A model generated the notes under the pieces. It had not been told where the DNA came from. It did no database searches and worked only from the letters and a program-made list of their open reading frames with translations. Shown here one piece after another: positions 1 to 64,000 of a stretch of 64,000 nucleotides of DNA (within the stretch, counting starts at the first letter, position 1; every line of letters begins with the position of its first letter). The DNA lies in NCBI RefSeq assembly GCF_937123705.1, contig NZ_CAKZKO010000004.1:1-64000 (forward strand), given 5' to 3'. A program made the translations under genes and the position numbers. Source of the DNA: an uncultured Paraglaciecola sp. (lineage in GTDB: Bacteria; Pseudomonadota; Gammaproteobacteria; Enterobacterales; Alteromonadaceae).

Positions 1-188
1 CGTTGGTTTAACACCTCACCAGCATCAGACGTGGCACTGGTGGCCATAGCAGCCACATTGCTGTCTTTTACTTGAAATACCTTAATCGCTACCTGCTCAC
101 CTAAGCGCGGGTCTTCGGCCAAATACACCGCCCCAAAGCCGCCGGCACCAAGCTCTTTGATGATTTTGTATTTGCCTATTTGCTGCAT
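1..188 (-). CDS. Hanks-type Ser/Thr protein kinase, N-terminal part only (runs off the left edge)
   Basis: Only the first 62 codons are in the window. They encode the start of a kinase N-lobe: the glycine-rich loop [16 protein letters not shown] and the lysine-containing VAIKVF strand. The ATG (186-188) lies one base after the TGA of the upstream kinase gene (190-2499), so the two are almost certainly co-transcribed and translationally coupled. The protein differs at only one of about 62 residues from the truncated kinase at 12722-13207, and the DNA differs at roughly 14 positions, so these two are recent duplicates. The C-terminal module, which distinguishes the members of this kinase family, cannot be seen. 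Confidence 0.9.
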
Positions 189-189
189 G

Positions 190-2499
190 TCAATTCCATA
201 AATTACGACGCTTCAGCGCTTTAATCGCATTGGCATGACCTTGCTCTGCCGCTTTGCGATACCAAACTACGGCTTGGTTATCATCTTGTGCAACGCCTTT
301 TCCAAGTTCAAACATAAGGCCAAGATTATATTGCGCATATACATAATCTTGCTCCGCTGCTTTGCGATACCAAGTCACTGCCTGATCATGATCTTGTGGA
401 ACACCTTCGCCGCGTTTATACATAAAACCGAGAGTATTTTGCGCAGGAGCATAGCCTTGCTTCGCAGCTTTACGATACCAAACCACCGCCTGCTCATCAT
501 CTTGCGCAACACCTAAACCACCATCATATCCAACACCAAGACTAAATTGCGCAAATGCATAACCTTGCTCCGCCGATTTGCGGAACCAATCCATTGCCCG
601 CTTACCGTCCTTTACAACACCTTCGCCATTTTTATACTTGGCACCTATTATAAATTGCGCCTCAGCATTCCCTTGCTCTGCTGCGGTTAAGTAACGTTTA
701 AATGCTTCAATATTTGAAGCCGAATGTACTGAGTTCTGAGCCACTTCCTTCACTAATATAATGCTATATTGGGTGTTAGCTTGATTTAAGGTTATCCATT
801 GCGTTTTACTGTTGTATCCTGTTTTAGATACCTTAATTTGATATTCACCTGCTTTAAGTTTAATGCCGTCGTAGTATTGAGGTTGAATGTTGAGTATTTG
901 TACTTTGGCATCACTAGGCGTGGGGTTAATGGTTAAAGGTATCTTGGCGTTTTGTAGAGTGTATTTCTCTTTGTCTTGCTGTAATCCGTTATTAATGGCT
1001 GACTTGTCGTTGATTGACTTCTGTTTGCTTAAGTGATTTTGCTCACCTTGATTGACTGCGTACACAAAAAAACAAATAATACCAATTAAAATTATTACTC
1101 CAATATTTTTCCTTGTCTTGCTAACGCCTTTATTTCTATGCTTTACGTGTGCCTTAGAATTATCAAATTGTTGTGGTGAAGTTTTTACATTTTTTTCTAT
1201 TTCTTTAAACTTAAGCTCTTGTTTATCTTCTTTTTGTTCATATTGCGCCTTAATACTCGATAAACGTGCACTCGCTTTTTCAGCAATTAACCCTACATTA
1301 CTAGCAGCGCTAATGAGTACTTGTGACGTTGAGTCATCTAAATCCCCCGCTTGCGCTTTTTGTTTAACTAAAGCAAGCCAGTTTTGTAGTGGTTTTAGTT
1401 TTGGCGCTAATTGTTCGCTGGTTTGCTGAATAAAACTATCTAATTTTGTTTTATCTAAACCCGCTATGGCGGCTAAAGCTTCGAGTTGAAAGTAATCTTG
1501 CTGAGGCACCTCGCCTTCGCGCAGTAATATTTCGGTGATTTTGTCTTGTAGCGGCTTAAGCTCAGCTTTGATATTGGTGGTGTTGTTACCTTCGTCTATC
1601 CAGGTGCCTGTGGCTTCGTCTTCTTCTTGCGCTGTTTCGCTCACGCCTTTTAAGGCTTGTTTAAACTGCTGTAAAAAAACAGAACCGTCTTGAGGGCGTT
1701 GCTCTTCGTGTTGAGATAATGCACTTTCAATCAAGTCATTGAGTGGCTGACCCAATTCTGGGCAGTAATTCACCATATCTTGGTATTTGCCTATTGGAAG
1801 TTGGCCGGTAAACATTCTATAGGCCACTACACCCACACTATACACATCACTGGCAGGCATAACGTGTTTGGCGCTTTCGCGCTGTTCCGGACTCATGTAG
1901 TTACGGCTGCCCATGCCTACGCCACTTTGGCTGTGTTCGGCATCGGGTAGCTTGGCGATGCCAAAGTCACACAGTTGCACGTTGTTTTGCTCATCAAATA
2001 ATATATTGGCGGGTTTAATGTCGCGATGTACTAAACCCGCTTGGTGCACTGCACTTAAGGCATCAAGAATTTGTTCGAGTATCACCATTGCCCGTTGACT
2101 GGCTAATTTACGTGGGTGTAAATGTTTCGGGGTGTCTTCTAATTTACCGCGACTAAAAGCGTCTTTGCCTATTTCTGTTTCTAATGATTTAGGCAAATAC
2201 GGCATCACGTAATACGGGGTACCATCAGGCATTTCATCGTAATCGCGGATATTAACAATATATGGGTTGGCTGAGAGCTTATGCAGGGTTTCTGCTTCGT
2301 CCATAAAACGTTTTTTAAGTACTCCAGCTGCATCGGTAGAGGCTGACGTAGCCGCCCCTGCTACGTTTTCATCTTTCACTTGGAATACTTTTATTGCCAC
2401 CTGTACGCTAGACAATTTAGGATCTTGTGCCAAATACACCGCGCCAAAACCACCGGCGCCAAGCTCCTTGATTATTTTGTATTTACCTATTCTTTCCAT
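190..2499 (-). CDS. Membrane Ser/Thr protein kinase with PEGA domain and Sel1 repeats
   Basis: 769 residues. The kinase domain (about 5-285) looks active: glycine-rich loop [10 protein letters not shown], Lys37 in VAIKV, HRD at 158-160, DFG at 178-180, activation segment with [11 protein letters not shown] conserved acidic/amphipathic juxtamembrane region (about 297-400) is shared with the other kinases here. One transmembrane helix (about 465-483) is followed outside by a PEGA domain (about 520-585; motif [10 protein letters not shown]) and four Sel1 repeats (about 610-760; AEAQF, GxGV, [12 protein letters not shown]). Known PEGA and Sel1 modules bind surface structures or proteins, so the exported part is probably a sensor or scaffold and the kinase the cytoplasmic output; that is inference. 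The ATG at 2499 follows a non-coding stretch. The gene ends one base before the next kinase start. Confidence 0.93.
220..672 (-). repeat. Four tandem Sel1 repeats within the kinase gene
   Basis: The 3' end of the 190-2499 gene is built from four copies of a unit of about 108 bp (36 residues) with the pattern A-x-AQ-x-x-LG-x-x-Y-x-x-G-x-GV-x-x-D-x-x-x-AV-x-W-Y-RKAA. The copies are similar enough at DNA level that unit gain or loss by slippage is plausible. Confidence 0.85.
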
Positions 2500-2623
2500 T
2501 GAACAATATCACTTATAAAACAGCATCTTAGTGTGCAAATACTATACAAACCAAAACCAAGGCACAATACTTTTAAGCGTACCTTGGCGCGCCACAATTA
2601 ATAGTTGTGCTAAAGCTTTAATT

Positions 2624-3514
2624 TTACCAATTGTCTAAATCAAACTTTGTGTTTTTTTTAGGTTTAGGTAGTTTGCTAATAGTCACTACCTGCCCATTAA
2701 GTTGTAACGCGCCATTAAGAGCAAGCTCGTTTAACATTCGATGTAAATTACGCTTCAATTTTGGGCGAGCAATGCTCGACTGATACCAATATTCGGTACT
2801 GTGCTGGCTAGTATTTACGAGTCTCACTTGTTTCAGGCCACTAAAAATATCAAGGTAGGGCTGAATGTCGGAAATATCATTCTGGCTAAAGCCATTAAAA
2901 ACAAGGGAGTAAACTTGAATAGGGGTTTGTTGTTTTATCGGGCTGGGGTAGTTTACCGCTGAGTGAGATGGAATATCAGCTAATACAAATGCCGCTACGT
3001 CGCCTGCTGCTGCTTTTAGAGACTCACCTATTTTTTCAATAAAACAGCTACGAGAACAGTCAGGTGATGCATTGATCTTATTGCCAGAGATAGATCCTGT
3101 TCCTAGCATACGGCCACTGTTTGGATTTAATGTTTGTACTGAGATTAAGGTTGAAATACCAGTAGTGTGGGATTGTTGGTTAATATTGGCATCAGCACTA
3201 ATAATTATCACATAATCTAAAGTGCGTTTGCGTTGAGAACGAGCCATGTCGATTAAGGCAGCTTTGGTTCGGGCTTGGTTGCGATTAAAATCATCCATAA
3301 AAAGTTGTGTTTCGTCGTACACGTTTAGCCCAGCTTGGCTTAAATCGCTGTTTATTGCGCTAACCAACCTACGCATAGCTCGGTTGTCGTAGGTAATTGC
3401 ATCGGCGCCGCTATCTTCTACCAATACCACAACATTTGCAGGAATTTTTGAAGAAGGCGCATTACTACAGCCCACAATAAAAATTATTAAAAGAGTTAAT
3501 AAAAGGGTTTTCAT
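2624..3514 (-). CDS. Exported lipoprotein of a three-member local family (function unknown)
   Basis: The start at about 3514 has AAGGA seven bases upstream and gives a lipoprotein signal peptide with lipobox IVGC; a TTG at 3556 is possible but would bury the signal. About 296 residues. It is a paralogue of the proteins at 4162-5067 and 8462-9343: all share a starting strand followed by an acidic stretch, RxV near ALxxxLxxxGxxVYDET, a central segment where a cytosolic-like alpha/beta domain reports on a tG-repeat strand (SGRMLGTGSI), a short Cys pair (DCSRSC), and a C-terminal half with YxSSIxxxKLxRxLxxML. The overall pattern recalls FlgO/CsgG/LpoB-type periplasmic alpha/beta domains, but I would not assign one. 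It ends in DLDNW, one of six exported locus proteins with C-terminal Trp. Confidence 0.75.
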   Translation of the reverse strand: MKTLLLTLLIIFIVGCSNAPSSKIPANVVVLVEDSGADAITYDNRAMRRLVSAINSDLSQAGLNVYDETQLFMDDFNRNQARTKAALIDMARSQRKRTLDYVIIISADANINQQSHTTGISTLISVQTLNPNSGRMLGTGSISGNKINASPDCSRSCFIEKIGESLKAAAGDVAAFVLADIPSHSAVNYPSPIKQQTPIQVYSLVFNGFSQNDISDIQPYLDIFSGLKQVRLVNTSQHSTEYWYQSSIARPKLKRNLHRMLNELALNGALQLNGQVVTISKLPKPKKNTKFDLDNW

Positions 3515-3587
3515 CTTTATTTTCCTTAATTCAATATAAATTGGCTGGTTATGCAATGTATTGGCAAATCATTTATTACGCCAATCG

Positions 3588-4157
3588 CTACCACTCAATT
3601 TTGACTTTTTCCTGAGAGTTGGATTGAGTTTGGCTATTTGTAGAAGCCATGCTTTCTCGACACGCTTTTACGTCGACTAAAGACACTTCGACTCGTCTAT
3701 GTTTTGCATCACTCTCAGCTAAGCCTGCTAGCAATGTGGTTTCACCACTGCCACTTGTGGATAATTGCGTAGCTGTTACTTGCGCCTGCGTCACTAACCA
3801 TTCTTTAACAGCTTTGGCTCTGGCATCAGACAAGATTAAATTCAATTTAGCGTTGCCGGTAGCATCAGTATGCCCTGTTAACTGTATTTGGCAGTTGTTT
3901 AAGCGCTTACCATTAAGTGCTTGACCAAGAATTTTTAACTGATCTGTTGCGCTATCTAACAACCGAGCAGAATTAACAGCAAATTGAATATTTAAGTTAA
4001 TACTGTGTTTTATACCGTCATGGTTTGCCATGAAATCTAGCGGGTTCAACGCTTGTTCTATATTGCTTAAATTCTGGTATTCAGGCCGTGACTCGTTTGC
4101 GTGAACTATTGCGCTGCTACTGAACAGCAACGCAACAAAAACACCTATTGATTTCAC
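3588..4157 (-). CDS. OmpA-family peptidoglycan-associated protein
   Basis: 189 residues, GTG start four bases after the stop of the upstream gene, so probably translationally coupled. A signal peptide (cleavage after about residue 20, IVHA-NE) is followed by an OmpA C-terminal domain (about 50-165) with the peptidoglycan-binding signature TGHTDATG, N and LS, then RA--VKEWL. There is no beta-barrel and no lipobox, so it should be a soluble periplasmic peptidoglycan-binding protein. Position between two members of an exported protein family suggests it tethers their assembly to the cell wall (inference). After the domain there is a Ser/Gln-rich tail ending in VKIEW. Confidence 0.85.
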   Translation of the reverse strand: MKSIGVFVALLFSSSAIVHANESRPEYQNLSNIEQALNPLDFMANHDGIKHSINLNIQFAVNSARLLDSATDQLKILGQALNGKRLNNCQIQLTGHTDATGNAKLNLILSDARAKAVKEWLVTQAQVTATQLSTSGSGETTLLAGLAESDAKHRRVEVSLVDVKACRESMASTNSQTQSNSQEKVKIEW

Positions 4158-4161
4158 TTAA

Positions 4162-5067
4162 TTACCAGCCATCTGATGATGAAGGCTTGTTACGCTTACC
4201 TCGTAGGCTAATACGTTTCATTACATAAGTATTACCTTCAAAGCTAATAGTGGCGCGCATATCAAGTTCAGCTAACATTTTTTTAAGGTTACGATTAAGC
4301 TTAGCGTTGCTGATACTAGAGCGGTACAGCATAACAGAGCGAGTGTGACGTTGCTCGGTAGGACGGTGGGATTCGTATCCTGAGAAAATCACCAAATACT
4401 CTTCAATTTCCATTACGTCTTCTGCACTAAATCCGTCAAACTCAAGGTAAAAATCACCTATCATGTCGTTTGTAGACGTACCTCTTTGTGCATTACCGTG
4501 CTGTCCATAGAGCTGCCAATCATATTTGGTGGCTAATACGTTTCCAAGCTCTTGGCCAAGTGTTTTGATTCCGTCACCCATTTCTTCAAGTATACATTCA
4601 CGATTGTCGCATCCGGCAGACACATTCCAAGAATACGGAGAGGTTTCAAAATTATCGATAAACTTACCTGAATGTACATTGAGAAGCTTACCTGTGACTC
4701 TTGCTCGGGCTTTTTTACTATAACCTGTATCTTTCATGCTGGCATAAATGCTGAATACGGCTACAACATCTATAGGTGGACGTGTCACTGAGCGTGCTAT
4801 GTCAATCAACTCACCATCAGTACGACGTACACGACCTTGTTTAAAGTTAGTTAGTGTTATCGCTGTTTCGTCATAAACATCAACAATATCGTTTAGTTCA
4901 GAATTCATACTAGCAATCACTCGTTTAAATACGCGACTGTTTCGTGGGATGGTGTCTTCGTCTGCATCATCACCCATAACCAGTAGATTTGGACTATCTG
5001 CGGCCTGAACCGGTAACAACATGCCTAATGTTAAAGTGAGTAGTAAAGATTTTAGTAAATGGTGCAT
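4162..5067 (-). CDS. Secreted protein of the three-member local family (function unknown)
   Basis: The preferred ATG at 5067 has AAGGA eight bases upstream and begins a clean signal peptide (HHLLKSLLLTLTLGMLLPVQA); an upstream in-frame start at 5151 would add 28 residues ahead of it. About 301 residues. It is closest to 8462-9343: both have VMGxxADxDxIPRxSRV, RRxDxEL-x-IARxVxxPxxD, RVxGxLLxVHxG, and a Cys pair (CDNREC here). The C-terminal half contains FDGFS, then YRSSISNAKLNRNLKKML. It ends in SSSDGW. It is the first gene of a minus-strand run (this gene, the OmpA protein, the lipoprotein paralogue, then possibly the kinases) that starts from the 5068-5548 intergenic region. Confidence 0.75.
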   Translation of the reverse strand: MHHLLKSLLLTLTLGMLLPVQAADSPNLLVMGDDADEDTIPRNSRVFKRVIASMNSELNDIVDVYDETAITLTNFKQGRVRRTDGELIDIARSVTRPPIDVVAVFSIYASMKDTGYSKKARARVTGKLLNVHSGKFIDNFETSPYSWNVSAGCDNRECILEEMGDGIKTLGQELGNVLATKYDWQLYGQHGNAQRGTSTNDMIGDFYLEFDGFSAEDVMEIEEYLVIFSGYESHRPTEQRHTRSVMLYRSSISNAKLNRNLKKMLAELDMRATISFEGNTYVMKRISLRGKRNKPSSSDGW

Positions 5068-5548
5068 ATGTATTTCCTTGTTTTCATTTAGTAGTTTGCT
5101 GCTATCAATGCATATAAAATTTTTTGAGGCTTTTTTTATATTCTTTGTCATTTATAAAAAATAATTGAGTTATTTCAATTTCTAAATGGGATACATGCAA
5201 CGAAATTTGCCCACAACAAATTGAATATAACAAAAGAAAATCTTTGGTCGGCTATAAATTTATGATGTTATTGCTTATTTTAAAAGCACTTTTCACTTAT
5301 TTCGGTGATTATTGTTACCCTGTTTGATTGGAACCAAACGTTTCATACGTCAAAAGCGCCATATTATAGAATTCAAATTTCGGCTAATAACACATCACTT
5401 TGATTAACAATTGAGCTTTCCAAAAAAATCAAGTAGCGTTAGTAAATTAGAAATTTTGCACGTTAATTTAAAAGCAACGAATAACATAACCCTCAAAAAC
5501 TTTGATACCCCTAAGAATCTAAGTAACTAAAATGAGGCAAGGAACGGC
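5068..5548. promoter_or_regulatory. Divergent intergenic region between the two exported-protein operons
   Basis: About 480 bp, very AT-rich, with no convincing coding sequence. It separates the minus-strand run beginning at 5067 from the plus-strand run beginning at 5549 and must hold both promoters. The clearest element is an inverted repeat, GTTTG at 5322-5326 and CAAAC at 5335-5339, inside TTGGAACCAA, which could be an operator. No consensus promoter can be placed with confidence by eye. Confidence 0.45.
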
Positions 5549-6790
5549 ATGAAATTGTTTGGGACTAAACAATCCAAAAAGCGATTTAACAATAGGTTCT
5601 ATAAAAACTTTTTTGTTTTTATTTATTGTTTTTTTATATCGTTTGCAAGCCGCGCTCAACTTATTGAAAATGAACCATTTATAGAAACACTGGCTTTTAG
5701 TGGCATTACTTTTCAAGGAGGAAAACCCGAACGCGCTTCGTTATATCCTTTTAGTAGTGCCTTGGTAGAAGAGCATCAGTTAGCCCGAAACCTGTTTACT
5801 ATGTTAAAAACTGATCCCCCTGCTAATTTTCAGATTTCTCCGCGAATATTAGATAAGGATAAGGGGCAGCGCTTTGCTATCGCGTTAATGATTGACGGTG
5901 AATATATTAGTGAAGAAAGCTTTGTTGTTGATGGAGTTCGGCAGCATCGTCTAATGGCTGCACTGTCTGCGCAGATAGTCATGTTTGATGTTATACATTC
6001 TCAATTTATTGCTGCATTTCCACTTAAGCCAGTTGACTTACGTTCGATATACAATCGCCCTCCTACTCAACAACAAATTAAACAACAGATATTGAAGTTA
6101 TTAGTCAAAGGGGGAAGTGAAATTCCTAGTTTGTTGCAACAATTTGTGAGACTGCTCAAAGATTCACAAGGCCCTAAAAGCGCAGGTTTGGCTCAGTTGG
6201 CAGTGAGTTCAGTTACCATTAAAGACAAAGCGCAAAGTATTCTACCCAAGATTTTTAAAGAGAAAAACAACGGAGCTTTAAAACGTTTTGTGGCGCAGCA
6301 ATTATTAAAAAATATTTCTCAACAATGGCAAGTGGCTACTCAGCCTTATGTTGTTGATGCCAGTATATTAAAAATGCAAAGTCGCTTTACAGGTAAAGAT
6401 GTGACCTTCAATTTAGAGCTTCCTAAACCGCTATTTTCCATCGATTACACATTGCGGGGGTTCAAAAATGTGGTTCTCGACAAAAAAAAATCGGGTGAAA
6501 CCGTATTATTTGTGAGTTTTTCCAAATTTGATGTTTCAAAAACAAGTAAAGGAAAAGAAACTGTTTTTAGCAATAACTTGAAAAATGCAGTGAGTAAAGT
6601 TATTCCACGATCACTTGATAATATCGATGAATGGGCCGCATACCGAGAATCATTATTGGCTTTACTTCAAAAAACCTCATCAGATTTACACAACTCTCGT
6701 AGTGAGTTTTATAAAGCACAGAGCATAAATTCTAAGGTTAAAAAACAAATAGTAAAATTGGAAAAGGCTTATCAATTATGCAAACTCTAA
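5549..6790 (+). CDS. Exported protein of unknown function, first gene of the plus-strand block
   Basis: 413 residues. ATG at 5549 with AAGGA six bases upstream. The N-terminus is basic (about 1-20) followed by a hydrophobic stretch (FFVFIYCFFISFASRAQ), which is a signal peptide or N-terminal anchor. The rest is mixed alpha/beta with no Cys-rich or catalytic motif I recognise; the last about 60 residues are rich in Lys, Gln and Ser with coiled-coil-like spacing. The reading frame overlaps the next gene by 13 bases, so the two are probably made together. No family is recognised. Confidence 0.7.
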   Translation: MKLFGTKQSKKRFNNRFYKNFFVFIYCFFISFASRAQLIENEPFIETLAFSGITFQGGKPERASLYPFSSALVEEHQLARNLFTMLKTDPPANFQISPRILDKDKGQRFAIALMIDGEYISEESFVVDGVRQHRLMAALSAQIVMFDVIHSQFIAAFPLKPVDLRSIYNRPPTQQQIKQQILKLLVKGGSEIPSLLQQFVRLLKDSQGPKSAGLAQLAVSSVTIKDKAQSILPKIFKEKNNGALKRFVAQQLLKNISQQWQVATQPYVVDASILKMQSRFTGKDVTFNLELPKPLFSIDYTLRGFKNVVLDKKKSGETVLFVSFSKFDVSKTSKGKETVFSNNLKNAVSKVIPRSLDNIDEWAAYRESLLALLQKTSSDLHNSRSEFYKAQSINSKVKKQIVKLEKAYQLCKL

Positions 6791-7698
6791 ACAAACTCGC
6801 AGTGGTTTTTCTTTGTATTTTTTCAATGTTTTTGCACGCAGAGCAAGTTATAAGTGGTGTATCAATATTACCCATTCAAGGAAAAATAAACGATGAAATG
6901 CAACAACAAGGAATAAAAGAAGCGTTAGCAAATGGGGTGCGTCAATACTTTTCAGAAAACGAGCCAGGCTACTTACCTTTTTTTACAAAGCACACTACGC
7001 AAAAACAAATAGTGAAACGAATATTTGAGTTAGTGGGCAAGTACCAAGTCATAGAGCAGTCAAAAGAAAATGGAATGCTAAGTACTGAGGTGAGAGCAAT
7101 TCTTAAGGTTGAGCAACTAAAACAAAGACTAGCAAAATTTAGCACAATAAAACGCGTAACAAACGATACTCAGCGTTCGCAATTTGCTTTTGTTTTTTTG
7201 GCTAGAGTGAAATCTGACAACGGTTACAAACACTTGGAAATTAGTAGTGATATTGAAGCGCCAATTCAAAAGGTTTTTATACAAAATGGCTATAAAGTAC
7301 TATCCAATCATCAATTTGAACGATTAACAGGTAATGCTTTTAATCACTCATTAATGGAACAAAACTTTGTTAGAGACGGCAGCGTAGATTGGGATAAAGC
7401 CAGCTTAGCGGCTTACATGACGGCTGAATTAGGCAGTAATTTATACACAGTAGTGGGGACTTTCGAAATCGAAGAGGAAGAAAGAAACGAATTTGAACCA
7501 GACTTACAAACAATCTCAATCCGAGCCTTTGGACAAGTCAATGATATCACTAACGATAACGTCGGAACTTCAGCATCATTTGAGAAAAAATTTCAAGGGC
7601 TTTCATATTCAACTTTGATTCACGAAGCCCTGCACGAAGCCGGTCAACAAATTGCAACTCAATTAAACAATTCATTAATATCAAATGAAATATTCTAA
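6778..7698 (+). CDS. Secreted protein, weakly FlgT-N-like
   Basis: 306 residues with a short signal peptide (cleavage after HAEQ region, about residue 21). The mature N-terminus (VISGVSILPIQG, then a helix with GIKEALANGVRQYF) has the strand-helix pattern of FlgT/LPP20-type periplasmic domains, in which a glycine-led strand is followed by a long helix starting from an alanine-rich segment. This is a weak similarity. The start codon lies inside the end of the upstream gene, with AAGG nine bases before it. The following lipoprotein gene starts 12 bases downstream. Function unknown. Confidence 0.65.
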   Translation: MQTLNKLAVVFLCIFSMFLHAEQVISGVSILPIQGKINDEMQQQGIKEALANGVRQYFSENEPGYLPFFTKHTTQKQIVKRIFELVGKYQVIEQSKENGMLSTEVRAILKVEQLKQRLAKFSTIKRVTNDTQRSQFAFVFLARVKSDNGYKHLEISSDIEAPIQKVFIQNGYKVLSNHQFERLTGNAFNHSLMEQNFVRDGSVDWDKASLAAYMTAELGSNLYTVVGTFEIEEEERNEFEPDLQTISIRAFGQVNDITNDNVGTSASFEKKFQGLSYSTLIHEALHEAGQQIATQLNNSLISNEIF

Positions 7699-7710
7699 AA
7701 GGAAACATCA

Positions 7711-8439
7711 ATGAAGATTAGAGCCCTAGTAGTACTTGTTACAGCGTTGTCACTTTCTGCATGCCAAAGTACTTTAGAAAGTACAATGAGCACTATTTCT
7801 ACAGCTGCAACAAATGTAGTTAGTAATGTGATGAGTGAGTCTAATGAGCCCTCACAAGAAAACTTATCAAAACAGTTTAGAATTAACCCCGCTCTTGCAA
7901 GTCAGGATCATCTGTTAGCTGCATATGGCACCTCAGTTATTTTAATGTTTACAGCACAAGAAGTATGGTTAGATGCCATGGGAAATGAAGAAGGTGCAGC
8001 GCAATTAAGAACTGAACGGATAGCGTTAGAGAATGGGTCGGTCATTGATTCAGATGCGATTGATCGTTTTACTGAACTAAGTCAAGAAACAAAGGTACTT
8101 ATTGAAGAAACAGGAGAAAAAGAAGAAGCTATGTCTGACAAAGGAAAGTTAAAATTTGCGGCAGGTTGGGTACCCTACTTGGCTGGACTCTATCAAACTC
8201 GTGCTGTGGTCATGAAATCTTCAGATTATGCATCTGAAATCAATCGTTCCAAAGGTAACGTTAATTCACTACTTAGTAATGCCAAGAAAACCTTAATATT
8301 AACAACCTTTGTTCAATCATCTCCTGCATTTTTAAAAGTACAATATGATACTTTTGGACTAATTATGGACTATGCACGAGAGCAAGATATTGAAATCCCT
8401 GCTGATGCCAATTCGGTTTTACGTGACATCGAATTGTAG
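7711..8439 (+). CDS. Lipoprotein of unknown function
   Basis: 242 residues, ATG with AAAAGGAAA upstream. Signal peptide with lipobox LSAC (Cys at about 18), then a low-complexity Ser/Thr/Asn linker, then a mostly helical domain with an acidic middle. Residue +2 after the Cys is Gln, not Asp, so outer-membrane sorting is expected under the E. coli rule. No family recognised. It sits in an operon with two other exported proteins upstream and the paralogue at 8462 downstream. Confidence 0.75.
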   Translation: MKIRALVVLVTALSLSACQSTLESTMSTISTAATNVVSNVMSESNEPSQENLSKQFRINPALASQDHLLAAYGTSVILMFTAQEVWLDAMGNEEGAAQLRTERIALENGSVIDSDAIDRFTELSQETKVLIEETGEKEEAMSDKGKLKFAAGWVPYLAGLYQTRAVVMKSSDYASEINRSKGNVNSLLSNAKKTLILTTFVQSSPAFLKVQYDTFGLIMDYAREQDIEIPADANSVLRDIEL

Positions 8440-8461
8440 TTTATCTATTGAGCTAAAACAG

Positions 8462-9343
8462 ATGATTTTAAAAGTTGCCCTTTTGATTTTACCCATTGTT
8501 ATTTGCGGGTTGATACCAACGTCTAGCAAAGCTACGGGATCTCTTAACTTTATAGTTATGGGAGAAAACGCAGATCCTGATTCGATACCGCGCCATAGCC
8601 GTGTGTACGCTCGGGTACAAAATGCGCTCAAAGAACAGTTAAATGGGTATGGATACAATGTATTTGATGAAGTGGCTGCCACCAAAGGAATGTTGGCCAA
8701 TAAAAAAATTCGTCGCAGTGACAACGAACTGTTAAGCATTGCACGTACAGTTAGAGAGCCCTCAATGGATTTAGTGGTGTTATTCACAATATATGCCCGT
8801 ATTGTTGAAACTGAGTTAATGAATAAAATTGAGGCTCGGGTAGGCGGAAGGTTGCTTAGTGTACATACTGGCGAACAACTAGGAAGTTTTGAGTCTAGTT
8901 CGCCCCGCTCATGGCTTGCTGAAGCGAAATGTGATGTTCAATGTGTACAACGAACTTTAGGTTTGAACAGTCAATATCTCGCTAATGATGTGGGCGCAGT
9001 GTTGGCTGAACAAATGTCATATATCATTTCCCAAGGGTTTATCAGAAAATATTTACTTCGCTTTAATGATCTAGGCCTTGAGGAAGTTGAGGAGCTACAG
9101 TTAAAACTAACAGCTTTTGAAGGGCATAAGAGTTTAGTTATAAGCAACGGGCGCAAGCAACCGGAAATTTGGTACGAAACCATTTTTTCACCTTCTAAAA
9201 TGCAGAACGAATTACTTAAATTAATTCGCGTAAAGCATCCTTCAGCTCAAATTAGTCGCACCAACAATGTGCTGATTGTGACAAAAAACGTCCTCGAACC
9301 TACAAGTGAAATTAAGCTAAAACCTGTAGAAAGTGATTGGTAA
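8462..9343 (+). CDS. Secreted protein of the three-member local family (function unknown)
   Basis: The chosen ATG at 8462 begins the signal peptide (ILKVALLILPIVICG, cleavage near SSKA-TG) and lies 22 bases after the preceding stop; a longer frame opens at 8372 but overlaps the upstream gene and adds a non-signal extension. About 293 residues. It is the closest relative of 4162-5067: VMGENADPDSIPRHSRV, RRSDNELLSIARTV, GGRLLSVHTG, and a Cys pair (CDVQC). Its last residues are VESDW. Having one copy on each side of the divergent promoter region suggests an ancestral duplication followed by splitting of the two operons. Confidence 0.75.
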   Translation: MILKVALLILPIVICGLIPTSSKATGSLNFIVMGENADPDSIPRHSRVYARVQNALKEQLNGYGYNVFDEVAATKGMLANKKIRRSDNELLSIARTVREPSMDLVVLFTIYARIVETELMNKIEARVGGRLLSVHTGEQLGSFESSSPRSWLAEAKCDVQCVQRTLGLNSQYLANDVGAVLAEQMSYIISQGFIRKYLLRFNDLGLEEVEELQLKLTAFEGHKSLVISNGRKQPEIWYETIFSPSKMQNELLKLIRVKHPSAQISRTNNVLIVTKNVLEPTSEIKLKPVESDW

Positions 9344-9401
9344 ATCAGAGTGAATGATAATTTTTCTCAAATGTGTGTATAACCTTTGGTAGTCAAATTA
9401 A

Positions 9402-10841
9402 ATGGATCCTTTAATGAAACACTGTGTAATTTATCTTGTTTATTTTTTCAGCCTGGTTGTAAGCAGTGTTATCAATGCGAGTGAAATTAACTCTACACAA
9501 TCCTTTAGCCAACTTTTAGCTGGTAAATCTTCTACCCGAGTTATAGTCGCGTTAAAGCACCCGACTCAAAACAGCACTGCTACAACGGCGCAAAATGGCC
9601 AATGGCAATCCTTTAATAACTATGTTGCCGTAGCTCAAAATGCGCTATCAAAAGAAATGGGTTGGGTAAACTTTAATAATATTGTGCGTTACAAAGAGGT
9701 AGCAGCCATTGCAAAAAGCATTGATGCCAATGAATTTGAAAGATTACAAAACTCAAATATTGTAGCCAGCATTCACCAAGATAAGTTCAACCCAGCTTCA
9801 TTGTCGAAAAGCACCAAAACCGTGGGACTGGCTCAGCTCAATACTGCTAGTAGGGGCAAAGGAGTATCGGTAGCAGTACTTGATTCTGGTGTGGAATATA
9901 ACCATCCATTTCTAAGAGATCAGGTTATTGATGGAGCCTGTTTTTCAGGTTTTTATTCATGCCCTAACAATAAAAGAACACTATTTGGTTTACCGGCTTC
10001 AACTCCTTGTATTGGCGCGAAAGGTTGTTTTCACGGCACTCATGTAGCTGGTATTGTTGCTGGTAAAAATCCTAATTTTAGCGGTGTAGCACCTGATGCT
10101 AAGCTTTTAGCCGTCAATGTATTTTCTACAGATGGAGTAAGGTTAGGAGCCTTAGACTCTGACATTATTCTTGGTCTGGAGTGGGTCTATCAAAATGCAG
10201 AGAAGCACAATGTTGTGGCGGTTAATATGAGTTTAGGAGGCGGTTATTTTCAGCAATATTGTAATGATTCGCCTATTGCTGCCATGATCGAAAAATTGCG
10301 AGACAAAAATGTTATTTCTGTGATTGCAGCGGGAAATGATGGCCGTAAGGATGGTGTTGCCAGTCCTGCGTGTATTGAAAGTGCCGTAACAGTAGGTTCT
10401 TTAGAGCCCAATCAAAGCATTTCAAATTTTTCAAATAGTTACCCTCACCTTGATATAGTGGCACCTGGGGGGGATATTACTTCTTCAACTGTCAACGGAG
10501 ATTATGCGCACTCCTCTGGTACTTCTATGGCAGCCCCCCATGTGGCGGGTGCAATAGCGGTATTAAAGTCTGCATATCCTGATGCCACTGCGAATCAAAT
10601 TGTGGCGGCACTCAAGCAAGGAAAAACGTTTAGGGATCCTAGAAACAGTGTAATAACACCACGCTTATATTTGCCAAAATCACTGCATTGGCTTTCACAA
10701 CAAAACACAACTACCAACCCAAGAGATAAACCAACCACAAAACCTAAAAAGCACAGCAAAAAATGTACCGAACGAATTGATGGAATAGTGGTACAACGAA
10801 AAGGTAAAGATTGCCAAAATACGGGAGAGATCACATGGTAA
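9402..10841 (+). CDS. Subtilisin-like serine protease (S8) with I9-type propeptide
   Basis: 479 residues (in-frame ATG codons at 9402 and 9414; the second is also plausible). Signal peptide to about residue 27, an inhibitor-I9-like propeptide (about 45-133, ending IHQDKFNP), then the S8 catalytic domain with Asp161 (AVLDSGV), His211 (HGTHVAG), oxyanion Asn312 (AAGND) and Ser375 (GTSMAAPHVAG). After the catalytic domain comes a Thr/Pro/Lys linker and a short tail with two Cys ending GEITW. All catalytic residues are present, so an active exported protease is expected. Its stop overlaps the start of the next gene, which encodes a propeptide-like lipoprotein. Confidence 0.93.
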   Translation: MDPLMKHCVIYLVYFFSLVVSSVINASEINSTQSFSQLLAGKSSTRVIVALKHPTQNSTATTAQNGQWQSFNNYVAVAQNALSKEMGWVNFNNIVRYKEVAAIAKSIDANEFERLQNSNIVASIHQDKFNPASLSKSTKTVGLAQLNTASRGKGVSVAVLDSGVEYNHPFLRDQVIDGACFSGFYSCPNNKRTLFGLPASTPCIGAKGCFHGTHVAGIVAGKNPNFSGVAPDAKLLAVNVFSTDGVRLGALDSDIILGLEWVYQNAEKHNVVAVNMSLGGGYFQQYCNDSPIAAMIEKLRDKNVISVIAAGNDGRKDGVASPACIESAVTVGSLEPNQSISNFSNSYPHLDIVAPGGDITSSTVNGDYAHSSGTSMAAPHVAGAIAVLKSAYPDATANQIVAALKQGKTFRDPRNSVITPRLYLPKSLHWLSQQNTTTNPRDKPTTKPKKHSKKCTERIDGIVVQRKGKDCQNTGEITW

Positions 10842-11158
10842 TAAGATTATGCGTTGTCATTTTAGTTTGTCATTTTTTGGTGAGTTGCTCGATGAATGAA
10901 AAAGAAGCCTGTGAAAAATTTGCGCCTATTTGCCACGAGTTCGATAACAATCACAGTATACTTGCCATAGTTACCCTTACCCTTAAAGCTGACCAAAATG
11001 AATTTAAGAGGTTTCTTGCAGAGCAAGATATTGCGTTGCTTTCGACCATTGAAGTAACTGATCAGTTTTTTATTAGCATCACCAAATCGCAATTTTTAAG
11101 TGTTAGTCACTACCCAGATGTGCGTTTAATTCAAGCTGATAAGTTTAATCCTCGCTAA
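10835..11158 (+). CDS. Lipoprotein resembling a free-standing subtilase propeptide (putative protease inhibitor)
   Basis: 107 residues from the ATG at 10835, which overlaps the subtilase stop (ATGGTAA) and has GGGAGAG about seven bases upstream. Lipobox LVSC. The body reads like an I9 propeptide: a starting strand (ILAIVTLTLK), an amphipathic helix (NEFKRFLAEQ), and a final strand (VRLIQADKFNP). The last motif closely matches the end of the protease's own propeptide (VASIHQDKFNP). Known stand-alone I9 proteins inhibit or chaperone subtilases, so this is probably the membrane-anchored cognate inhibitor of the 9402-10841 protease. That functional step is inference. Confidence 0.7.
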   Translation: MVIRLCVVILVCHFLVSCSMNEKEACEKFAPICHEFDNNHSILAIVTLTLKADQNEFKRFLAEQDIALLSTIEVTDQFFISITKSQFLSVSHYPDVRLIQADKFNPR

Positions 11159-11190
11159 TGAACAAAATTAAAAAGAAAGGAACCCAAACA

Positions 11191-11664
11191 ATGTTTATCC
11201 AAACTTATAGAGCCACCATTTTATTATTGGTTAGCCTGTTAACGTTCAATGCCTGCCAATCCGACACTAAAATGGATAATGAAGCAATTATCACGTTAAA
11301 AAGCCCGCAATACAGTGCCTTTCAATGGGCTGTGTTAGCCCAGGGTAAGCTTATTTTAACTGCCCATAAAGGCTGGCTGTGGCCTGCCTATCAGTCTGAC
11401 AACGCTATTTTAGAAAGTTATCCGCCGCAGATCCGCCTAAATCTACACAATGACGACTCCGTTGTTACAATCGCTATTGATACTTTATATTCTCCCTTAG
11501 AAGTAACATCGGACAATTCCAAAGCTGAAATTTTAGTCGATGGTTTATGGCAATCAGTAGCAGACTTCAAACTAAACGATATGCAATTTCAGTATAAATT
11601 TGAATCAGGGCAACAATGGCGTGATGTATCAAGCGCCAACATCCGTTTTTCAGAGCCTAATTAG
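11191..11664 (+). CDS. Lipoprotein of unknown function
   Basis: About 157 residues from the ATG at 11191, which has AAAGGAA eight bases upstream and starts a lipoprotein signal (lipobox FNAC). An earlier ATG at 11158 touches the preceding stop and would put 11 charged residues ahead of the signal. The mature part is beta-rich with several Trp residues and no recognised motif. It lies between the two protease systems in the same operon. Confidence 0.7.
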   Translation: MFIQTYRATILLLVSLLTFNACQSDTKMDNEAIITLKSPQYSAFQWAVLAQGKLILTAHKGWLWPAYQSDNAILESYPPQIRLNLHNDDSVVTIAIDTLYSPLEVTSDNSKAEILVDGLWQSVADFKLNDMQFQYKFESGQQWRDVSSANIRFSEPN

Positions 11665-11686
11665 TTAATTATAAGGAATGTAGAAT

Positions 11687-12703
11687 ATGAGCATCAAATA
11701 CTCATTAGTGGCTTATTTTGTCACTTGCTTTACGGTAATAAGCCACGCAAACGAGTTGACAATAAGCGACAATTACCCAAGCGCATCTTTTATCGTCCCC
11801 CCTACAGAGAGTAAAATAGACACTAGCAATTCAATACAAAAAGTAATAGGTACAAAAGATTTTGAAAAAGTAAGGAGCTATTCTTCAAACAGCGATGTGT
11901 ATCAGCTAAGCAAAAAAGTAGGCGCCGTATTTATTAATGGGCGAGCAGCTTGTACCGGATCATTAGTAGGTCCTGACTTATTTTTAACTAATGAACATTG
12001 TGCATTCTCAAGTGGAGAAGCCATACCGCTCAACAAATACCTGTTCAGCTTTAATTACTACCTTGATGATTTACAAACAGTGACTCAACACCCCCTATTA
12101 AAAGCAACGAAGTTACTTAAATATAACGCAAAACTCGACTATGCCTTGTATCAATTAAGCGCTCCGATTGGCAACCAATTAGGCTGGCTTAAAATAGAGA
12201 AAAACGACAATTTATTAAACTCCTCCCGTAACGTTAGAATTATTCAGCACCCCAAAGGACGTTCAAAAGAAATCACTACAAAAAATGCGCAACTCTATAA
12301 AAAGCACATGAATAAGGGGGTGGTACACTATTTTGCTGACACTGAGCCAGGCTCAAGTGGCTCACCTGTATTTTCTGCCAATGGTGAAACCCTAATTGCA
12401 CTGCACCACGCTGGATACAATGACAAAAAAGGTAATGGACTCATTAATGAAGGCATACTTGCCTCCCAGATATATAGCGAAATTAACAGCTATTTACCGC
12501 AACAAAATGCTAGAAAAGCTCAACCTAAAAAAGCAAGAACACCGACTAAGCCAACACCTCAGCCACAACCCAAAATGGATAAACCTAAAAAAGTACCAGC
12601 GCCTAAGCCACCTTCCCCCGCAAAGCCTAAAAATTCCGATTGTAATGGTAACGGCATGAAAATTAACAAAGAAGATGGAAAGACTGAGTGTGTGAGGTGG
12701 TAA
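11687..12703 (+). CDS. Secreted trypsin-like serine protease
   Basis: 338 residues with a signal peptide (cleavage near SHA-NE, about residue 22). Chymotrypsin-fold triad: His104 (LTNEHC), Asp151 (LDYALYQL) and Ser224 (GSSGSPVF). No PDZ domain follows, which separates it from HtrA/DegP. Instead there is a Lys/Pro-rich linker (about 275-312) and a short terminal module with two Cys (SDC and TEC) ending VRW, similar to the tail of the subtilase upstream. It is the last gene of the plus-strand block; its stop is 18 bases from the broken end of the truncated kinase at 12722. Confidence 0.9.
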   Translation: MSIKYSLVAYFVTCFTVISHANELTISDNYPSASFIVPPTESKIDTSNSIQKVIGTKDFEKVRSYSSNSDVYQLSKKVGAVFINGRAACTGSLVGPDLFLTNEHCAFSSGEAIPLNKYLFSFNYYLDDLQTVTQHPLLKATKLLKYNAKLDYALYQLSAPIGNQLGWLKIEKNDNLLNSSRNVRIIQHPKGRSKEITTKNAQLYKKHMNKGVVHYFADTEPGSSGSPVFSANGETLIALHHAGYNDKKGNGLINEGILASQIYSEINSYLPQQNARKAQPKKARTPTKPTPQPQPKMDKPKKVPAPKPPSPAKPKNSDCNGNGMKINKEDGKTECVRW

Positions 12704-12721
12704 ACCATTGAGAGAAACGGA

Positions 12722-13207
12722 CTATCCCCAGTGCACCAAGCCCACTTTATGCACATCTTTTAAAGCCAGTAATAATTGATCTAAATAGTTAAGTGCAAGG
12801 CTAATGGGTAAGCGTTTGGGTTTGGGTTTGTCTTCTGGCTCTAGCTCAGCAATCACAGTCGCATCGGTAGCGTCACTGCCTAATTCGTCTTTTAACGAAT
12901 GAGGTAAATACGGCATCACATAATAAGGCGTGCCATCGGGCATTTCGTCAAATTCAAATACGTCAACAATGTGGGGGTTACGGTTAAGTTGTCTTAAGGT
13001 TTTGGCTTCGTTTAAAAAACGCTGGTTTAACACCTCACCAGCATCAGACGTGGCACTGGTGGCCATCGCTGCCACATTGCTGTCTTTTACCTGAAATACC
13101 TTAATCGCTACCTGCTCACCTAAACGCGGGTCTTCGGCTAAATACACTGCGCCAAAGCCGCCGGCGCCAAGCTCCTTGATTATTTTGTATTTACCTATGT
13201 TTTGCAT
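12722..13207 (-). pseudogene. Truncated Ser/Thr kinase remnant (N-lobe only)
   Basis: 161 codons encode a normal kinase start ([24 protein letters not shown]) up to KVGLVH, where the intact paralogues continue into the RDIKPAN catalytic loop. Here the frame reads WG and stops. Homology ends exactly at the GTGCAC encoding Val-His, 18 bases from the stop codon of the protease gene on the other strand, so this looks like a rearrangement breakpoint. With no catalytic loop or DFG it cannot be an active kinase. The N-terminal 62 residues match the kinase at the left edge with one difference. Confidence 0.85.
13020..13207 (-). repeat. Direct repeat of the kinase N-terminal coding region (other copy at 1-188)
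   Basis: The 188 bases at 1-188 and those at 13020-13207 are about 92% identical and in the same orientation. They bracket about 12.8 kb that holds one kinase and the whole exported-protein block. Recombination between them could delete or duplicate that block. The left copy may extend beyond the window. Confidence 0.8.
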
Positions 13208-13315
13208 AGCTCTTTTTCATTCCCTAACCAACTGATTTAGCCACTATTTTTATTTTTCAGTTATATTGTATTTATAACATGTCGCTCGGGGCATTCTTCA
13301 AATCTTAACTGAATG

Positions 13316-15397
13316 TTATTTAATTCCTAGCAGTTCTATTTCAAAAATAAGTATTGTATTTGGACCAATTTTACCCACCCCCTTTTTTCCATAAGCCAAT
13401 TCAGGTGGTATAGTCACTCTAAATTTACTGCCTACTGGCATTAAGAGCAGAGCTTCAGTAAATCCCAGAATTACTTTATTGACAGGGAAGTCAGAGGGAG
13501 CACCTCGTTGATAAGAGCTATCAAACTCGGTTCCATTAATAAAAGACCCTTTATAATGAACAGAAACGGATTGCTCTACGGTAGGTTTTTCACCCGAACC
13601 TAAAACTAGCTGTTCGTACTGTAAACCACTTTTGGTAACAATTACCCCTGGCTTTTTAGCATTTGCCTGTAAAAACAAACTTCTTTCTTTGGCATTACTA
13701 GGACTAGTAAGTGCTTGTTGAGATTTTTTAGCTTGTTCCTGATATTTGCCTATAGGATATTTGGTCATATAATCCTGATAAGACTGACTTGTGTTTATAC
13801 TTTGCGCTAGCTGCCAATCTTTCTGCTCTTGTTGTACAGCTTGGTCTTGAGCATTTTGAAGGCTTTTTCTCTCGGCGCTACTTTCATCGTTAAGCTGTTT
13901 TTGGTTAACTTGTTGCGTCTTTTTCTTATCGTTTTCTTTAAGTACTTCTTGGTTTTTCTCTGAAAATTGCTGGTCTTGGTAACTTTCGTAAGCAAGATAG
14001 CCCCCTCCACCCAAAACCAATAAGCTCACCATAACGAATATCAAACCCTTTACTCTTGAACTAGACCCATTTGGCATTCTAACGTTAACTTGATCTTGGT
14101 TATTTACCGCTGATTTATCGTCCACTTTCTTGGGGGCATAGGCCTTATAAATAACCTCTATTTTTGTTGTGGCCTGCTGAGTGTTTAAGCCAATATTACT
14201 GGCCGTATTTGTTAATATTTCAACCGTTTTTTCATTTAACTCATCAGCTTGAGCTTTTTGCCTAACTAATGCCAACCAGTTTTGAAGAGGTTTAAGCTGC
14301 GGGGCTAACTGATCACTGGTTTGCTTTATAAAATCATCTAATTGTGTTTTATCTAGACTCGCTATGGCGGCTAGCGCTTCTAATTGAAAGTACTCTTGCT
14401 TGGGTACTTCCCCTTCTCTTAAAATGATCTCGGTGACTTTATCTTTTAGCGGCTTAAGTTCTGCTTTGATGCTAGAGGTGTTATTACCTTCATCTATCCA
14501 TGTACCTGTGACTTCATCTTCCTGTGAATTACTTCCACCTTGCATTTGTTGCTCAGCTTGTTTGAGCATTTTCAACATTTTACTTGCGTCTACTGGCCTT
14601 TGGTCGGGCTGTAATTCTATGGCTTGTAGTATTAAGGCGTTTATGGCTTCGCCTATATTGGGGGCGAAGTGAATAGGGTCTTGAAAACGTCCTAAAGGTA
14701 ATTGTCCGGTTAACATACGATAAGCCAATATGCCTACGCTATAAATGTCGCTGCTCGGTGTGACATGTTTAGCGCTGTCGCGCTGCTCTGGGCTCATGTA
14801 ATTACGGCTGCCCATGCCCAAGCCGCTCTGGCTATGTTCAGCATCAGGTAATTTAGCAATACCAAAGTCGCACAGCTGCACTTGGCCTTTGTTATTCAGT
14901 AAAATATTGGCAGGTTTAATGTCGCGGTGCACTAAGCCACTTTTGTGTACTTCGCTTAAGGCTTCGAGTAATTGTTTTAAATACAAAATGGATTGTGCTG
15001 GTGCAATGGCTTTGGGGTGTAACTCTGGGCTGGTTTCTTCTATGGCACCTACGGTAAAGGCGTCTTTACCCATAACATCGACTAAAGAACGGGTTAAGTA
15101 CGGCATGATGTAATAGGGCGTGCCGTCTTCGAGTTCGTCAAACTCGTACATATCGACAATAAAGGGGTTAGACGATAATGTGCGTAAGGTTCTGGCTTCG
15201 TTAATAAAACGTTCGGTAAGTACACCAACGGCATCACTGGTGGCACTGGTGGCTTGACCAGCAATATTGGCGTCGCGTACTTGAAAAACCTTAATAGCAA
15301 CTTGCGTATGCAAGCGCGGGTCTTCGGCCAAATACACTGCGCCAAAGCCTCCGGCGCCAAGCTCCTTGATTATTCTGTATTTACCTATTTGCTGCAT
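13316..15397 (-). CDS. Membrane Ser/Thr protein kinase fused to an FKBP-type peptidyl-prolyl isomerase
   Basis: 693 residues. Intact kinase (Lys36, HRD 157-159, DFG 177-179, [10 protein letters not shown]), the conserved juxtamembrane region (about 297-395), one transmembrane helix (about 451-469), a charged coiled-coil-like spacer with one copy of the W-x-LA---T--SYQDY repeat (about 527-558), then a complete FKBP domain (about 590-692). The FKBP part carries FDSSYQRG, FPVNKVI, LMPVGSKFRV and IPPELAYG, as in Mip/FklB proteins; the usual active-site Trp is Phe (GFTEAL). By topology the isomerase is periplasmic. I know of no standard family with this order. ATG at 15397; the Sel1 fragment gene ends 20 bases upstream. 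Confidence 0.93.
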   Translation of the reverse strand: MQQIGKYRIIKELGAGGFGAVYLAEDPRLHTQVAIKVFQVRDANIAGQATSATSDAVGVLTERFINEARTLRTLSSNPFIVDMYEFDELEDGTPYYIMPYLTRSLVDVMGKDAFTVGAIEETSPELHPKAIAPAQSILYLKQLLEALSEVHKSGLVHRDIKPANILLNNKGQVQLCDFGIAKLPDAEHSQSGLGMGSRNYMSPEQRDSAKHVTPSSDIYSVGILAYRMLTGQLPLGRFQDPIHFAPNIGEAINALILQAIELQPDQRPVDASKMLKMLKQAEQQMQGGSNSQEDEVTGTWIDEGNNTSSIKAELKPLKDKVTEIILREGEVPKQEYFQLEALAAIASLDKTQLDDFIKQTSDQLAPQLKPLQNWLALVRQKAQADELNEKTVEILTNTASNIGLNTQQATTKIEVIYKAYAPKKVDDKSAVNNQDQVNVRMPNGSSSRVKGLIFVMVSLLVLGGGGYLAYESYQDQQFSEKNQEVLKENDKKKTQQVNQKQLNDESSAERKSLQNAQDQAVQQEQKDWQLAQSINTSQSYQDYMTKYPIGKYQEQAKKSQQALTSPSNAKERSLFLQANAKKPGVIVTKSGLQYEQLVLGSGEKPTVEQSVSVHYKGSFINGTEFDSSYQRGAPSDFPVNKVILGFTEALLLMPVGSKFRVTIPPELAYGKKGVGKIGPNTILIFEIELLGIK

Positions 15398-15417
15398 GGA
15401 AAACCCTATTAATGGCG

Positions 15418-15603
15418 CTACTGAAATTGCTTTAATTTTTCTTTGGCTCTTTTATAACCTTGCTCTACCGCTTTGCGGTACCAAAATACGGCTTGCTTAT
15501 CATCTTGTGCAACACCTTTTCCGTTCTGATACATATATCCAAGATTATTTTGCGCGTCAGCATAACCTTTTTGCACCGCTTGTGGTGTATTTTCCTTATG
15601 CAT
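15418..15603 (-). CDS. Short Sel1-repeat protein or remnant
   Basis: 61 residues from the ATG at 15603, preceded by AGGGTGAG. It holds one complete Sel1 repeat plus part of another ([32 protein letters not shown]) and no signal peptide. The DNA closely resembles the last Sel1 unit of the kinase gene at 190-2499, so this is probably the detached tail of a former kinase gene, possibly left when the 3' end of the neighbouring kinase was replaced. A small functional protein cannot be excluded, since it has its own ribosome binding site. Confidence 0.55.
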   Translation of the reverse strand: MHKENTPQAVQKGYADAQNNLGYMYQNGKGVAQDDKQAVFWYRKAVEQGYKRAKEKLKQFQ

Positions 15604-15623
15604 ACTCACCCTAAAAATATTTA

Positions 15624-15755
15624 ACAGCGCTACGCGCTGTACCTCCCCCAGCCCCTCCAAAGGAGGGTGGCAAAAGATGCAAAGGGACAAATTTGACCGG
15701 ATCAAATTTGAACAGCTTTAGCTGGCCCGCAGGGGAAATTACAGGGATGTAATTT
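15624..15755. repeat. Cluster of five perfect inverted repeats downstream of the FGE-kinase gene
   Basis: Within 132 bp there are five hairpins: ACAGCGC/GCGCTGT (15624-15640, loop 3), CCCTCC/GGAGGG (15653-15667, loop 3), CAAATTTGA/TCAAATTTG (15688-15710, loop 5), CAGCT/AGCTG (15713-15724, loop 2) and AAATTAC/GTAATTT (15736-15755, loop 6). None is followed by a long T-run in either direction, so they are not ordinary terminators. The segment begins 24 bases past the kinase stop codon and ends just before the Sel1 fragment gene. Confidence 0.85.
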
Positions 15756-15779
15756 ATAAAAAGAACAAAGGTCAAAGAA

Positions 15780-18700
15780 TTAAGGCCCTGGACGAGACGA
15801 CAACACCAAACGAAAACCGGTGTAGATGTTCCGATACGTGCGCGTGTTGATGTAGCGGTAAGCCGACCGCAAGCTGGCCGGTTTGAAGTACCACGAACCG
15901 CCGCGCAACACACGTTTGTCGCAATTGCCACTAGTCCAAGCACTGCCATTATTAGGGGCATTTTGGTATGAAACATTCCAACAATCTTGCGTCCATTCCC
16001 ATACATTGCCATGCATGTCGTATAAACCAAAGGCATTAGGACTAAAACTTTTTACAGAAACAGTTTTGCGGTCATTACCACAATCACCATCATAATTGCC
16101 ATAACGGGCTTGAGAGCAACTTATGTAATTACCCCAACTGAATTTTGTTGTGCTGCCGGCACGGGCGGCATATTCCCACTCCGCCTCACTAGGTAATCTA
16201 AACTTTTGCCCCGTATGTTTATTTAACCAAGGGATATAGTGTTGGGTGATGTCGTTCCAGCTCACATTGATAACTGGGCGATTACCTTTACCCCAACCTT
16301 TATCACCGCCGACACTGTTGTTATTAGGGCACGCACCTGCATCAATACAAGGCTGGTACATGGCCCATGTGACTTCGGTTTGCATTAGTTTAAAGGCCTT
16401 AATGTTAACTCGATGCACTGGCTTTTCATCATCATCGCCGTTTTCACTGCCCATCATAAAGCTGCCTGCGGGAATGCTTACTATACTATTGACCAACTGT
16501 TTGATGGCTGGGGGCATTGCTTTTTCTAACTGATAACTAAAGCTTTTATTATCGCTTCTTAGTGTTGCTGTGTGATTTTGACTGTGATAACCCTGCTTAC
16601 TGACTTTAATAGTATAGGTCTTGGGTAAAAGCCTGATACCTGCTTGGTACTTATCTTTAATATTCAGTATTTCTACCTTTGCATCACTAGGCGTGGTGGT
16701 AATAGTCAGGGCCACTTTTGAGTTTTCTAGCTCTATGGCCGCTATTTTTTGTTGGGCTTGTTGCCTGTAGGTACCTGTTGTTTGTTCGGCTAAGTATGTT
16801 TGGTAAGCGTTAATCGTGTTTGCTTGCTTGGCTTGACTCCAAGCCGATTCATCTTGTTTTTTGGCCTCTGTTTTAGCCATCAATCGTTGCTCTGCTTTTT
16901 TCGCTGTATTGTGTGCTGTTTTTGCTTGCTTTACATATTGCCCTTGTGGAAACGCTGTTAAATAAGTTTGATAGCCACGGCTCGTATGACTATTTTTGGC
17001 TTTATCCCATGCTGCGTTATCTTTTGTTTCATAAGACTTAACTAGCTCACTTATTAGAATATTATCCACCGCTCCTGTGACTAATAATCCTTCGGATTTT
17101 TCAAAAGCCTCAATCGCTTTTTGGGTGCGAGTATCTGTCATGCCATTTTCAGATACGGTATAACCATGTTTGATAAGTAGTTGTTGGGCTTGTTTAGTTA
17201 ATTCGGTCTGTTGCTGCTCAGTTGATAACTTAGCCAGCCTTGCTTGCTCTTGTAGCTTGTCGATGGCTGCTTTGGCTTGCTGTTTATGTTTACCTGTTGG
17301 CCAGGTATCTAAATACAGTTGATAACTTTGAACTGTATTTAGTTTTATCGCTTGTTGCCACGCGGCTTGTTCGTTCTTTTGGGCAATAGCCTGTTGTTGC
17401 TGCTCAATTTGCTGTTGTTGATAACCTTGGTAACCAAAATACCCACCGCCTATTAATAAAATAAGCACAACACTATACATCACGCTTTTACCCACACCTT
17501 TATTGGTTGTCTTTGTAGGTGGGTTATTGGCCTTATCATGGCTATGGGCTTTTGTGTTTTTACCTTCGATTATCTGAGTCAGCTCTGCTGCTGTTTTACC
17601 TGTGGTGGCTTCACCTGCACTGACTAGGGCACTTATCTGTGCTTGACTTAATGTTTTATTATGTTGTTGATGCTGTTTGTTTACCCCCAACACCCATTGC
17701 TGAAACGCTTTTTGTTGTGGGTCGATGTCAACCTGTTGTTGAATGATTTGTTCAATTAACGCAGACAGTCCAGCCGCATCCACATTGCCTATGTCCGCTA
17801 ACGCTTGTAATACAATTTTGTCTGAGTCTTTTATTTCACCTTGGGTGTGCAGCAGTGCAATGATTTTGTTTTTTAAGGGCTTTAACTCAGCCTTGATATC
17901 GGCTGTCTTGTCGTCTACCCAGGTGCCTGTGGCTTCGTCTACATCTTGAGATTCTGTGACACCTTTTATCGCTTGTTTAAATTGTTTTAAAAAGTCTGCG
18001 CCGTCTTGGGGTCTGTCTTGCTCTTGTTGTGATATAGCGTTGATTAACAATTCATTTAGTTTATCACCTATTTCCGGTGCAAACTCTTTGGGGGGTTTAA
18101 ACGGTATACTGGGCAACTGCCCAGTGAGCATTCGGTAAGCCAATACCCCTACACTATATACGTCACTGGCGGGCATCACATGTTTGGCGCTTTCTCTTTG
18201 CTCTGGGCTCATGTAATTACGGCTGCCCATACCTACGCCACTTTGGCTGTGTTCCGCGTCGGGTAGTTTGGCAATACCAAAGTCACACAGTTGCACGTTA
18301 CCTTGCTCGTCAAATAAAATATTGGCTGGTTTAATATCTCTGTGCACTAACCCTGCTTGGTGCACCGCACTTAAGGCATCCAGAATTTGTTCGAGTATAC
18401 TTAGAGCTTTTTGGCTGGCCAGCTTTCTTGGGTGTAGGTGTTTTGGTGTGTCTTCTAATTTACCGCGACTAAAAGCGTCTTTGCCAATTTCGGTTTCAAG
18501 TGATTGAGGCAAATACGGCATCACATAATAAGGCGTACCGTCTTCAAGTTCGTCAAAATCGCGAATATTCACTATGTATGGATTAGCCGATAATTTATGT
18601 AGCGTTTGGTATTCGTCCATGAAGCGTTGTTGTAATACACCTATAGCATCGGTTGAACTAGACGTTGCCTGTCCGGCTAAGTTTTCGTCGCGCACCTTGA

Positions 18701-18815
18701 ACACTTTAATGGCTACTTTGATGTCGCTAAAGCGAGTATCTTCGGCTAAATACACTGCTCCAAAGCCGCCGGCGCCTAATTCCCTTATAACCTTGTACTT
18801 ACCTATTTTTTCCAT
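15780..18815 (-). CDS. Membrane Ser/Thr protein kinase with PG-binding, PEGA and FGE/C-type-lectin-like domains
   Basis: About 1011 residues. ATG at 18815 lies two bases after the upstream stop; a GTG at 18821 would overlap it. Counting from the GTG: kinase domain (7-285; Lys39, HRD 160-162, DFG 180-182), juxtamembrane region (about 298-400), transmembrane helix (about 447-464), three copies of a W-x-x-A---T---YQ-YL repeat (about 487-521, 603-635, 660-692), a peptidoglycan-binding-1-like domain between them (about 540-595; NGMTDTRTQKAIEAFE), PEGA (about 702-768; TPSDAKVEILN), and an FGE-sulfatase/SUMF1 fold (about 780-1010; IPAGSFMMGS, EVTWAMY, RLPSEAEWEYAARAG, GNVWEWTQD, RGGSW, TGFRLV). The Cys residues used by true formylglycine-generating enzymes near RGGS are absent, so this is a binding fold, not that enzyme. 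The last ~40 codons are compositionally foreign. Confidence 0.93.
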   Translation of the reverse strand: MEKIGKYKVIRELGAGGFGAVYLAEDTRFSDIKVAIKVFKVRDENLAGQATSSSTDAIGVLQQRFMDEYQTLHKLSANPYIVNIRDFDELEDGTPYYVMPYLPQSLETEIGKDAFSRGKLEDTPKHLHPRKLASQKALSILEQILDALSAVHQAGLVHRDIKPANILFDEQGNVQLCDFGIAKLPDAEHSQSGVGMGSRNYMSPEQRESAKHVMPASDVYSVGVLAYRMLTGQLPSIPFKPPKEFAPEIGDKLNELLINAISQQEQDRPQDGADFLKQFKQAIKGVTESQDVDEATGTWVDDKTADIKAELKPLKNKIIALLHTQGEIKDSDKIVLQALADIGNVDAAGLSALIEQIIQQQVDIDPQQKAFQQWVLGVNKQHQQHNKTLSQAQISALVSAGEATTGKTAAELTQIIEGKNTKAHSHDKANNPPTKTTNKGVGKSVMYSVVLILLIGGGYFGYQGYQQQQIEQQQQAIAQKNEQAAWQQAIKLNTVQSYQLYLDTWPTGKHKQQAKAAIDKLQEQARLAKLSTEQQQTELTKQAQQLLIKHGYTVSENGMTDTRTQKAIEAFEKSEGLLVTGAVDNILISELVKSYETKDNAAWDKAKNSHTSRGYQTYLTAFPQGQYVKQAKTAHNTAKKAEQRLMAKTEAKKQDESAWSQAKQANTINAYQTYLAEQTTGTYRQQAQQKIAAIELENSKVALTITTTPSDAKVEILNIKDKYQAGIRLLPKTYTIKVSKQGYHSQNHTATLRSDNKSFSYQLEKAMPPAIKQLVNSIVSIPAGSFMMGSENGDDDEKPVHRVNIKAFKLMQTEVTWAMYQPCIDAGACPNNNSVGGDKGWGKGNRPVINVSWNDITQHYIPWLNKHTGQKFRLPSEAEWEYAARAGSTTKFSWGNYISCSQARYGNYDGDCGNDRKTVSVKSFSPNAFGLYDMHGNVWEWTQDCWNVSYQNAPNNGSAWTSGNCDKRVLRGGSWYFKPASLRSAYRYINTRTYRNIYTGFRLVLSSRPGP
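15795..15914 (-). other. Candidate diversity-generating retroelement variable region (3' end of FGE-like domain)
   Basis: From RVLRGGSW to TGFRLV, 27 of 33 codons end in G or C (about 82%), against 6 of 22 (27%) in the block just upstream (NYISCSQARYGNYDGDCGND). At the positions that vary in FGE-type retroelement targets the codons are TAC, TTC, AGC, TAC, TAC, ATC, AAC, AAC, ATC and TAC, all of NNC form, as expected from mutagenised AAC template codons. The constant end (GGT TTT CGT TTG GTG) would be the homing-initiation part. No template repeat or reverse transcriptase is visible here. Confidence 0.55.
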
Positions 18816-18817
18816 GG

Positions 18818-20077
18818 TCACGACCCTGTTAACTGCAATGAATAATGACTTAGAATATTATTCTTTAAATGCTTATTGTTTGATTGAATACTATCTATAA
18901 AGCCTTGAATATCCAAGGTTTGATTGTCAGGGTAATTAAATAAATATTGGCGTATTTGGCTCACATCATCTTCTGATAAAGCTAACGAGAATGTTATTAC
19001 TATAACTTTAGCTGGTCGTTTAGGTACGGGAATTGCCCAGTGTTCCTTCACCTTTTTGCCTAATACAAATAGATGAGATTGCAGGTTAACGGCCATAAGC
19101 GACGCAACTTGTTCAGCCGCTACAATGCTAATTTTGCATAAGTTTTGGTGGGGCTGGCTAACAGGATTTTGTACAGTTAAAAATTGCGAGATTGCTGACT
19201 TATTAATCTGTGAACAATTATTTTGATTTGCATAGCTAAAATTGGCTGTTAAACCAAGAGGATAATTTACCTTAGTGGCTTGGGAATTGGCTAATGAATT
19301 AGGCCTTTGTGTAGTTTGTTTTATAGGGTTAGGTTTAACCTGTTGGAGCGCAGCAGATTGTGTTTGTAATGAAAAATCAAAACTAAATGCAGCTACTCCT
19401 ACCAACAAAGCTAGCATGAATATTATCAACCAATGTGTGACACGGATTGTTTTAGCTGTTGCGACTTGTACTACTTGGGTGTTGGGCGTTGCTTTTGGTG
19501 AACTATTATGACTGCTTGATGTTGCGGCTTGCGCAGGAAAGGTGGCCATTGCTTGTTCAAGGGTATTAACACCCAAAATAGCTATGTTTGATGTCTGTAT
19601 ATTTAACTCATGTAGATTTTGAGTAGGCACTAAAAAGCTAATGTCGATATTGCTTTGCCATGCTGCAATAGTATCAGCGGCTTTAGCGACTTTTAGCGGT
19701 ACTTGTTGCACAGGTAAGACAAGCCTTTCACTGGTATTGAGTTCGCCCGTTGCAATTAATACTTTGTCACCCGCTTTTGGGGAGCCATCACCTAATAATT
19801 CGCGATAATGGGCAGCATGAGCCAAATAAAAGCCAAGTTGCCAACTATTCCCTTGATCGATTGATGCACTTACATTGACACGATAGGACGAGTCACCAAA
19901 ATCAGCTTCTATGATCCCTGCCCCTTTTCGGACAAAATTATGGTATGCCGAGGTTATAGGAGAAACGGTTGGTGTTCCTCGAACAGACACCACAGACTGA
20001 ATATCTGCGTCTTGAGCGTATATTTTTTGAATAGCGACCAATCCCTGTGTAGTCGCAACAAAAACGTGTAATTTCAT
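18818..20077 (-). CDS. Single-pass membrane protein with degenerate Lon-protease (S16)-like domain
   Basis: 419 residues. The N-terminal half (about 60-180) follows the Lon proteolytic-domain pattern: GNSWQLGFYLAHA where Lon has GPSAG and a helix, ATGELN and LPVQQVP where Lon has TGEI and LPxGGLKEK, then a KVAKA helix, FLVPTQNLHEL and VNTLEQAM matching the final helix/strand layout. Ser78 could correspond to the Lon nucleophile, but the catalytic Lys position reads Pro (127), so protease activity is doubtful. A transmembrane helix follows (about 215-233) and then a periplasmic part. It ends two bases before the start of the downstream kinase, so its product probably works with that kinase. 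The Lon relation is inference from pattern. Confidence 0.75.
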   Translation of the reverse strand: MKLHVFVATTQGLVAIQKIYAQDADIQSVVSVRGTPTVSPITSAYHNFVRKGAGIIEADFGDSSYRVNVSASIDQGNSWQLGFYLAHAAHYRELLGDGSPKAGDKVLIATGELNTSERLVLPVQQVPLKVAKAADTIAAWQSNIDISFLVPTQNLHELNIQTSNIAILGVNTLEQAMATFPAQAATSSSHNSSPKATPNTQVVQVATAKTIRVTHWLIIFMLALLVGVAAFSFDFSLQTQSAALQQVKPNPIKQTTQRPNSLANSQATKVNYPLGLTANFSYANQNNCSQINKSAISQFLTVQNPVSQPHQNLCKISIVAAEQVASLMAVNLQSHLFVLGKKVKEHWAIPVPKRPAKVIVITFSLALSEDDVSQIRQYLFNYPDNQTLDIQGFIDSIQSNNKHLKNNILSHYSLQLTGS

Positions 20078-20100
20078 ATGAATGCTAGTCCTGGCGAGAA

Positions 20101-20634
20101 TTACGGCATGATGCTGATATGAGATTGTATATCAAGTAACAACTGTAAACGTGGGTCTTGTTCATCAAAAAGGTACTGCGAGGTACCTTCGATGAGGGCC
20201 GGAAAATTAATCTGTTGGGTTTTTTGATCGCTTATAACATTCAACACAACGCCTTGCTGAATTTGATTAGTGGTGGGATGTGGAATGTGGAGTATCACAA
20301 AAATTTGAGATGCTTGCTGTTTATCTCGCTTAAACTTAATTGTAAATAAATCGGTTTGCCGAGTACTCAAGGCATTAGTGGTACTCGCTGCGGCTTGAGC
20401 TGGGCTTTCTGAGAAACTTAAAGATTTAACAATTTGTTGATATTGCCTACGCAAGGGCAGTTGAGAATTTAAAGCCCGCATAATTTGCTCAGAATGCTGA
20501 ATGTTATTGCCTAGAGCGAGCTGTATTAAATCATTATATAGCACAGCAGGCGTGCCTGTTGGCTGAGACAGTTCACGAAAGGCAACCTTTGCTGTGAAAA
20601 GTCTTTCTGGCTGTGCCGATTTATTGGACTGCAT
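20101..20634 (-). CDS. Soluble protein of unknown function in the kinase operon
   Basis: About 177 residues from the ATG at 20634, which has GGAG six bases upstream and overlaps the end of the preceding gene by 14 bases. A longer frame from 20691 lies inside that gene. No signal peptide or membrane helix; it has a helical N-terminal half, a Ser/Ala-rich linker and a beta-rich end (FTIKFKR, IFVILHIPHP, GVVLNVI). No family recognised. Tight coupling to both neighbours suggests a cytoplasmic partner of the kinase system. Confidence 0.7.
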   Translation of the reverse strand: MQSNKSAQPERLFTAKVAFRELSQPTGTPAVLYNDLIQLALGNNIQHSEQIMRALNSQLPLRRQYQQIVKSLSFSESPAQAAASTTNALSTRQTDLFTIKFKRDKQQASQIFVILHIPHPTTNQIQQGVVLNVISDQKTQQINFPALIEGTSQYLFDEQDPRLQLLLDIQSHISIMP

Positions 20635-22237
20635 GTTCGACTCCATAAAAAGAATTAAATCTGCTAGTGAATATACAAACATCAGAGGCAAAAATTTGCT
20701 TTAACGAAGTGGTTTGCTCATCTAATTGCTGAATCAAGTGTATATGTTCAGCTATTGAAGCTTTTGCCGCATGCAGATTTTGTTGTGCGTGGTAATACTC
20801 GTCTTCATCTAATAACTCATCTAAATTTTTAAATCCTGATTTGTTATTTTTCTTAAAGGCTTTCTCTGTTTTTTCTCGTTGTTGGCGAAACGCTGGAAAT
20901 TGTAGATTTAAGGCACTAAAAATAGCGTTCCAACCTAGCTTCTGTTGTTTCAGTTCCAATATTTTTTGGCCAATAGGTGGGATTTGTTTAGGTTCAATTG
21001 CGTCTAAATATTCAGAGCAGGCTGTTTCTGGTTGTAGTTCGGACATCACATGACAGATACACAACAATGCTTGCTGAATACTATTACTACAGTCGACTAC
21101 ATCCTCAAGGTATGTTGCATAAGCGTTTTCTGGTATTTGAGTGAGTTTATCTTGCAATCTAGCAACGGATTTTCGCTTAGCTTGTACTAGCACGGCTTGC
21201 CACTTAGCAAACACTTGTAAGCGTAAAAATGAACGAAGAAATCTTTGTGAATAAGCCGAGTAACTCATTAATGGTTGTAGTCGGTCAGCTTCTTGCTGAG
21301 TTAAACATTTTGGTGCTAAACACAATTGTTTAACGTCTGTTATAGGTTTGCTATCAGAAAACACGGTATCTTGTATATGCTGTTCCCACTGCACCCCTTG
21401 ACTTGGCTCTTCAGAGAATAAGCGCTCAAGATCGAGTTCTTGGTTTTCAGCATTGGCACCTAATGACTTGGCATAAAGGATCTGTGATTGAGTCTCAACA
21501 ACATCCATAGCACTCATTGCATCAAATACATCAAACAACGCTGTAGCGTATAATACATAACTTTCTGCATGTGGGTCGTCACTTGCCTGTTGCCAAAAAT
21601 CTAAAATGTGTTGGTCATTCACGTCATCAGGGGTAATTTGCTGATTCTTCATCCAATTTTCGAAATACCGAAATCGGTTTTGCATTTGCGCTTCGGGTAA
21701 ATGCTCTTTCAAAAATCGGTAAATAGCTTGCTGAAGTTTTTTTGCTATTTGGTCGACCTGTGTTTGATTTGCCGCCCTTAACTCTTTATCAAATAGACCA
21801 ATAAAACTTGGATCAACGGCTAATACAAATTCCATTAATACTGCCAAAGTACTTACCCTAACGGGGGAAATATCAAATTGATGATGGGCTAATTGTAAAT
21901 GAATCACCTCGGGGGTGACCTTGACGCTGTTCTCGCCCGAAGACCATGGCTCTGCAAAGGCGGCCCTGACTCGCTTTGGTGTGTAGGCCTCATCTAGCCA
22001 AAAAAAACGCTCAATTGGTGTGCCTACTCTTTTATTTGGATAAGCGTTAACCACAGCCCAATTAAGGTAAACCAATTCTAAACAGGCTTTGGCATAGTTA
22101 CGACAACTGACATATTGCTGTATTAGATTCACATCACGGCTAATATACTTAAGACCGTTTATTCCCTCTGCTTGCCTTAATCCATCAAATATACTGCGTA
22201 ATGTATCGCTTACGCCAAAACCAGCTGTTGTTGGCAT
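20621..22237 (-). CDS. Large soluble protein of unknown function, first gene of the kinase operon
   Basis: 538 residues, no signal peptide, no transmembrane segment, mostly alpha-helical with many Gln, Leu and Glu residues. No catalytic motif recognised. A segment near the C-terminus (about 440-520) is coiled-coil-like (EKTEKAFKKN, DELLDEDEYYHAQQNL). ATG at 22237 with AAAGGAATCAAT upstream. Its gene runs into the next by overlap, followed by the Lon-like membrane protein and the FGE kinase, so this four-gene set is probably one unit. Confidence 0.75.
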   Translation of the reverse strand: MPTTAGFGVSDTLRSIFDGLRQAEGINGLKYISRDVNLIQQYVSCRNYAKACLELVYLNWAVVNAYPNKRVGTPIERFFWLDEAYTPKRVRAAFAEPWSSGENSVKVTPEVIHLQLAHHQFDISPVRVSTLAVLMEFVLAVDPSFIGLFDKELRAANQTQVDQIAKKLQQAIYRFLKEHLPEAQMQNRFRYFENWMKNQQITPDDVNDQHILDFWQQASDDPHAESYVLYATALFDVFDAMSAMDVVETQSQILYAKSLGANAENQELDLERLFSEEPSQGVQWEQHIQDTVFSDSKPITDVKQLCLAPKCLTQQEADRLQPLMSYSAYSQRFLRSFLRLQVFAKWQAVLVQAKRKSVARLQDKLTQIPENAYATYLEDVVDCSNSIQQALLCICHVMSELQPETACSEYLDAIEPKQIPPIGQKILELKQQKLGWNAIFSALNLQFPAFRQQREKTEKAFKKNNKSGFKNLDELLDEDEYYHAQQNLHAAKASIAEHIHLIQQLDEQTTSLKQIFASDVCIFTSRFNSFYGVEHAVQ

Positions 22238-22312
22238 ATTGATTCCTTTTATCCTTATTTATGCCCTCCACTGTAGCTAAAAACGTCAAGAAATTAAATA
22301 TAATTCAATCCG

Positions 22313-23131
22313 TTAGTTAAATGCCGACTCCCAGCTATCGACCAAGGCTTGTTTGCCTCTTTTTTCAATGTTGCGAGATACTTGCCTAGCATTTGCATGC
22401 GACTTAACTACTGGGCTTAGTTGGGAAATTTGCCGAGTTAAATTGTGTATTTGTAATCGATCTAGAATTTCTATTTTGGACTGATGAGCAGAATAGACAA
22501 TTGACTCGTGGTTAATTGATTGATGTTGATTACTCAAGCTTGATGCTGGTTTAATTCTATTTTTTCCTGTGAAGTCATCTAAATTTGATAGTAACGCTTG
22601 GTGTTTTGTTTTATCTACGAAAGACGGTTGAAATTGAGGTGTAAACTCTTGGTTGTAACCTGCAAGTTTATACTGATGAGCATATTGTAGTACTGAACGA
22701 ACATATTGTTTAGTTGCTGGAATAACCCCCAATTCACCAGTGGCCGAACGTACTCTTGACCCACCATTGTAGTGAGATAGCGCTATATCTACTCGGCCAT
22801 CGTATACTTCAATTAAGTGTTTAATAAATTCGATACCAATTTTTATATTGGTTGTAGGATTATACAACTTGTAGCTAGGTACACCAAATTCCAACTTTGC
22901 CGTTTGCGGCATGATTTGCATCACGCCTTTTGCACCCGCAGAACTTAAAGCTAAGGGGTTAAAATTTGACTCAACCCTAGCGATACCTAACGCTAGTGCA
23001 GGTTCAACCCCTATTATTTTTGCCTGCTCAATAACAATTTTTTTAATCTCTGCCTCTTGTTCAGAATAAGCAAAAGAAGTTGTGCTTATACTTAAAAAAG
23101 CAACCATACACATTCTAATCATTAGTTTCAC
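22313..23131 (-). CDS. Lytic transglycosylase (SLT domain)
   Basis: 272 residues with a signal peptide (about 1-22). SLT/lysozyme-like domain (about 30-150) with the catalytic Glu in ARVESNFNPLALSSAGAKG, then GVMQIMP, YNPTTNIKIG, and ALSHYNGG. It should cleave the glycan strands of peptidoglycan to form anhydro ends. The C-terminal 110 residues are low in structure and unassigned. It lies 76 bases upstream of the kinase operon in the same direction and may be its first gene or a separate unit; the wall-linked theme (PG-binding and OmpA domains downstream) supports association. Confidence 0.9.
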   Translation of the reverse strand: MKLMIRMCMVAFLSISTTSFAYSEQEAEIKKIVIEQAKIIGVEPALALGIARVESNFNPLALSSAGAKGVMQIMPQTAKLEFGVPSYKLYNPTTNIKIGIEFIKHLIEVYDGRVDIALSHYNGGSRVRSATGELGVIPATKQYVRSVLQYAHQYKLAGYNQEFTPQFQPSFVDKTKHQALLSNLDDFTGKNRIKPASSLSNQHQSINHESIVYSAHQSKIEILDRLQIHNLTRQISQLSPVVKSHANARQVSRNIEKRGKQALVDSWESAFN

Positions 23132-23268
23132 GTTTCACACTCCTATAAATCCAACCGATTTGGGTTGACATGATATATAAAAAGGTTTGAGTCATTATTT
23201 TTCGCTCATTGAGAGTTTTTTCAGTCAACATTAGGCTTAACATTTACAACAATTTGAATTGACTCACT

Positions 23269-23508
23269 TTGAATGACACTAAAAAGCTAGTTGCATGCCC
23301 ATGTTGCAACTACTTAACGTTACCCCAACTAGGTATGTATGAAATTTGTGAAGTATGTTTCTGGGAAGACGATGGTGCGCAGAATCCGGATGACTACAGT
23401 AAGCCAAATCATATATTTTTGAGGCAGGAACAAGATAACTTTCTAACTATTGGTGCTTGTGATGAACTAGGCGCTTGTTACGTTACAAAACAAGCTAAAT
23501 TACAATAA
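23269..23508 (+). CDS. CPCC-type cysteine-rich protein
   Basis: 79 residues. Four Cys in two pairs (ACPCCNYLTL and YEICEVCFWEDD) form a zinc-ribbon-like knuckle with the CPCC signature, followed by the acidic FWEDD-x-x-QNPDDYS segment typical of the Cys-rich CPCC family. Function of the family is unknown. No clear ribosome binding site. Convergent context: none; it stands alone between the transglycosylase and exonuclease genes. Confidence 0.75.
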   Translation: MNDTKKLVACPCCNYLTLPQLGMYEICEVCFWEDDGAQNPDDYSKPNHIFLRQEQDNFLTIGACDELGACYVTKQAKLQ

Positions 23509-23831
23509 GAAAGGATGGAAGCTATCAATAACAACGATTTTAAGTATTGGGGGACTATAAACAAAACGTATTTTTCCGGACAGTTCTCAACTTGCTAGCA
23601 AATCAACTTGATACAGCAGTTGTATGCTAGACTTTCTCTTTGTACCCTACTCATTTAAAAGCTGAATTGTCTGCGACACACCTTTTTGGAAATTTCGACA
23701 CAATAGTGACACATTTATTTACTAGTAAAATATGTCCAAGTACTGTTATTAACATTTTCAAATTAATTAAAGACTTATTTTGCAAGGACTTAGAAGCATT
23801 AAATACACTCTAATACGTAAATGGTACATCT
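23509..23831. promoter_or_regulatory. Intergenic region upstream of exonuclease I
   Basis: About 320 bp without a convincing gene. An open stretch just after the CPCC gene stops soon. The last 150 bp are AT-rich and must contain the exonuclease promoter. I see no inverted repeat long enough to name. Confidence 0.4.
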
Positions 23832-25262
23832 ATGAACAGCCCTAGTATTTATTGGCACGATTTTGAAACTTGGGGTGCCAATCCTCAGAAGGATTTTCCT
23901 TGTCAGTTTGCCGGTATTCGCACCGATCTTGACTTGAACATCATTAGTGAGCCGTTAATGATATACAGCCAAATAGCTAATGATTGTCTACCCGTTCCTC
24001 AAGCTTGCTTAGTGACAGGTATTACTCCTCAACGTTCGTTAAAAGAAGGGGTAGTTGAAAGAGAGTTTATCGCTAAAATATTAGCAGAGTTTTCTGTCGC
24101 TAATACTTGTGTTGCGGGCTTTAACAACATTCGTTTTGACGATGAAATTACCCGTTATACCTTGTATCGAAATTTCTATGATCCTTATGCTAGAGAATGG
24201 CAACATGGCAATAGTCGCTGGGACATTATTGATTTAGCAAGAGCTTGCTATGCTCTTCGACCAGAAGGTATTAATTGGCCCGTCAATCAGGATGGAACTC
24301 CTAGTTTTAAGTTACAAGAATTAACCAAAGCTAATGATATTCAGCATCAAGATGCTCATGATGCCATGTCTGACGTGTATGCCACCATTGAAGTAGCCAA
24401 GCTAATTAAAAAGAAACAACCCAAATTATTCGATTACGTATTTAACTTAAGAAACAAACGAAAAGTGCTAGAACAAATCGATGTGACGCAACTTACACCT
24501 TTGGTGCATGTTTCTTCCAAAATTCCTGCAAGCCAAGGTTGCTGCACTTGGGTAGTGCCTGTAGCAGAGCATCCAACCAATAAAAATGCCATTATTGTCC
24601 TTAATTTAGCCTTAGATCCCACTCCACTTTTTGCTCTTACGGCGAGTGAAATACGAGAAAAATTGTATACACCCAGTGCTATGTTAGCGGATGACGAACA
24701 GCGTTTACCGATTAAACTTATTCATATTAATAAATGCCCCGTGATTGCTCCAGCCAAAACACTCAGTGCAGAGAGTGCTGAACGTTTAGGGATCGACCGA
24801 CAACTTTGTCTAAGCAATTTACAGAAAATTAAAGCTAATCTGGATTTCAAAAAAAAGTTGCAAGACGTATTCACTCAAAATGAGCAAAGCACTAAGCTTG
24901 ATCCTGAACATGCATTATATTCTGGCGGCTTCTTTTCGTCAGCCGACAAAAACCTTATGAGCCAAGTTGTTAATGCCAATGTGCAAGACTTAACCGACCT
25001 TTCTTTACCTTTTGAGGATGAGCGCCTACATACACTGTTATTTAGATATCGTGCAAGGAATGCGCCTGAGTCATTAAATGAGCATGAAATTGAACGATGG
25101 CAGCGCTATCGGCACTTCAAATTCTTCGACAATGAATCACCGGCCAGCATAAAAATGTCGGAATTTTTAGCCCTGCTCGAACAAATGAGTACCGAGTATG
25201 CCCGCGTCCCAGAAAAAATTGCGATATTGAAAGCACTATACAATTATGCAAAAAATTTATAA
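23832..25262 (+). CDS. sbcB: Exodeoxyribonuclease I
   Basis: 476 residues, full length for the family. DEDD exonuclease domain with Asp10 and Glu12 (WHDFETWG), the middle acidic motif in GFNNIRFDDE, and HDAMSDVYATIEVAKL at the third motif, followed by the SH3-like and helical domains that wrap single-stranded DNA. It degrades single-stranded DNA 3' to 5' and takes part in mismatch repair and recombination clean-up. Stands as a single gene. Confidence 0.97.
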   Translation: MNSPSIYWHDFETWGANPQKDFPCQFAGIRTDLDLNIISEPLMIYSQIANDCLPVPQACLVTGITPQRSLKEGVVEREFIAKILAEFSVANTCVAGFNNIRFDDEITRYTLYRNFYDPYAREWQHGNSRWDIIDLARACYALRPEGINWPVNQDGTPSFKLQELTKANDIQHQDAHDAMSDVYATIEVAKLIKKKQPKLFDYVFNLRNKRKVLEQIDVTQLTPLVHVSSKIPASQGCCTWVVPVAEHPTNKNAIIVLNLALDPTPLFALTASEIREKLYTPSAMLADDEQRLPIKLIHINKCPVIAPAKTLSAESAERLGIDRQLCLSNLQKIKANLDFKKKLQDVFTQNEQSTKLDPEHALYSGGFFSSADKNLMSQVVNANVQDLTDLSLPFEDERLHTLLFRYRARNAPESLNEHEIERWQRYRHFKFFDNESPASIKMSEFLALLEQMSTEYARVPEKIAILKALYNYAKNL

Positions 25263-25380
25263 ACGAATCGCATATATTGTTAATATACACTTTGCGACTT
25301 AACCTCGATTCACTCTTATTACCTAATGTTAGCTTGTGATAGGCCGATAAGAAGTGATTGAAATAATCAAAGGCGATTAC

Positions 25381-27036
25381 ATGCTTGGCGTAACACTTAA
25401 TATTGACAACTCAAACCAATATTTGAATTTAAATATTAGCCCAGACCTAGTGCAAGATAAGATTGATGTGGCCATTGTTCATGAATTTATTAAAAGTAGC
25501 AAATACAAAGAATTATTTATTTTTGATGAAAATATCGTCGATGCAATTAACAGTTATAAGTCAGCGGTCAAAAGCAATAGCGTAACAATCATCGAACAAC
25601 GCATTGGTGAGCGAAGAGATGCCGAAATAAAATGTAAAGTGACTGACGATCAACTGTCTGCGATTTTAACTGTCACATCTGAATATGCAGGCACTCAAGT
25701 TTCGATAGAGTCATTGCGTAAAGCATTAGACGAATCAGGGGTAAAACGAGGAATAAGCCATAAACGTTTATCCAATTTAGTGAAACAAAGCGCACAGGCT
25801 CTACCTGGCGAAGTTTTTGAAGAGGTAGTAGCCAAAGGATTAGCACCAAAACCAGGCAAGCCTTCGCATTTACTCCCATTAGTACAAAATGCTCTAGATC
25901 GAATTTTAAAGCCTCAAGAAGAAAGTGCTTCGCGGGTTGATATGCGGAACCTCGGCGCCATACTTTGCATTCAAAAGGGAACCAAACTTCTACGTAGAAT
26001 GCCGCCAACTAAAGGTAGAAATGGTTACACAGTAGGGGGCGGTGTGCTTTCTGCTAAAGCAGGAGATTGGCTGAAATTTACGCCTGGTGATGGCACCGTT
26101 ATCAGTGATAATGATGAAAACTTACTGCTTGCAGATATTTCAGGTATGCCCAAGTTTAAAGACCAAAAAATGTGGGTAGATAATGTTTTTAGTTGCAAAG
26201 GGGTAAATGTAGGTACCGGCAATGTTGACTATGATGGTTCAGTTTTAGTAAATGGTGATGTCACTGAGAAAATGATAATCAAAGCCTCTGGAGATGTCAC
26301 CATCAATGGCTTTATTGAGTCGGCAACCATTCATGCTGATGGAGATATCATCATTACTGAAGGCGCTATGGGTAAAGTGAATGATAGTGGCACCCAATAT
26401 AGCACCAGTCTAACATCTAAAGGCCATATACATATTCAACACGGCCAAGGTTTAGATATTATTTGTCAAGGCAACGTAACGGTTGGAAGACAGCTTGCTT
26501 ACAGTAGGATAAATTGCCAAGGAAAAGTTTCGGTGGGTAGTGAAGATAAACCTAATGGAAACCTTTTTGCTTGCTCAATTAAATGCCAAGACAAAGTATC
26601 CGCTGGTACCTTAGGCGCAGTCTCTGGGAGTAGTTTAAGTGTTGATTTTAGTGAAGGTTTTAATACGTTAGTTGAACGAAAAGACACCCTTGACGAACTC
26701 CTTAAGCAAATTAAACAAAATAACTACAGGCATATGGAGCGAATGAGTATCATTAACTCCAAGTTTATTCCTAAAGAAATGCAGAAACGGGTCGACGAAG
26801 CTAATCAGTTGTTTAAAGACGAAACTCATTTACTTCAATGGCTTGAAAACAAAGCCATTGAGATGCAAGACTCCAAAGATAAATATCAAAGTGATGTTCA
26901 GCTCGTAGGAAATAAACGTATTTACCCAGGTGTAATTGTCAAACTAAATAATCGTACCTGGCGAGCTGATAGAGAATACGATCGCGCAAATATATGCTTT
27001 CGCGAACATCAATGGAGTTTTGAGACTCTAACGTAG
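25381..27036 (+). CDS. FapA/DUF342-family polymer-forming protein
   Basis: About 551 residues from the ATG at 25381 with AAAGG upstream; a GTG at 25354 would add nine residues. An N-terminal helical part is followed by the DUF342 region (about 170-420): repeated short strands with Gly and Asn turns (GNVDYDGSVLVNGDV, GDVTINGFIESATIHADGDI) that form a right-handed beta-helix, then a coiled coil (about 430-510). The family includes FapA/cell-shape related polymer proteins in gammaproteobacteria, but its exact role is unclear. Stands alone; the next gene is convergent. Confidence 0.85.
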   Translation: MLGVTLNIDNSNQYLNLNISPDLVQDKIDVAIVHEFIKSSKYKELFIFDENIVDAINSYKSAVKSNSVTIIEQRIGERRDAEIKCKVTDDQLSAILTVTSEYAGTQVSIESLRKALDESGVKRGISHKRLSNLVKQSAQALPGEVFEEVVAKGLAPKPGKPSHLLPLVQNALDRILKPQEESASRVDMRNLGAILCIQKGTKLLRRMPPTKGRNGYTVGGGVLSAKAGDWLKFTPGDGTVISDNDENLLLADISGMPKFKDQKMWVDNVFSCKGVNVGTGNVDYDGSVLVNGDVTEKMIIKASGDVTINGFIESATIHADGDIIITEGAMGKVNDSGTQYSTSLTSKGHIHIQHGQGLDIICQGNVTVGRQLAYSRINCQGKVSVGSEDKPNGNLFACSIKCQDKVSAGTLGAVSGSSLSVDFSEGFNTLVERKDTLDELLKQIKQNNYRHMERMSIINSKFIPKEMQKRVDEANQLFKDETHLLQWLENKAIEMQDSKDKYQSDVQLVGNKRIYPGVIVKLNNRTWRADREYDRANICFREHQWSFETLT

Positions 27037-27053
27037 AAATTAATTCTCTAAAG

Positions 27054-27923
27054 TTAGTTTTTCAACCTAGTTAATAGGCTAGATGTGTCCCAGCGCCCTC
27101 CTCCATTCTTCTGCACATCAGCATAAAACTGATCAACTAAGGCCGTTAGTGGTAAAGTTGATCCATTTCTTTTTGCTTCATTTAAAGCAATATCTAAATC
27201 TTTTCGCATCCAATCAACGGCAAACCCAAAATCAAATTTGTCCGCTAACATAGTTTCGAAACGATTTTCCATCTGCCAAGATTGCGCCGCGCCTTTGGAT
27301 ATAACATCTATAACGCTATGGCAATCTAACCCAGCATTTTCGCCAAAACTTATGGCTTCGGCTAAACCTTGCACTGTGCCTGCAATACAAATTTGATTCA
27401 TCATTTTAGCGAGTTGCCCACTTCCCACATCACCCAGTAACTGACTGAATTTGGCATAACAATTTATAACCGGCTCAACAGTATTATAATGCGCTTGTTG
27501 CCCACCTAACATCACAGTTAGTTGGCCATTTTCGGCCCCCGCTTGGCCGCCAGACACGGGCGCATCTAAAAACCCCACGCCTATATCTGCACAAACCATG
27601 GCCATTTCCCGAGCGACTTCTGCTGAAGCGGTAGTATGATCAACAATGATATCACCGGCACTTGCGCCCGCTAAGACGCCGTTTTCACCGAGCATAACTG
27701 AGCGTAAGTCATGATCATTTCCCACACATAACAAAATCACATTAGCTGATTTTGCAGCCAGCTTGGGGGTGTCGGCCATAGAGCCAGAAAACGCCTTAAC
27801 CCAAGCTTGGGCTTTTTCTGTGGTGCGATTAAACACTGTGACCTCATAACCGGATTTTTGACAATGCCCGGCCATGGGATAACCCATTACTCCTAATCCA
27901 ATAAACGCAATTTTTTGTCCCAA
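27054..27923 (-). CDS. NAD(P)-dependent beta-hydroxyacid dehydrogenase (3-hydroxyisobutyrate/tartronate semialdehyde type)
   Basis: 289 residues. Rossmann motif GLGVMGYPMAGH at the N-terminus, substrate loop DAPVSGGQAGAENGQL at about 118-133 and the catalytic Lys in GSGQLAKMMNQ (about 172). Reversible NAD(P)+ oxidation of a beta-hydroxyacid is expected; the exact substrate cannot be chosen from sequence alone. Convergent with the FapA-type gene, divergent from the peroxidase gene. Confidence 0.93.
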   Translation of the reverse strand: MGQKIAFIGLGVMGYPMAGHCQKSGYEVTVFNRTTEKAQAWVKAFSGSMADTPKLAAKSANVILLCVGNDHDLRSVMLGENGVLAGASAGDIIVDHTTASAEVAREMAMVCADIGVGFLDAPVSGGQAGAENGQLTVMLGGQQAHYNTVEPVINCYAKFSQLLGDVGSGQLAKMMNQICIAGTVQGLAEAISFGENAGLDCHSVIDVISKGAAQSWQMENRFETMLADKFDFGFAVDWMRKDLDIALNEAKRNGSTLPLTALVDQFYADVQKNGGGRWDTSSLLTRLKN

Positions 27924-28024
27924 TTTATTTTCCTAATTTGAAGTTATTGATCTTAAATGCTTGAAACACAGTAAATTAGTGACAACATATAGCTATATTA
28001 AACACATATACCAAGAGAATATTC

Positions 28025-28513
28025 ATGTCAGATACCATATATCAGTTCGAAGCCACTTTAAATAATGGCGAAAATATTAATTTTGAAGACTATAAAGGCA
28101 AAGTACTGTTAATTGTGAATACTGCCAGCAAATGTGGTTTTACGCCTCAATATGATGGTCTGCAAAGCCTTTATAAAGACTATCAAGCTCAAGGTTTAGA
28201 AGTGCTGGGGTTTCCTTGCGATCAATTTGGTCACCAAGAGCCAGGTGCAGACGCAGAGATCCAAGAGTTTTGCAGTTTAAACTTCAATGTTAATTTTCCC
28301 TTGTTTAAGAAGATTGAAGTAAATGGTTCAAACACTGCGCCTGTCTATCAATACCTTAAAGAAGCAGCCCCTGGGGTTATGGGTAGTAAAAGTGTAAAAT
28401 GGAACTTCACCAAGTTTTTAGTAAATAAACAAGGCAAAGTGACCAAGCGATATGCCTCTACCACTAAACCAGCTGAGATGATTAAAGATATTGAAAAGTT
28501 ACTCGCTGAATAA
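28025..28513 (+). CDS. Glutathione peroxidase-type thiol peroxidase
   Basis: 162 residues. Family motifs NTASKCGFTPQY (peroxidatic Cys37), FPCDQFGHQEPG and KWNFTKFLV. The active residue is Cys, not selenocysteine, as in BtuE; such enzymes usually take electrons from thioredoxin. The end overlaps the convergent methyltransferase gene by 15 bases. Confidence 0.95.
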   Translation: MSDTIYQFEATLNNGENINFEDYKGKVLLIVNTASKCGFTPQYDGLQSLYKDYQAQGLEVLGFPCDQFGHQEPGADAEIQEFCSLNFNVNFPLFKKIEVNGSNTAPVYQYLKEAAPGVMGSKSVKWNFTKFLVNKQGKVTKRYASTTKPAEMIKDIEKLLAE

Positions 28514-29287
28514 TTCAATGGTTTGTTTTTTTTGAGCCACAATTAAAAAGTACTTACCTAACCATAAATATGGCTCTGTGGAGCCATATTTAATTTCTAG
28601 CTGTTTAAGCTGCTGATAATCGCTTAGCTGTTTTTCTGGCTGTTTTAAATAATCATGAAAACAACGTATGCCCACACGTTTTATAATATTTACGGGTAAG
28701 GCGTCGAGCTCAGATAATATAACCTTAGGTTTTTGAGGATTATTGGGGCTTAATCGCACAATATTTTTTTTGGTGGCCATGCCTTGCTCAACATAATCAA
28801 AATTACCGTACAACATATTGCCAAATAATTGGGCATCATAATTAAAAAAGCTAAGTGACAGGTGTCCCCCAGGTTTAACTGAGGCAAGCAATTTTTTGAT
28901 CACTTCAATTGGATCTTGTATCCATTCTAAAACTGCATGGCACAGCACTAAATCATATTGCTTATCAGTGCTTAGGGACAAAATATCCCTATGCAATATT
29001 TCAAGATGGCTATCTTTACCTAACTTTTGTCTAGCAAGCTCCAATACTTCACCTGAGATATCCGTTAGGGTGACGTTGTGACCGAGCTCAAGCAAGGCCT
29101 TAGTCATCACACCCGTGCCGCCACCGGCATCTAAAATATCTAACGGTTTACCTTGTTCCAAGGTATATTCTTGTAGATGATGGAGTAACAGTTCATGGCG
29201 CAATTGCCCCTTGGTTGAGCCATAGATATTTTTCTCAAACTTATCGGCAAAGGCATCAAAATTTTGATCTTGTGTATTTGATTGCAT
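28499..29287 (-). CDS. cmoM: tRNA 5-carboxymethoxyuridine methyltransferase
   Basis: 262 residues. SAM-binding motif LDAGGGTGVMTKAL and the following acidic strand (TLTDIS), with VLCHAVLEWI as motif IV. The N-terminal FDAFADKFEKNIYGSTKGQLRHELL block is typical of CmoM (SmtA/YecO), which methylates cmo5U in tRNA wobble position 34. It lies 14 bases after the Nif3 gene, in the same direction. Confidence 0.93.
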   Translation of the reverse strand: MQSNTQDQNFDAFADKFEKNIYGSTKGQLRHELLLHHLQEYTLEQGKPLDILDAGGGTGVMTKALLELGHNVTLTDISGEVLELARQKLGKDSHLEILHRDILSLSTDKQYDLVLCHAVLEWIQDPIEVIKKLLASVKPGGHLSLSFFNYDAQLFGNMLYGNFDYVEQGMATKKNIVRLSPNNPQKPKVILSELDALPVNIIKRVGIRCFHDYLKQPEKQLSDYQQLKQLEIKYGSTEPYLWLGKYFLIVAQKKQTIELFSE

Positions 29288-29301
29288 TAATACAAGTTCC
29301 C

Positions 29302-30063
29302 TTAAGCTGGATTATCGATATCAACGAATACGGTTTCTACGCCAAACTCAGTTTGGATATACTCGCCTAGTGCTTTTACCCCATAGCGTTCAGTGGCATG
29401 ATGCCCCGCAGCATAAAAATGAATCCCCATTTCTCGTGCCGTGTGGATTGTTTGTTCCGATACTTCACCGGTTATATAGGCGTCTATGCCTTTTTCTGCA
29501 GCCAATTCAATGTAACTTTGACCACCACCGGTACACCAAGCGACAGTTTCTATTGTATGGTTTTCCCCCGCCTCATATAAAGGATCTCTAGAAAGTTCAG
29601 TGGAGATTAACTGTGTTAATTTTGATGGTGAAATCCCACCATCGAATCGGCCTTGCATCACCACCGACTGGGGATTATTTTCCTCTAAAGGTGAAATATC
29701 GACAATCCCAAATAATCTCGCTAACTGAGCGTTGTTCCCAAGTAGAGGGTGAATATCTAACGGCAGGTGATAGGCATATAGATTGATATCATGGTGTAAC
29801 AAACTTTGAATGCGCCTTTTTTTCATGCCTGTTATACACGCCGACTCACCTTTCCAAAAATACCCATGGTGCACTAAAATTGCGTCGGCATTGATGGCCA
29901 CGGCGTGATCGATCAGCGCTTGTGAAGCCGTGACTCCCGTAACTAGCTTAGCCACAGTATTTTTACCTTCCACTTGCAAACCATTAGGACAAAAATCTTT
30001 GACCTTGTCAGGCCTTAATAAAGTATTAAGTAATTGTAATAAATGGTTATTTGATACTGACAT
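29302..30063 (-). CDS. ybgI: Nif3-like dinuclear metal-binding protein
   Basis: 253 residues, Nif3/YbgI family with the metal ligand motif LVHHGYFWKGE and the C-terminal GHHATERYGV. Forms toroidal hexamers with two metals per subunit in known homologues; sometimes annotated as GTP cyclohydrolase type 2, with an unproven activity. Directly upstream of cmoM and probably co-transcribed. Confidence 0.95.
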   Translation of the reverse strand: MSVSNNHLLQLLNTLLRPDKVKDFCPNGLQVEGKNTVAKLVTGVTASQALIDHAVAINADAILVHHGYFWKGESACITGMKKRRIQSLLHHDINLYAYHLPLDIHPLLGNNAQLARLFGIVDISPLEENNPQSVVMQGRFDGGISPSKLTQLISTELSRDPLYEAGENHTIETVAWCTGGGQSYIELAAEKGIDAYITGEVSEQTIHTAREMGIHFYAAGHHATERYGVKALGEYIQTEFGVETVFVDIDNPA

Positions 30064-30195
30064 TCTATTTCCTTAACAACCCAAAAACAGGTCTCAAATA
30101 TTAAAACCTAGGACTAATTAGACATTATAAATAAAAAAAGGTATAAAACCTGTCCATATTCTGAAAATAAACATATAAAAGGCAAAGACCTGACT

Positions 30196-30555
30196 ATGAG
30201 TAAATTGGATAAAGATCAAGTAATCGCAGCTTTTACCGAAGCTTACACAGCAGCCAATGGTAAGGCGCCCACCGTAGAAGCTAAAGGTGGCTGGTATAGT
30301 GTTGATGGTGGCAAAAATATGCGTTTGGCAGATTTGAATGGGATGATTGCTGAGCTCGGTTCAGCTGCCCCCGCTAAAAAATCAAAAGCTGATGCGGATA
30401 AACCCAAAAAATCCGAAGCTAAAAAACCAGCAGCCACTAAAAAACCAGCTAAAGCCCCAGCTAAGAAAAAGGCTAAAAAATCAGATTTTTCAGTCAAAGC
30501 ATTTTGGGCTGAAAAAGTGTTACAACAAAATACTGGTTCTAAGTTACCCCGATAA
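30196..30555 (+). CDS. Small basic protein with a Lys/Ala/Pro-rich tail
   Basis: 119 residues. A compact N-terminal domain (about 1-55; KDQVIAAFTEAY, GGWYSVDGGKNMRL) is followed by a histone-H1-like tail (about 60-95) of repeated AKK and KPA steps, then FSVKAFWAEKVLQ at the end. The tail suggests nucleic-acid binding; that is inference. It has its own strong terminator just downstream. No signal peptide. Confidence 0.85.
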   Translation: MSKLDKDQVIAAFTEAYTAANGKAPTVEAKGGWYSVDGGKNMRLADLNGMIAELGSAAPAKKSKADADKPKKSEAKKPAATKKPAKAPAKKKAKKSDFSVKAFWAEKVLQQNTGSKLPR

Positions 30556-30570
30556 GCAAAAAGTTTTAAG

Positions 30571-30604
30571 AAGCCCCATGACACATTAATCATGGGGCTT
30601 TTTT
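30571..30604 (+). terminator. Rho-independent terminator after the basic protein gene
   Basis: An 11-bp perfect stem, AAGCCCCATGA (30571-30581) pairing with TCATGGGGCTT (30590-30600), loop of eight bases, followed by a T-run. It lies between two convergent genes and could serve the minus-strand gene ending at 30619 too. Confidence 0.95.
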
Positions 30605-30618
30605 ATTGCCCCAAACAA

Positions 30619-31137
30619 TTACTCATCAATAGGATGCCAGTGGATAGTGGTATCAAAACGTTCTGCTAATTTTTGATTTAATTCAGAAAAGCGCGTGAGT
30701 GGGTTGCTTTCACCAGAGATGCACTGCCATACAAATTTGTGGCAATTGTTTTTGATGACGTCATATTCTGAATAACTAAACAGCTGCGAGACCGCTCTAT
30801 CTGCGGTACCTGCTTGTATTAACGGAGTATTATTGCCACCACAGGCAACGTAAATTTCATCACCACTGCGTTCTTGAAGAAACCTGTTTGGTGATATACC
30901 ACGAATTAAACCGTTTCCTTTAAGCTCCAAGATATTCCCATCCACCCATATACCGGTGTGCTCAAACAGGCCGTAAATGCCACATGTCACAACGGCGCCA
31001 TTAATGGGCTTAACTTTTTCATCAGAATTACCGGGTAACCGGCTAACAGATTGCTCTAATTTTTTACCATTTGAATATTTGGTACCCGCCAACATAGCGA
31101 TGACACCAGCACCGAGCCACAATAAAGGAGCAGGCAT
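30619..31137 (-). CDS. LRAT-like/permuted NlpC-P60 protein
   Basis: 172 residues. Hydrophobic N-terminus (APLLWLGAGVIAMLAGTKYS) that may anchor it in the membrane. The domain has EHTGIWVD, in which the His is placed as in LRAT enzymes, then a late NNCHKFVWQC, the NC-x-x-F element holding the nucleophilic Cys. This order (His before Cys) is the permuted papain fold. Known relatives act on lipids or as acyltransferases or peptidases; substrate not predictable. Convergent with the basic-protein gene. Confidence 0.75.
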   Translation of the reverse strand: MPAPLLWLGAGVIAMLAGTKYSNGKKLEQSVSRLPGNSDEKVKPINGAVVTCGIYGLFEHTGIWVDGNILELKGNGLIRGISPNRFLQERSGDEIYVACGGNNTPLIQAGTADRAVSQLFSYSEYDVIKNNCHKFVWQCISGESNPLTRFSELNQKLAERFDTTIHWHPIDE

Positions 31138-31370
31138 ATAGCGTTCCTCAGCAAAAGATTTAGCTCTAGATAAAATGAAACGCTACCAAAAAGCAAATTT
31201 CGAATGTAATGGGATGTAACAGCGTATTGAGGTGGCACGGGCATAATTGACTAATTGAATTTTGCCACATATTTAATTAAACACTTAACACCCCTACCCT
31301 TGTTGGTTTAATCTGTCGCCCAAGCAGGAAATTATTCACATTTAATGAAAAACACTAATAAGTCGCATAC

Positions 31371-31982
31371 ATGAACCACATATCCCCAAAACAAAGTCAC
31401 TTTTTTGCCCATCTATCACGTATGAAGTTGATTAATCGATGGCCTTTAATGCGTAATGTCAGAACTGAAAATGTACAAGAGCATAGTCTACAAGTGGCTA
31501 TGGTGGCCCATGCTTTAGCACTTATTCGTAACAAATATTTTGACGGTGATGTTGATCCCAATCAAATAGCGACTATTGCTATGTTTCATGACGTCTCTGA
31601 AGTCATCACGGGGGATTTACCCACCCCTGTTAAATATTCAAACCCGATCATTCGCGACGAATACAAAAAAATTGAAAAACTCGCAGAGCAAAAACTGATC
31701 AACATGGCACCTGATGAGTTTGCAGAAGATTATGCGAAGCTGATTGATCACCACCATCACGACCAAGATATAGGGTTTATTGTGAAAGCCGCCGATGTGA
31801 TCTGTGCCTATCTTAAAACACTGGAAGAGCTTTCTGCTGGAAATAAAGAGTTTGAACTCGCCAAAAAACGTTTAGATAAAATATTGAAAGATTACCATTC
31901 AAAGGAAGTCGATTATTTTATGAAAGCTTATATACCCAGTTTTAGCCTTAGCCTAGATGAAATCACCCAAGATGATCAGTAA
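31371..31982 (+). CDS. yfbR: 5'-deoxynucleotidase
   Basis: 203 residues, HD-domain protein. Metal ligands are visible in [22 protein letters not shown] and later ADVICAYL, and the family block HRM--I-RWPLMRN near the N-terminus is present ([14 protein letters not shown]). It hydrolyses deoxynucleoside 5'-monophosphates. The dGTPase gene follows after about 90 bases, so the two deal with related nucleotide pools. Confidence 0.95.
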
Positions 31983-32070
31983 CAACAAAACTTGATTAAC
32001 CTGGCAGCATCTGGTCACATTAGATTAGATGTAATTCGCCTAAAAACTCACAATGGAGTAGATGTAAGTG

Positions 32071-33393
32071 ATGGATTTATGGACACAGCGCAAACATAGT
32101 CAAAAACTACTACGCCAAGGTGATCATCGTACGCCTTATCAACGAGACAAAGCCAGAATACTGCATTCGGCTGCATTTAGGCGCTTACAAGCCAAAACCC
32201 AAGTATTGGGTGCGGGCATGAGTGACTTTTACCGCACTCGCCTTACCCATTCTTTAGAAGCGTCACAAATTGGACAGGGCATAGCGGCACAGCTGAGAAG
32301 TAAATACGCTGAATTAACCCAACATTTAGACCTTAATGACAACTTGATTGAAGCGCTGTGTTTAGCTCATGATATCGGCCATCCCCCTTTTGGACATGGT
32401 GGTGAAGTCGCATTGCACTATATGATGCGTGAGCATGGTGGTTTTGAAGGCAATGGCCAAACCTTTAGAATAGTCACTAAACTCGAACCTTATACCGCCG
32501 AACATGGCATGAACCTCAGTCGGCGCACCTTGTTAGGTCTAATCAAATACCCCAACTACCTGTCGCAACTTAATCAACAGCCACAAGAGCAAAAGCCAAC
32601 GTCACATCGAGAAGTAAAGGCATCGCTTTGGCATCCGCCCAAAGGTTTGTATGAGTGTGATAAAGCGTCTTTTGACTGGTTATTCGAGGGATTTTCTACT
32701 CAAGATACTCAGCGGTTTATGAAATTTACCAGCACAGCTAAAGGCCATCATAAAACCCTATATAAATCTTTTGACTGTTCAATCATGGAATTGGCGGATG
32801 ACATTGCCTACGGCATACATGATCTTGAAGATGCCATAGTAATGGGCATAGTTAACCACTCCCAATTTCATCAAGAAGTGACTGAGCCGTTGCTGACATT
32901 AAATATTGATTGGATGAACCAAAACATAACGGCCCTTAGCGAAAAACTATTTAGCCAACACCATCATGAACGCAAAGACGCCATTGGGGCCTTGGTTAAT
33001 TGTTTTATTACCAATATTGAAATAACCCAGACGGCCCCTGAATTTGAACAAGACTTATTAAAATACAACGCCGTGTTCCCTGCGCATTTCAATCAAGCTC
33101 TGAGTATTTTTAAAGCCTACGTATTTAATCGCGTCATCAGAAAACCGGACATCCAAATGCTCGAATATAAAGGTCAACAAATAGTCATGGAATTATTTCA
33201 GGCCTTTGCGTCAGATCCTCAAAGGTTGCTCCCCGACAATACGCGCCAGCGTTGGATAGAAGCAGATGAGGCGGGTAACGGTCGCAGAGTGATTGCCGAT
33301 TATATCTCAGGCATGACCGACGGATTTGCTTCAAAATTATATGGCAGTTTGTTTATGCCCTCTTCTTCCGTTGTGTCAGAAAAAATGGGATAA
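32071..33393 (+). CDS. dgt: dGTPase-like HD triphosphohydrolase
   Basis: 440 residues from the ATG at 32071 (an adjacent GTG at 32068 is in frame). HD motif [18 protein letters not shown]-terminal [20 protein letters not shown] and [13 protein letters not shown] typical of deoxyguanosinetriphosphate triphosphohydrolases; it releases tripolyphosphate from dNTPs. Shorter than E. coli Dgt and closer to the dGTPase-like group, so the symbol is a family-level assignment. Confidence 0.92.
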
Positions 33394-33506
33394 CAAGAGG
33401 TGCCAAACAGTCGGGTGGATTTTCTGTGATAAAAATGTGAGGAAATTTTTTCGCTGAGTTAGCTGTCTACTGGTACAAGTCACTGAATCAAAATCATGGG
33501 AATAAC

Positions 33507-34511
33507 ATGTTAATTCGCACACCTAAGTCCAGTCAGATAAAAGAGCATCAGGTCACTGACGAGCACATTTATCAAAACCGACGACAAATACTCAAGTCGA
33601 TGGGATTTTTAGGGGCTTCAGCCTTAATGGCCAGTCCCCATGCAAGGGCTGTAAATTGGTTTGGTGAGGATGAAGCTACCACCTTCAAAACCACCGCACT
33701 GACATTCTCACAACCCCAAATTTACCATTCAGATGAAATACTCACTCCCGAACAAAAAATTATTAGCCACAATAACTTCTATGAATTTGGCTCTAGCAAA
33801 TCTGATCCCGTTGCAAACTCACAATCTTTCAAGGTGGAACCTTGGTCTTTACGCATAGATGGGCTGGTAGAAAAACCTGTCACATTAGGATACGACGACT
33901 TATATAAACACTTCGATTTAGAAGAGCGTATCTACCGACTACGCTGTGTTGAAGCCTGGTCTATGGTGGTGCCGTGGATTGGATTTTCTCTTGCTGACTT
34001 GATTAAAAAAGCCAACCCACTGAGCAAAGCAAAATATGTGGTGTTTGAAACCTTATACGATCCCGATCAAATGCCCGGACAGCGTAATCGATTTTCTGGT
34101 GGCGGGATTGATTACCCATACATTGAAGGCTTGAGACTAGACGAAGCCATGCACCCTTTAACACTGATGTCAGTGGGGTTATATGGCAAAACCCTGCCCC
34201 CACAAAACGGCGCACCTATCAGGCTTGTTGTGCCTTGGAAATATGGTTTTAAGAGTATTAAGTCTGTGGTGCGTATTCGACTCACCGATAAAATGCCAGC
34301 TACAACTTGGAATCAACTCGCCGCTAACGAATATGGTTTTTACGCTAACGTTAATCCCAAGGTTGATCACCCGCGATGGACCCAAGCCAGCGAACGGCGT
34401 ATCACATCGGGTGGCTTGTTTACTCGCAATCGCATCGACACCCAAATGTTTAACGGTTACCCAGAAGTGGCGTCTATGTATACCGATATGGATTTGAGAA
34501 AGTATTATTAA
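33507..34511 (+). CDS. msrP: Protein-methionine-sulfoxide reductase, molybdopterin subunit
   Basis: 334 residues. Tat signal with RRQILK at about 25-30 and a hydrophobic stretch to ASPHARA. Molybdenum ligand Cys147 in [15 protein letters not shown]. MsrP repairs oxidised methionines of periplasmic proteins, taking electrons from MsrQ. The stop codon is immediately followed by the msrQ start. Confidence 0.97.
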
Positions 34512-35183
34512 GTGGGTTTTATAGTGAATAAATTTGTACGTCTTACACTAGGGCAAACTTTTTGGTTAAAAATGGTGCTACATGTTGCGGCCTTGTCGCT
34601 GTTGTCATTAACCTTTTATCAAGCTTACAGTGATCAACTCGGCGCAGATCCAGTGGAAGCACTATTACATTTCACAGGCATTGGCGCATTTAACCTATTA
34701 CTGCTGTCATTACTTATTTCCCCTCTTGCTAAATATTTACGCCTAGGTCAGTTACTTACGCTTAGAAGACCCGTTGGCCTGTACGCGTTTGCATACGGGC
34801 TTTGCCATGTCACAAGTTACATTATGTTTGAGTTACAATTTGAATGGTCTCTTATATTTTCAGAAGTCGTCAAACGCCCGTATATCACTGTTGGCTTTAG
34901 CGCATTACTTATTTTAACTCTGCTGGCCACTACGTCTACGAAAGCCATACAAAGACGTATGGGGAAAACCTGGCAAAAAACCCACAACTGGGTGTATGTG
35001 GCGAGTTTACTGGTAGCTTTACACTATCTCTGGTCAGTAAAATCGGATTTGATTCAGCCAATAATTTACGCTGTAGTGCTACTGACTTTGTTAGCTACCC
35101 GAAAGGATAAGTTTCTAAAACCATTCAGATCTGCGTTAAATAGGCGAAATAAAAGACAACAAAACAAAAAAAAGCTTGCATGA
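34512..35183 (+). CDS. msrQ: Heme-binding membrane subunit of the MsrPQ system
   Basis: 223 residues, GTG start directly abutting the msrP stop (a second GTG at 34524 is possible). Six hydrophobic helices, with the heme-binding His pattern in YGLCHVTSYI and KTHNWVYVASLLVALHYLWSV. It passes electrons from the quinone pool to MsrP. The end is Lys/Arg-rich. Confidence 0.96.
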   Translation: MGFIVNKFVRLTLGQTFWLKMVLHVAALSLLSLTFYQAYSDQLGADPVEALLHFTGIGAFNLLLLSLLISPLAKYLRLGQLLTLRRPVGLYAFAYGLCHVTSYIMFELQFEWSLIFSEVVKRPYITVGFSALLILTLLATTSTKAIQRRMGKTWQKTHNWVYVASLLVALHYLWSVKSDLIQPIIYAVVLLTLLATRKDKFLKPFRSALNRRNKRQQNKKKLA

Positions 35184-35188
35184 TGTTT

Positions 35189-35233
35189 TATACAGTACTA
35201 CTGTATATCCAACCACTGTATATAACATCACTA
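35189..35233. promoter_or_regulatory. LexA-like palindrome and two imperfect SOS boxes
   Basis: A perfect 9-bp palindrome, TATACAGTA-C-TACTGTATA (35189-35207), sits upstream of the SulA-like gene. Two overlapping sites, at 35199-35218 and 35214-35233, each match about 14 of 20 positions of the gammaproteobacterial LexA box but their second halves are poor. Together with the gene type, SOS control is likely but not certain. Confidence 0.45.
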
Positions 35234-35246
35234 CTGAGAAATCATC

Positions 35247-35624
35247 ATGGCAAGTTTACATGCATTTACCCATAGCTCTACTCCACTCGCCACCATGCAA
35301 GTGCCTGCAGACAACAGGCATAACGGCAATATTAATGTTAGCCATGCCAACAAATGGACCTTCTTAGTGGCCAATCATATTCGCTTTACCGACAAGTCAG
35401 CTTATTGCATTCGCTTAACTAAGCCTAAACAAAGCGATTTATCACTATGGCTTGAAAAAATTGTGACTGCAGGTCAATGTGCAAACCTGTTTGTTGAACA
35501 TTTGTCTTTGGACGAAATAAGCTTTAAGCGTTTAAAACAACTATGTATCGACTTCAATGTGGCACTGGTTAACTTAATGCCTCAAAATGAGCAAAAAGAC
35601 AATGTCGTAAAAGGTCCTTGGTAG
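35247..35624 (+). CDS. SulA-like cell division inhibitor (putative)
   Basis: 125 residues, shorter than E. coli SulA (169). The spacing of hydrophobic and acidic blocks resembles SulA: CIRLTKPKQSDLSLWLEK for QLWLTPQ--LSREWVQ, then NLFVEHLSLDEISFKRLKQLC and VALVNLMPQ for the C-terminal VVIGWLADDLTEEE to GFIMRP part. SulA blocks FtsZ polymerisation during SOS. Upstream palindromes support this. It follows msrQ after about 60 bases but the sites suggest its own promoter. Confidence 0.55.
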   Translation: MASLHAFTHSSTPLATMQVPADNRHNGNINVSHANKWTFLVANHIRFTDKSAYCIRLTKPKQSDLSLWLEKIVTAGQCANLFVEHLSLDEISFKRLKQLCIDFNVALVNLMPQNEQKDNVVKGPW

Positions 35625-35722
35625 ATATTTAAGTTAAGATACAGCTATTGTTGGCTATTGACTAAGCTCAGTGTCATCGCCTAGGCTTGCCAATCTTATA
35701 ATTTTATTTTTAGATTTTGGTA

Positions 35723-36196
35723 ATGACTATTAAAAACTGTTTTTGTGGTAGCGGGCTCACATTTGAACAATGTTGCCAAGGGCTTATTAATGGCGAAGTG
35801 GCTGCCAAAAATGCCGAAGCGCTTATGCGTTCGCGCTTTTCCGCTTATGTGATAAAAAATTATCAGTACATCTTACTAACCTACGCATCAACCCAGCGTG
35901 CTCAGCTCACTGTAAGCGAACTAGCCAATAGCAGTCTGGATACTCACTGGTTATCTTTACAAGTTCTTGCACATCATGTTCAAAAAAGTACTGCCCAAGT
36001 TGAATTTAAAGCTTTCTATCAAGTAGACAATGGTTATTTTGTGATGCACGAACTGTCAGATTTTGTTTTTGAGGCGGGAAAGTGGTTGTATACCAGCGGA
36101 GTAATTCAAAATGGCTCTGGAAAATTTTTCCCAGAACGAAATAGTCAGTGTTTATGCGCTAGCGGCAAAAAATTTAAAAAGTGTTGTGGCGCTTAG
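35723..36196 (+). CDS. ychJ: YchJ-family SEC-C zinc-binding protein
   Basis: 157 residues from the ATG at 35723. SEC-C motifs at both ends: CFCGSGLTFEQCC and CLCASGKKFKKCC, each binding one zinc; between them a YchJ/UPF0225 domain (AEALMRSRFSAYV, THWLSLQVL, VEFKAFYQ, HELSDF). The fold is NTF2-like in known structures; function unknown. Confidence 0.92.
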   Translation: MTIKNCFCGSGLTFEQCCQGLINGEVAAKNAEALMRSRFSAYVIKNYQYILLTYASTQRAQLTVSELANSSLDTHWLSLQVLAHHVQKSTAQVEFKAFYQVDNGYFVMHELSDFVFEAGKWLYTSGVIQNGSGKFFPERNSQCLCASGKKFKKCCGA

Positions 36197-36247
36197 TATC
36201 TTTAACAAACTCAGAACTGAGATCAACGCCCTTTTTTTAAATTATTA

Positions 36248-37027
36248 TCAACTTCTTTTACCTTCAACCAAATCAAACAGCGCATAAAAATTTTCAGTGG
36301 TCACCCTCGCTAATTCCTCAACACTTACTCCTTTTAAATTGGCAATAAACTCCCCTACTTCCCGAACAAATCCTGGTTGGTTGGGTTTACCTCTGTAAGG
36401 AACAGGCGCTAACCAAGGTGAGTCGGTTTCAATCAGGAGTTTGTCTAGTGGGATTTTTTTGACGACTTCTTGTAGTTCAGTGGCGGTCTTAAAAGTGACT
36501 ATGCCTGATATGGAAATATACATACCCAGTTCTATCGCTGCTTGCGCCATTTCCCAGTTTTCAGTAAAACAATGTAATACACCTTGGGTTGACTCGCTTT
36601 TGTGCTGCTTGAGCAAAGCAATTGTATCTTCACGCGCATCTCGGGTATGAATGATCAGGGGCTTGTTTAGCTTATTGGCGACTTTAATGTGGTCAACAAA
36701 GGAAGTGAGCTGTACGGCCTTAGTGTCTGCGCTGTAAAAATAATCCAAGCCGGTTTCACCTATGGCCACCACCTCTTCTCTATCAGCCATTTCAAGGAGC
36801 TCATCAAAACTACAGGCATCTTCTTGATGTAATGGGTGTACACCACAAGAGACCGATACATCGTTAAAGCCTTTCACGGCGTCTAACATCACAGGGAAGT
36901 CTTTGACAGATACAGAGACACATAAAAAGTGCTCTACACCTCTATTTCTTGCAAAATTGAGTACTTCTGACAGTTCTTCTGGGGTTTTATCTAATCGGTC
37001 TAAGTGGCAGTGAGAATCAACAAACAC
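36248..37027 (-). CDS. TatD-family metal-dependent deoxyribonuclease
   Basis: 259 residues. Metal-binding residues in FVDSHCHLDRLD, GETGLDYFY, IHTRDA and HCFTENW, ending with ETDSPWLAP. This is the YcfH-type paralogue normally found after holB. The common pilZ gene between holB and this gene is absent here; the gap to holB is 35 bases. Confidence 0.95.
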   Translation of the reverse strand: MFVDSHCHLDRLDKTPEELSEVLNFARNRGVEHFLCVSVSVKDFPVMLDAVKGFNDVSVSCGVHPLHQEDACSFDELLEMADREEVVAIGETGLDYFYSADTKAVQLTSFVDHIKVANKLNKPLIIHTRDAREDTIALLKQHKSESTQGVLHCFTENWEMAQAAIELGMYISISGIVTFKTATELQEVVKKIPLDKLLIETDSPWLAPVPYRGKPNQPGFVREVGEFIANLKGVSVEELARVTTENFYALFDLVEGKRS

Positions 37028-37062
37028 GTAATTTTTCCATTATAATAAGGGGTTTAAAAGGG

Positions 37063-37950
37063 TTATGCGGTTTTAGCTTCTGCTAATTGAGTTAATAACG
37101 AGGTTAAGACTAAGGTTTTATTTACACCTGGGTTGCGCAACTGCTTAACCACCTTAATCGCCTGTTGGTTTAGTTGCCACTGGGCGTCTGATATTTGTTG
37201 CTGGCTTTGCTGCCTAGCCCAGTATTGGGTCCATTTGAGCATTTTATCTGCATTCTCTTGCCAGTCGCTTGCCAATTGCATCGCATGGGTTTCACCCTTT
37301 AATAAAGCCTGTATGCCTTGGCTGAAAATTTCATAGGTAAAGCTCTGCTCCTCTTGTAATTCTGCCAACAGGGCCAGTGGCCTTGCGCTAAATAGCTGGG
37401 CCAAATTAATATCAATTTCATCTGCATATTGGGTGTTAATCCATGCAAGAGTGGTGTCTAAAGTAGGTAATGGCAAGGCGACCTTTTCACACCTACTTTT
37501 GATTGTTGCTAAGATGCGCTCAGGCTTGTCGGTAGTCAGCAATAAAAAGGTATTCGCGGTAGGCTCTTCTAGGGTTTTAAGTAGTGCGTTGGCACTTGAT
37601 TCGGTCATGGTGTGGGCTGCAGCAATAATCAATACTTTTGTACCCGATAAATGAGCAGAGCCGTTCAAGATCTTTATAGCGTCGCGTATCTGATCTACAC
37701 CAATCTGCTTATCAGACTCTATAATATGCAGATCAGGATGGGTTGATGCGGAGTTTAACAAACAAGACTGGCAATGACCGCAAGCCTTATCTTCTTGCTT
37801 TTGGTTACATAAAAGTAACTGCGCTAACTGCAATGCAAAACTTGATTTACCTAGTCCAGAAGGACCTTGAATAAGCAGCGCATGATGCAGTTTTGCATTG
37901 GTTATCCGCTTACTTAAATGTTTAAAAGAAGACGTTAGCCAAGGATACAT
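37063..37950 (-). CDS. holB: DNA polymerase III delta' subunit
   Basis: 295 residues. AAA+ fold with P-loop GPSGLGKSSFA, the zinc module CGHCQSC plus an upstream Cys, and SRC in IKSRCEKV for the arginine finger. Clamp-loader component. The start abuts the stop of tmk one base away, as in many gammaproteobacteria. Confidence 0.95.
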   Translation of the reverse strand: MYPWLTSSFKHLSKRITNAKLHHALLIQGPSGLGKSSFALQLAQLLLCNQKQEDKACGHCQSCLLNSASTHPDLHIIESDKQIGVDQIRDAIKILNGSAHLSGTKVLIIAAAHTMTESSANALLKTLEEPTANTFLLLTTDKPERILATIKSRCEKVALPLPTLDTTLAWINTQYADEIDINLAQLFSARPLALLAELQEEQSFTYEIFSQGIQALLKGETHAMQLASDWQENADKMLKWTQYWARQQSQQQISDAQWQLNQQAIKVVKQLRNPGVNKTLVLTSLLTQLAEAKTA

Positions 37951-38580
37951 TTATCGCTCCAAATATTGTTGAATTGCCCGTTCAATATCTTTATGCACCG
38001 CTTCGATACTTTGCATAGTGTTGATCAGGATACAATTTGTATCTTGCTGAGCTAAGTCTAGGTATCGCTGGCGGGTTCTTTCGAAGAAACTCAAATCTTC
38101 TTGTTCGATTCTATCAAGTTCGCCTCGACCTTTTGCACGCTTTAGGCCTTCTTTGGGTTCAACATCCAAGTACAAGGTAAGATCAGGTTTAAATTCTTTT
38201 AGTGTAATAGCCCTTAAACTTTCAATCATATGTTGATCAATCTGACGACCGCCCCCTTGATAAGCTTGGGAAGACATATCGTGCCTGTCTCCTAGTACCC
38301 AATGTCCTTTATCTAAGTTAGGCAGGATCACGTTTTGCACTAATTGCGCTCTTGCGGCATACATTAATAACAGTTCGGCTTCGACTGTGACATTTTCAAT
38401 ATTCCAGTCATGTTTAACGATATCCCTAATAGCTTCTGCCATAGGCGTTCCGCCAGGCTCTCTAGTTTGTACCACAGTATGGCCTGAGGCAGAGATTGCC
38501 TTAGAGATAATAGCTACGGCGGAGCTTTTCCCTGCACCTTCTAAGCCTTCAATAACAATAAATTTGCCCGATGTTTGCAA
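37951..38580 (-). CDS. tmk: Thymidylate kinase
   Basis: 209 residues. P-loop EGLEGAGKSSA, DRHDMSSQAYQGGGR for the DRY/H element, TREPGGTP for substrate binding. Phosphorylates dTMP to dTDP. Lies between mltG and holB in one run. Confidence 0.97.
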   Translation of the reverse strand: MQTSGKFIVIEGLEGAGKSSAVAIISKAISASGHTVVQTREPGGTPMAEAIRDIVKHDWNIENVTVEAELLLMYAARAQLVQNVILPNLDKGHWVLGDRHDMSSQAYQGGGRQIDQHMIESLRAITLKEFKPDLTLYLDVEPKEGLKRAKGRGELDRIEQEDLSFFERTRQRYLDLAQQDTNCILINTMQSIEAVHKDIERAIQQYLER

Positions 38581-38591
38581 CGAATACTCTC

Positions 38592-39587
38592 TTATTTTTT
38601 TAATTGATACTTACGCACAGCAGAATTGTGCTGTTGCAAAGTGACTGAAAACTGGTGACTTCCATCTCCTTTTGACACGAAATACAATTCATCAGTGGTC
38701 ATTGGGTTAAAAGCAGCGTCAATAGCAGCCTTACTTGGCATAGCTATTGGTGTAGGCGGCAATCCTTTAATTACATAAGTATTGTAGGGAGTGGCAGTCT
38801 TTAGATCTTTTCGCCTAATATTGCCATCAAATCTATCGCCCATTCCATAAATAACCGTTGGATCGGTCTGTAGACGCATCTTTAAATTGAGTCGATTAAC
38901 AAAAACACCTGATATCCGAGGGCGCTCACTGGCTACTCCCGTTTCTTTTTCTATTATGGAGGCCATAGTTAAACCTTCATAGGCAGATTGATAAGGCAAA
39001 TTGAGTGCTCGATTACTCCATGCAGTATTCAAATATTGTTGCATACTTAAATGGGCACGTTTAACCAACTCAATAGCCTTGGTTTGTGCCACAAAATGAT
39101 AAGTATCGGGTAAAAGAAATCCCTCAATCGACTGATGCGGTAATAATCTGGATATCTCCTCGAGCTTCTGCTGAAAGTCATTGCTAAACACAATCTGAGG
39201 ATGAGCTTTCAGCACCAACAACCATTCACGCCAGTTGAGTCCTTCAACCAAACTAATTGAAAACTGCATTTCTTTACCACTTGAAAACAATTCTAGTAAG
39301 TCTAAGGCACTCATAGAGGGCAATAATTCATAGGTGCCCACCTTAACATTGGCCAGCTCTGGTTCGAGTTTCAGTCTAATTTTAAGGCCAAGATTATCGC
39401 TAATTATTCCTTGCTTCTTTAAACGATTAAGTAATCCTTTAGCAGACGCTCCAGACTTAACTGTATAGCTCGTTGCCTTAGAAAGATTAAGCGGTTGATG
39501 CACTTTTTTGTCTAGATAGAACAGTACCGCAATAAAAAGCAAACCTAAAATCAAACCAATAATAGATAACCACTTTACAACTTTCAT
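38592..39587 (-). CDS. mltG: Endolytic murein transglycosylase
   Basis: 331 residues. One N-terminal transmembrane helix (about 8-26), LysM-like and YceG domain with SIIEKETGVASERP (catalytic Glu), FVNRLNLKMRLQTDPTVIYG and TPYNTYVIKGLPPTPIAMP. Cuts nascent glycan strands. The start codon overlaps the end of pabC by one base. Confidence 0.96.
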   Translation of the reverse strand: MKVVKWLSIIGLILGLLFIAVLFYLDKKVHQPLNLSKATSYTVKSGASAKGLLNRLKKQGIISDNLGLKIRLKLEPELANVKVGTYELLPSMSALDLLELFSSGKEMQFSISLVEGLNWREWLLVLKAHPQIVFSNDFQQKLEEISRLLPHQSIEGFLLPDTYHFVAQTKAIELVKRAHLSMQQYLNTAWSNRALNLPYQSAYEGLTMASIIEKETGVASERPRISGVFVNRLNLKMRLQTDPTVIYGMGDRFDGNIRRKDLKTATPYNTYVIKGLPPTPIAMPSKAAIDAAFNPMTTDELYFVSKGDGSHQFSVTLQQHNSAVRKYQLKK

Positions 39588-40429
39588 TAGACTTTTATCG
39601 CCTTGAGTTTAATGGCTTGATGAACATGTTGCTGTAGTTGCGTGCAGTGCTTGATGGGATAACTCACTCGTTTTTGAATCATATGATCAAATACACTAGT
39701 GATGGGTACTAATTTCATCAAGGCATTGCACACAAAAATCTCTTGGGCACTAAACAAAGTATGAATACCCTGCTTAACAATCAGCACTTCTTGCCCAATT
39801 TGTTGCATAACATCCAAAACAAGGTTACGCATAACCCCTTCAACACCCGCACCGCTAAGATCTGCGGTATACCATACATCTTTGTTGTACCAAAATAGGT
39901 TCCCCATTGAGGACTCAACGACTTGTTGTCGAGTATCACACACAATCGCATCATCAAATGGCGTTTTTGCCAGCGCTTGTTTAATCAAAACTTGCTCTAA
40001 TCGATTCAAATGTTTGATCCCAGCTAATAGTGGCTGCAAAGCGAGTTCGATAGGGCTAGTTGTGACACTGATACCCTTTCTTTGCCAATCCGAGTAATGG
40101 GTAGGCAAAGGGTGATGGGTTATGATGAATCGTGGGTTGACTGCTCCTTCAGGATGATACCCTCTGCCACCCGAGCCTCGGGTTATCATAACTTTTACGA
40201 CAATTTCGTTACTAGATTTTATAGAGTCAAGAATACAATCTTTTAATTTAGACCACTTATCAAATTCTATAAACAGCCTACGGCAGGCCCACTTTAGGCG
40301 TTCAATATGAGCTTCAAAAAGCTCTAAATGTCCGTTTCTAAACGCCATAGTTGTAAAGCAACCGTCACCATATTGAAAGGCTCGGTCTGCAATATCGATA
40401 TTTTGTTGCTGACTACCGTTTACAATCAT
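39587..40429 (-). CDS. pabC: Aminodeoxychorismate lyase
   Basis: 280 residues, PLP fold-type IV. PLP-binding Lys in GIKHLNRLEQVL, early DRAFQYGDGCFTT for the DGxFxT-like block, and VVESSMGNLFW. Releases pyruvate from aminodeoxychorismate to give p-aminobenzoate for folate. Confidence 0.94.
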   Translation of the reverse strand: MIVNGSQQQNIDIADRAFQYGDGCFTTMAFRNGHLELFEAHIERLKWACRRLFIEFDKWSKLKDCILDSIKSSNEIVVKVMITRGSGGRGYHPEGAVNPRFIITHHPLPTHYSDWQRKGISVTTSPIELALQPLLAGIKHLNRLEQVLIKQALAKTPFDDAIVCDTRQQVVESSMGNLFWYNKDVWYTADLSGAGVEGVMRNLVLDVMQQIGQEVLIVKQGIHTLFSAQEIFVCNALMKLVPITSVFDHMIQKRVSYPIKHCTQLQQHVHQAIKLKAIKV

Positions 40430-40488
40430 TTATTCTTGGGTTGAGAGGGATAATAGAGCTTCAATCATACTCAAATGCTAAAATTTGC

Positions 40489-41727
40489 CTAGTGTTTTTT
40501 AAACAACAACGCACCATTAGTGCCACCAAAACCAAATGAATTACATAAGGCGTATTCCAACTTAGCTGGTCTGGCGGTATGAGCAACAAAATCGAGATCA
40601 CAACCTTCGCTAGGGTTATCCAAATTAATGGTAGGAGGTGCGATTTGGTCACGTAACGCCAGGATCGTAAAAATAGCCTCTACTGAACCAGCCGCTCCGA
40701 GTAAGTGCCCTATCATCGATTTAGTTGAACTCACCAATAGCTTGTCAGCATGATCAGCAAAGACTTGTTTAATCGCTGCGACTTCGGCCAAATCTCCGGC
40801 TGATGTAGAGGTACCATGGGCATTAATATAACCAATTTTTGTTGGGCTAACCTTAGCGTCGTTGATGGCATTTTTCATAGCAGCGGCGGCACCTTCCCCA
40901 TCAATTGGGGGCGATGTCATGTGGTAGGCATCACCACTCATACCAAAACCAACGAGTTCTGCATAAATAGTGGCACCACGGGCAATAGCTGAATCATAGT
41001 CTTCCAACATGATGACCCCTGCGCCCTCTCCCATAACAAATCCATCTCTGTCTTTATCCCAAGGACGACTGGCAGTAGTTGGATTTTCGTTAAGGGTTGA
41101 TAAAGCCCGAGCGGCCGAAAAGCCCCCTATACCCAAAGCACAGACTGTAGACTCAGCGCCACCTGCTATCATGGCATCGGCGTCACCGTAAGCTATGGTC
41201 CGGGCTGCAATACCAATATTATGCACCCCTGTGGTACAAGCGGTGACTACGTTGATATTTGGGCCTTTGATACCTTCGAATATCGAGAAAAAACCAGACA
41301 CCATATTAGTAATAGTGGCAGGTACAAAAAACGGGGATATTTTACGAGGACCAAATTCAATCAACTTTCGATGATTTTCTTCAATCAAGCCTAAGCCACC
41401 AATTCCAGAGCCAATAGCGACACCAATTCGGCCTGCGTTTTCTGCCGTTACCTTAAAGCCAGAGTGTTCAAGCGCTTGTTTTCCAGCAGCTATACCAAGC
41501 TGAATAAACCGATCCATTTTCTTGGCTTCTTTTTTGGGAATATAGTGCTCAACGTCAAAATCTTTGACTTCACCAGCAAAACGAGTAGCAAAAGAATCAG
41601 TATCAAATGAAGTAATGGGAGCAATGCCGCTTTTTCCGGCAAGAATATTTTTCCAAGTAGAATCGACTGTATTGCCGTTAGGTGAAAACATGCCAAGGCC
41701 AGTCACAACTACGCGACGTTTAGACAC
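40489..41727 (-). CDS. fabF: Beta-ketoacyl-ACP synthase II
   Basis: 412 residues. Catalytic triad Cys in [13 protein letters not shown], His in [15 protein letters not shown], His in [12 protein letters not shown], and the C-terminal NSFGFGGTN. Elongates acyl-ACP. Separated from acpP by a terminator-like hairpin, so its level is probably set partly by read-through. Confidence 0.97.
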
Positions 41728-41765
41728 ATCGTCCTCCGACTATCTATAGAAAATGATTATTTGAG

Positions 41766-41790
41766 AAAAAAAACGGCCCAGAAAGGACCG
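41766..41790 (-). terminator. Hairpin with T-run between acpP and fabF (terminator or attenuator)
   Basis: Read on the minus strand: CGGTCC (41785-41790), loop TTTCT, GGGCCG (41774-41779), then eight T (41766-41773), with one G-U pair in the stem. It falls between acpP and fabF. It would allow high acpP expression and lower fabF expression, as known for acpP in other bacteria. Confidence 0.8.
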
Positions 41791-41799
41791 CTTTATATT

Positions 41800-42039
41800 T
41801 TACGCGTCTTTGTTAGCGTTGACGTAATCAATAGCAGACTGAACAGTTGTGATTTTTTCAGCTTCTTCGTCAGGAATTTCAGTATCGAACTCTTCTTCGA
41901 GCGCCATTACCAACTCAACAGTGTCTAATGAATCCGCACCTAAATCATCTACAAAAGAAGCTTCTGGTTTAACTTCATCTTCTTTAACACCAAGTTGTTC
42001 AACAACGATTTTTTTAACACGTTCTTCGATAGTACTCAT
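41800..42039 (-). CDS. acpP: Acyl carrier protein
   Basis: 79 residues, strongly acidic. Phosphopantetheine attachment Ser37 in [13 protein letters not shown]. Carries acyl chains in fatty-acid synthesis. Its start is preceded by AAAGGAAAACTAG. High expression is expected. Confidence 0.98.
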
Positions 42040-42198
42040 AATTCTAGTTTTCCTTTAAGTCGCTAGATATAAATTTTGCGAGTAGTGTATTGGGCTAAGT
42101 GCCCCCTTGCAAGCAAGAGATTCATCTTTCTTTCTGGTCTAACCACTCGCAGCTTAATAAATATTTATTCGTTTAGTAAAGCATCAATTACTGACACT

Positions 42199-42936
42199 TT
42201 ACCCCATATACATGCCTCCGTTAACATGTATTGTCTCTCCAGTGATATATGCAGCTTCATCACTGGCTAAAAATCCAACAGTTGCGGCAATTTCTTTAGG
42301 GTTGCCTAAACGGTTCGCTGGAATATCTTTAAATATACTTTCTTTTTGCTCATCGGTGAGTGATTTGGTCATATCTGTATCGATAAAACCCGGCGCTACA
42401 ACATTGACAGTAATGCCTCTTGAGGCAACTTCACGGGCCATGGATTTACTAAAACCTATTACGCCAGCCTTGGCAGCTGCATAATTGGCTTGTCCACCAT
42501 TGCCCGTAGAGCCGACCACTGAGCCTATATTAATAATCCGTCCTTTACGTTTTTTCATCATCCCCCTAAGTACCGCCTTAGACATTTTAAAGATAGAGGT
42601 TAAGTTAGTATCCATTATACTTTGCCATTCATCGTCTTTCATACGCATCAGCAAGTTATCACGAGTGATACCCGCATTATTGACAAGAATATCCACACCA
42701 CCATGTTTTTCAGTGATCTCGGTCAATAACCTTTGCATTGAATCGGGGCTTGAAACATCAAGTACTTTCCCTTCCCCGCTGCCTTGCAGATAGTCACTGA
42801 TCGCCTCAGCACCACTTTGGGATGTCGCAGTACCTATTACTGTTGCGCCGTCGGCAACCAAGCGCTCGGCTATTGCTTTGCCAATGCCTCTACTTGCGCC
42901 TGTCACTAGTGCGATACTGCCTTTTAAATTAGCCAT
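42199..42936 (-). CDS. fabG: 3-oxoacyl-ACP reductase
   Basis: 245 residues, short-chain dehydrogenase: cofactor motif TGASRGIGKAIA, NNAG, Ser in NIGSVVGSTGNGGQ, YAAAK catalytic Tyr/Lys, C-terminal AAYITGETIHVNGGM. NADPH-dependent reduction in fatty-acid elongation. Confidence 0.97.
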   Translation of the reverse strand: MANLKGSIALVTGASRGIGKAIAERLVADGATVIGTATSQSGAEAISDYLQGSGEGKVLDVSSPDSMQRLLTEITEKHGGVDILVNNAGITRDNLLMRMKDDEWQSIMDTNLTSIFKMSKAVLRGMMKKRKGRIINIGSVVGSTGNGGQANYAAAKAGVIGFSKSMAREVASRGITVNVVAPGFIDTDMTKSLTDEQKESIFKDIPANRLGNPKEIAATVGFLASDEAAYITGETIHVNGGMYMG

Positions 42937-42960
42937 ACATTCTCTTCTAAAAATAGTAAA

Positions 42961-43887
42961 TTAAATCAATGAATTAATTGATTCCACAGTGTTAATTGCG
43001 GTGCAACTTATACGCTTATCAATACGCTTGGTTAAACCAGTTAAAACTTTTGATGGTCCCACTTCTAATAACGAGTCGACTTCTAACTTGGCCAGTTTAG
43101 TGATGGTTTCTGTCCAGCGAACAGGGCTATATAACTGTTCGATTAAAGCCTGTTTTATCTCTTCTGGAACTGTGGGACTTGCAACATCAACATTATTAAT
43201 GACGGGGATTTTTGGTGTATGAATTGTTATCTCTTTTAGTAAACGTTCCAGTTGCTCCGCTGCAGGTTTCATTAATGCGCAATGAGAAGGAACACTCACA
43301 GCTAAAGGCAAAGCTCGTTTAGCCCCCTGTTCTATACAGAGCTCAGCGGCGACTTCAGCTGCACTTTTGTTTCCAGCAATAACTATTTGACCCGGTGAAT
43401 TAAAGTTGACGGCTGCGACTATTTCATTGGTACTTAACTGAGCTTGATTGCAACTCGACATTACTTTGTCATCATCTAGGCCAATGATGGCATACATCGC
43501 ACCAACACCTGCTGGTACTGCTTGTTGCATAAATTGTCCTCGTGCCTCTACCAATTTAATAGCATCAGCAAAATCTATAGCACCTGCACATACTAAAGCC
43601 GAGTACTCTCCTAAGCTATGGCCGGCCATATAGGCAGGTGCACTCACCCCCTTTTCAACTAGCAGGGTATAAATTGCATAACTAGCCGCGAGTAATGCTG
43701 GTTGAGTTATATGGGTTTGATTAAGCTTCTGCTCATCATTCTGAGTCACATCCCATAAATTGTAGCCTAAGACATTACTGGCCTGTTCAAAGGTGGTATG
43801 GATGCTTGTATTTTCGGCGGCTAAATCACTTAACATACCTAAGGTTTGGGAGCCCTGACCAGGAAAAACCCATGCTTGTTTACTCAT
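42961..43887 (-). CDS. fabD: Malonyl CoA-ACP transacylase
   Basis: 308 residues. FPGQGSQ N-terminus, nucleophile Ser in GHSLGEYSALVCAGA, and catalytic His in VPSHCALM. Loads malonyl groups onto ACP. The gap to plsX is only 135 bases, leaving no room for fabH, which is often found here. Confidence 0.96.
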   Translation of the reverse strand: MSKQAWVFPGQGSQTLGMLSDLAAENTSIHTTFEQASNVLGYNLWDVTQNDEQKLNQTHITQPALLAASYAIYTLLVEKGVSAPAYMAGHSLGEYSALVCAGAIDFADAIKLVEARGQFMQQAVPAGVGAMYAIIGLDDDKVMSSCNQAQLSTNEIVAAVNFNSPGQIVIAGNKSAAEVAAELCIEQGAKRALPLAVSVPSHCALMKPAAEQLERLLKEITIHTPKIPVINNVDVASPTVPEEIKQALIEQLYSPVRWTETITKLAKLEVDSLLEVGPSKVLTGLTKRIDKRISCTAINTVESINSLI

Positions 43888-44022
43888 ATTTGTTTCTCTA
43901 AAAATTTTATTTTTGTCATGTGTTTATGCTGCTGCGCAGTCAAAATGGCTAAAACTGTAGTTATTAATACCTTGTAAGACTCTAAAATAACTTTTGCAAT
44001 TATCTTAATTACAAAATGGATT

Positions 44023-45039
44023 TTACTTTAAAACAACGGCTATTCGATCTTTTATTTTTTCTGGCACTTGTAGTTCAACTTGCTGGATAGCCTCTCGAAT
44101 AGCATATAAATAAGCCTTAGACGATGCATTACCATGGCTCTTTACTACAATTCCGCGCAATCCTAACAGACTTGCACCGTTATACTGGTCGGGTTTCATC
44201 CGTTTAAAAATACTGCGAAACAAAGGCATAGCGAGTTTAGCCAAAACTTTTGAACCCCAGCTACGCTGAGATGCATTTTTAACTTCTTGAATAACGAAAT
44301 TCACTAATCCTTCCCAAGATTTCAATGCAACATTGCCAACAAAACCATCGGTAACAATCACATTAGCTTTTTCGGAGAAGATATCATTGCCCTCAACAAA
44401 TCCTATGTAATTTATATCTTTACTTTCAGTTAATAATCTAGCGGCCTGCTTGACTTGGTCATTACCTTTTATTTCTTCAGAACCAACATTTAGGAGCCCA
44501 ACTTTTGGCTCATTAATAATTGCAACCTGTTCAGCTAATACAGAGCCCATAACCGCATGTTGAAATAGCACTTCTGAATCACAACTGATATTTGCGCCTA
44601 AATCCAGAAAGTACACATTACCGTTATTAAGGGTAGGTACTAAAGTTACAAGGGCTGGACGAACAATACCTGGAAGCGTTTTTAATACATAATATGCCAT
44701 GCTGATCAAAGCACCAGTATTTCCTCCACTTACACAAGCGTCGGCGTCATTATTCTCTACTAAATCGAGAATGCGTCGCATGGATGAGTTTTTTTTGTGA
44801 CGTAATGCATGGCCGGGCGCATCATCCATTGCCACTGTTTCTGGGCAATCAGATAAGGTAATCCGCTGTTGAATATCGGGAAGTTGTTTATCCAGCCACT
44901 TAGACATAACAGTCAAAGGACCACAAAATATAAAGTGAAGATGGGGTGTTTGTTGCAGTGCAGTTAACGCAGCCGGAAAAATAATATGGGGGCCGTGATC
45001 GCCCCCCATGATATCTAACGCTATGGTTAGACGACTCAA
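44023..45039 (-). CDS. plsX: Phosphate acyltransferase
   Basis: 338 residues, PlsX family: N-terminal ALDIMGGDHGPH, middle VSGGNTGALISMA, ANVIVTDGFVGNVALKSWEG, and YNGASLLGLRGIVVKSHG. Makes acyl-phosphate for phospholipid synthesis. Follows rpmF by 17 bases. Confidence 0.97.
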   Translation of the reverse strand: MSRLTIALDIMGGDHGPHIIFPAALTALQQTPHLHFIFCGPLTVMSKWLDKQLPDIQQRITLSDCPETVAMDDAPGHALRHKKNSSMRRILDLVENNDADACVSGGNTGALISMAYYVLKTLPGIVRPALVTLVPTLNNGNVYFLDLGANISCDSEVLFQHAVMGSVLAEQVAIINEPKVGLLNVGSEEIKGNDQVKQAARLLTESKDINYIGFVEGNDIFSEKANVIVTDGFVGNVALKSWEGLVNFVIQEVKNASQRSWGSKVLAKLAMPLFRSIFKRMKPDQYNGASLLGLRGIVVKSHGNASSKAYLYAIREAIQQVELQVPEKIKDRIAVVLK

Positions 45040-45056
45040 AGTTCTAACTCTTTAAA

Positions 45057-45227
45057 TTAAAGAGGTAAAACTTTTTTGCCTTTGTAGTAACCATCAGCGG
45101 TCACGTGATGACGAACATGTGTCTCACCTGACGTTGAATCTACAGACAAAGTCGCAGTACCAAGTGCATCGTGTGAACGACGCATACCACGTCTTGAACG
45201 AGTTTTTTTACTCTTCTGTACAGCCAT
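45057..45227 (-). CDS. rpmF: Ribosomal protein L32
   Basis: 56 residues, read directly from the sequence: [20 protein letters not shown] at the start, then [10 protein letters not shown], and the end [11 protein letters not shown]. Typical gammaproteobacterial bL32 without zinc Cys. Ten bases downstream of yceD, 17 bases upstream of plsX, the conserved order. ATG at 45227, TAA at 45057. Confidence 0.97.
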
Positions 45228-45237
45228 TACTTTACTC

Positions 45238-45765
45238 CTAGTCTCGCTTAAGTTCTTTCAAAACCGCGAACGGGTTTGGACGTTCATCGACCGGTTCAAT
45301 TGTTCCGAAACTCATTTTATCACGCTTTTGTTTGCAATCCTTCTCTGCATGAAGGGCTACTATAGGCAATGATAAAATCAATTCGTCTTCAAAAATTTGA
45401 AATAAATTGATTTCTCCATGGTCATCGACCTCAACCGGTTCGTAAACTTCCGGTAACTCATCTTCATCTTCTTCTTTAGCACTCTGCACGGGGCTAAAAC
45501 AAAAAGATACATCCAATGGATGATCAAAGACTTCATTACATCTCTCGCATACTAGTGATGTAGCACATGCCATATGACCTTGAAAATACGTTAGACCCTG
45601 CTCGTCTTTCGCAAATTTAACTTCAACATCAACTTCTTTAGCAATATCGGCTACAGCTCCAAGCAATCTTGGCATCTCAGACGACAAAACTACACCCTGA
45701 TAATCAGAGCGTAATGTGGCGCTTTTAACTGGGTCTACCTGCTTGGGTAGTTTCACTTTCTGCAT
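45238..45765 (-). CDS. yceD: YceD/DUF177 large-ribosomal-RNA accumulation protein
   Basis: 175 residues. Cys cluster [11 protein letters not shown] and acidic middle ([13 protein letters not shown]), C-terminal [13 protein letters not shown], all typical of YceD/DUF177. Required for 23S rRNA accumulation in known cases. First gene of the yceD-rpmF-plsX-fab run. Confidence 0.95.
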
Positions 45766-45883
45766 AGCGCGCGCATATTATAGCGACAATGGCATTTAGT
45801 CAAAGAAAAAATCATAGCTAGTGACACCAAGTGCGGCATTTTATATGCTTTGAGGCACAATCTATAATTTAGTAACCCTTTCT

Positions 45884-46510
45884 ATGAAAATCATTCTGGC
45901 ATCGAGCTCTTCTTACCGCCAATCCATTTTAGAAAAATTACATGTGCCGTTTTCGAGTATTGCTCCCAATATTGATGAGTCATCGGTGCCCAATGAGTCT
46001 ATTTCAACTCAAGTACAACGGCTTGCCAAAGAAAAGTCACTAGCCATAGCCACACAACATGCTCATTTTAATAGCTATGTTATAGGCTCAGATCAATTAG
46101 CTAGCATTAACGGTCAAATATTAGGTAAGCCGGGAGGGTTTGAAAAAGCTAAACAACAACTGATGATGTGTAGTGGTCAAACTGTTACATTTTATACTGG
46201 ATTATGCCTAGTTCACACTGCAACAAATCAATTATTGCAACGAACAGAAACCTTTGACGTGACCTTTAAACTTTTGACTGAAAGTCAAATCGCAACTTAT
46301 TTGCACATTGAGCAGCCTTTTGATTGTGCCGGTAGTTTTAAATGTGAAGGTTTAGGCATAGCCTTGTTTGAATCTCTAAAAGGCAGAGATCCCAATACCT
46401 TAGTTGGCTTACCATTGATTGCCCTGATAGATATGTTTACATCTATGTCTGTAGATTTGTTTGACTATATGCAACCACACCATTTAAACGTGCAGCAACA
46501 ACTCACTTAA
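45884..46510 (+). CDS. yceF: Maf-family nucleotide pyrophosphatase (YceF type)
   Basis: 208 residues. ASSSSYRQSILEKL N-terminus, IGSDQLASINGQILGKPG, and FDCAGSFKCEGLGIALF for the YceF group, which hydrolyses 7-methyl-GTP. Divergent from yceD, convergent with the HAD gene with 27 bases of overlap. Confidence 0.93.
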   Translation: MKIILASSSSYRQSILEKLHVPFSSIAPNIDESSVPNESISTQVQRLAKEKSLAIATQHAHFNSYVIGSDQLASINGQILGKPGGFEKAKQQLMMCSGQTVTFYTGLCLVHTATNQLLQRTETFDVTFKLLTESQIATYLHIEQPFDCAGSFKCEGLGIALFESLKGRDPNTLVGLPLIALIDMFTSMSVDLFDYMQPHHLNVQQQLT

Positions 46511-47125
46511 CTCGTTGATCACCGCCACGGGTTTATGCTTTTGCAAGGCTGCTGTGCTATGCACACCAAAGCTCACCCCAACTCTATCCATATTAATGGC
46601 TTCAGCCATCGCCATATCGTAAGTGGTGTCCCCCACCATCAAAACCTGATCAGCTGATAAATTTAACTCTGATAAGATCTGTTGCAGCATATCAGGCGAA
46701 GGTTTGCTTTTTGCATCATCAGCAGTTTTAGACAGACTAAAAAAATGCCCAGTATTTGAGTGTTGCCAATTATGTTCAAGACCCAAACGGGCTTTTCCAG
46801 TGGCAACCGCCAACACATAGCCTTTGTTTTTAAGAGTCGTCAATAATTCTATCGCCCCATCAAACAGTGGGCTACTGACTTGTTTATGATCTTTAAACTG
46901 CGCTTTGTAGGTATAAAAAAGATCCATCGCTGCTTTATCATCATGTATATTAAATAGCTGCTGTAATGCAGGTAAAAGACTGATGCCTATAACATTTTTA
47001 GCTTGATCATAACTAGGTACTGGTAAATTCAAATGTCTAGCACTGGCCTGCATACTTTCAACAATTTTGGCGATAGAGTCCATCAAGGTACCATCCCAAT
47101 CAAACACTATGGCTTTATATTTCAC
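46484..47125 (-). CDS. HAD-family phosphatase (Gph-like)
   Basis: 213 residues. HAD motifs: nucleophile FDWDGTLMDS, Thr/Ser motif VATGKARLG, Lys in KPSPDML, and GDTTYDMAMA. Probably a small-molecule phosphatase; substrate unknown. Start overlaps the rluC end by 11 bases, as in other gammaproteobacteria. Confidence 0.93.
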   Translation of the reverse strand: MKYKAIVFDWDGTLMDSIAKIVESMQASARHLNLPVPSYDQAKNVIGISLLPALQQLFNIHDDKAAMDLFYTYKAQFKDHKQVSSPLFDGAIELLTTLKNKGYVLAVATGKARLGLEHNWQHSNTGHFFSLSKTADDAKSKPSPDMLQQILSELNLSADQVLMVGDTTYDMAMAEAINMDRVGVSFGVHSTAALQKHKPVAVINELSELLLHV

Positions 47126-48068
47126 TTCTAAGTCTCTTTAACACGCTGACTAAAATTGGCTCTAGTGGTGCTTTGTAACTAACTCTTTCGTCAGTATTTG
47201 GATGAATAAATGCCAAAGAGTGAGCATGCAAAAATAGTCTTTTAAGACCCAACTTTTGTAATCTTTGCTCAAACTCTTTATCGCCGTATCTATTATCAGC
47301 GGCGATAGGATGACCGGCATGTAAACAATGAACGCGAATTTGATGAGTGCGCCCCGTAATAGGAGAAGCCTCTATTAACGTCGCTTGATTAAAGGCTTCT
47401 AAAATACGATAGCGTGTTTCTGATGGTTTACCTTCTTCATTAACAAGCACTACCCGCTCACCAGATTTTAAGGTGTTTTTTAAAAGTGGCGCTTTTACTT
47501 TAAACCGATTGGCGGGCCACTCTCCTGCCACCAGTGCTTGGTACCGCTTATCTACTTTTTTGTCTCTTAATTGCTCATGCAGATTCTTTAAAGCAGAGCG
47601 CTTTTTGGCGATAAGTAAACACCCCGATGTATCTCGGTCTAATCGATGCACTAATTCTAAAAATTTTTGTTGCGGTCGCAATGCTCTTAATCCTTCGATG
47701 ACGCCAAAGCTTAAGCCACTACCACCATGAACAGCCGTACCAGATGGCTTATTCAATACTATCAACCAGTCATCTTCATATAAAACATGGCTTTCTAAGC
47801 TCGATACTTTACTTAGCTTTGTAGAAGGTAAATCAGTTGGTTCGGATACGCGAACAGGAGGAATACGCAATTCATCATTAGCCTGTAACTTATACTCTGG
47901 CTTAACCCGCTTTTTATTCACCCTTACCTCGCCTTTACGCAAAATGCGATAAATAAGGCTTTTAGGCACTCCTTTTAAGAAAACCCGTAAATAGTTATCT
48001 ATCCTTTGGCCTTCTAGGTCAGGATCGATAGTTATAAATTGAACTTTTTGAAATGATAAGTCTGTCAT
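47115..48068 (-). CDS. rluC: 23S rRNA pseudouridine synthase C
   Basis: 317 residues. N-terminal S4 RNA-binding domain (about 18-75; RIDNYLRVFLKGVPKSLIYR) and the RluA-type catalytic block HRLDRDTSGCLLIAKK with the Asp. Modifies U955, U2504, U2580 in E. coli. Divergent from rne, a widely conserved pairing. Confidence 0.96.
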   Translation of the reverse strand: MTDLSFQKVQFITIDPDLEGQRIDNYLRVFLKGVPKSLIYRILRKGEVRVNKKRVKPEYKLQANDELRIPPVRVSEPTDLPSTKLSKVSSLESHVLYEDDWLIVLNKPSGTAVHGGSGLSFGVIEGLRALRPQQKFLELVHRLDRDTSGCLLIAKKRSALKNLHEQLRDKKVDKRYQALVAGEWPANRFKVKAPLLKNTLKSGERVVLVNEEGKPSETRYRILEAFNQATLIEASPITGRTHQIRVHCLHAGHPIAADNRYGDKEFEQRLQKLGLKRLFLHAHSLAFIHPNTDERVSYKAPLEPILVSVLKRLRSEI

Positions 48069-48673
48069 AAGCCGCGTATTGTAACTGAATTGGGCTATTA
48101 GTTGTCTAGTATTTTTAATCTCTTGCCAGTGTCAGTGCTTTAATGTGATAATATGCCGGTTTCCATACATAAAATGTATTGATGAAACAAACAGATGAAT
48201 GAATCAGCCCTGTATGCAACAACGACCCAATTGTCGTACCTCGCTAATATATAGCGTAAATTGCAAGTCTAATACGACTAGTCAACCGTGAAGTGAGTAA
48301 CTTTTCACAGGCTTGATTATTAAACAGAGCCCTTACATCAGCGATATATTTAACCTATTGATCGCCATAGATGTAAAGAATACAAAAGAATTGACAAGAT
48401 ATTTGCATAACGAAATAGCCAGACAAGCACTCGAGATTTGAATATCGCTAAGTTTTAAATTATATATCAGTAAGCTAAATACAAAGTCATATTTAGCGCC
48501 TACTAATTGTAGGTAAAGGTGTTTAAAAACAATGCATTACATAATTAATGAAATAAACACTTAAGCAAAAACTTAACCTGTTAGATACAGTCGTGAGGCT
48601 GCATTAGAATAATTGTCACATTACTGCGTAGTTCTTTACTTGTGGTGGTCGGTACATTACCGAGCTAACAAGA
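48069..48673 (+). promoter_or_regulatory. Long rne leader and rluC/rne divergent promoter region
   Basis: 605 bp without a gene. It contains at least three hairpins: CGCTA/TAGCG (48242-48256), CCTAC/GTAGG (48499-48513), and TCGGTA/TACCGA (48649-48663), the last ending only 10 bases from the rne ATG. No strong Shine-Dalgarno is visible there. In E. coli RNase E controls its own mRNA through structures in a long 5' leader, so this region likely does the same. Confidence 0.6.
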
Positions 48674-51532
48674 ATGAAAAGAATGTTAATCAATGCCACT
48701 CAGCAAGAAGAATTGCGCGTGGCACTTGTCGATGGCCAAAAATTGTATGATTTGGATATAGAAAGTCCAGGACACGAACAGAAAAAAGCCAATATTTACA
48801 AAGGAACTATTACCCGCGTTGAACCTAGCTTAGAAGCGGCTTTCGTCGATTACGGCGCTGACCGTCATGGTTTCTTACCCTTAAAAGAAATTGCCAGAAC
48901 TTACTTCCCACAAGGTTATCGATTTGAAGGTCGCCCTAATATTAAAGAGGTGATCAAAGAAGGCCAAGAAGTCATTGTGCAAATCGATAAAGAAGAGCGA
49001 GGCCAAAAAGGCGCGGCACTCACTACCTTTATCAGTTTAGCAGGCAGCTATTTAGTTCTGATGCCAAATAACCCTAGAGCGGGTGGTATATCTCGTCGCA
49101 TCGAAGGCGATGAGCGTACCGAATTAAAAGCAGCTCTAAGTGGTTTAGAATTGCCTGATGGTATGGGTTTAATCGTTAGAACCGCTGGCGTGGGTAAATC
49201 TTCTGAAGAACTCGCATATGATTTAGATTATCTCGTATCTGGTTGGGGCCGTATCAAAGAAATGGCCGATTCACGCCCTGCTCCTTTCCTTATTCACCAA
49301 GAGAGTGACGTAGTTGTTCGTGCAATTCGTGATTATCTAAGACGTGATATTGGTGAAATCCTAATTGATAAAACCAGCGTACACGAAAGAGCCTTAAAAC
49401 ACGTTGAACAAATGCGTCCTGACTACGCCAACCGTGTAAAGCTCTACAAAGGTGATGTACCTTTGTTCAGTCACTATCAAATTGAAAGTCAAATTGAATC
49501 GGCATTTCAACGTGAAGTAAGGCTGCCCTCAGGTGGCTCTATTGTTATTGATCCAACTGAAGCACTCATCTCCATAGACATCAACTCGGCCCGCGCCACT
49601 AAAGGCAGTGACATTGAAGAAACAGCCTTCAATACCAACCTTGAAGCAGCAGACGAGATTGCCCGTCAATTGCGTTTACGTGATGCCGGTGGTTTAGTGG
49701 TTATCGACTTTATTGATATGTCACCGGTACGTCATCAACGTGAAGTTGAAAATCGTATGAAAGATGCGGTTCGTGGAGACCGAGCGCGCGTACAACTAGG
49801 GCGTATTTCGCGTTTTGGTTTACTTGAAATGTCACGCCAGCGTTTACGTCCTTCCTTGGGTGATTCGGCTCATAATGTGTGCCCAAGATGTAGTGGTCAT
49901 GGCACAGTTCGTGGTACTGAGTCATTAGCATTGTCTGTGCTTAGGATCATGGAAGAAGAAAGTATCAAAGACAACACAGGGCAAATTGAAGCGCAATTGC
50001 CTGTTAATGTTGCAACCTATCTACTTAACGAAAAACGCAGATCAGTACGCAGCGTTGAAAAACGTCACAATGTACAATTGGTTATTATTCCTAATCCAGG
50101 TATGGAAACCCCTCAGTATAGTGTAGCTCGCAGACGCCCAGATGATGCGGTTCAAGAAATGAGCTACAACTTACCTTTAATTGAACAAGCGGAAAATATT
50201 ACTGATAAAACCGTTGCTCCCGCCATGGCAAAAGAGCAACCTGCTTTGCAAAGCTTAATTGCGCCCGAGCAGAAAAAAAATGCGCCTTCAACGCCTAATA
50301 AAAATTCTGAAAGTTTACTCGAAAAAGCCAGCAAATGGATTTCTGGGTTATTTAAGGCAGAAGAAAAAGTAGTACCTAAGAAAACAACACGTACCCGCAA
50401 CCAAGGTACCAATCAACGTAGAAATAAAAATGCACGCCCTGATAGGAATAAACGTAATGGCAAAAACTTTGATCGCAAAGATCAAGGTGATAAAACGACT
50501 AATCGGAACGATCGCCAAGATAGAAACGAGCGTTCTGAACGCAAACCAAGAAAAGATAATCGTAAACCTCGTCGTGATAGCAAAGATGCAACTCAAGACG
50601 CTGCGTTAAGTCCAAAGCAGAACGCACCAGCTAAGAAAAAAGAGCAAGTTGCCGAGCGTAGAAAACGTCGTGATACCAGACGCAGTGTAAGAGTTGAAGC
50701 AACCAATGAAGAAAAGAATAAGGTAATCACTTCAACGCCAGAAGCCCAAGTAGCTGCAGTAGAACAAGTTGAGACTACTGTTCAAAGTACGGCAATTGAA
50801 GCCAGTAACCCAGTTAGCGAACAACAGGCTCCTGGATCTGCTTCTGCAAAAGTGGACGCTGCGACACCTTCTGAAACAACTGATGAGGTCGCTTCAAATA
50901 CTAGTAATGATGAGACGCCGGCACCTCGAACTCGTAGTCGTCGCTCCCCACGTCACATACGAGCCGCAGGTCAAAAGCGTCGTAAAGACAGCAAAGAAGC
51001 CAACGAAAATAACGAAGCTGTTACGGAAAATACTGTTGAAGTCACTCAAGACGAGCTGCAGTTTGATGAGCCGGTTGCCGTATCAGCCCAACCAAAAGTT
51101 GAAACAGAAGCAAAGCTTGACACAATTGCAGAAAAGCCAGAACAAGTCACTATGGAGTTAGCAGCCGACCCAATTGGAGCTGAAGTAGCGCCAGAGGCAA
51201 TTGAGAAAACTAGCGAGACGGAAAGTGTTGTTGTCGACTCTCAACCTGAACCAGAAAAAGCGGCAAAGCCGGTTAAAAAGGCACCAGCTAAAAAAGTGGT
51301 GAAGAAGGCAAGTTCTTTAAAAGTAGCAACTAAAGGAGCTAAAAAGGAAGCTGTGTCTGCACCAATGGCGCGACCAGAGACCATTAATGATGCCTTTGAA
51401 AAAATCAATGTTGGCTCTTTAGACGATGCAGCTAGACCGGAATTGACACGTTCTGGTAAATCAGCAGTGTTTTTAAGTGCCGCCAATGCAGCCACTGCTC
51501 CCGCTACTCGCCCGGGTTCACTGAGCGACTAA
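48674..51532 (+). CDS. rne: Ribonuclease E
   Basis: 952 residues. N-terminal S1 domain (about 36-120), RNase H/DNase-I-like catalytic part with the magnesium-binding Asp in [13 protein letters not shown] and VVIDFIDM, the zinc-link CPRCSGHG (about 406), then a long low-complexity C-terminal half with Arg-rich RNA-binding stretches (about 575-690), acidic blocks, and a conserved end ([16 protein letters not shown]). The C-terminal half normally scaffolds the degradosome. Ends with a strong terminator. Confidence 0.98.
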
Positions 51533-51559
51533 ACAAGGCTTTTTCAAGCGTATAAATCC

Positions 51560-51593
51560 TGCCGCAAGACTATAAGTCTTGCGGCATTTTTAT
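51560..51593 (+). terminator. Rho-independent terminator of rne
   Basis: A perfect 12-bp stem TGCCGCAAGACT (51560-51571), loop ATA, AGTCTTGCGGCA (51575-51586), then TTTTTATT. Confidence 0.97.
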
Positions 51594-51733
51594 TACTGCG
51601 CTAAGTGCTATTAACAGTAAATTACTGTATCCTCCCGCGACTATTTTTAGCTGTTTGAAATTCAAGCTGAAGTAATGCAATGTTAATGACTTGGTCTAAC
51701 ATATAAACCAATTACCTTATTTGAGAATTATCT

Positions 51734-53041
51734 ATGAGTTTTGCCGATCTAGGCCTTTCACCCAAAATATTATCTGCAGTTGCCAATAAAGGCTATACGA
51801 CTCCTTCCCCCATTCAAGCAAAAGCCATACCTGCCGTACTACAAGGCTGTGATGTTATGGCAGCAGCACAAACAGGTACAGGTAAGACGGCTGGCTTTAC
51901 TTTGCCCATATTACATTTATTAAGCCAAGGTCAATCTGCGAGACCTAATCAAGCACGGGCCTTAATACTTACGCCTACTCGTGAACTGGCAGCACAAATT
52001 GCAGAAAGTGTACAAACCTATGGCAGCGACTTACCTCTTCGCTCTGCCGTAGTATTTGGAGGCGTGGGCATCAACCCGCAAATGCAAAAATTACGTAAGG
52101 GTGTAGATATTCTAGTGGCGACCCCAGGTCGTCTGCTCGATCTCTATCAACAAAATGCAGTGAAATTTAGTGAGCTTGAAGTCTTGGTGCTCGATGAAGC
52201 CGACCGTATGTTAGACATGGGTTTTATTCACGACATCAAAAAAATAATTAAGCTGTTACCTCAAAAACGTCAAAACCTGATGTTTTCCGCCACTTTTTCC
52301 GACGACATTCGCAAACTTGCCAAAGGCTTAGTTAATAACCCCGTAGAAGTGTCAGTAACTCCTGCCAATACTACAGTTGATTTAGTGGAACAATGGGTTT
52401 ATCCGGTGGATAAAAGCCGTAAATCTCAACTTCTCACCCATTTAATTAAAGACAATGATTGGCAACAAGTTTTAGTCTTTAGCCGCACTAAGCACGGTGC
52501 CAACAGAATAGTTAAACAACTTGATAGTCGCGGTATCAGTGCCGCCGCTATTCACGGTAATAAAAGCCAAGGCGCTCGCACAAAGGCCCTCTCCGACTTT
52601 AAGCAAGGCCGGGTAAAAGCCCTTATTGCTACAGATATAGCCGCCCGTGGCTTAGATATCGACCAATTACCACAAGTGGTCAATTTTGACTTGCCCAATG
52701 TAGCTGAGGACTATGTACACAGAATTGGCAGAACCGGCCGCGCTGGCGCTACAGGTCAAGCCATCTCTATGGTGACCCAAGATGAATTTAAAGAGTTGGT
52801 AGACATTGAAATATTCACCAAACAAATTATTCAGCGTAAAATCATAGCGGGATTTGAACCAACGCAGGCACTTCCAGAATCAAAACCCGATCAACGTCCC
52901 ATTAAAGCGAAAAAACCTAAAAAGCCAAAAATTGACCACAGAGATGGCCAACGATCAGGAGCACGCCGCGCAGGAGGCAACCCTTCAGGCACTAGCCGTG
53001 GTAGAAATACAAGCAGAAACAATAATAGTGGTAATCGTTAA
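51734..53041 (+). CDS. rhlE: DEAD-box RNA helicase, RhlE type
   Basis: 435 residues. Q motif ([12 protein letters not shown]), motif [55 protein letters not shown]. The basic tail (about 380-435) is Arg/Gly/Asn-rich, for RNA contact. Fits RhlE more than SrmB or RhlB. Confidence 0.93.
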
Positions 53042-53122
53042 TTTGCAATGACACTAGCACCGGTTTAGGTGTAAGTTTTAGTCATATAGGATCGCACGTT
53101 GTGAATGGCTTCTTTTTTAGGG

Positions 53123-53851
53123 TTATAGGTTAGCGTAACTAATGGCCATAGCGTTGAACCACTGAGCTCGTGCGAGAATATCTGTCGTAAGAAGTGTGAC
53201 CACATAATAGGCCAGCATGGTTAAAAAAGGCCAACGTATTCGCTTGTACCACCACTCGAGCGCTACAAGCACAGCGCAGAGAACAATAAGAGTGATAACA
53301 GATGCATAAAGAGCGGTATTGAAATTAGGGACAATACTTGGGGTCCCATAAATAAAAGTTCGCTCTAGCGCAGCTTCGAGTGGCAGAATGGCGGTGCAGG
53401 CCATTAACCGTAAGTGAAGTGCAATATCGCCCCTTCGTGCGGCTTTGATCGCCAACCCAAGAAAAACACAAAACAACATCAGAGCGGTCATATCAATGTA
53501 GAAAAACTTAATGGCCGTGGTGGGGATCCCGTCTACCATACCGCCATTTTTCAAAATCATGGTCTGCACAACATATAAGCCACTCACCACTAATACCGCA
53601 GCAAACAGAATAGATGAATAACCTACGATACGGTGATATTTTCGGCAGCCACTTTTGATTAAACCTGCTTGGATAATTGTCAGTAACATCCAGGCGATTG
53701 CGCTGACGCCATGAATAACAAGGTGCGTTTCAACATTAACAATAGCTGAAAAGAAGCTAGGCCAGAATGATACAAACGAAATGCCAAAGATTGCTGCGAA
53801 CCAGACCCACCAATGTTGTACCCATATAGGTAAGGCCCTTGTGGTGTTCAT
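53123..53851 (-). CDS. Seven-helix membrane protein of unknown function
   Basis: 242 residues, about seven hydrophobic helices. His residues in HLVIHG and KYHRIVGY, and HLRLMACTA, resemble the DUF2306/heme-like membrane group but no assignment is safe. Divergent from nothing close; 82 bases convergent with rhlE. Confidence 0.75.
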   Translation of the reverse strand: MNTTRALPIWVQHWWVWFAAIFGISFVSFWPSFFSAIVNVETHLVIHGVSAIAWMLLTIIQAGLIKSGCRKYHRIVGYSSILFAAVLVVSGLYVVQTMILKNGGMVDGIPTTAIKFFYIDMTALMLFCVFLGLAIKAARRGDIALHLRLMACTAILPLEAALERTFIYGTPSIVPNFNTALYASVITLIVLCAVLVALEWWYKRIRWPFLTMLAYYVVTLLTTDILARAQWFNAMAISYANL

Positions 53852-54066
53852 TGAACTCTCCTTATACCATTTATGGTATTATGTGCATATCGCAAGCTGG
53901 CCCTAATAGGACAACTTCAAACCGTTCATTTAACGAAAAGTTAAAGTAACAAAAACCAACGGCCATCCTTTTATTTGACTCAATTCATCCAGTAAAGCAT
54001 AGCTTATTTTTCACCTTAAAATTATTGTAGGCCATTGATTTAGGGTGCATTCATAGGCGGTTTATC

Positions 54067-54513
54067 TTAACTATAAGCCGTTAATATCCTATCTAAATGA
54101 TTAGCAAAGTTTTGCCTATCACTCTGATTTAACGGTGCTGGCCCACCTGACTGTTCGCCGCTGGCGCGCATGGTATCCATAAAATCCCGAATATTGAGCC
54201 GAGCGCGGATATTTTCTGTAGTATACAACTCCCCTCTTGAGCTTAGTGCTTGTGCACCTTTTTCTATGACTTCGGCAGCTAGGGGAATATCGCTAGTGAT
54301 CACTAAATCATTCATCTCCACTAGCCTTACTATCTCATCATCTGCCACATCAAAGCCTGCGCTCACTTGCATAGAGCGGATAACTTTTGATGGTGGTGTA
54401 CGAATATATTGATTGGCGACAAAAATGGTTTCGATTTGTGTACGCTCTGCGGCGCGGCAGATAATGTCTTTTATCACCACAGGACACGCATCGGCATCTA
54501 CCCATATTTTCAT
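54067..54513 (-). CDS. yaiI: YaiI/YqxD (DUF188) family protein
   Basis: 148 residues from the ATG at 54513 with GAGAG about nine bases upstream; longer frames exist but the family starts at [14 protein letters not shown]-like fold with acidic residues [15 protein letters not shown]. Possible nuclease, function unknown. Confidence 0.92.
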
Positions 54514-54800
54514 TTTTAATTCTCTCTGCATGATTAACGCCCCAAACTCTATGAACCTTGTACGGGCTGCCACTTTAGTATTGGGGTGAATATAATAATT
54601 TCATTGGGTGATGACTTAATCATTTACACCAACAAGTGGCTAATCTCACTAAAATAGCGATTTTGATTTGCAAACACCAACTGCAGATACCCGCTATCCA
54701 ATTGTTTTAAAAGGATTTTGTTTTTGTGGCATGGTCGGTGCTATATCCGTGATTATAAACAACTCATGCGCGACTTTAATACGCTTTCAGGAAATAAACC

Positions 54801-55943
54801 ATGCAACTAGCCACAATAGACAAAAATATCAGTTTCAAATTACTTTCGATATTGCCCATTTTACTTTCAGTGAGTCTACTGAGTGGTTGCGGTGAAGCCG
54901 AGGCGATAGATGACAAATCCGCAGAACAGGTAGTGATATCGGTTCCAGTTGAAGTGTCATCAGTATCGATCGGTGATATCTCATCAAATTACGCCACTAC
55001 TGCAGTATTAGAAGCAAAAGAAGAAGCATTTGTGGTACCTAGAGCCTCTGGGATCATTCAGCATATCTATGTTGAAGAAGGTGACTATGTAGAAAAAGGC
55101 CAAATTTTGGCGCAAATAGAGACGCGCCGTTATCACTTAAACCTTGATAGAGCAAAGGCCGATCTAGTAGGTGTTGAAAAAGAGTTGGCTAAAATTAACA
55201 AGGTGTATAATAAAAAGTTAGTCAGCGACGACACCTATGACAAATTAACCGCTCAATACGAGTCGGCCAAAGCGACGCTTTCACTGGCACAGCTTGATCT
55301 TAAAGAAGCCACGATTACCGCGCCTATCGCAGGCTTTATTGCAGAGCGAAATGCCAAGGTTGGTAATTTAAGTGAATCATTTCAGCGGGAACGCATGTTT
55401 CATATAGTGCAACAAAAAGAACTATACGGCATTGTACATTTACCTGAAAAAGAGCTGTCTAAAGTACATAAAGAACAGCATGCCACATTAGATTTAACGG
55501 CTTTCGATCAAAAGAGCATTGTTGCCTTCGTGGAGCGTATTAGCCCCGTTATCAACGCCAAAACTGGCACTTTTAAGGTGACGTTACGGGTCCCCAATCC
55601 TCGTAACCTCCTCAAATCCGGCATGTTTGCTCAAGTTAAATTAAATTACGACACTAAACAGAATGCGGTACTTTTACCTCGTAGAGCCCTACTTGCCATA
55701 GACGATAGCGTCAATGTATTTACCGTAAAAGACGGTATTGCTAGCAAACAATCGGTCACACTAGGTTATCAAGAGGGTGAAGTAGTCGAGGTGTTAGCTG
55801 GCCTAACTGGATCAGAAACGGTAGTGATCACTGGCCATCAAAATCTTAAGGATCAATCGCCGGTGGATGTTGTGAATGACAATAACCCGAGTGAACTGGT
55901 TGAAATTGTTCAGGATGCAACTAATCAATTAGCTAACGGGTAA
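54801..55943 (+). CDS. RND efflux periplasmic adaptor (membrane fusion protein)
   Basis: 380 residues, lipoprotein signal with lipobox LSGC. Barrel-sandwich (lipoyl) halves around GIIQHIYVEEGDYVEKGQ and ATITAPIAGFIAERNAKVG, a short helical hairpin and a beta-barrel ending in LKSGMFAQVKL. First gene of a three-gene efflux operon; no outer-membrane channel or regulator is nearby. Confidence 0.95.
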   Translation: MQLATIDKNISFKLLSILPILLSVSLLSGCGEAEAIDDKSAEQVVISVPVEVSSVSIGDISSNYATTAVLEAKEEAFVVPRASGIIQHIYVEEGDYVEKGQILAQIETRRYHLNLDRAKADLVGVEKELAKINKVYNKKLVSDDTYDKLTAQYESAKATLSLAQLDLKEATITAPIAGFIAERNAKVGNLSESFQRERMFHIVQQKELYGIVHLPEKELSKVHKEQHATLDLTAFDQKSIVAFVERISPVINAKTGTFKVTLRVPNPRNLLKSGMFAQVKLNYDTKQNAVLLPRRALLAIDDSVNVFTVKDGIASKQSVTLGYQEGEVVEVLAGLTGSETVVITGHQNLKDQSPVDVVNDNNPSELVEIVQDATNQLANG

Positions 55944-55952
55944 GGCATACCA

Positions 55953-58900
55953 ATGAAGATTGTAGATATTGCGGTTAAACGCCCCGTTACGGTATGGATG
56001 TTTACCTTAGCGGTTATTTTATTTGGCATGGTGTCCTTGTCACGGTTGGCGATTAATTTACTGCCCGAATTATCCTACCCTACTTTAACAATTCGTACTG
56101 ATTATTTAGGCGCCGCACCGGCTGAAGTTGAACAACTTGTTTCCAAGCCGATTGAAGAAACCATAGGGGTGGTAAAAGGTGTGCGTAGTGTCACGTCAAC
56201 CTCTAAAGCCGGTCAATCTGACGTGCTATTAGAGTTTGAATGGGGTACCGATATGGACTTAGCTAGTCTGGAAGTCCGAGAAAAACTAGATACCTTACAA
56301 TTGCCCCTTGAGGTAAAAAAGCCCATTTTACTGCGTTTTAACCCTAGTTTAGATGCGGTTATGCGCTATGGCTTAGGAGGCGTTTCAGCCTTAGCATCAA
56401 CCGATGCCAGTCATGAACAACAAAGCCAAATTACGCCACTAAGCCAGCAAGCTATTATGGCATTACGGCTTTACGGTGAAGAACAAATCAAGCGCCAACT
56501 AGAATCGGTTCAAGGCGTGGCATCTGTCAAAGTTGGCGGTGGTTTAGAGCATCAAATTCAGGTATTGCTCGATCAAGAAAAAACCAGTCAGTTAAATATC
56601 TCGGTAGGTCAGGTAGTTAAACGTTTAAAAGAAGAGAACATTAATAGCTCTGGCGGTCGGGTTAAAGACGGCTCCCAAGAATATTTGGTGCGCACCCTAA
56701 ATCAATTTCAAACCTTGGATGATATTCGTAATCTGTTTATTGCTAATAAAATGGGCAAAAACATTCGTTTAGGCGATATTGCCATTATTCAAGACGCCCA
56801 CAAAGAGCCTACTTCAATCAACCGATTTGACGGTTTTGAGGGCGTAGAAATAGCCATTTACAAAGAAGGAGACGCCAACACTGTGCAAGTGGCACAAAAT
56901 ATTCAGTTTCGTATTGCCCAGCTACAAGAGCATATTCCCAGCCATTATCAATTACAGTTGATTTACGACCAATCCAAGTTTATTGCCAGCGCCATTGATC
57001 AAGTTAAGTCCGCCGCCCTAATTGGCGGCTTGTTGGCAATGTTAGTGCTGTTTTTATTTCTTAAGAATATTTGGACTACCTTAATCATTTCAATCTCCAT
57101 TCCGGTGTCAATCATTGCCACCTTCAACCTCATGTACGCCAATGATATAAGTCTAAATATCATGAGTTTAGGAGGAATAGCACTGGCCATTGGACTACTG
57201 GTTGATAACAGCATAGTGGTGTTAGAAAACATCGCTCAGCATAAAAGCAAGACTAGAAATTTTAAGCAAGCGGCAGCCAAGGGTACTAAAGAAGTGTCAA
57301 TGGCGATTATTGCCTCAACCCTTACTACTATGGCGGTGTTTTTCCCCTTAGTATTTGTAGAGGGTATCGCAGGACAATTGTTTAGCGACCAAGCTTTAAC
57401 CGTTACTTTTGCGTTAGCAGCGTCTCTGGTGGTTGCCTTAACCCTTATTCCTATGTTGGCCGCCAGAGAAAAATCAAGGGACTCAGAGCATACTTATGCG
57501 CCATTAGATTTAGGGGATAGTCCGGTTAAAACACAGCCTTCAACTAAGTTGGCTTGGTTTTTTCATTATCTCGCTCTGCCATTTCATGGCCTAGTAAAAG
57601 TGATTTTTCACTTTATCCCGTTTGCGTTGAGTGCTTGTGTTATTTTGCTATTTAGGGTCCTATGCAAAGTCGCTGGGCTCTTGTTTACCCCTCTCTTATG
57701 GCTATTTGATAAGAGTTTTTTGTTTATAGAAAAAACCTATTTAGCCGCATTGACTATTGCCATGAAAATGAGAGTGCTTGTACTAGTAGCGGTAATGGCC
57801 GTTTCTTTAAGTTCCATTTTACTTATTCCTAAATTGGGCATGGAGCTGATCCCAGATATGTCACAGGGGGAGTTTTTCGTAGAAGTCTCCTTGCCTACGG
57901 GTTCACCACTTAGCCGTACAGACCAAGTTATTGACGATCTTGCCAGCTATACCAAAGAGTTAGCGGGTGTAAAACGTACCTATGCCTTAGCGGGCACCGG
58001 CAGTCTACTCAATAAATCCAGTGCTGGAGGCGGTGAATATTGGGGCAAGCTCAATGTGGTAATGGAGTCCGGCAGTTCTGCACTAAGCAATCAATCAGTT
58101 ATCAATAAAATGCGGCATTATCTAGCATCCCAACCTGGTGTGAATAGTAAGTTTGGTAAACCTGAACTCTTTACATTTGCCACACCATTAGCCATTCAAA
58201 TTGTCGGCTACAACCTGCAGGGCTTAGCTAAGTACAGTCAAAAGTTGCAAACCATCATGCAAGGCGATAACCGATTTGCAGACGTTAAATCTTCATTACA
58301 ATCGGGTAACCCAGAACTAAAAATCAAGTTTGACCACGCAAAGTTGGCACAATTAGGTATTAACGCCCCTGATGTATCAAAACTTGTAGCGGCTAAAATA
58401 GCCGGAGAAGTCGCCAGTAAATTTAGTATTGATGACCGCAAAGTCGACATTCTGGTGAGAACCATAGAAAAACAGCGAGATTCTATTGCCGATATCGGAC
58501 AAATTATTGTCAACCCTGGAGCAACCCCGTCAATTCCATTGGCCGCCGTAGCCGATATTAGTATGTCGATTGGCCCAAGTGAAATTACTAGAATGGGTCA
58601 AGAGCGGGTAGCTGTGGTATCTGCCAATCTCAATTATGGCGACTTAAACGAAGCGGTGATTGCCGTACAGCAACATGTAGACAAACTAAGATTACCTATA
58701 AATATGCAGGTAAAAGTGGCTGGTCAAAACGAAGAAATGAAAAACAGTTTTCAATCGCTACAGTTTGCTTTAGCCATAGCGATATTTTTAGTGTATCTGG
58801 TCATGGCGTCACAATTTGAGTCACTTCTACACCCATTATTGATTTTGTTTACTGTTCCTTTAGCGTGCGCGGGATCGATTTACGGCCTTTACCTATCAGG

Positions 58901-59300
58901 CACCCACATCAGTGTTGTGGTATTTATTGGCTTGATTATGCTGGCAGGTATAGTGGTGAATAACGCCATAGTGTTGATTGATCGCATTAACCAATTGCGC
59001 AGCTCTGGGCTTGATAAAAGTGCGGCAATCCTTGCCTCGGCGCAAAGTCGTTTGCGCCCTATTTTGATGACAACTCTCACCACGTCTTTGGGTTTATTAC
59101 CCATGGCGCTGGGCTTAGGCGAAGGGTCTGAAATTCGTACCCCAATGGCCATCACAGTAATATACGGCCTGTTGTTTGCGACTTTGTTAACCTTATTTTT
59201 TATTCCCGTGATCTATAGCATGTTCGACCGTAAACAATTCGCAGTCCAGCCAGAGAAGAGTCAGACAGATGACAAACCGCGGGAGACAGTTTATGGATAA
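55953..59300 (+). CDS. RND efflux permease (first of two)
   Basis: 1115 residues, HAE-type permease with GQSDVLLEFEWGTDMDLA in the first porter domain, twelve helices, and TM4 with GLLVDNSIVVLENI, where Asp is the proton relay. Between TM6 and TM7 there is an unusual insertion (about residues 505-595) of amphipathic and hydrophobic helices. 9 bases after the adaptor. Confidence 0.95.
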   Translation: MKIVDIAVKRPVTVWMFTLAVILFGMVSLSRLAINLLPELSYPTLTIRTDYLGAAPAEVEQLVSKPIEETIGVVKGVRSVTSTSKAGQSDVLLEFEWGTDMDLASLEVREKLDTLQLPLEVKKPILLRFNPSLDAVMRYGLGGVSALASTDASHEQQSQITPLSQQAIMALRLYGEEQIKRQLESVQGVASVKVGGGLEHQIQVLLDQEKTSQLNISVGQVVKRLKEENINSSGGRVKDGSQEYLVRTLNQFQTLDDIRNLFIANKMGKNIRLGDIAIIQDAHKEPTSINRFDGFEGVEIAIYKEGDANTVQVAQNIQFRIAQLQEHIPSHYQLQLIYDQSKFIASAIDQVKSAALIGGLLAMLVLFLFLKNIWTTLIISISIPVSIIATFNLMYANDISLNIMSLGGIALAIGLLVDNSIVVLENIAQHKSKTRNFKQAAAKGTKEVSMAIIASTLTTMAVFFPLVFVEGIAGQLFSDQALTVTFALAASLVVALTLIPMLAAREKSRDSEHTYAPLDLGDSPVKTQPSTKLAWFFHYLALPFHGLVKVIFHFIPFALSACVILLFRVLCKVAGLLFTPLLWLFDKSFLFIEKTYLAALTIAMKMRVLVLVAVMAVSLSSILLIPKLGMELIPDMSQGEFFVEVSLPTGSPLSRTDQVIDDLASYTKELAGVKRTYALAGTGSLLNKSSAGGGEYWGKLNVVMESGSSALSNQSVINKMRHYLASQPGVNSKFGKPELFTFATPLAIQIVGYNLQGLAKYSQKLQTIMQGDNRFADVKSSLQSGNPELKIKFDHAKLAQLGINAPDVSKLVAAKIAGEVASKFSIDDRKVDILVRTIEKQRDSIADIGQIIVNPGATPSIPLAAVADISMSIGPSEITRMGQERVAVVSANLNYGDLNEAVIAVQQHVDKLRLPINMQVKVAGQNEEMKNSFQSLQFALAIAIFLVYLVMASQFESLLHPLLILFTVPLACAGSIYGLYLSGTHISVVVFIGLIMLAGIVVNNAIVLIDRINQLRSSGLDKSAAILASAQSRLRPILMTTLTTSLGLLPMALGLGEGSEIRTPMAITVIYGLLFATLLTLFFIPVIYSMFDRKQFAVQPEKSQTDDKPRETVYG

Positions 59301-62300
59301 ATTCGAAACCGCCGGCTCGGCTTTGGCAGATTTTGCGATGCGCCGCCCTGTCACTATTATGATGCTATTTATATCGATGTTGGTATTTGGGATCTTGTCT
59401 AGCCAACTATTGCCTTTGGAAAAGTTTCCTAGCATCGATATTCCTGAAATGGCTATTCAAATCCCCTACAAAGACGCAACACCTGTAGAAGTTGAGAAAA
59501 TGATCACCAGACCGATAGAGGAAGCACTGGCCACTATGTCTGGGATCAAACGTTTACGTTCGAGTTCATCTGAAGACGCTGCACTAATTAGGTTAGAGTT
59601 CGGGTGGGATGAAAATCTCAAAGCTAAGGGAATAGAAGCCAGAGAAAAGATTGATGCTATTCGCGCCCAATTACCTGAAGATGTAGAAAGAGTGTTGGTT
59701 TACCAATTTAACACCAGTGATATGCCGATATTTTCATTACGGGTTTCAAGTGAAAGGGATCTTTCTAGCGCCTACGACATTCTTGATCGTAATTTAAAAA
59801 GACCCATAGAAAGAGTCAACGGGGTATCTAAGGTAGAGCTTTATGGTGTCACTAAAAAGCAAATATCTATACGCCTCGACCAAAAACTCATGGCGGCGTT
59901 ACATGTTAACACCAACGAATTAGCCAGCACCCTAAACAAAGCAAATTTCTCACTGACGGCGGGTAGCTTTTTTGATGGAGATATTCAGCAAAAAATCACC
60001 GTTAACCCACAAGGAGAATTTACCAGCTTACAGGAAATCCGCGATTTAACGGTAAAAAGAGGCATTCGCCTTAGCGATATCGCCCTAGTTCAATACGAAA
60101 AACCAAGGCGTATTGAAGGGCGGCATTTGGACCAATCTTATGCCGTAGGTTTTAACATATTTCGAGAGTCCACCAGTAACATGGTAGAGGTGTCTAAAAA
60201 TGTTATGGCGGTTATCAACGCAGCCAATGCCAATCCAGCGTTTAACGGTATTCAGTTATTTATTATGGAAAACGAAGCTGAAAGCGTTACCGAGTCCCTT
60301 TCTGACCTGTTGTATGCGGGTCTTATTGGCGCCTTGTTGTCGCTCATGGTGCTGTATGCTTTTTTGCGTAACATCACCAGCACTTTATTGGTGGTGCTGT
60401 CGGTACCTTTTAGTATTTGTATCACACTAGGGTGTATGTACGCTTTAGGTTATACCATTAATGTGTTGTCTATGATGGGATTGATGCTGGCCGTCGGCAT
60501 GTTAGTCGATAACGCTGTGGTAGTAACTGAAAGTATCTATCAGGAGAAACAAAAGACCACTAATGTGATAGCCGCCACAAAAGCGGGAGTGGGCAAAGTC
60601 AGTTTGGCAGTGACCGCAGGAACAATCACCACGGCTATTGTTTTTCTACCCAATATTGTCGGGGCGAAAGTTAATGTCACTGTATTTTTAGAGCATGTAG
60701 CCATTGCTATTTGTATCTCTTTGTTTGCGTCATTATTGATTTCTCAGACCTTAATTCCATTGCTTTCTAGTAAAATCAAAAGTAAGCGGCCAATAACGCC
60801 TAATAACACTCAACCAAAAGCGCCGAGTAAAATCTCAAACGTATACAAAACCATGCTTACTTGGTCTTTAAAAAATCAAGGAAAAACCAGCGTTATCGCT
60901 TTGTTGATTTTAGCCAGTACTGCCATTCCTATGCAGTTTGTAACTGGTGATGATGACAACAATGATGATCAAAGCCGAGTTTGGTTAAATTATGATATCC
61001 AAGGCAGTTTCAATTTAGAAGAAGTGGAAAAAACAGTCAGCAAAATGGAAAAACATCTCTATGCCAATCAAGAGAAGTTTTATATAAAGCAAATTTACAG
61101 TTATTACACTGCGGGTCACGCGGTATCGAGCATCTCCTTAACAGATGACGCGCCCTTGTCATTACCTGAATTGAAAAAACAAATTATCGATAGCCTACCG
61201 AAATTTGTTCGGGCGAAACCCAGTTTCCAGTGGGATCAAGGTAACGGTGGAGGCCTGCAAATGACCATAATAGGCGATTCCACCGAAAGGCTGGCTCAAA
61301 TTGCCGAGCAAATTGTGCCGATTTTGAAAAATGTTGAAGGATTTGCCGATGTAAAAACCGATAGTAAGCAAGAACAACAAGAATTACAGATTGTCATTGA
61401 TAGACAAAAAGCCTTTCGATTTGGGTTAAATACCCGTGATATATCCCGAGTAGTGGCAACGGCGTTACGAGGTTCAAACTTACGTACCTTTCGTTATGGC
61501 GAAACCGGAGAAGAAGCCATTCGCCTAATGTACGACCAAAAATTGCAAAATTCTGTCGAAGCCCTTAAAAACCTAACTATCAGCCAAGCGTCGGGACAAA
61601 ACGTAACACTCGATATGTTGGCAACATTAACGGTTAAACCTAGGCTTTCTGAGATAAACCGCAATTACCGACAAACCTCCATTAGCATAGGCGGCAATTT
61701 ACAAGAAGGGGTGACTCTAGAAGATGCCCAAACCAGTATTGAAGGAGTGATGCAACACATCACCTTGCCTTCAGGATACAATTGGACCTTCGATGGCAGT
61801 ATAAAACGTCAAAATCAAAATGAAACGGCCATGCAAACCAATATGTTATTGGCCGTCATAATGATTTACATCGTGATGGCGGCACTTTTTGAATCTTTGT
61901 TATTGCCTACTGCGGTAATCACTTCTCTGTTGTTTTCCATGACAGGGGTATTTTGGGCCTTGTTTGCTGTGGGGTTACCTATGTCGATTATGACTATGAT
62001 TGGCATGCTAATTTTAATGGGAATAGTGGTAAACAATGGCATAGTGCTGGTAGATAGAATAAATCAGTTAGTCAACGCAGGTAGTGCTGTGCAACAAGCG
62101 ATTATCGAGGCTTGTCTAACTCGAGCACGGCCCATTTTGATGACAGTTGCCACTACAGTGCTAGGCTTGATCCCATTAGCCATGGGCAGTACTCAAATTG
62201 GCGGTGACGGCCCGCCCTACTCACCTATGGCTATTGCTATAATTGGAGGCTTGATATTTTCAACCTTAACGAGTTTGGTTTTGGTACCTTTAGCCTATTT

Positions 62301-62376
62301 GTTATTGCTAAAATTAAGAGCGAAAACCCATGGAATGCTCCTTAATAGCAAACAACTAGTTAGTCGCGTTATTTAA
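59293..62376 (+). CDS. RND efflux permease (second of two)
   Basis: About 1027 residues from the ATG at 59293 (GGGAGA eight bases upstream), which overlaps the stop of the first permease by eight bases. Same fold; TM4 has GMLVDNAVVVTESI. Without the insertion seen in its partner. The tandem pair is probably a heteromeric pump like MdtBC; that is inference. Confidence 0.95.
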   Translation: MDKFETAGSALADFAMRRPVTIMMLFISMLVFGILSSQLLPLEKFPSIDIPEMAIQIPYKDATPVEVEKMITRPIEEALATMSGIKRLRSSSSEDAALIRLEFGWDENLKAKGIEAREKIDAIRAQLPEDVERVLVYQFNTSDMPIFSLRVSSERDLSSAYDILDRNLKRPIERVNGVSKVELYGVTKKQISIRLDQKLMAALHVNTNELASTLNKANFSLTAGSFFDGDIQQKITVNPQGEFTSLQEIRDLTVKRGIRLSDIALVQYEKPRRIEGRHLDQSYAVGFNIFRESTSNMVEVSKNVMAVINAANANPAFNGIQLFIMENEAESVTESLSDLLYAGLIGALLSLMVLYAFLRNITSTLLVVLSVPFSICITLGCMYALGYTINVLSMMGLMLAVGMLVDNAVVVTESIYQEKQKTTNVIAATKAGVGKVSLAVTAGTITTAIVFLPNIVGAKVNVTVFLEHVAIAICISLFASLLISQTLIPLLSSKIKSKRPITPNNTQPKAPSKISNVYKTMLTWSLKNQGKTSVIALLILASTAIPMQFVTGDDDNNDDQSRVWLNYDIQGSFNLEEVEKTVSKMEKHLYANQEKFYIKQIYSYYTAGHAVSSISLTDDAPLSLPELKKQIIDSLPKFVRAKPSFQWDQGNGGGLQMTIIGDSTERLAQIAEQIVPILKNVEGFADVKTDSKQEQQELQIVIDRQKAFRFGLNTRDISRVVATALRGSNLRTFRYGETGEEAIRLMYDQKLQNSVEALKNLTISQASGQNVTLDMLATLTVKPRLSEINRNYRQTSISIGGNLQEGVTLEDAQTSIEGVMQHITLPSGYNWTFDGSIKRQNQNETAMQTNMLLAVIMIYIVMAALFESLLLPTAVITSLLFSMTGVFWALFAVGLPMSIMTMIGMLILMGIVVNNGIVLVDRINQLVNAGSAVQQAIIEACLTRARPILMTVATTVLGLIPLAMGSTQIGGDGPPYSPMAIAIIGGLIFSTLTSLVLVPLAYLLLLKLRAKTHGMLLNSKQLVSRVI

Positions 62377-62771
62377 TCCTCTAAGACGTCAGACAACAGG
62401 TTAATCACCTGTTGTTCTGCTTCATCTAACTCACCATCAGCAATTGCAACACTTCTTACGAGTGTCATGGCTTGCTGTTTCATATGGAAGTCTACTAATA
62501 ACTTGGCTCTATGGAGCAAAAAATCGCTCACTGTATGGGTTTTTATAGCGGCATAGCATTTTAACAAGGTGCTGGTGTAATACTCTTCTTTACAAACATC
62601 AGCACTCCACTCAATACTATCCAGCCAATTTTGCATAAAATCTGTTTCATGCTCAGAAATAACACCATCTGAAACAATCAAAAATAACACTAAATCAAAT
62701 AACGCCTGTCGCTGGATTTGGTCAGGGCAGTGCCCCATATCTATTGATTGTATGAACAAGTCAAATTTCAT
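62373..62771 (-). CDS. TerB-like protein
   Basis: 132 residues. Helical TerB fold: LFLIVSDGVISEHETDFM and SVAIADGELDEAEQQVI are the two related acidic metal-binding repeats. No signal peptide. Function unknown; four bases convergent overlap with the permease gene. Confidence 0.85.
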   Translation of the reverse strand: MKFDLFIQSIDMGHCPDQIQRQALFDLVLFLIVSDGVISEHETDFMQNWLDSIEWSADVCKEEYYTSTLLKCYAAIKTHTVSDFLLHRAKLLVDFHMKQQAMTLVRSVAIADGELDEAEQQVINLLSDVLED

Positions 62772-62912
62772 TATTATCTCCTTTTAAATACAGTTCATAA
62801 GCAAACTACTATCAATGTTTTACCTCATAGCCATATGGAATTCACAAGGCAAATTGAGAATTAGTGTGCTTTGGTTTAGGCTAACGCAAAATTTCAATCT
62901 TCGTAACTAAAA

Positions 62913-63929
62913 ATGACAAAAAATGATCCTGGCCTTCAATATTCAGCTGCACCTAATAGATATAAGAGTATGTCCTATCAAAGATGTGGAAAAAGCGGCC
63001 TAAAATTACCTTCATTGTCATTAGGATTATGGCAAAATTTTGGAGCAGTAGACTCCTCTGAAAATGCCAAAAGTATGCTACATCGCGCCTTTGATTTAGG
63101 TATTAATCATTTCGATTTAGCCAATAATTATGGTCCCCCATATGGCTCTGCCGAAACGACATTTGGTCAGGTTATGGCCAAGAGTTTTAAGCCTTACAGA
63201 GACGAAATACTGATTTCTAGCAAAGCAGGATACGACATGTGGCCAGGACCCTATGGTATGGGAGGCTCTCGTAAATATATGGTGGCTAGTTGTGACCAAA
63301 GTTTAAAGCGCACTGGGCTTGATTACTTTGATGTATTTTATTCACATTGTTATGATCCCGACACGCCTTTGGAAGAAACCATGCAAGCCTTGGATTATAT
63401 TGTGCGCTCTGGACGCGCTATGTATGTAGGTATTTCCAGTTATTCAGCAGTTCATTCCAAACAAGCCATTCGCATATTACAAGACTTAGGTACGCCGCTG
63501 CTTATTCACCAGCCTAGTTACAATATGTTTGATCGCAGGATAGAGAACGGTTTAACGGACGTATTGCTTGAGGAAAAAATAGGCGCTATAGTGTTCTCGC
63601 CTTTGGCTCAAGGCTTGTTAACCAACAAATATCTTAATGGTGTACCCCAAGGTTCTCGTGCTGCTCGTAGCGAACAGGTTTATTTAAATCAGAATAATAT
63701 CACCCCAGATAAAATCGCCAAAGTAAAGCAACTCAACGAATTAGCACGGCAGAGAGGGCAATCTTTAGCCCAAATGGCCCTCGCTTGGGTATTAAACAAT
63801 AAAGCTGTCACTAGCGCCATTATAGGTGCTAGCAATATCAACCAAATTGCAGACTGTGTGGCTTCCCTCGACACACTCGACTTTAGCCAACAAGAACTTA
63901 CTCATATTGATACTATATTAGGACAATAA
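62913..63929 (+). CDS. yghZ: Aldo/keto reductase (YghZ/Gpr type)
   Basis: 338 residues. Catalytic Tyr in FDLANNYGPPYGSAE, Lys in LISSKAGYDMWPGPYG, cofactor part SPLAQGLLTNKYL and AIIGASNINQI. This matches the glyceraldehyde-3-phosphate reductase subgroup that detoxifies methylglyoxal. No clear ribosome binding site. Confidence 0.94.
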   Translation: MTKNDPGLQYSAAPNRYKSMSYQRCGKSGLKLPSLSLGLWQNFGAVDSSENAKSMLHRAFDLGINHFDLANNYGPPYGSAETTFGQVMAKSFKPYRDEILISSKAGYDMWPGPYGMGGSRKYMVASCDQSLKRTGLDYFDVFYSHCYDPDTPLEETMQALDYIVRSGRAMYVGISSYSAVHSKQAIRILQDLGTPLLIHQPSYNMFDRRIENGLTDVLLEEKIGAIVFSPLAQGLLTNKYLNGVPQGSRAARSEQVYLNQNNITPDKIAKVKQLNELARQRGQSLAQMALAWVLNNKAVTSAIIGASNINQIADCVASLDTLDFSQQELTHIDTILGQ

Positions 63930-63930
63930 A

Positions 63931-64000
63931 TTGCCAGCTCACTTAGCCATTATTAATCCCAAAAGCCCACAAAACATGGGTAGTATTTTACGAGCGTCGG
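63931..64000 (+). CDS. SpoU/TrmH-type RNA methyltransferase, N-terminal fragment (runs off the right edge)
   Basis: The 23 codons from a TTG at 63931 read LAIINPKSPQNMGSILRAS. The N-P-K-S-P-x-N-x-G-x-I-L-R-A block is the starting motif of SPOUT-class methyltransferases. It begins two bases after the reductase stop, so it is probably in the same operon. Confidence 0.65.
   Translation, partial: MPAHLAIINPKSPQNMGSILRAS

Follow-up and report, generated by a model that had tools for sequence, protein, structure and literature searches.

Does the 3' end of a Ser/Thr kinase gene in the draft genome of an uncultured Paraglaciecola sp. represent the variable region (VR) of a diversity-generating retroelement (DGR), and, if so, where is the cassette that would have written it? 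Such a cassette holds a template repeat (TR), an Avd gene and a reverse transcriptase (RT) gene. An earlier note, made from the DNA letters, had proposed that the tail of the kinase is being hypervaried in trans. We followed up this proposal in the window (the whole 64-kb stretch of DNA analysed, whose base 1 is base 1 of contig C4), in the remainder of the assembly, and in other genomes, plasmids and phages. The assembly is a 5.57-Mb draft of 228 contigs, with a completeness of 94.18% and a contamination of 8.61%.

The kinase-FGE gene and its neighbourhood

The features of the gene and its surroundings are listed in Table 1. The encoded protein has the properties of a Hanks-type Ser/Thr kinase with an exported sensor, that is the kinase motifs and one transmembrane segment, the orientation of which is a prediction. 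With this segment as the single one recognized by hydropathy (around residues 442-465 or 446-464), the FGE end is predicted to be extracytoplasmic. The layout is also that of a DGR target, with a PF03781 fold, assigned from the amino acid sequence, and, in the last 44 codons, a VR-like segment. A further mark of DGR targets, a TR from which the VR differs at template adenines alone, was not found for this gene in the assembled draft. The FGE-sulfatase domain had PvdO, FGE and Treponema denticola variable protein 1 as sequence relatives in the PDB.

Table 1 Features of the kinase-FGE gene and of the kinase copies around it. Nucleotide positions are those of the window; domain positions are residues of the kinase-FGE protein.
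Feature	Position	Strand	Remarks
Kinase copy, 5' end, cut by the start of C4	1..190	-	94.7% DNA identity to a kinase on contig C191
Truncated kinase copy	12722..13207	-	12731-13207 is 92.7% DNA-identical to the same C191 kinase
Region downstream of the kinase-FGE gene	15398..15779	-	no TR, Avd or RT detected
Kinase-FGE gene	15780..18821	-	protein of 1013 aa
LSSRPGP C-terminal extension	15783..15803	-	7 codons after the VR core
Putative DGR VR	15804..15914	-	37 codons, RVLRGGSWYFKPASLRSAYRYINTRTYRNIYTGFRLV; GC3 island, NNC codons, framework matching TRs/VRs of DGR loci
FGE-sulfatase / C-type-lectin-like domain	residues 778-1006; 15804..16490	-	Pfam PF03781, E 1.7e-55; VR inside
Pkinase domain	residues 9-253		Pfam; VAIK, HRD and DFG motifs present
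Hydrophobic transmembrane segment	about residues 442-465		hydropathy only
PG_binding_1 (peptidoglycan-binding-like)	residues 541-587		Pfam

The earlier note had placed the tail correctly. Read on the minus strand, RVLRGGSW begins with its Arg codon at 15914, and 15783 is the final base of the last sense codon. Direct reading of 15783-15914 revealed no cysteine, in agreement with the claim that the catalytic Cys pair of FGE is absent; we take this pair to belong in the C-terminal segment.

The kinase genes of this region form a repetitive array. The adjacent kinase (13316-15397 of the window) ends in an FKBP-type peptidyl-prolyl isomerase, and not in an FGE domain. Three kinase-FGE paralogues, one of them cut by the contig end, are found on contig C191 (locus L055, 5570-15118), and their VR-like tails are in differing states. 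Two of these paralogues have a common 3' flank, and in one there are 19 bases that occur unchanged in the repeat region of L118, a complete DGR locus described below. C4 starts inside one kinase copy and C191 stops within a second one; contig breaks caused by the array are therefore probable, and a DGR could lie in an assembly gap. Parts of the region downstream of the kinase-FGE gene, 48 and 63 bases long, recur at two other places of the genome with identities of 83% and 79%. This region was considered as a remnant of a cassette and rejected, its two partial matches not lying beside a visible TR, VR or DGR gene.

Codon signature of the 3' end

The 37 codons from RVLRGGSW to GFRLV had a GC content at third positions (GC3) of 0.78, or 0.73 with the 7-codon tail added. 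GC3 was 0.32 in the preceding 50 codons, 0.37 in the preceding 30 and 0.38 in the upstream gene. In 37-codon windows upstream of the VR, it averaged 0.38 (SD 0.08) and reached a maximum of 0.57. Since no other 37-codon stretch exceeded this maximum, the codon observation of the earlier note is real. The contrast that it had reported (82% versus 27%) was thus recovered, its exact figures being somewhat too extreme.

The variable-type codons of the VR are TAC, TTC, AGC, TAC, TAC, ATC, AAC, TAT, AAC, ATC and TAC. That these codons favour a final C had been noticed before, and it stands: given the amino acids and the gene's own codon use, the probability that all ten C-ending ones end so is 5.4e-6, a value that ignores the raised GC of the segment. 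At the ten columns occupied by Asn in known TRs, the kinase VR has nine NNC codons and one NNT (10/10 NNY). C-ending codons amount to only 17% in the VR framework, compared with 9/10 at the variable columns.

The same count was made for other tails, leaving out identical DNA copies and tails with any of the ten columns missing. At least nine NNC codons were present in 38/59 VRs from loci with a DGR-like RT, in 28/63 tails from IMG/VR, and in 9/41 non-template tails of those genome_contigs loci in which an RT was not detected. The proportion was 1/45 in a group of relatives that took in every locus not placed elsewhere and may contain DGR targets; the one tail was that of the complete L118 DGR, included as L244. 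NNY codons at all ten columns were also seen in 9/45 tails of this group. The tails of the three C191 paralogues had 1, 4 and 5 NNC codons at the ten columns.

Comparisons with templates and homologues were also made. Measured against four heterologous TRs (ungapped 35-codon tails kept), the VR framework had a non-A mismatch of 0.25, narrowly below the lowest of 44 relative tails (0.26). The excess of mismatches at A against the same foreign TRs was dropped as evidence for a VR, because the relatives scored the same, with 14/44 tails equalling or exceeding the kinase VR. In each of four comparisons with homologues, all with small numbers, the VR had fewer synonymous codons in common with the homologue than did the 70 codons before it. 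The RG...R..GFR framework also occurs in FGE-like proteins such as PvdO, for which we know of no DGR.

Template, RT and Avd in the genome

Searches of the own assembly, in which all candidates were scored, used the VR DNA, a 40-residue TR/VR profile, the L118 TR region, RVT_1, the L118 RT and bAvd. With the first three, no matching TR was found in the 228 contigs, and the template repeat that the earlier note had expected somewhere in the genome did not turn up. The assembly being a draft with a completeness of 94.18%, this lack of a template is not proof. RVT_1 gave five matches, two of them DGR-type RTs on contigs C6 and C198; the other three match the C6 RT much more weakly. The RVT_1, L118 RT and bAvd searches detected no further DGR-type RT or Avd in the 5.57 Mb. 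Among 22 genus genomes, bAvd matched only the own one, at the C6 site. The genome has two DGR-type RTs and one Avd, which lie in phage-tail contexts.

The DGR on C6 (L007, C6:6000-19000, 5901-8850, minus strand) comprises an RT, an Avd and an FGE-like tail protein among phage tail genes. Its template encodes NRFPLRGGNWNNGSNAGLGALNLNNARS, and the mismatches between its repeat core and its own tail gene are all at A (16/16). The DGR-type RT on C198 (L006, C198:20000-26911, 5851-6912, minus strand) is adjoined by a contractile-tail gene set and is identical to the C6 RT in 340/353 residues. Its locus belongs either to a second prophage or to a co-binned strain, the contamination being 8.61%. C198 ends inside the RT, so its template would be beyond the contig end, where it is not readable.

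A 30-base match of the VR on contig C139 was rejected, as the ORF that holds it is unrelated and does not encode an FGE protein. A degenerate pattern for the middle of the predicted template found nothing in genome_contigs or viral_contigs, and neither did two patterns for the 5' framework in viral_contigs. A protein search with the 44-residue tail retrieved 5 phage and 27 plasmid records, all below 60% identity.

Related loci with complete or decayed DGRs

An Alteromonadaceae MAG (JALUXV010000509.1, locus L118) encodes a kinase-FGE protein of 1012 aa, followed by a TR, an Avd and an RT, the latter two confirmed by Pfam. The protein is 43% identical to the kinase-FGE protein across residues 3-1006 of the latter, and the two genes are alike in their kinase / PG_binding / FGE architecture, in length and in the place of the VR. 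They differ in that L118 has a complete cassette in cis, and in the 3' end of the repeat and its flank. In the L118 repeat core, 11/13 VR-TR mismatches are at template A. Judged by sequence, a related genome therefore has this type of kinase as the cis target of a DGR.

The VR DNA, used without any inferred template, matched six others among 369 class genomes, the own genome included, with at most two first-look candidates scored per genome. Two of the six matches, L267 and L270, have VR, TR, Avd and RT in the locus, with Avd and RT confirmed by Pfam, and all their repeat mismatches are at template A (15/15 and 19/19, respectively). L267 contains the first 24 bases of the kinase VR without any change. 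In L270, the Avd of which is on the opposite strand, the VR/TR core is followed by TTGTCGTCT, as it is in the C-terminal extension of the kinase (15783..15803).

Alteromonas hispanica LMG 22958 (L141, 7720-8430) has kept a kinase-FGE VR and its TR, while the Avd is cut after 41 codons. RVT_1 had no match in this genome. The locus is a decay intermediate. It resembles the kinase-FGE gene in having a kinase-FGE VR and no RT match in the genome, and differs from it in that the TR and the truncated Avd adjoin the VR and that the protein is shorter (784 aa).

The genome sets searched contain one genome per species. In genome_contigs (84,980 species), an alignment of the tail and the inferred template peptide retrieved 118 relatives. 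The best 80 were retained, and 52/80 have an ORF related to the C6 DGR RT. Template-free tests were added, because this query is biased toward templates. In the best 80 of the 118 relatives and the 33 loci of another search, a related kinase is combined with a VR-like tail in six ORFs, four of which have an RT in the locus. The TR/VR profile, at E <=1e-11, matched 7/395 family genomes, own included (at most 18 first-look candidates scored per genome). The tails read from these 7/395 genomes were all in-frame FGE tails, with no template among them. In the single-contig genome G795, two tails about 3 Mb apart (L272 near 6013 and L273 near 5924) resemble each other in their VR-like framework but not in their variable codons; they look like remote DGR targets.

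Origin of the putative kinase VR

The codon signature, the framework similarity and the L118 DGR support the reading of the tail as a putative DGR VR fused to a Ser/Thr kinase. This part of the earlier reading is retained; ongoing hypervariation in trans would call for a matching TR, and none is present in the draft. For the same reason, the kinase VR is not assignable to a DGR. We consider it likely that a genuine DGR VR forms the 3' end of the kinase-FGE gene, its cassette being in an assembly gap or deleted. Mutagenic retrohoming from a GC-richer template repeat would have written this end at least once, turning Asn codons (AAC) of the template into NNC codons at likely ligand-facing positions of the exported FGE/C-type-lectin-like sensor. 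The varied face of the sensor domain may bind something outside the inner membrane, and ligand binding would change the activity of the kinase, the signal passing through its cytoplasmic Ser/Thr kinase domain. The TR/Avd/RT cassette may be remote, in an assembly gap, or may have been deleted, leaving a frozen VR; we rate the two about equally.

If the gene is an active remote target, a complete DGR with a matching TR would reside in the unassembled part of the genome or on an extrachromosomal element and act in trans. This is tenable, though we stop short of calling it probable. The kinase copies at the start of C4 and the end of C191, together with the completeness of 94.18%, leave room for such a locus; to judge from the high GC3 and the intact NNC codons, the VR has drifted little since it was written; and remote and trans targets have been published (PMC7517822, PMC10907252). 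However, neither a matching TR nor another DGR-type RT or Avd was found in the 5.57 Mb, bAvd matched in 0 of the other 21 genus genomes searched, and 72,556 plasmid and 50,697 phage records gave no match. A fossil VR, in which the cassette of an ancestor or donor was deleted and a fixed sensor variant was left, is equally possible in view of A. hispanica, which has lost the RT and most of the Avd and kept VR and TR. The tails of the C191 paralogues look like older VRs, one with the 19 bases of the L118 repeat region, and removal of the machinery after selection of a variant has been suggested from Nostoc all3226 (PMC7517822). A fossil fits less well with a segment that has not been ameliorated toward the codon use of its gene, and with the finding that no remnants of TR, Avd or RT were detected downstream of the kinase-FGE gene.

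A GC-rich donor would also give part of the codon signal, which speaks against a VR. Ordinary recombination with a GC-rich FGE gene, whether homologous or illegitimate, could then have replaced the 3' end, a DGR never having acted. FGE tails widely have the same framework, GC3 is high throughout the segment and not in the variable codons alone, and the A-bias against foreign TRs is not above that of the relatives. We nevertheless regard such a replacement as unlikely: C-ending codons make up 17% of the framework and 9/10 of the variable codons, complete DGR loci are among the nearest matches at the DNA level, and no near-identical donor was found in 196 relatives (at most four candidates scored per genome) or in 369 class genomes (at most two). 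Highly improbable is the writing of the kinase by a phage-associated DGR of the own genome. C6 does possess an Avd, an RT and a tail-protein target, and C198 a nearly identical second RT, but the C6 template is a different repeat, paired with its own tail gene by mismatches at A throughout, and the VR DNA and the TR/VR profile match neither C6 nor C198. The C6 DGR is nearly excluded as the writer.

Comparison with known systems and significance

In cyanobacteria, PMC7517822 describes DGR targets of the kinase-CLec type together with remote targets, and also one paralogue that retains remnant TR-VR homology but lacks a proximal RT. As in the kinase-FGE gene, a Ser/Thr kinase at the N-terminus is joined in these targets to a C-terminal CLec domain whose VR occupies the 3' terminus, and the remote ones have no adjoining RT. 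They belong to a different phylum, and for the kinase-FGE VR the assembly holds no matching TR. Trans diversification and disrupted loci are described for Thiohalocapsa PB-PSB1 (PMC10907252), where CLec targets are fused to signalling or conflict domains, Pkinase being listed, and where incomplete and trans loci likewise occur; unlike here, nine DGR loci are reported in its genome. The words kinase and FGE are absent from the main text of PMC8144416. The kinase-FGE VR belongs to a known kind, the DGR-targeted kinase-CLec proteins. A less common feature is the gradation seen around a single kinase family, from complete through RT-deleted to template-less members.

The analysis suggests that a VR can be recognized from codon evidence without its template, within the limit that a surplus of A mismatches relative to foreign templates does not discriminate. 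The fresh VR in the kinase-FGE gene, the decayed VRs on C191, the TR-plus-Avd remnant in A. hispanica and the complete L118 locus led us to a further reading, which we put forward as speculative and rather doubtful: DGRs may here be transient generators, by which an array is diversified, the RT cassette is repeatedly lost, and the variants once written persist as sensor kinases of a fixed repertoire. With the kinase-FGE gene, the lineages that link a DGR to Ser/Thr kinase signalling would gain a further member. The complete, RT-deleted and template-less loci form a comparison set that may be used to follow what becomes of a hypermutated sensor once its mutating enzyme has been lost.
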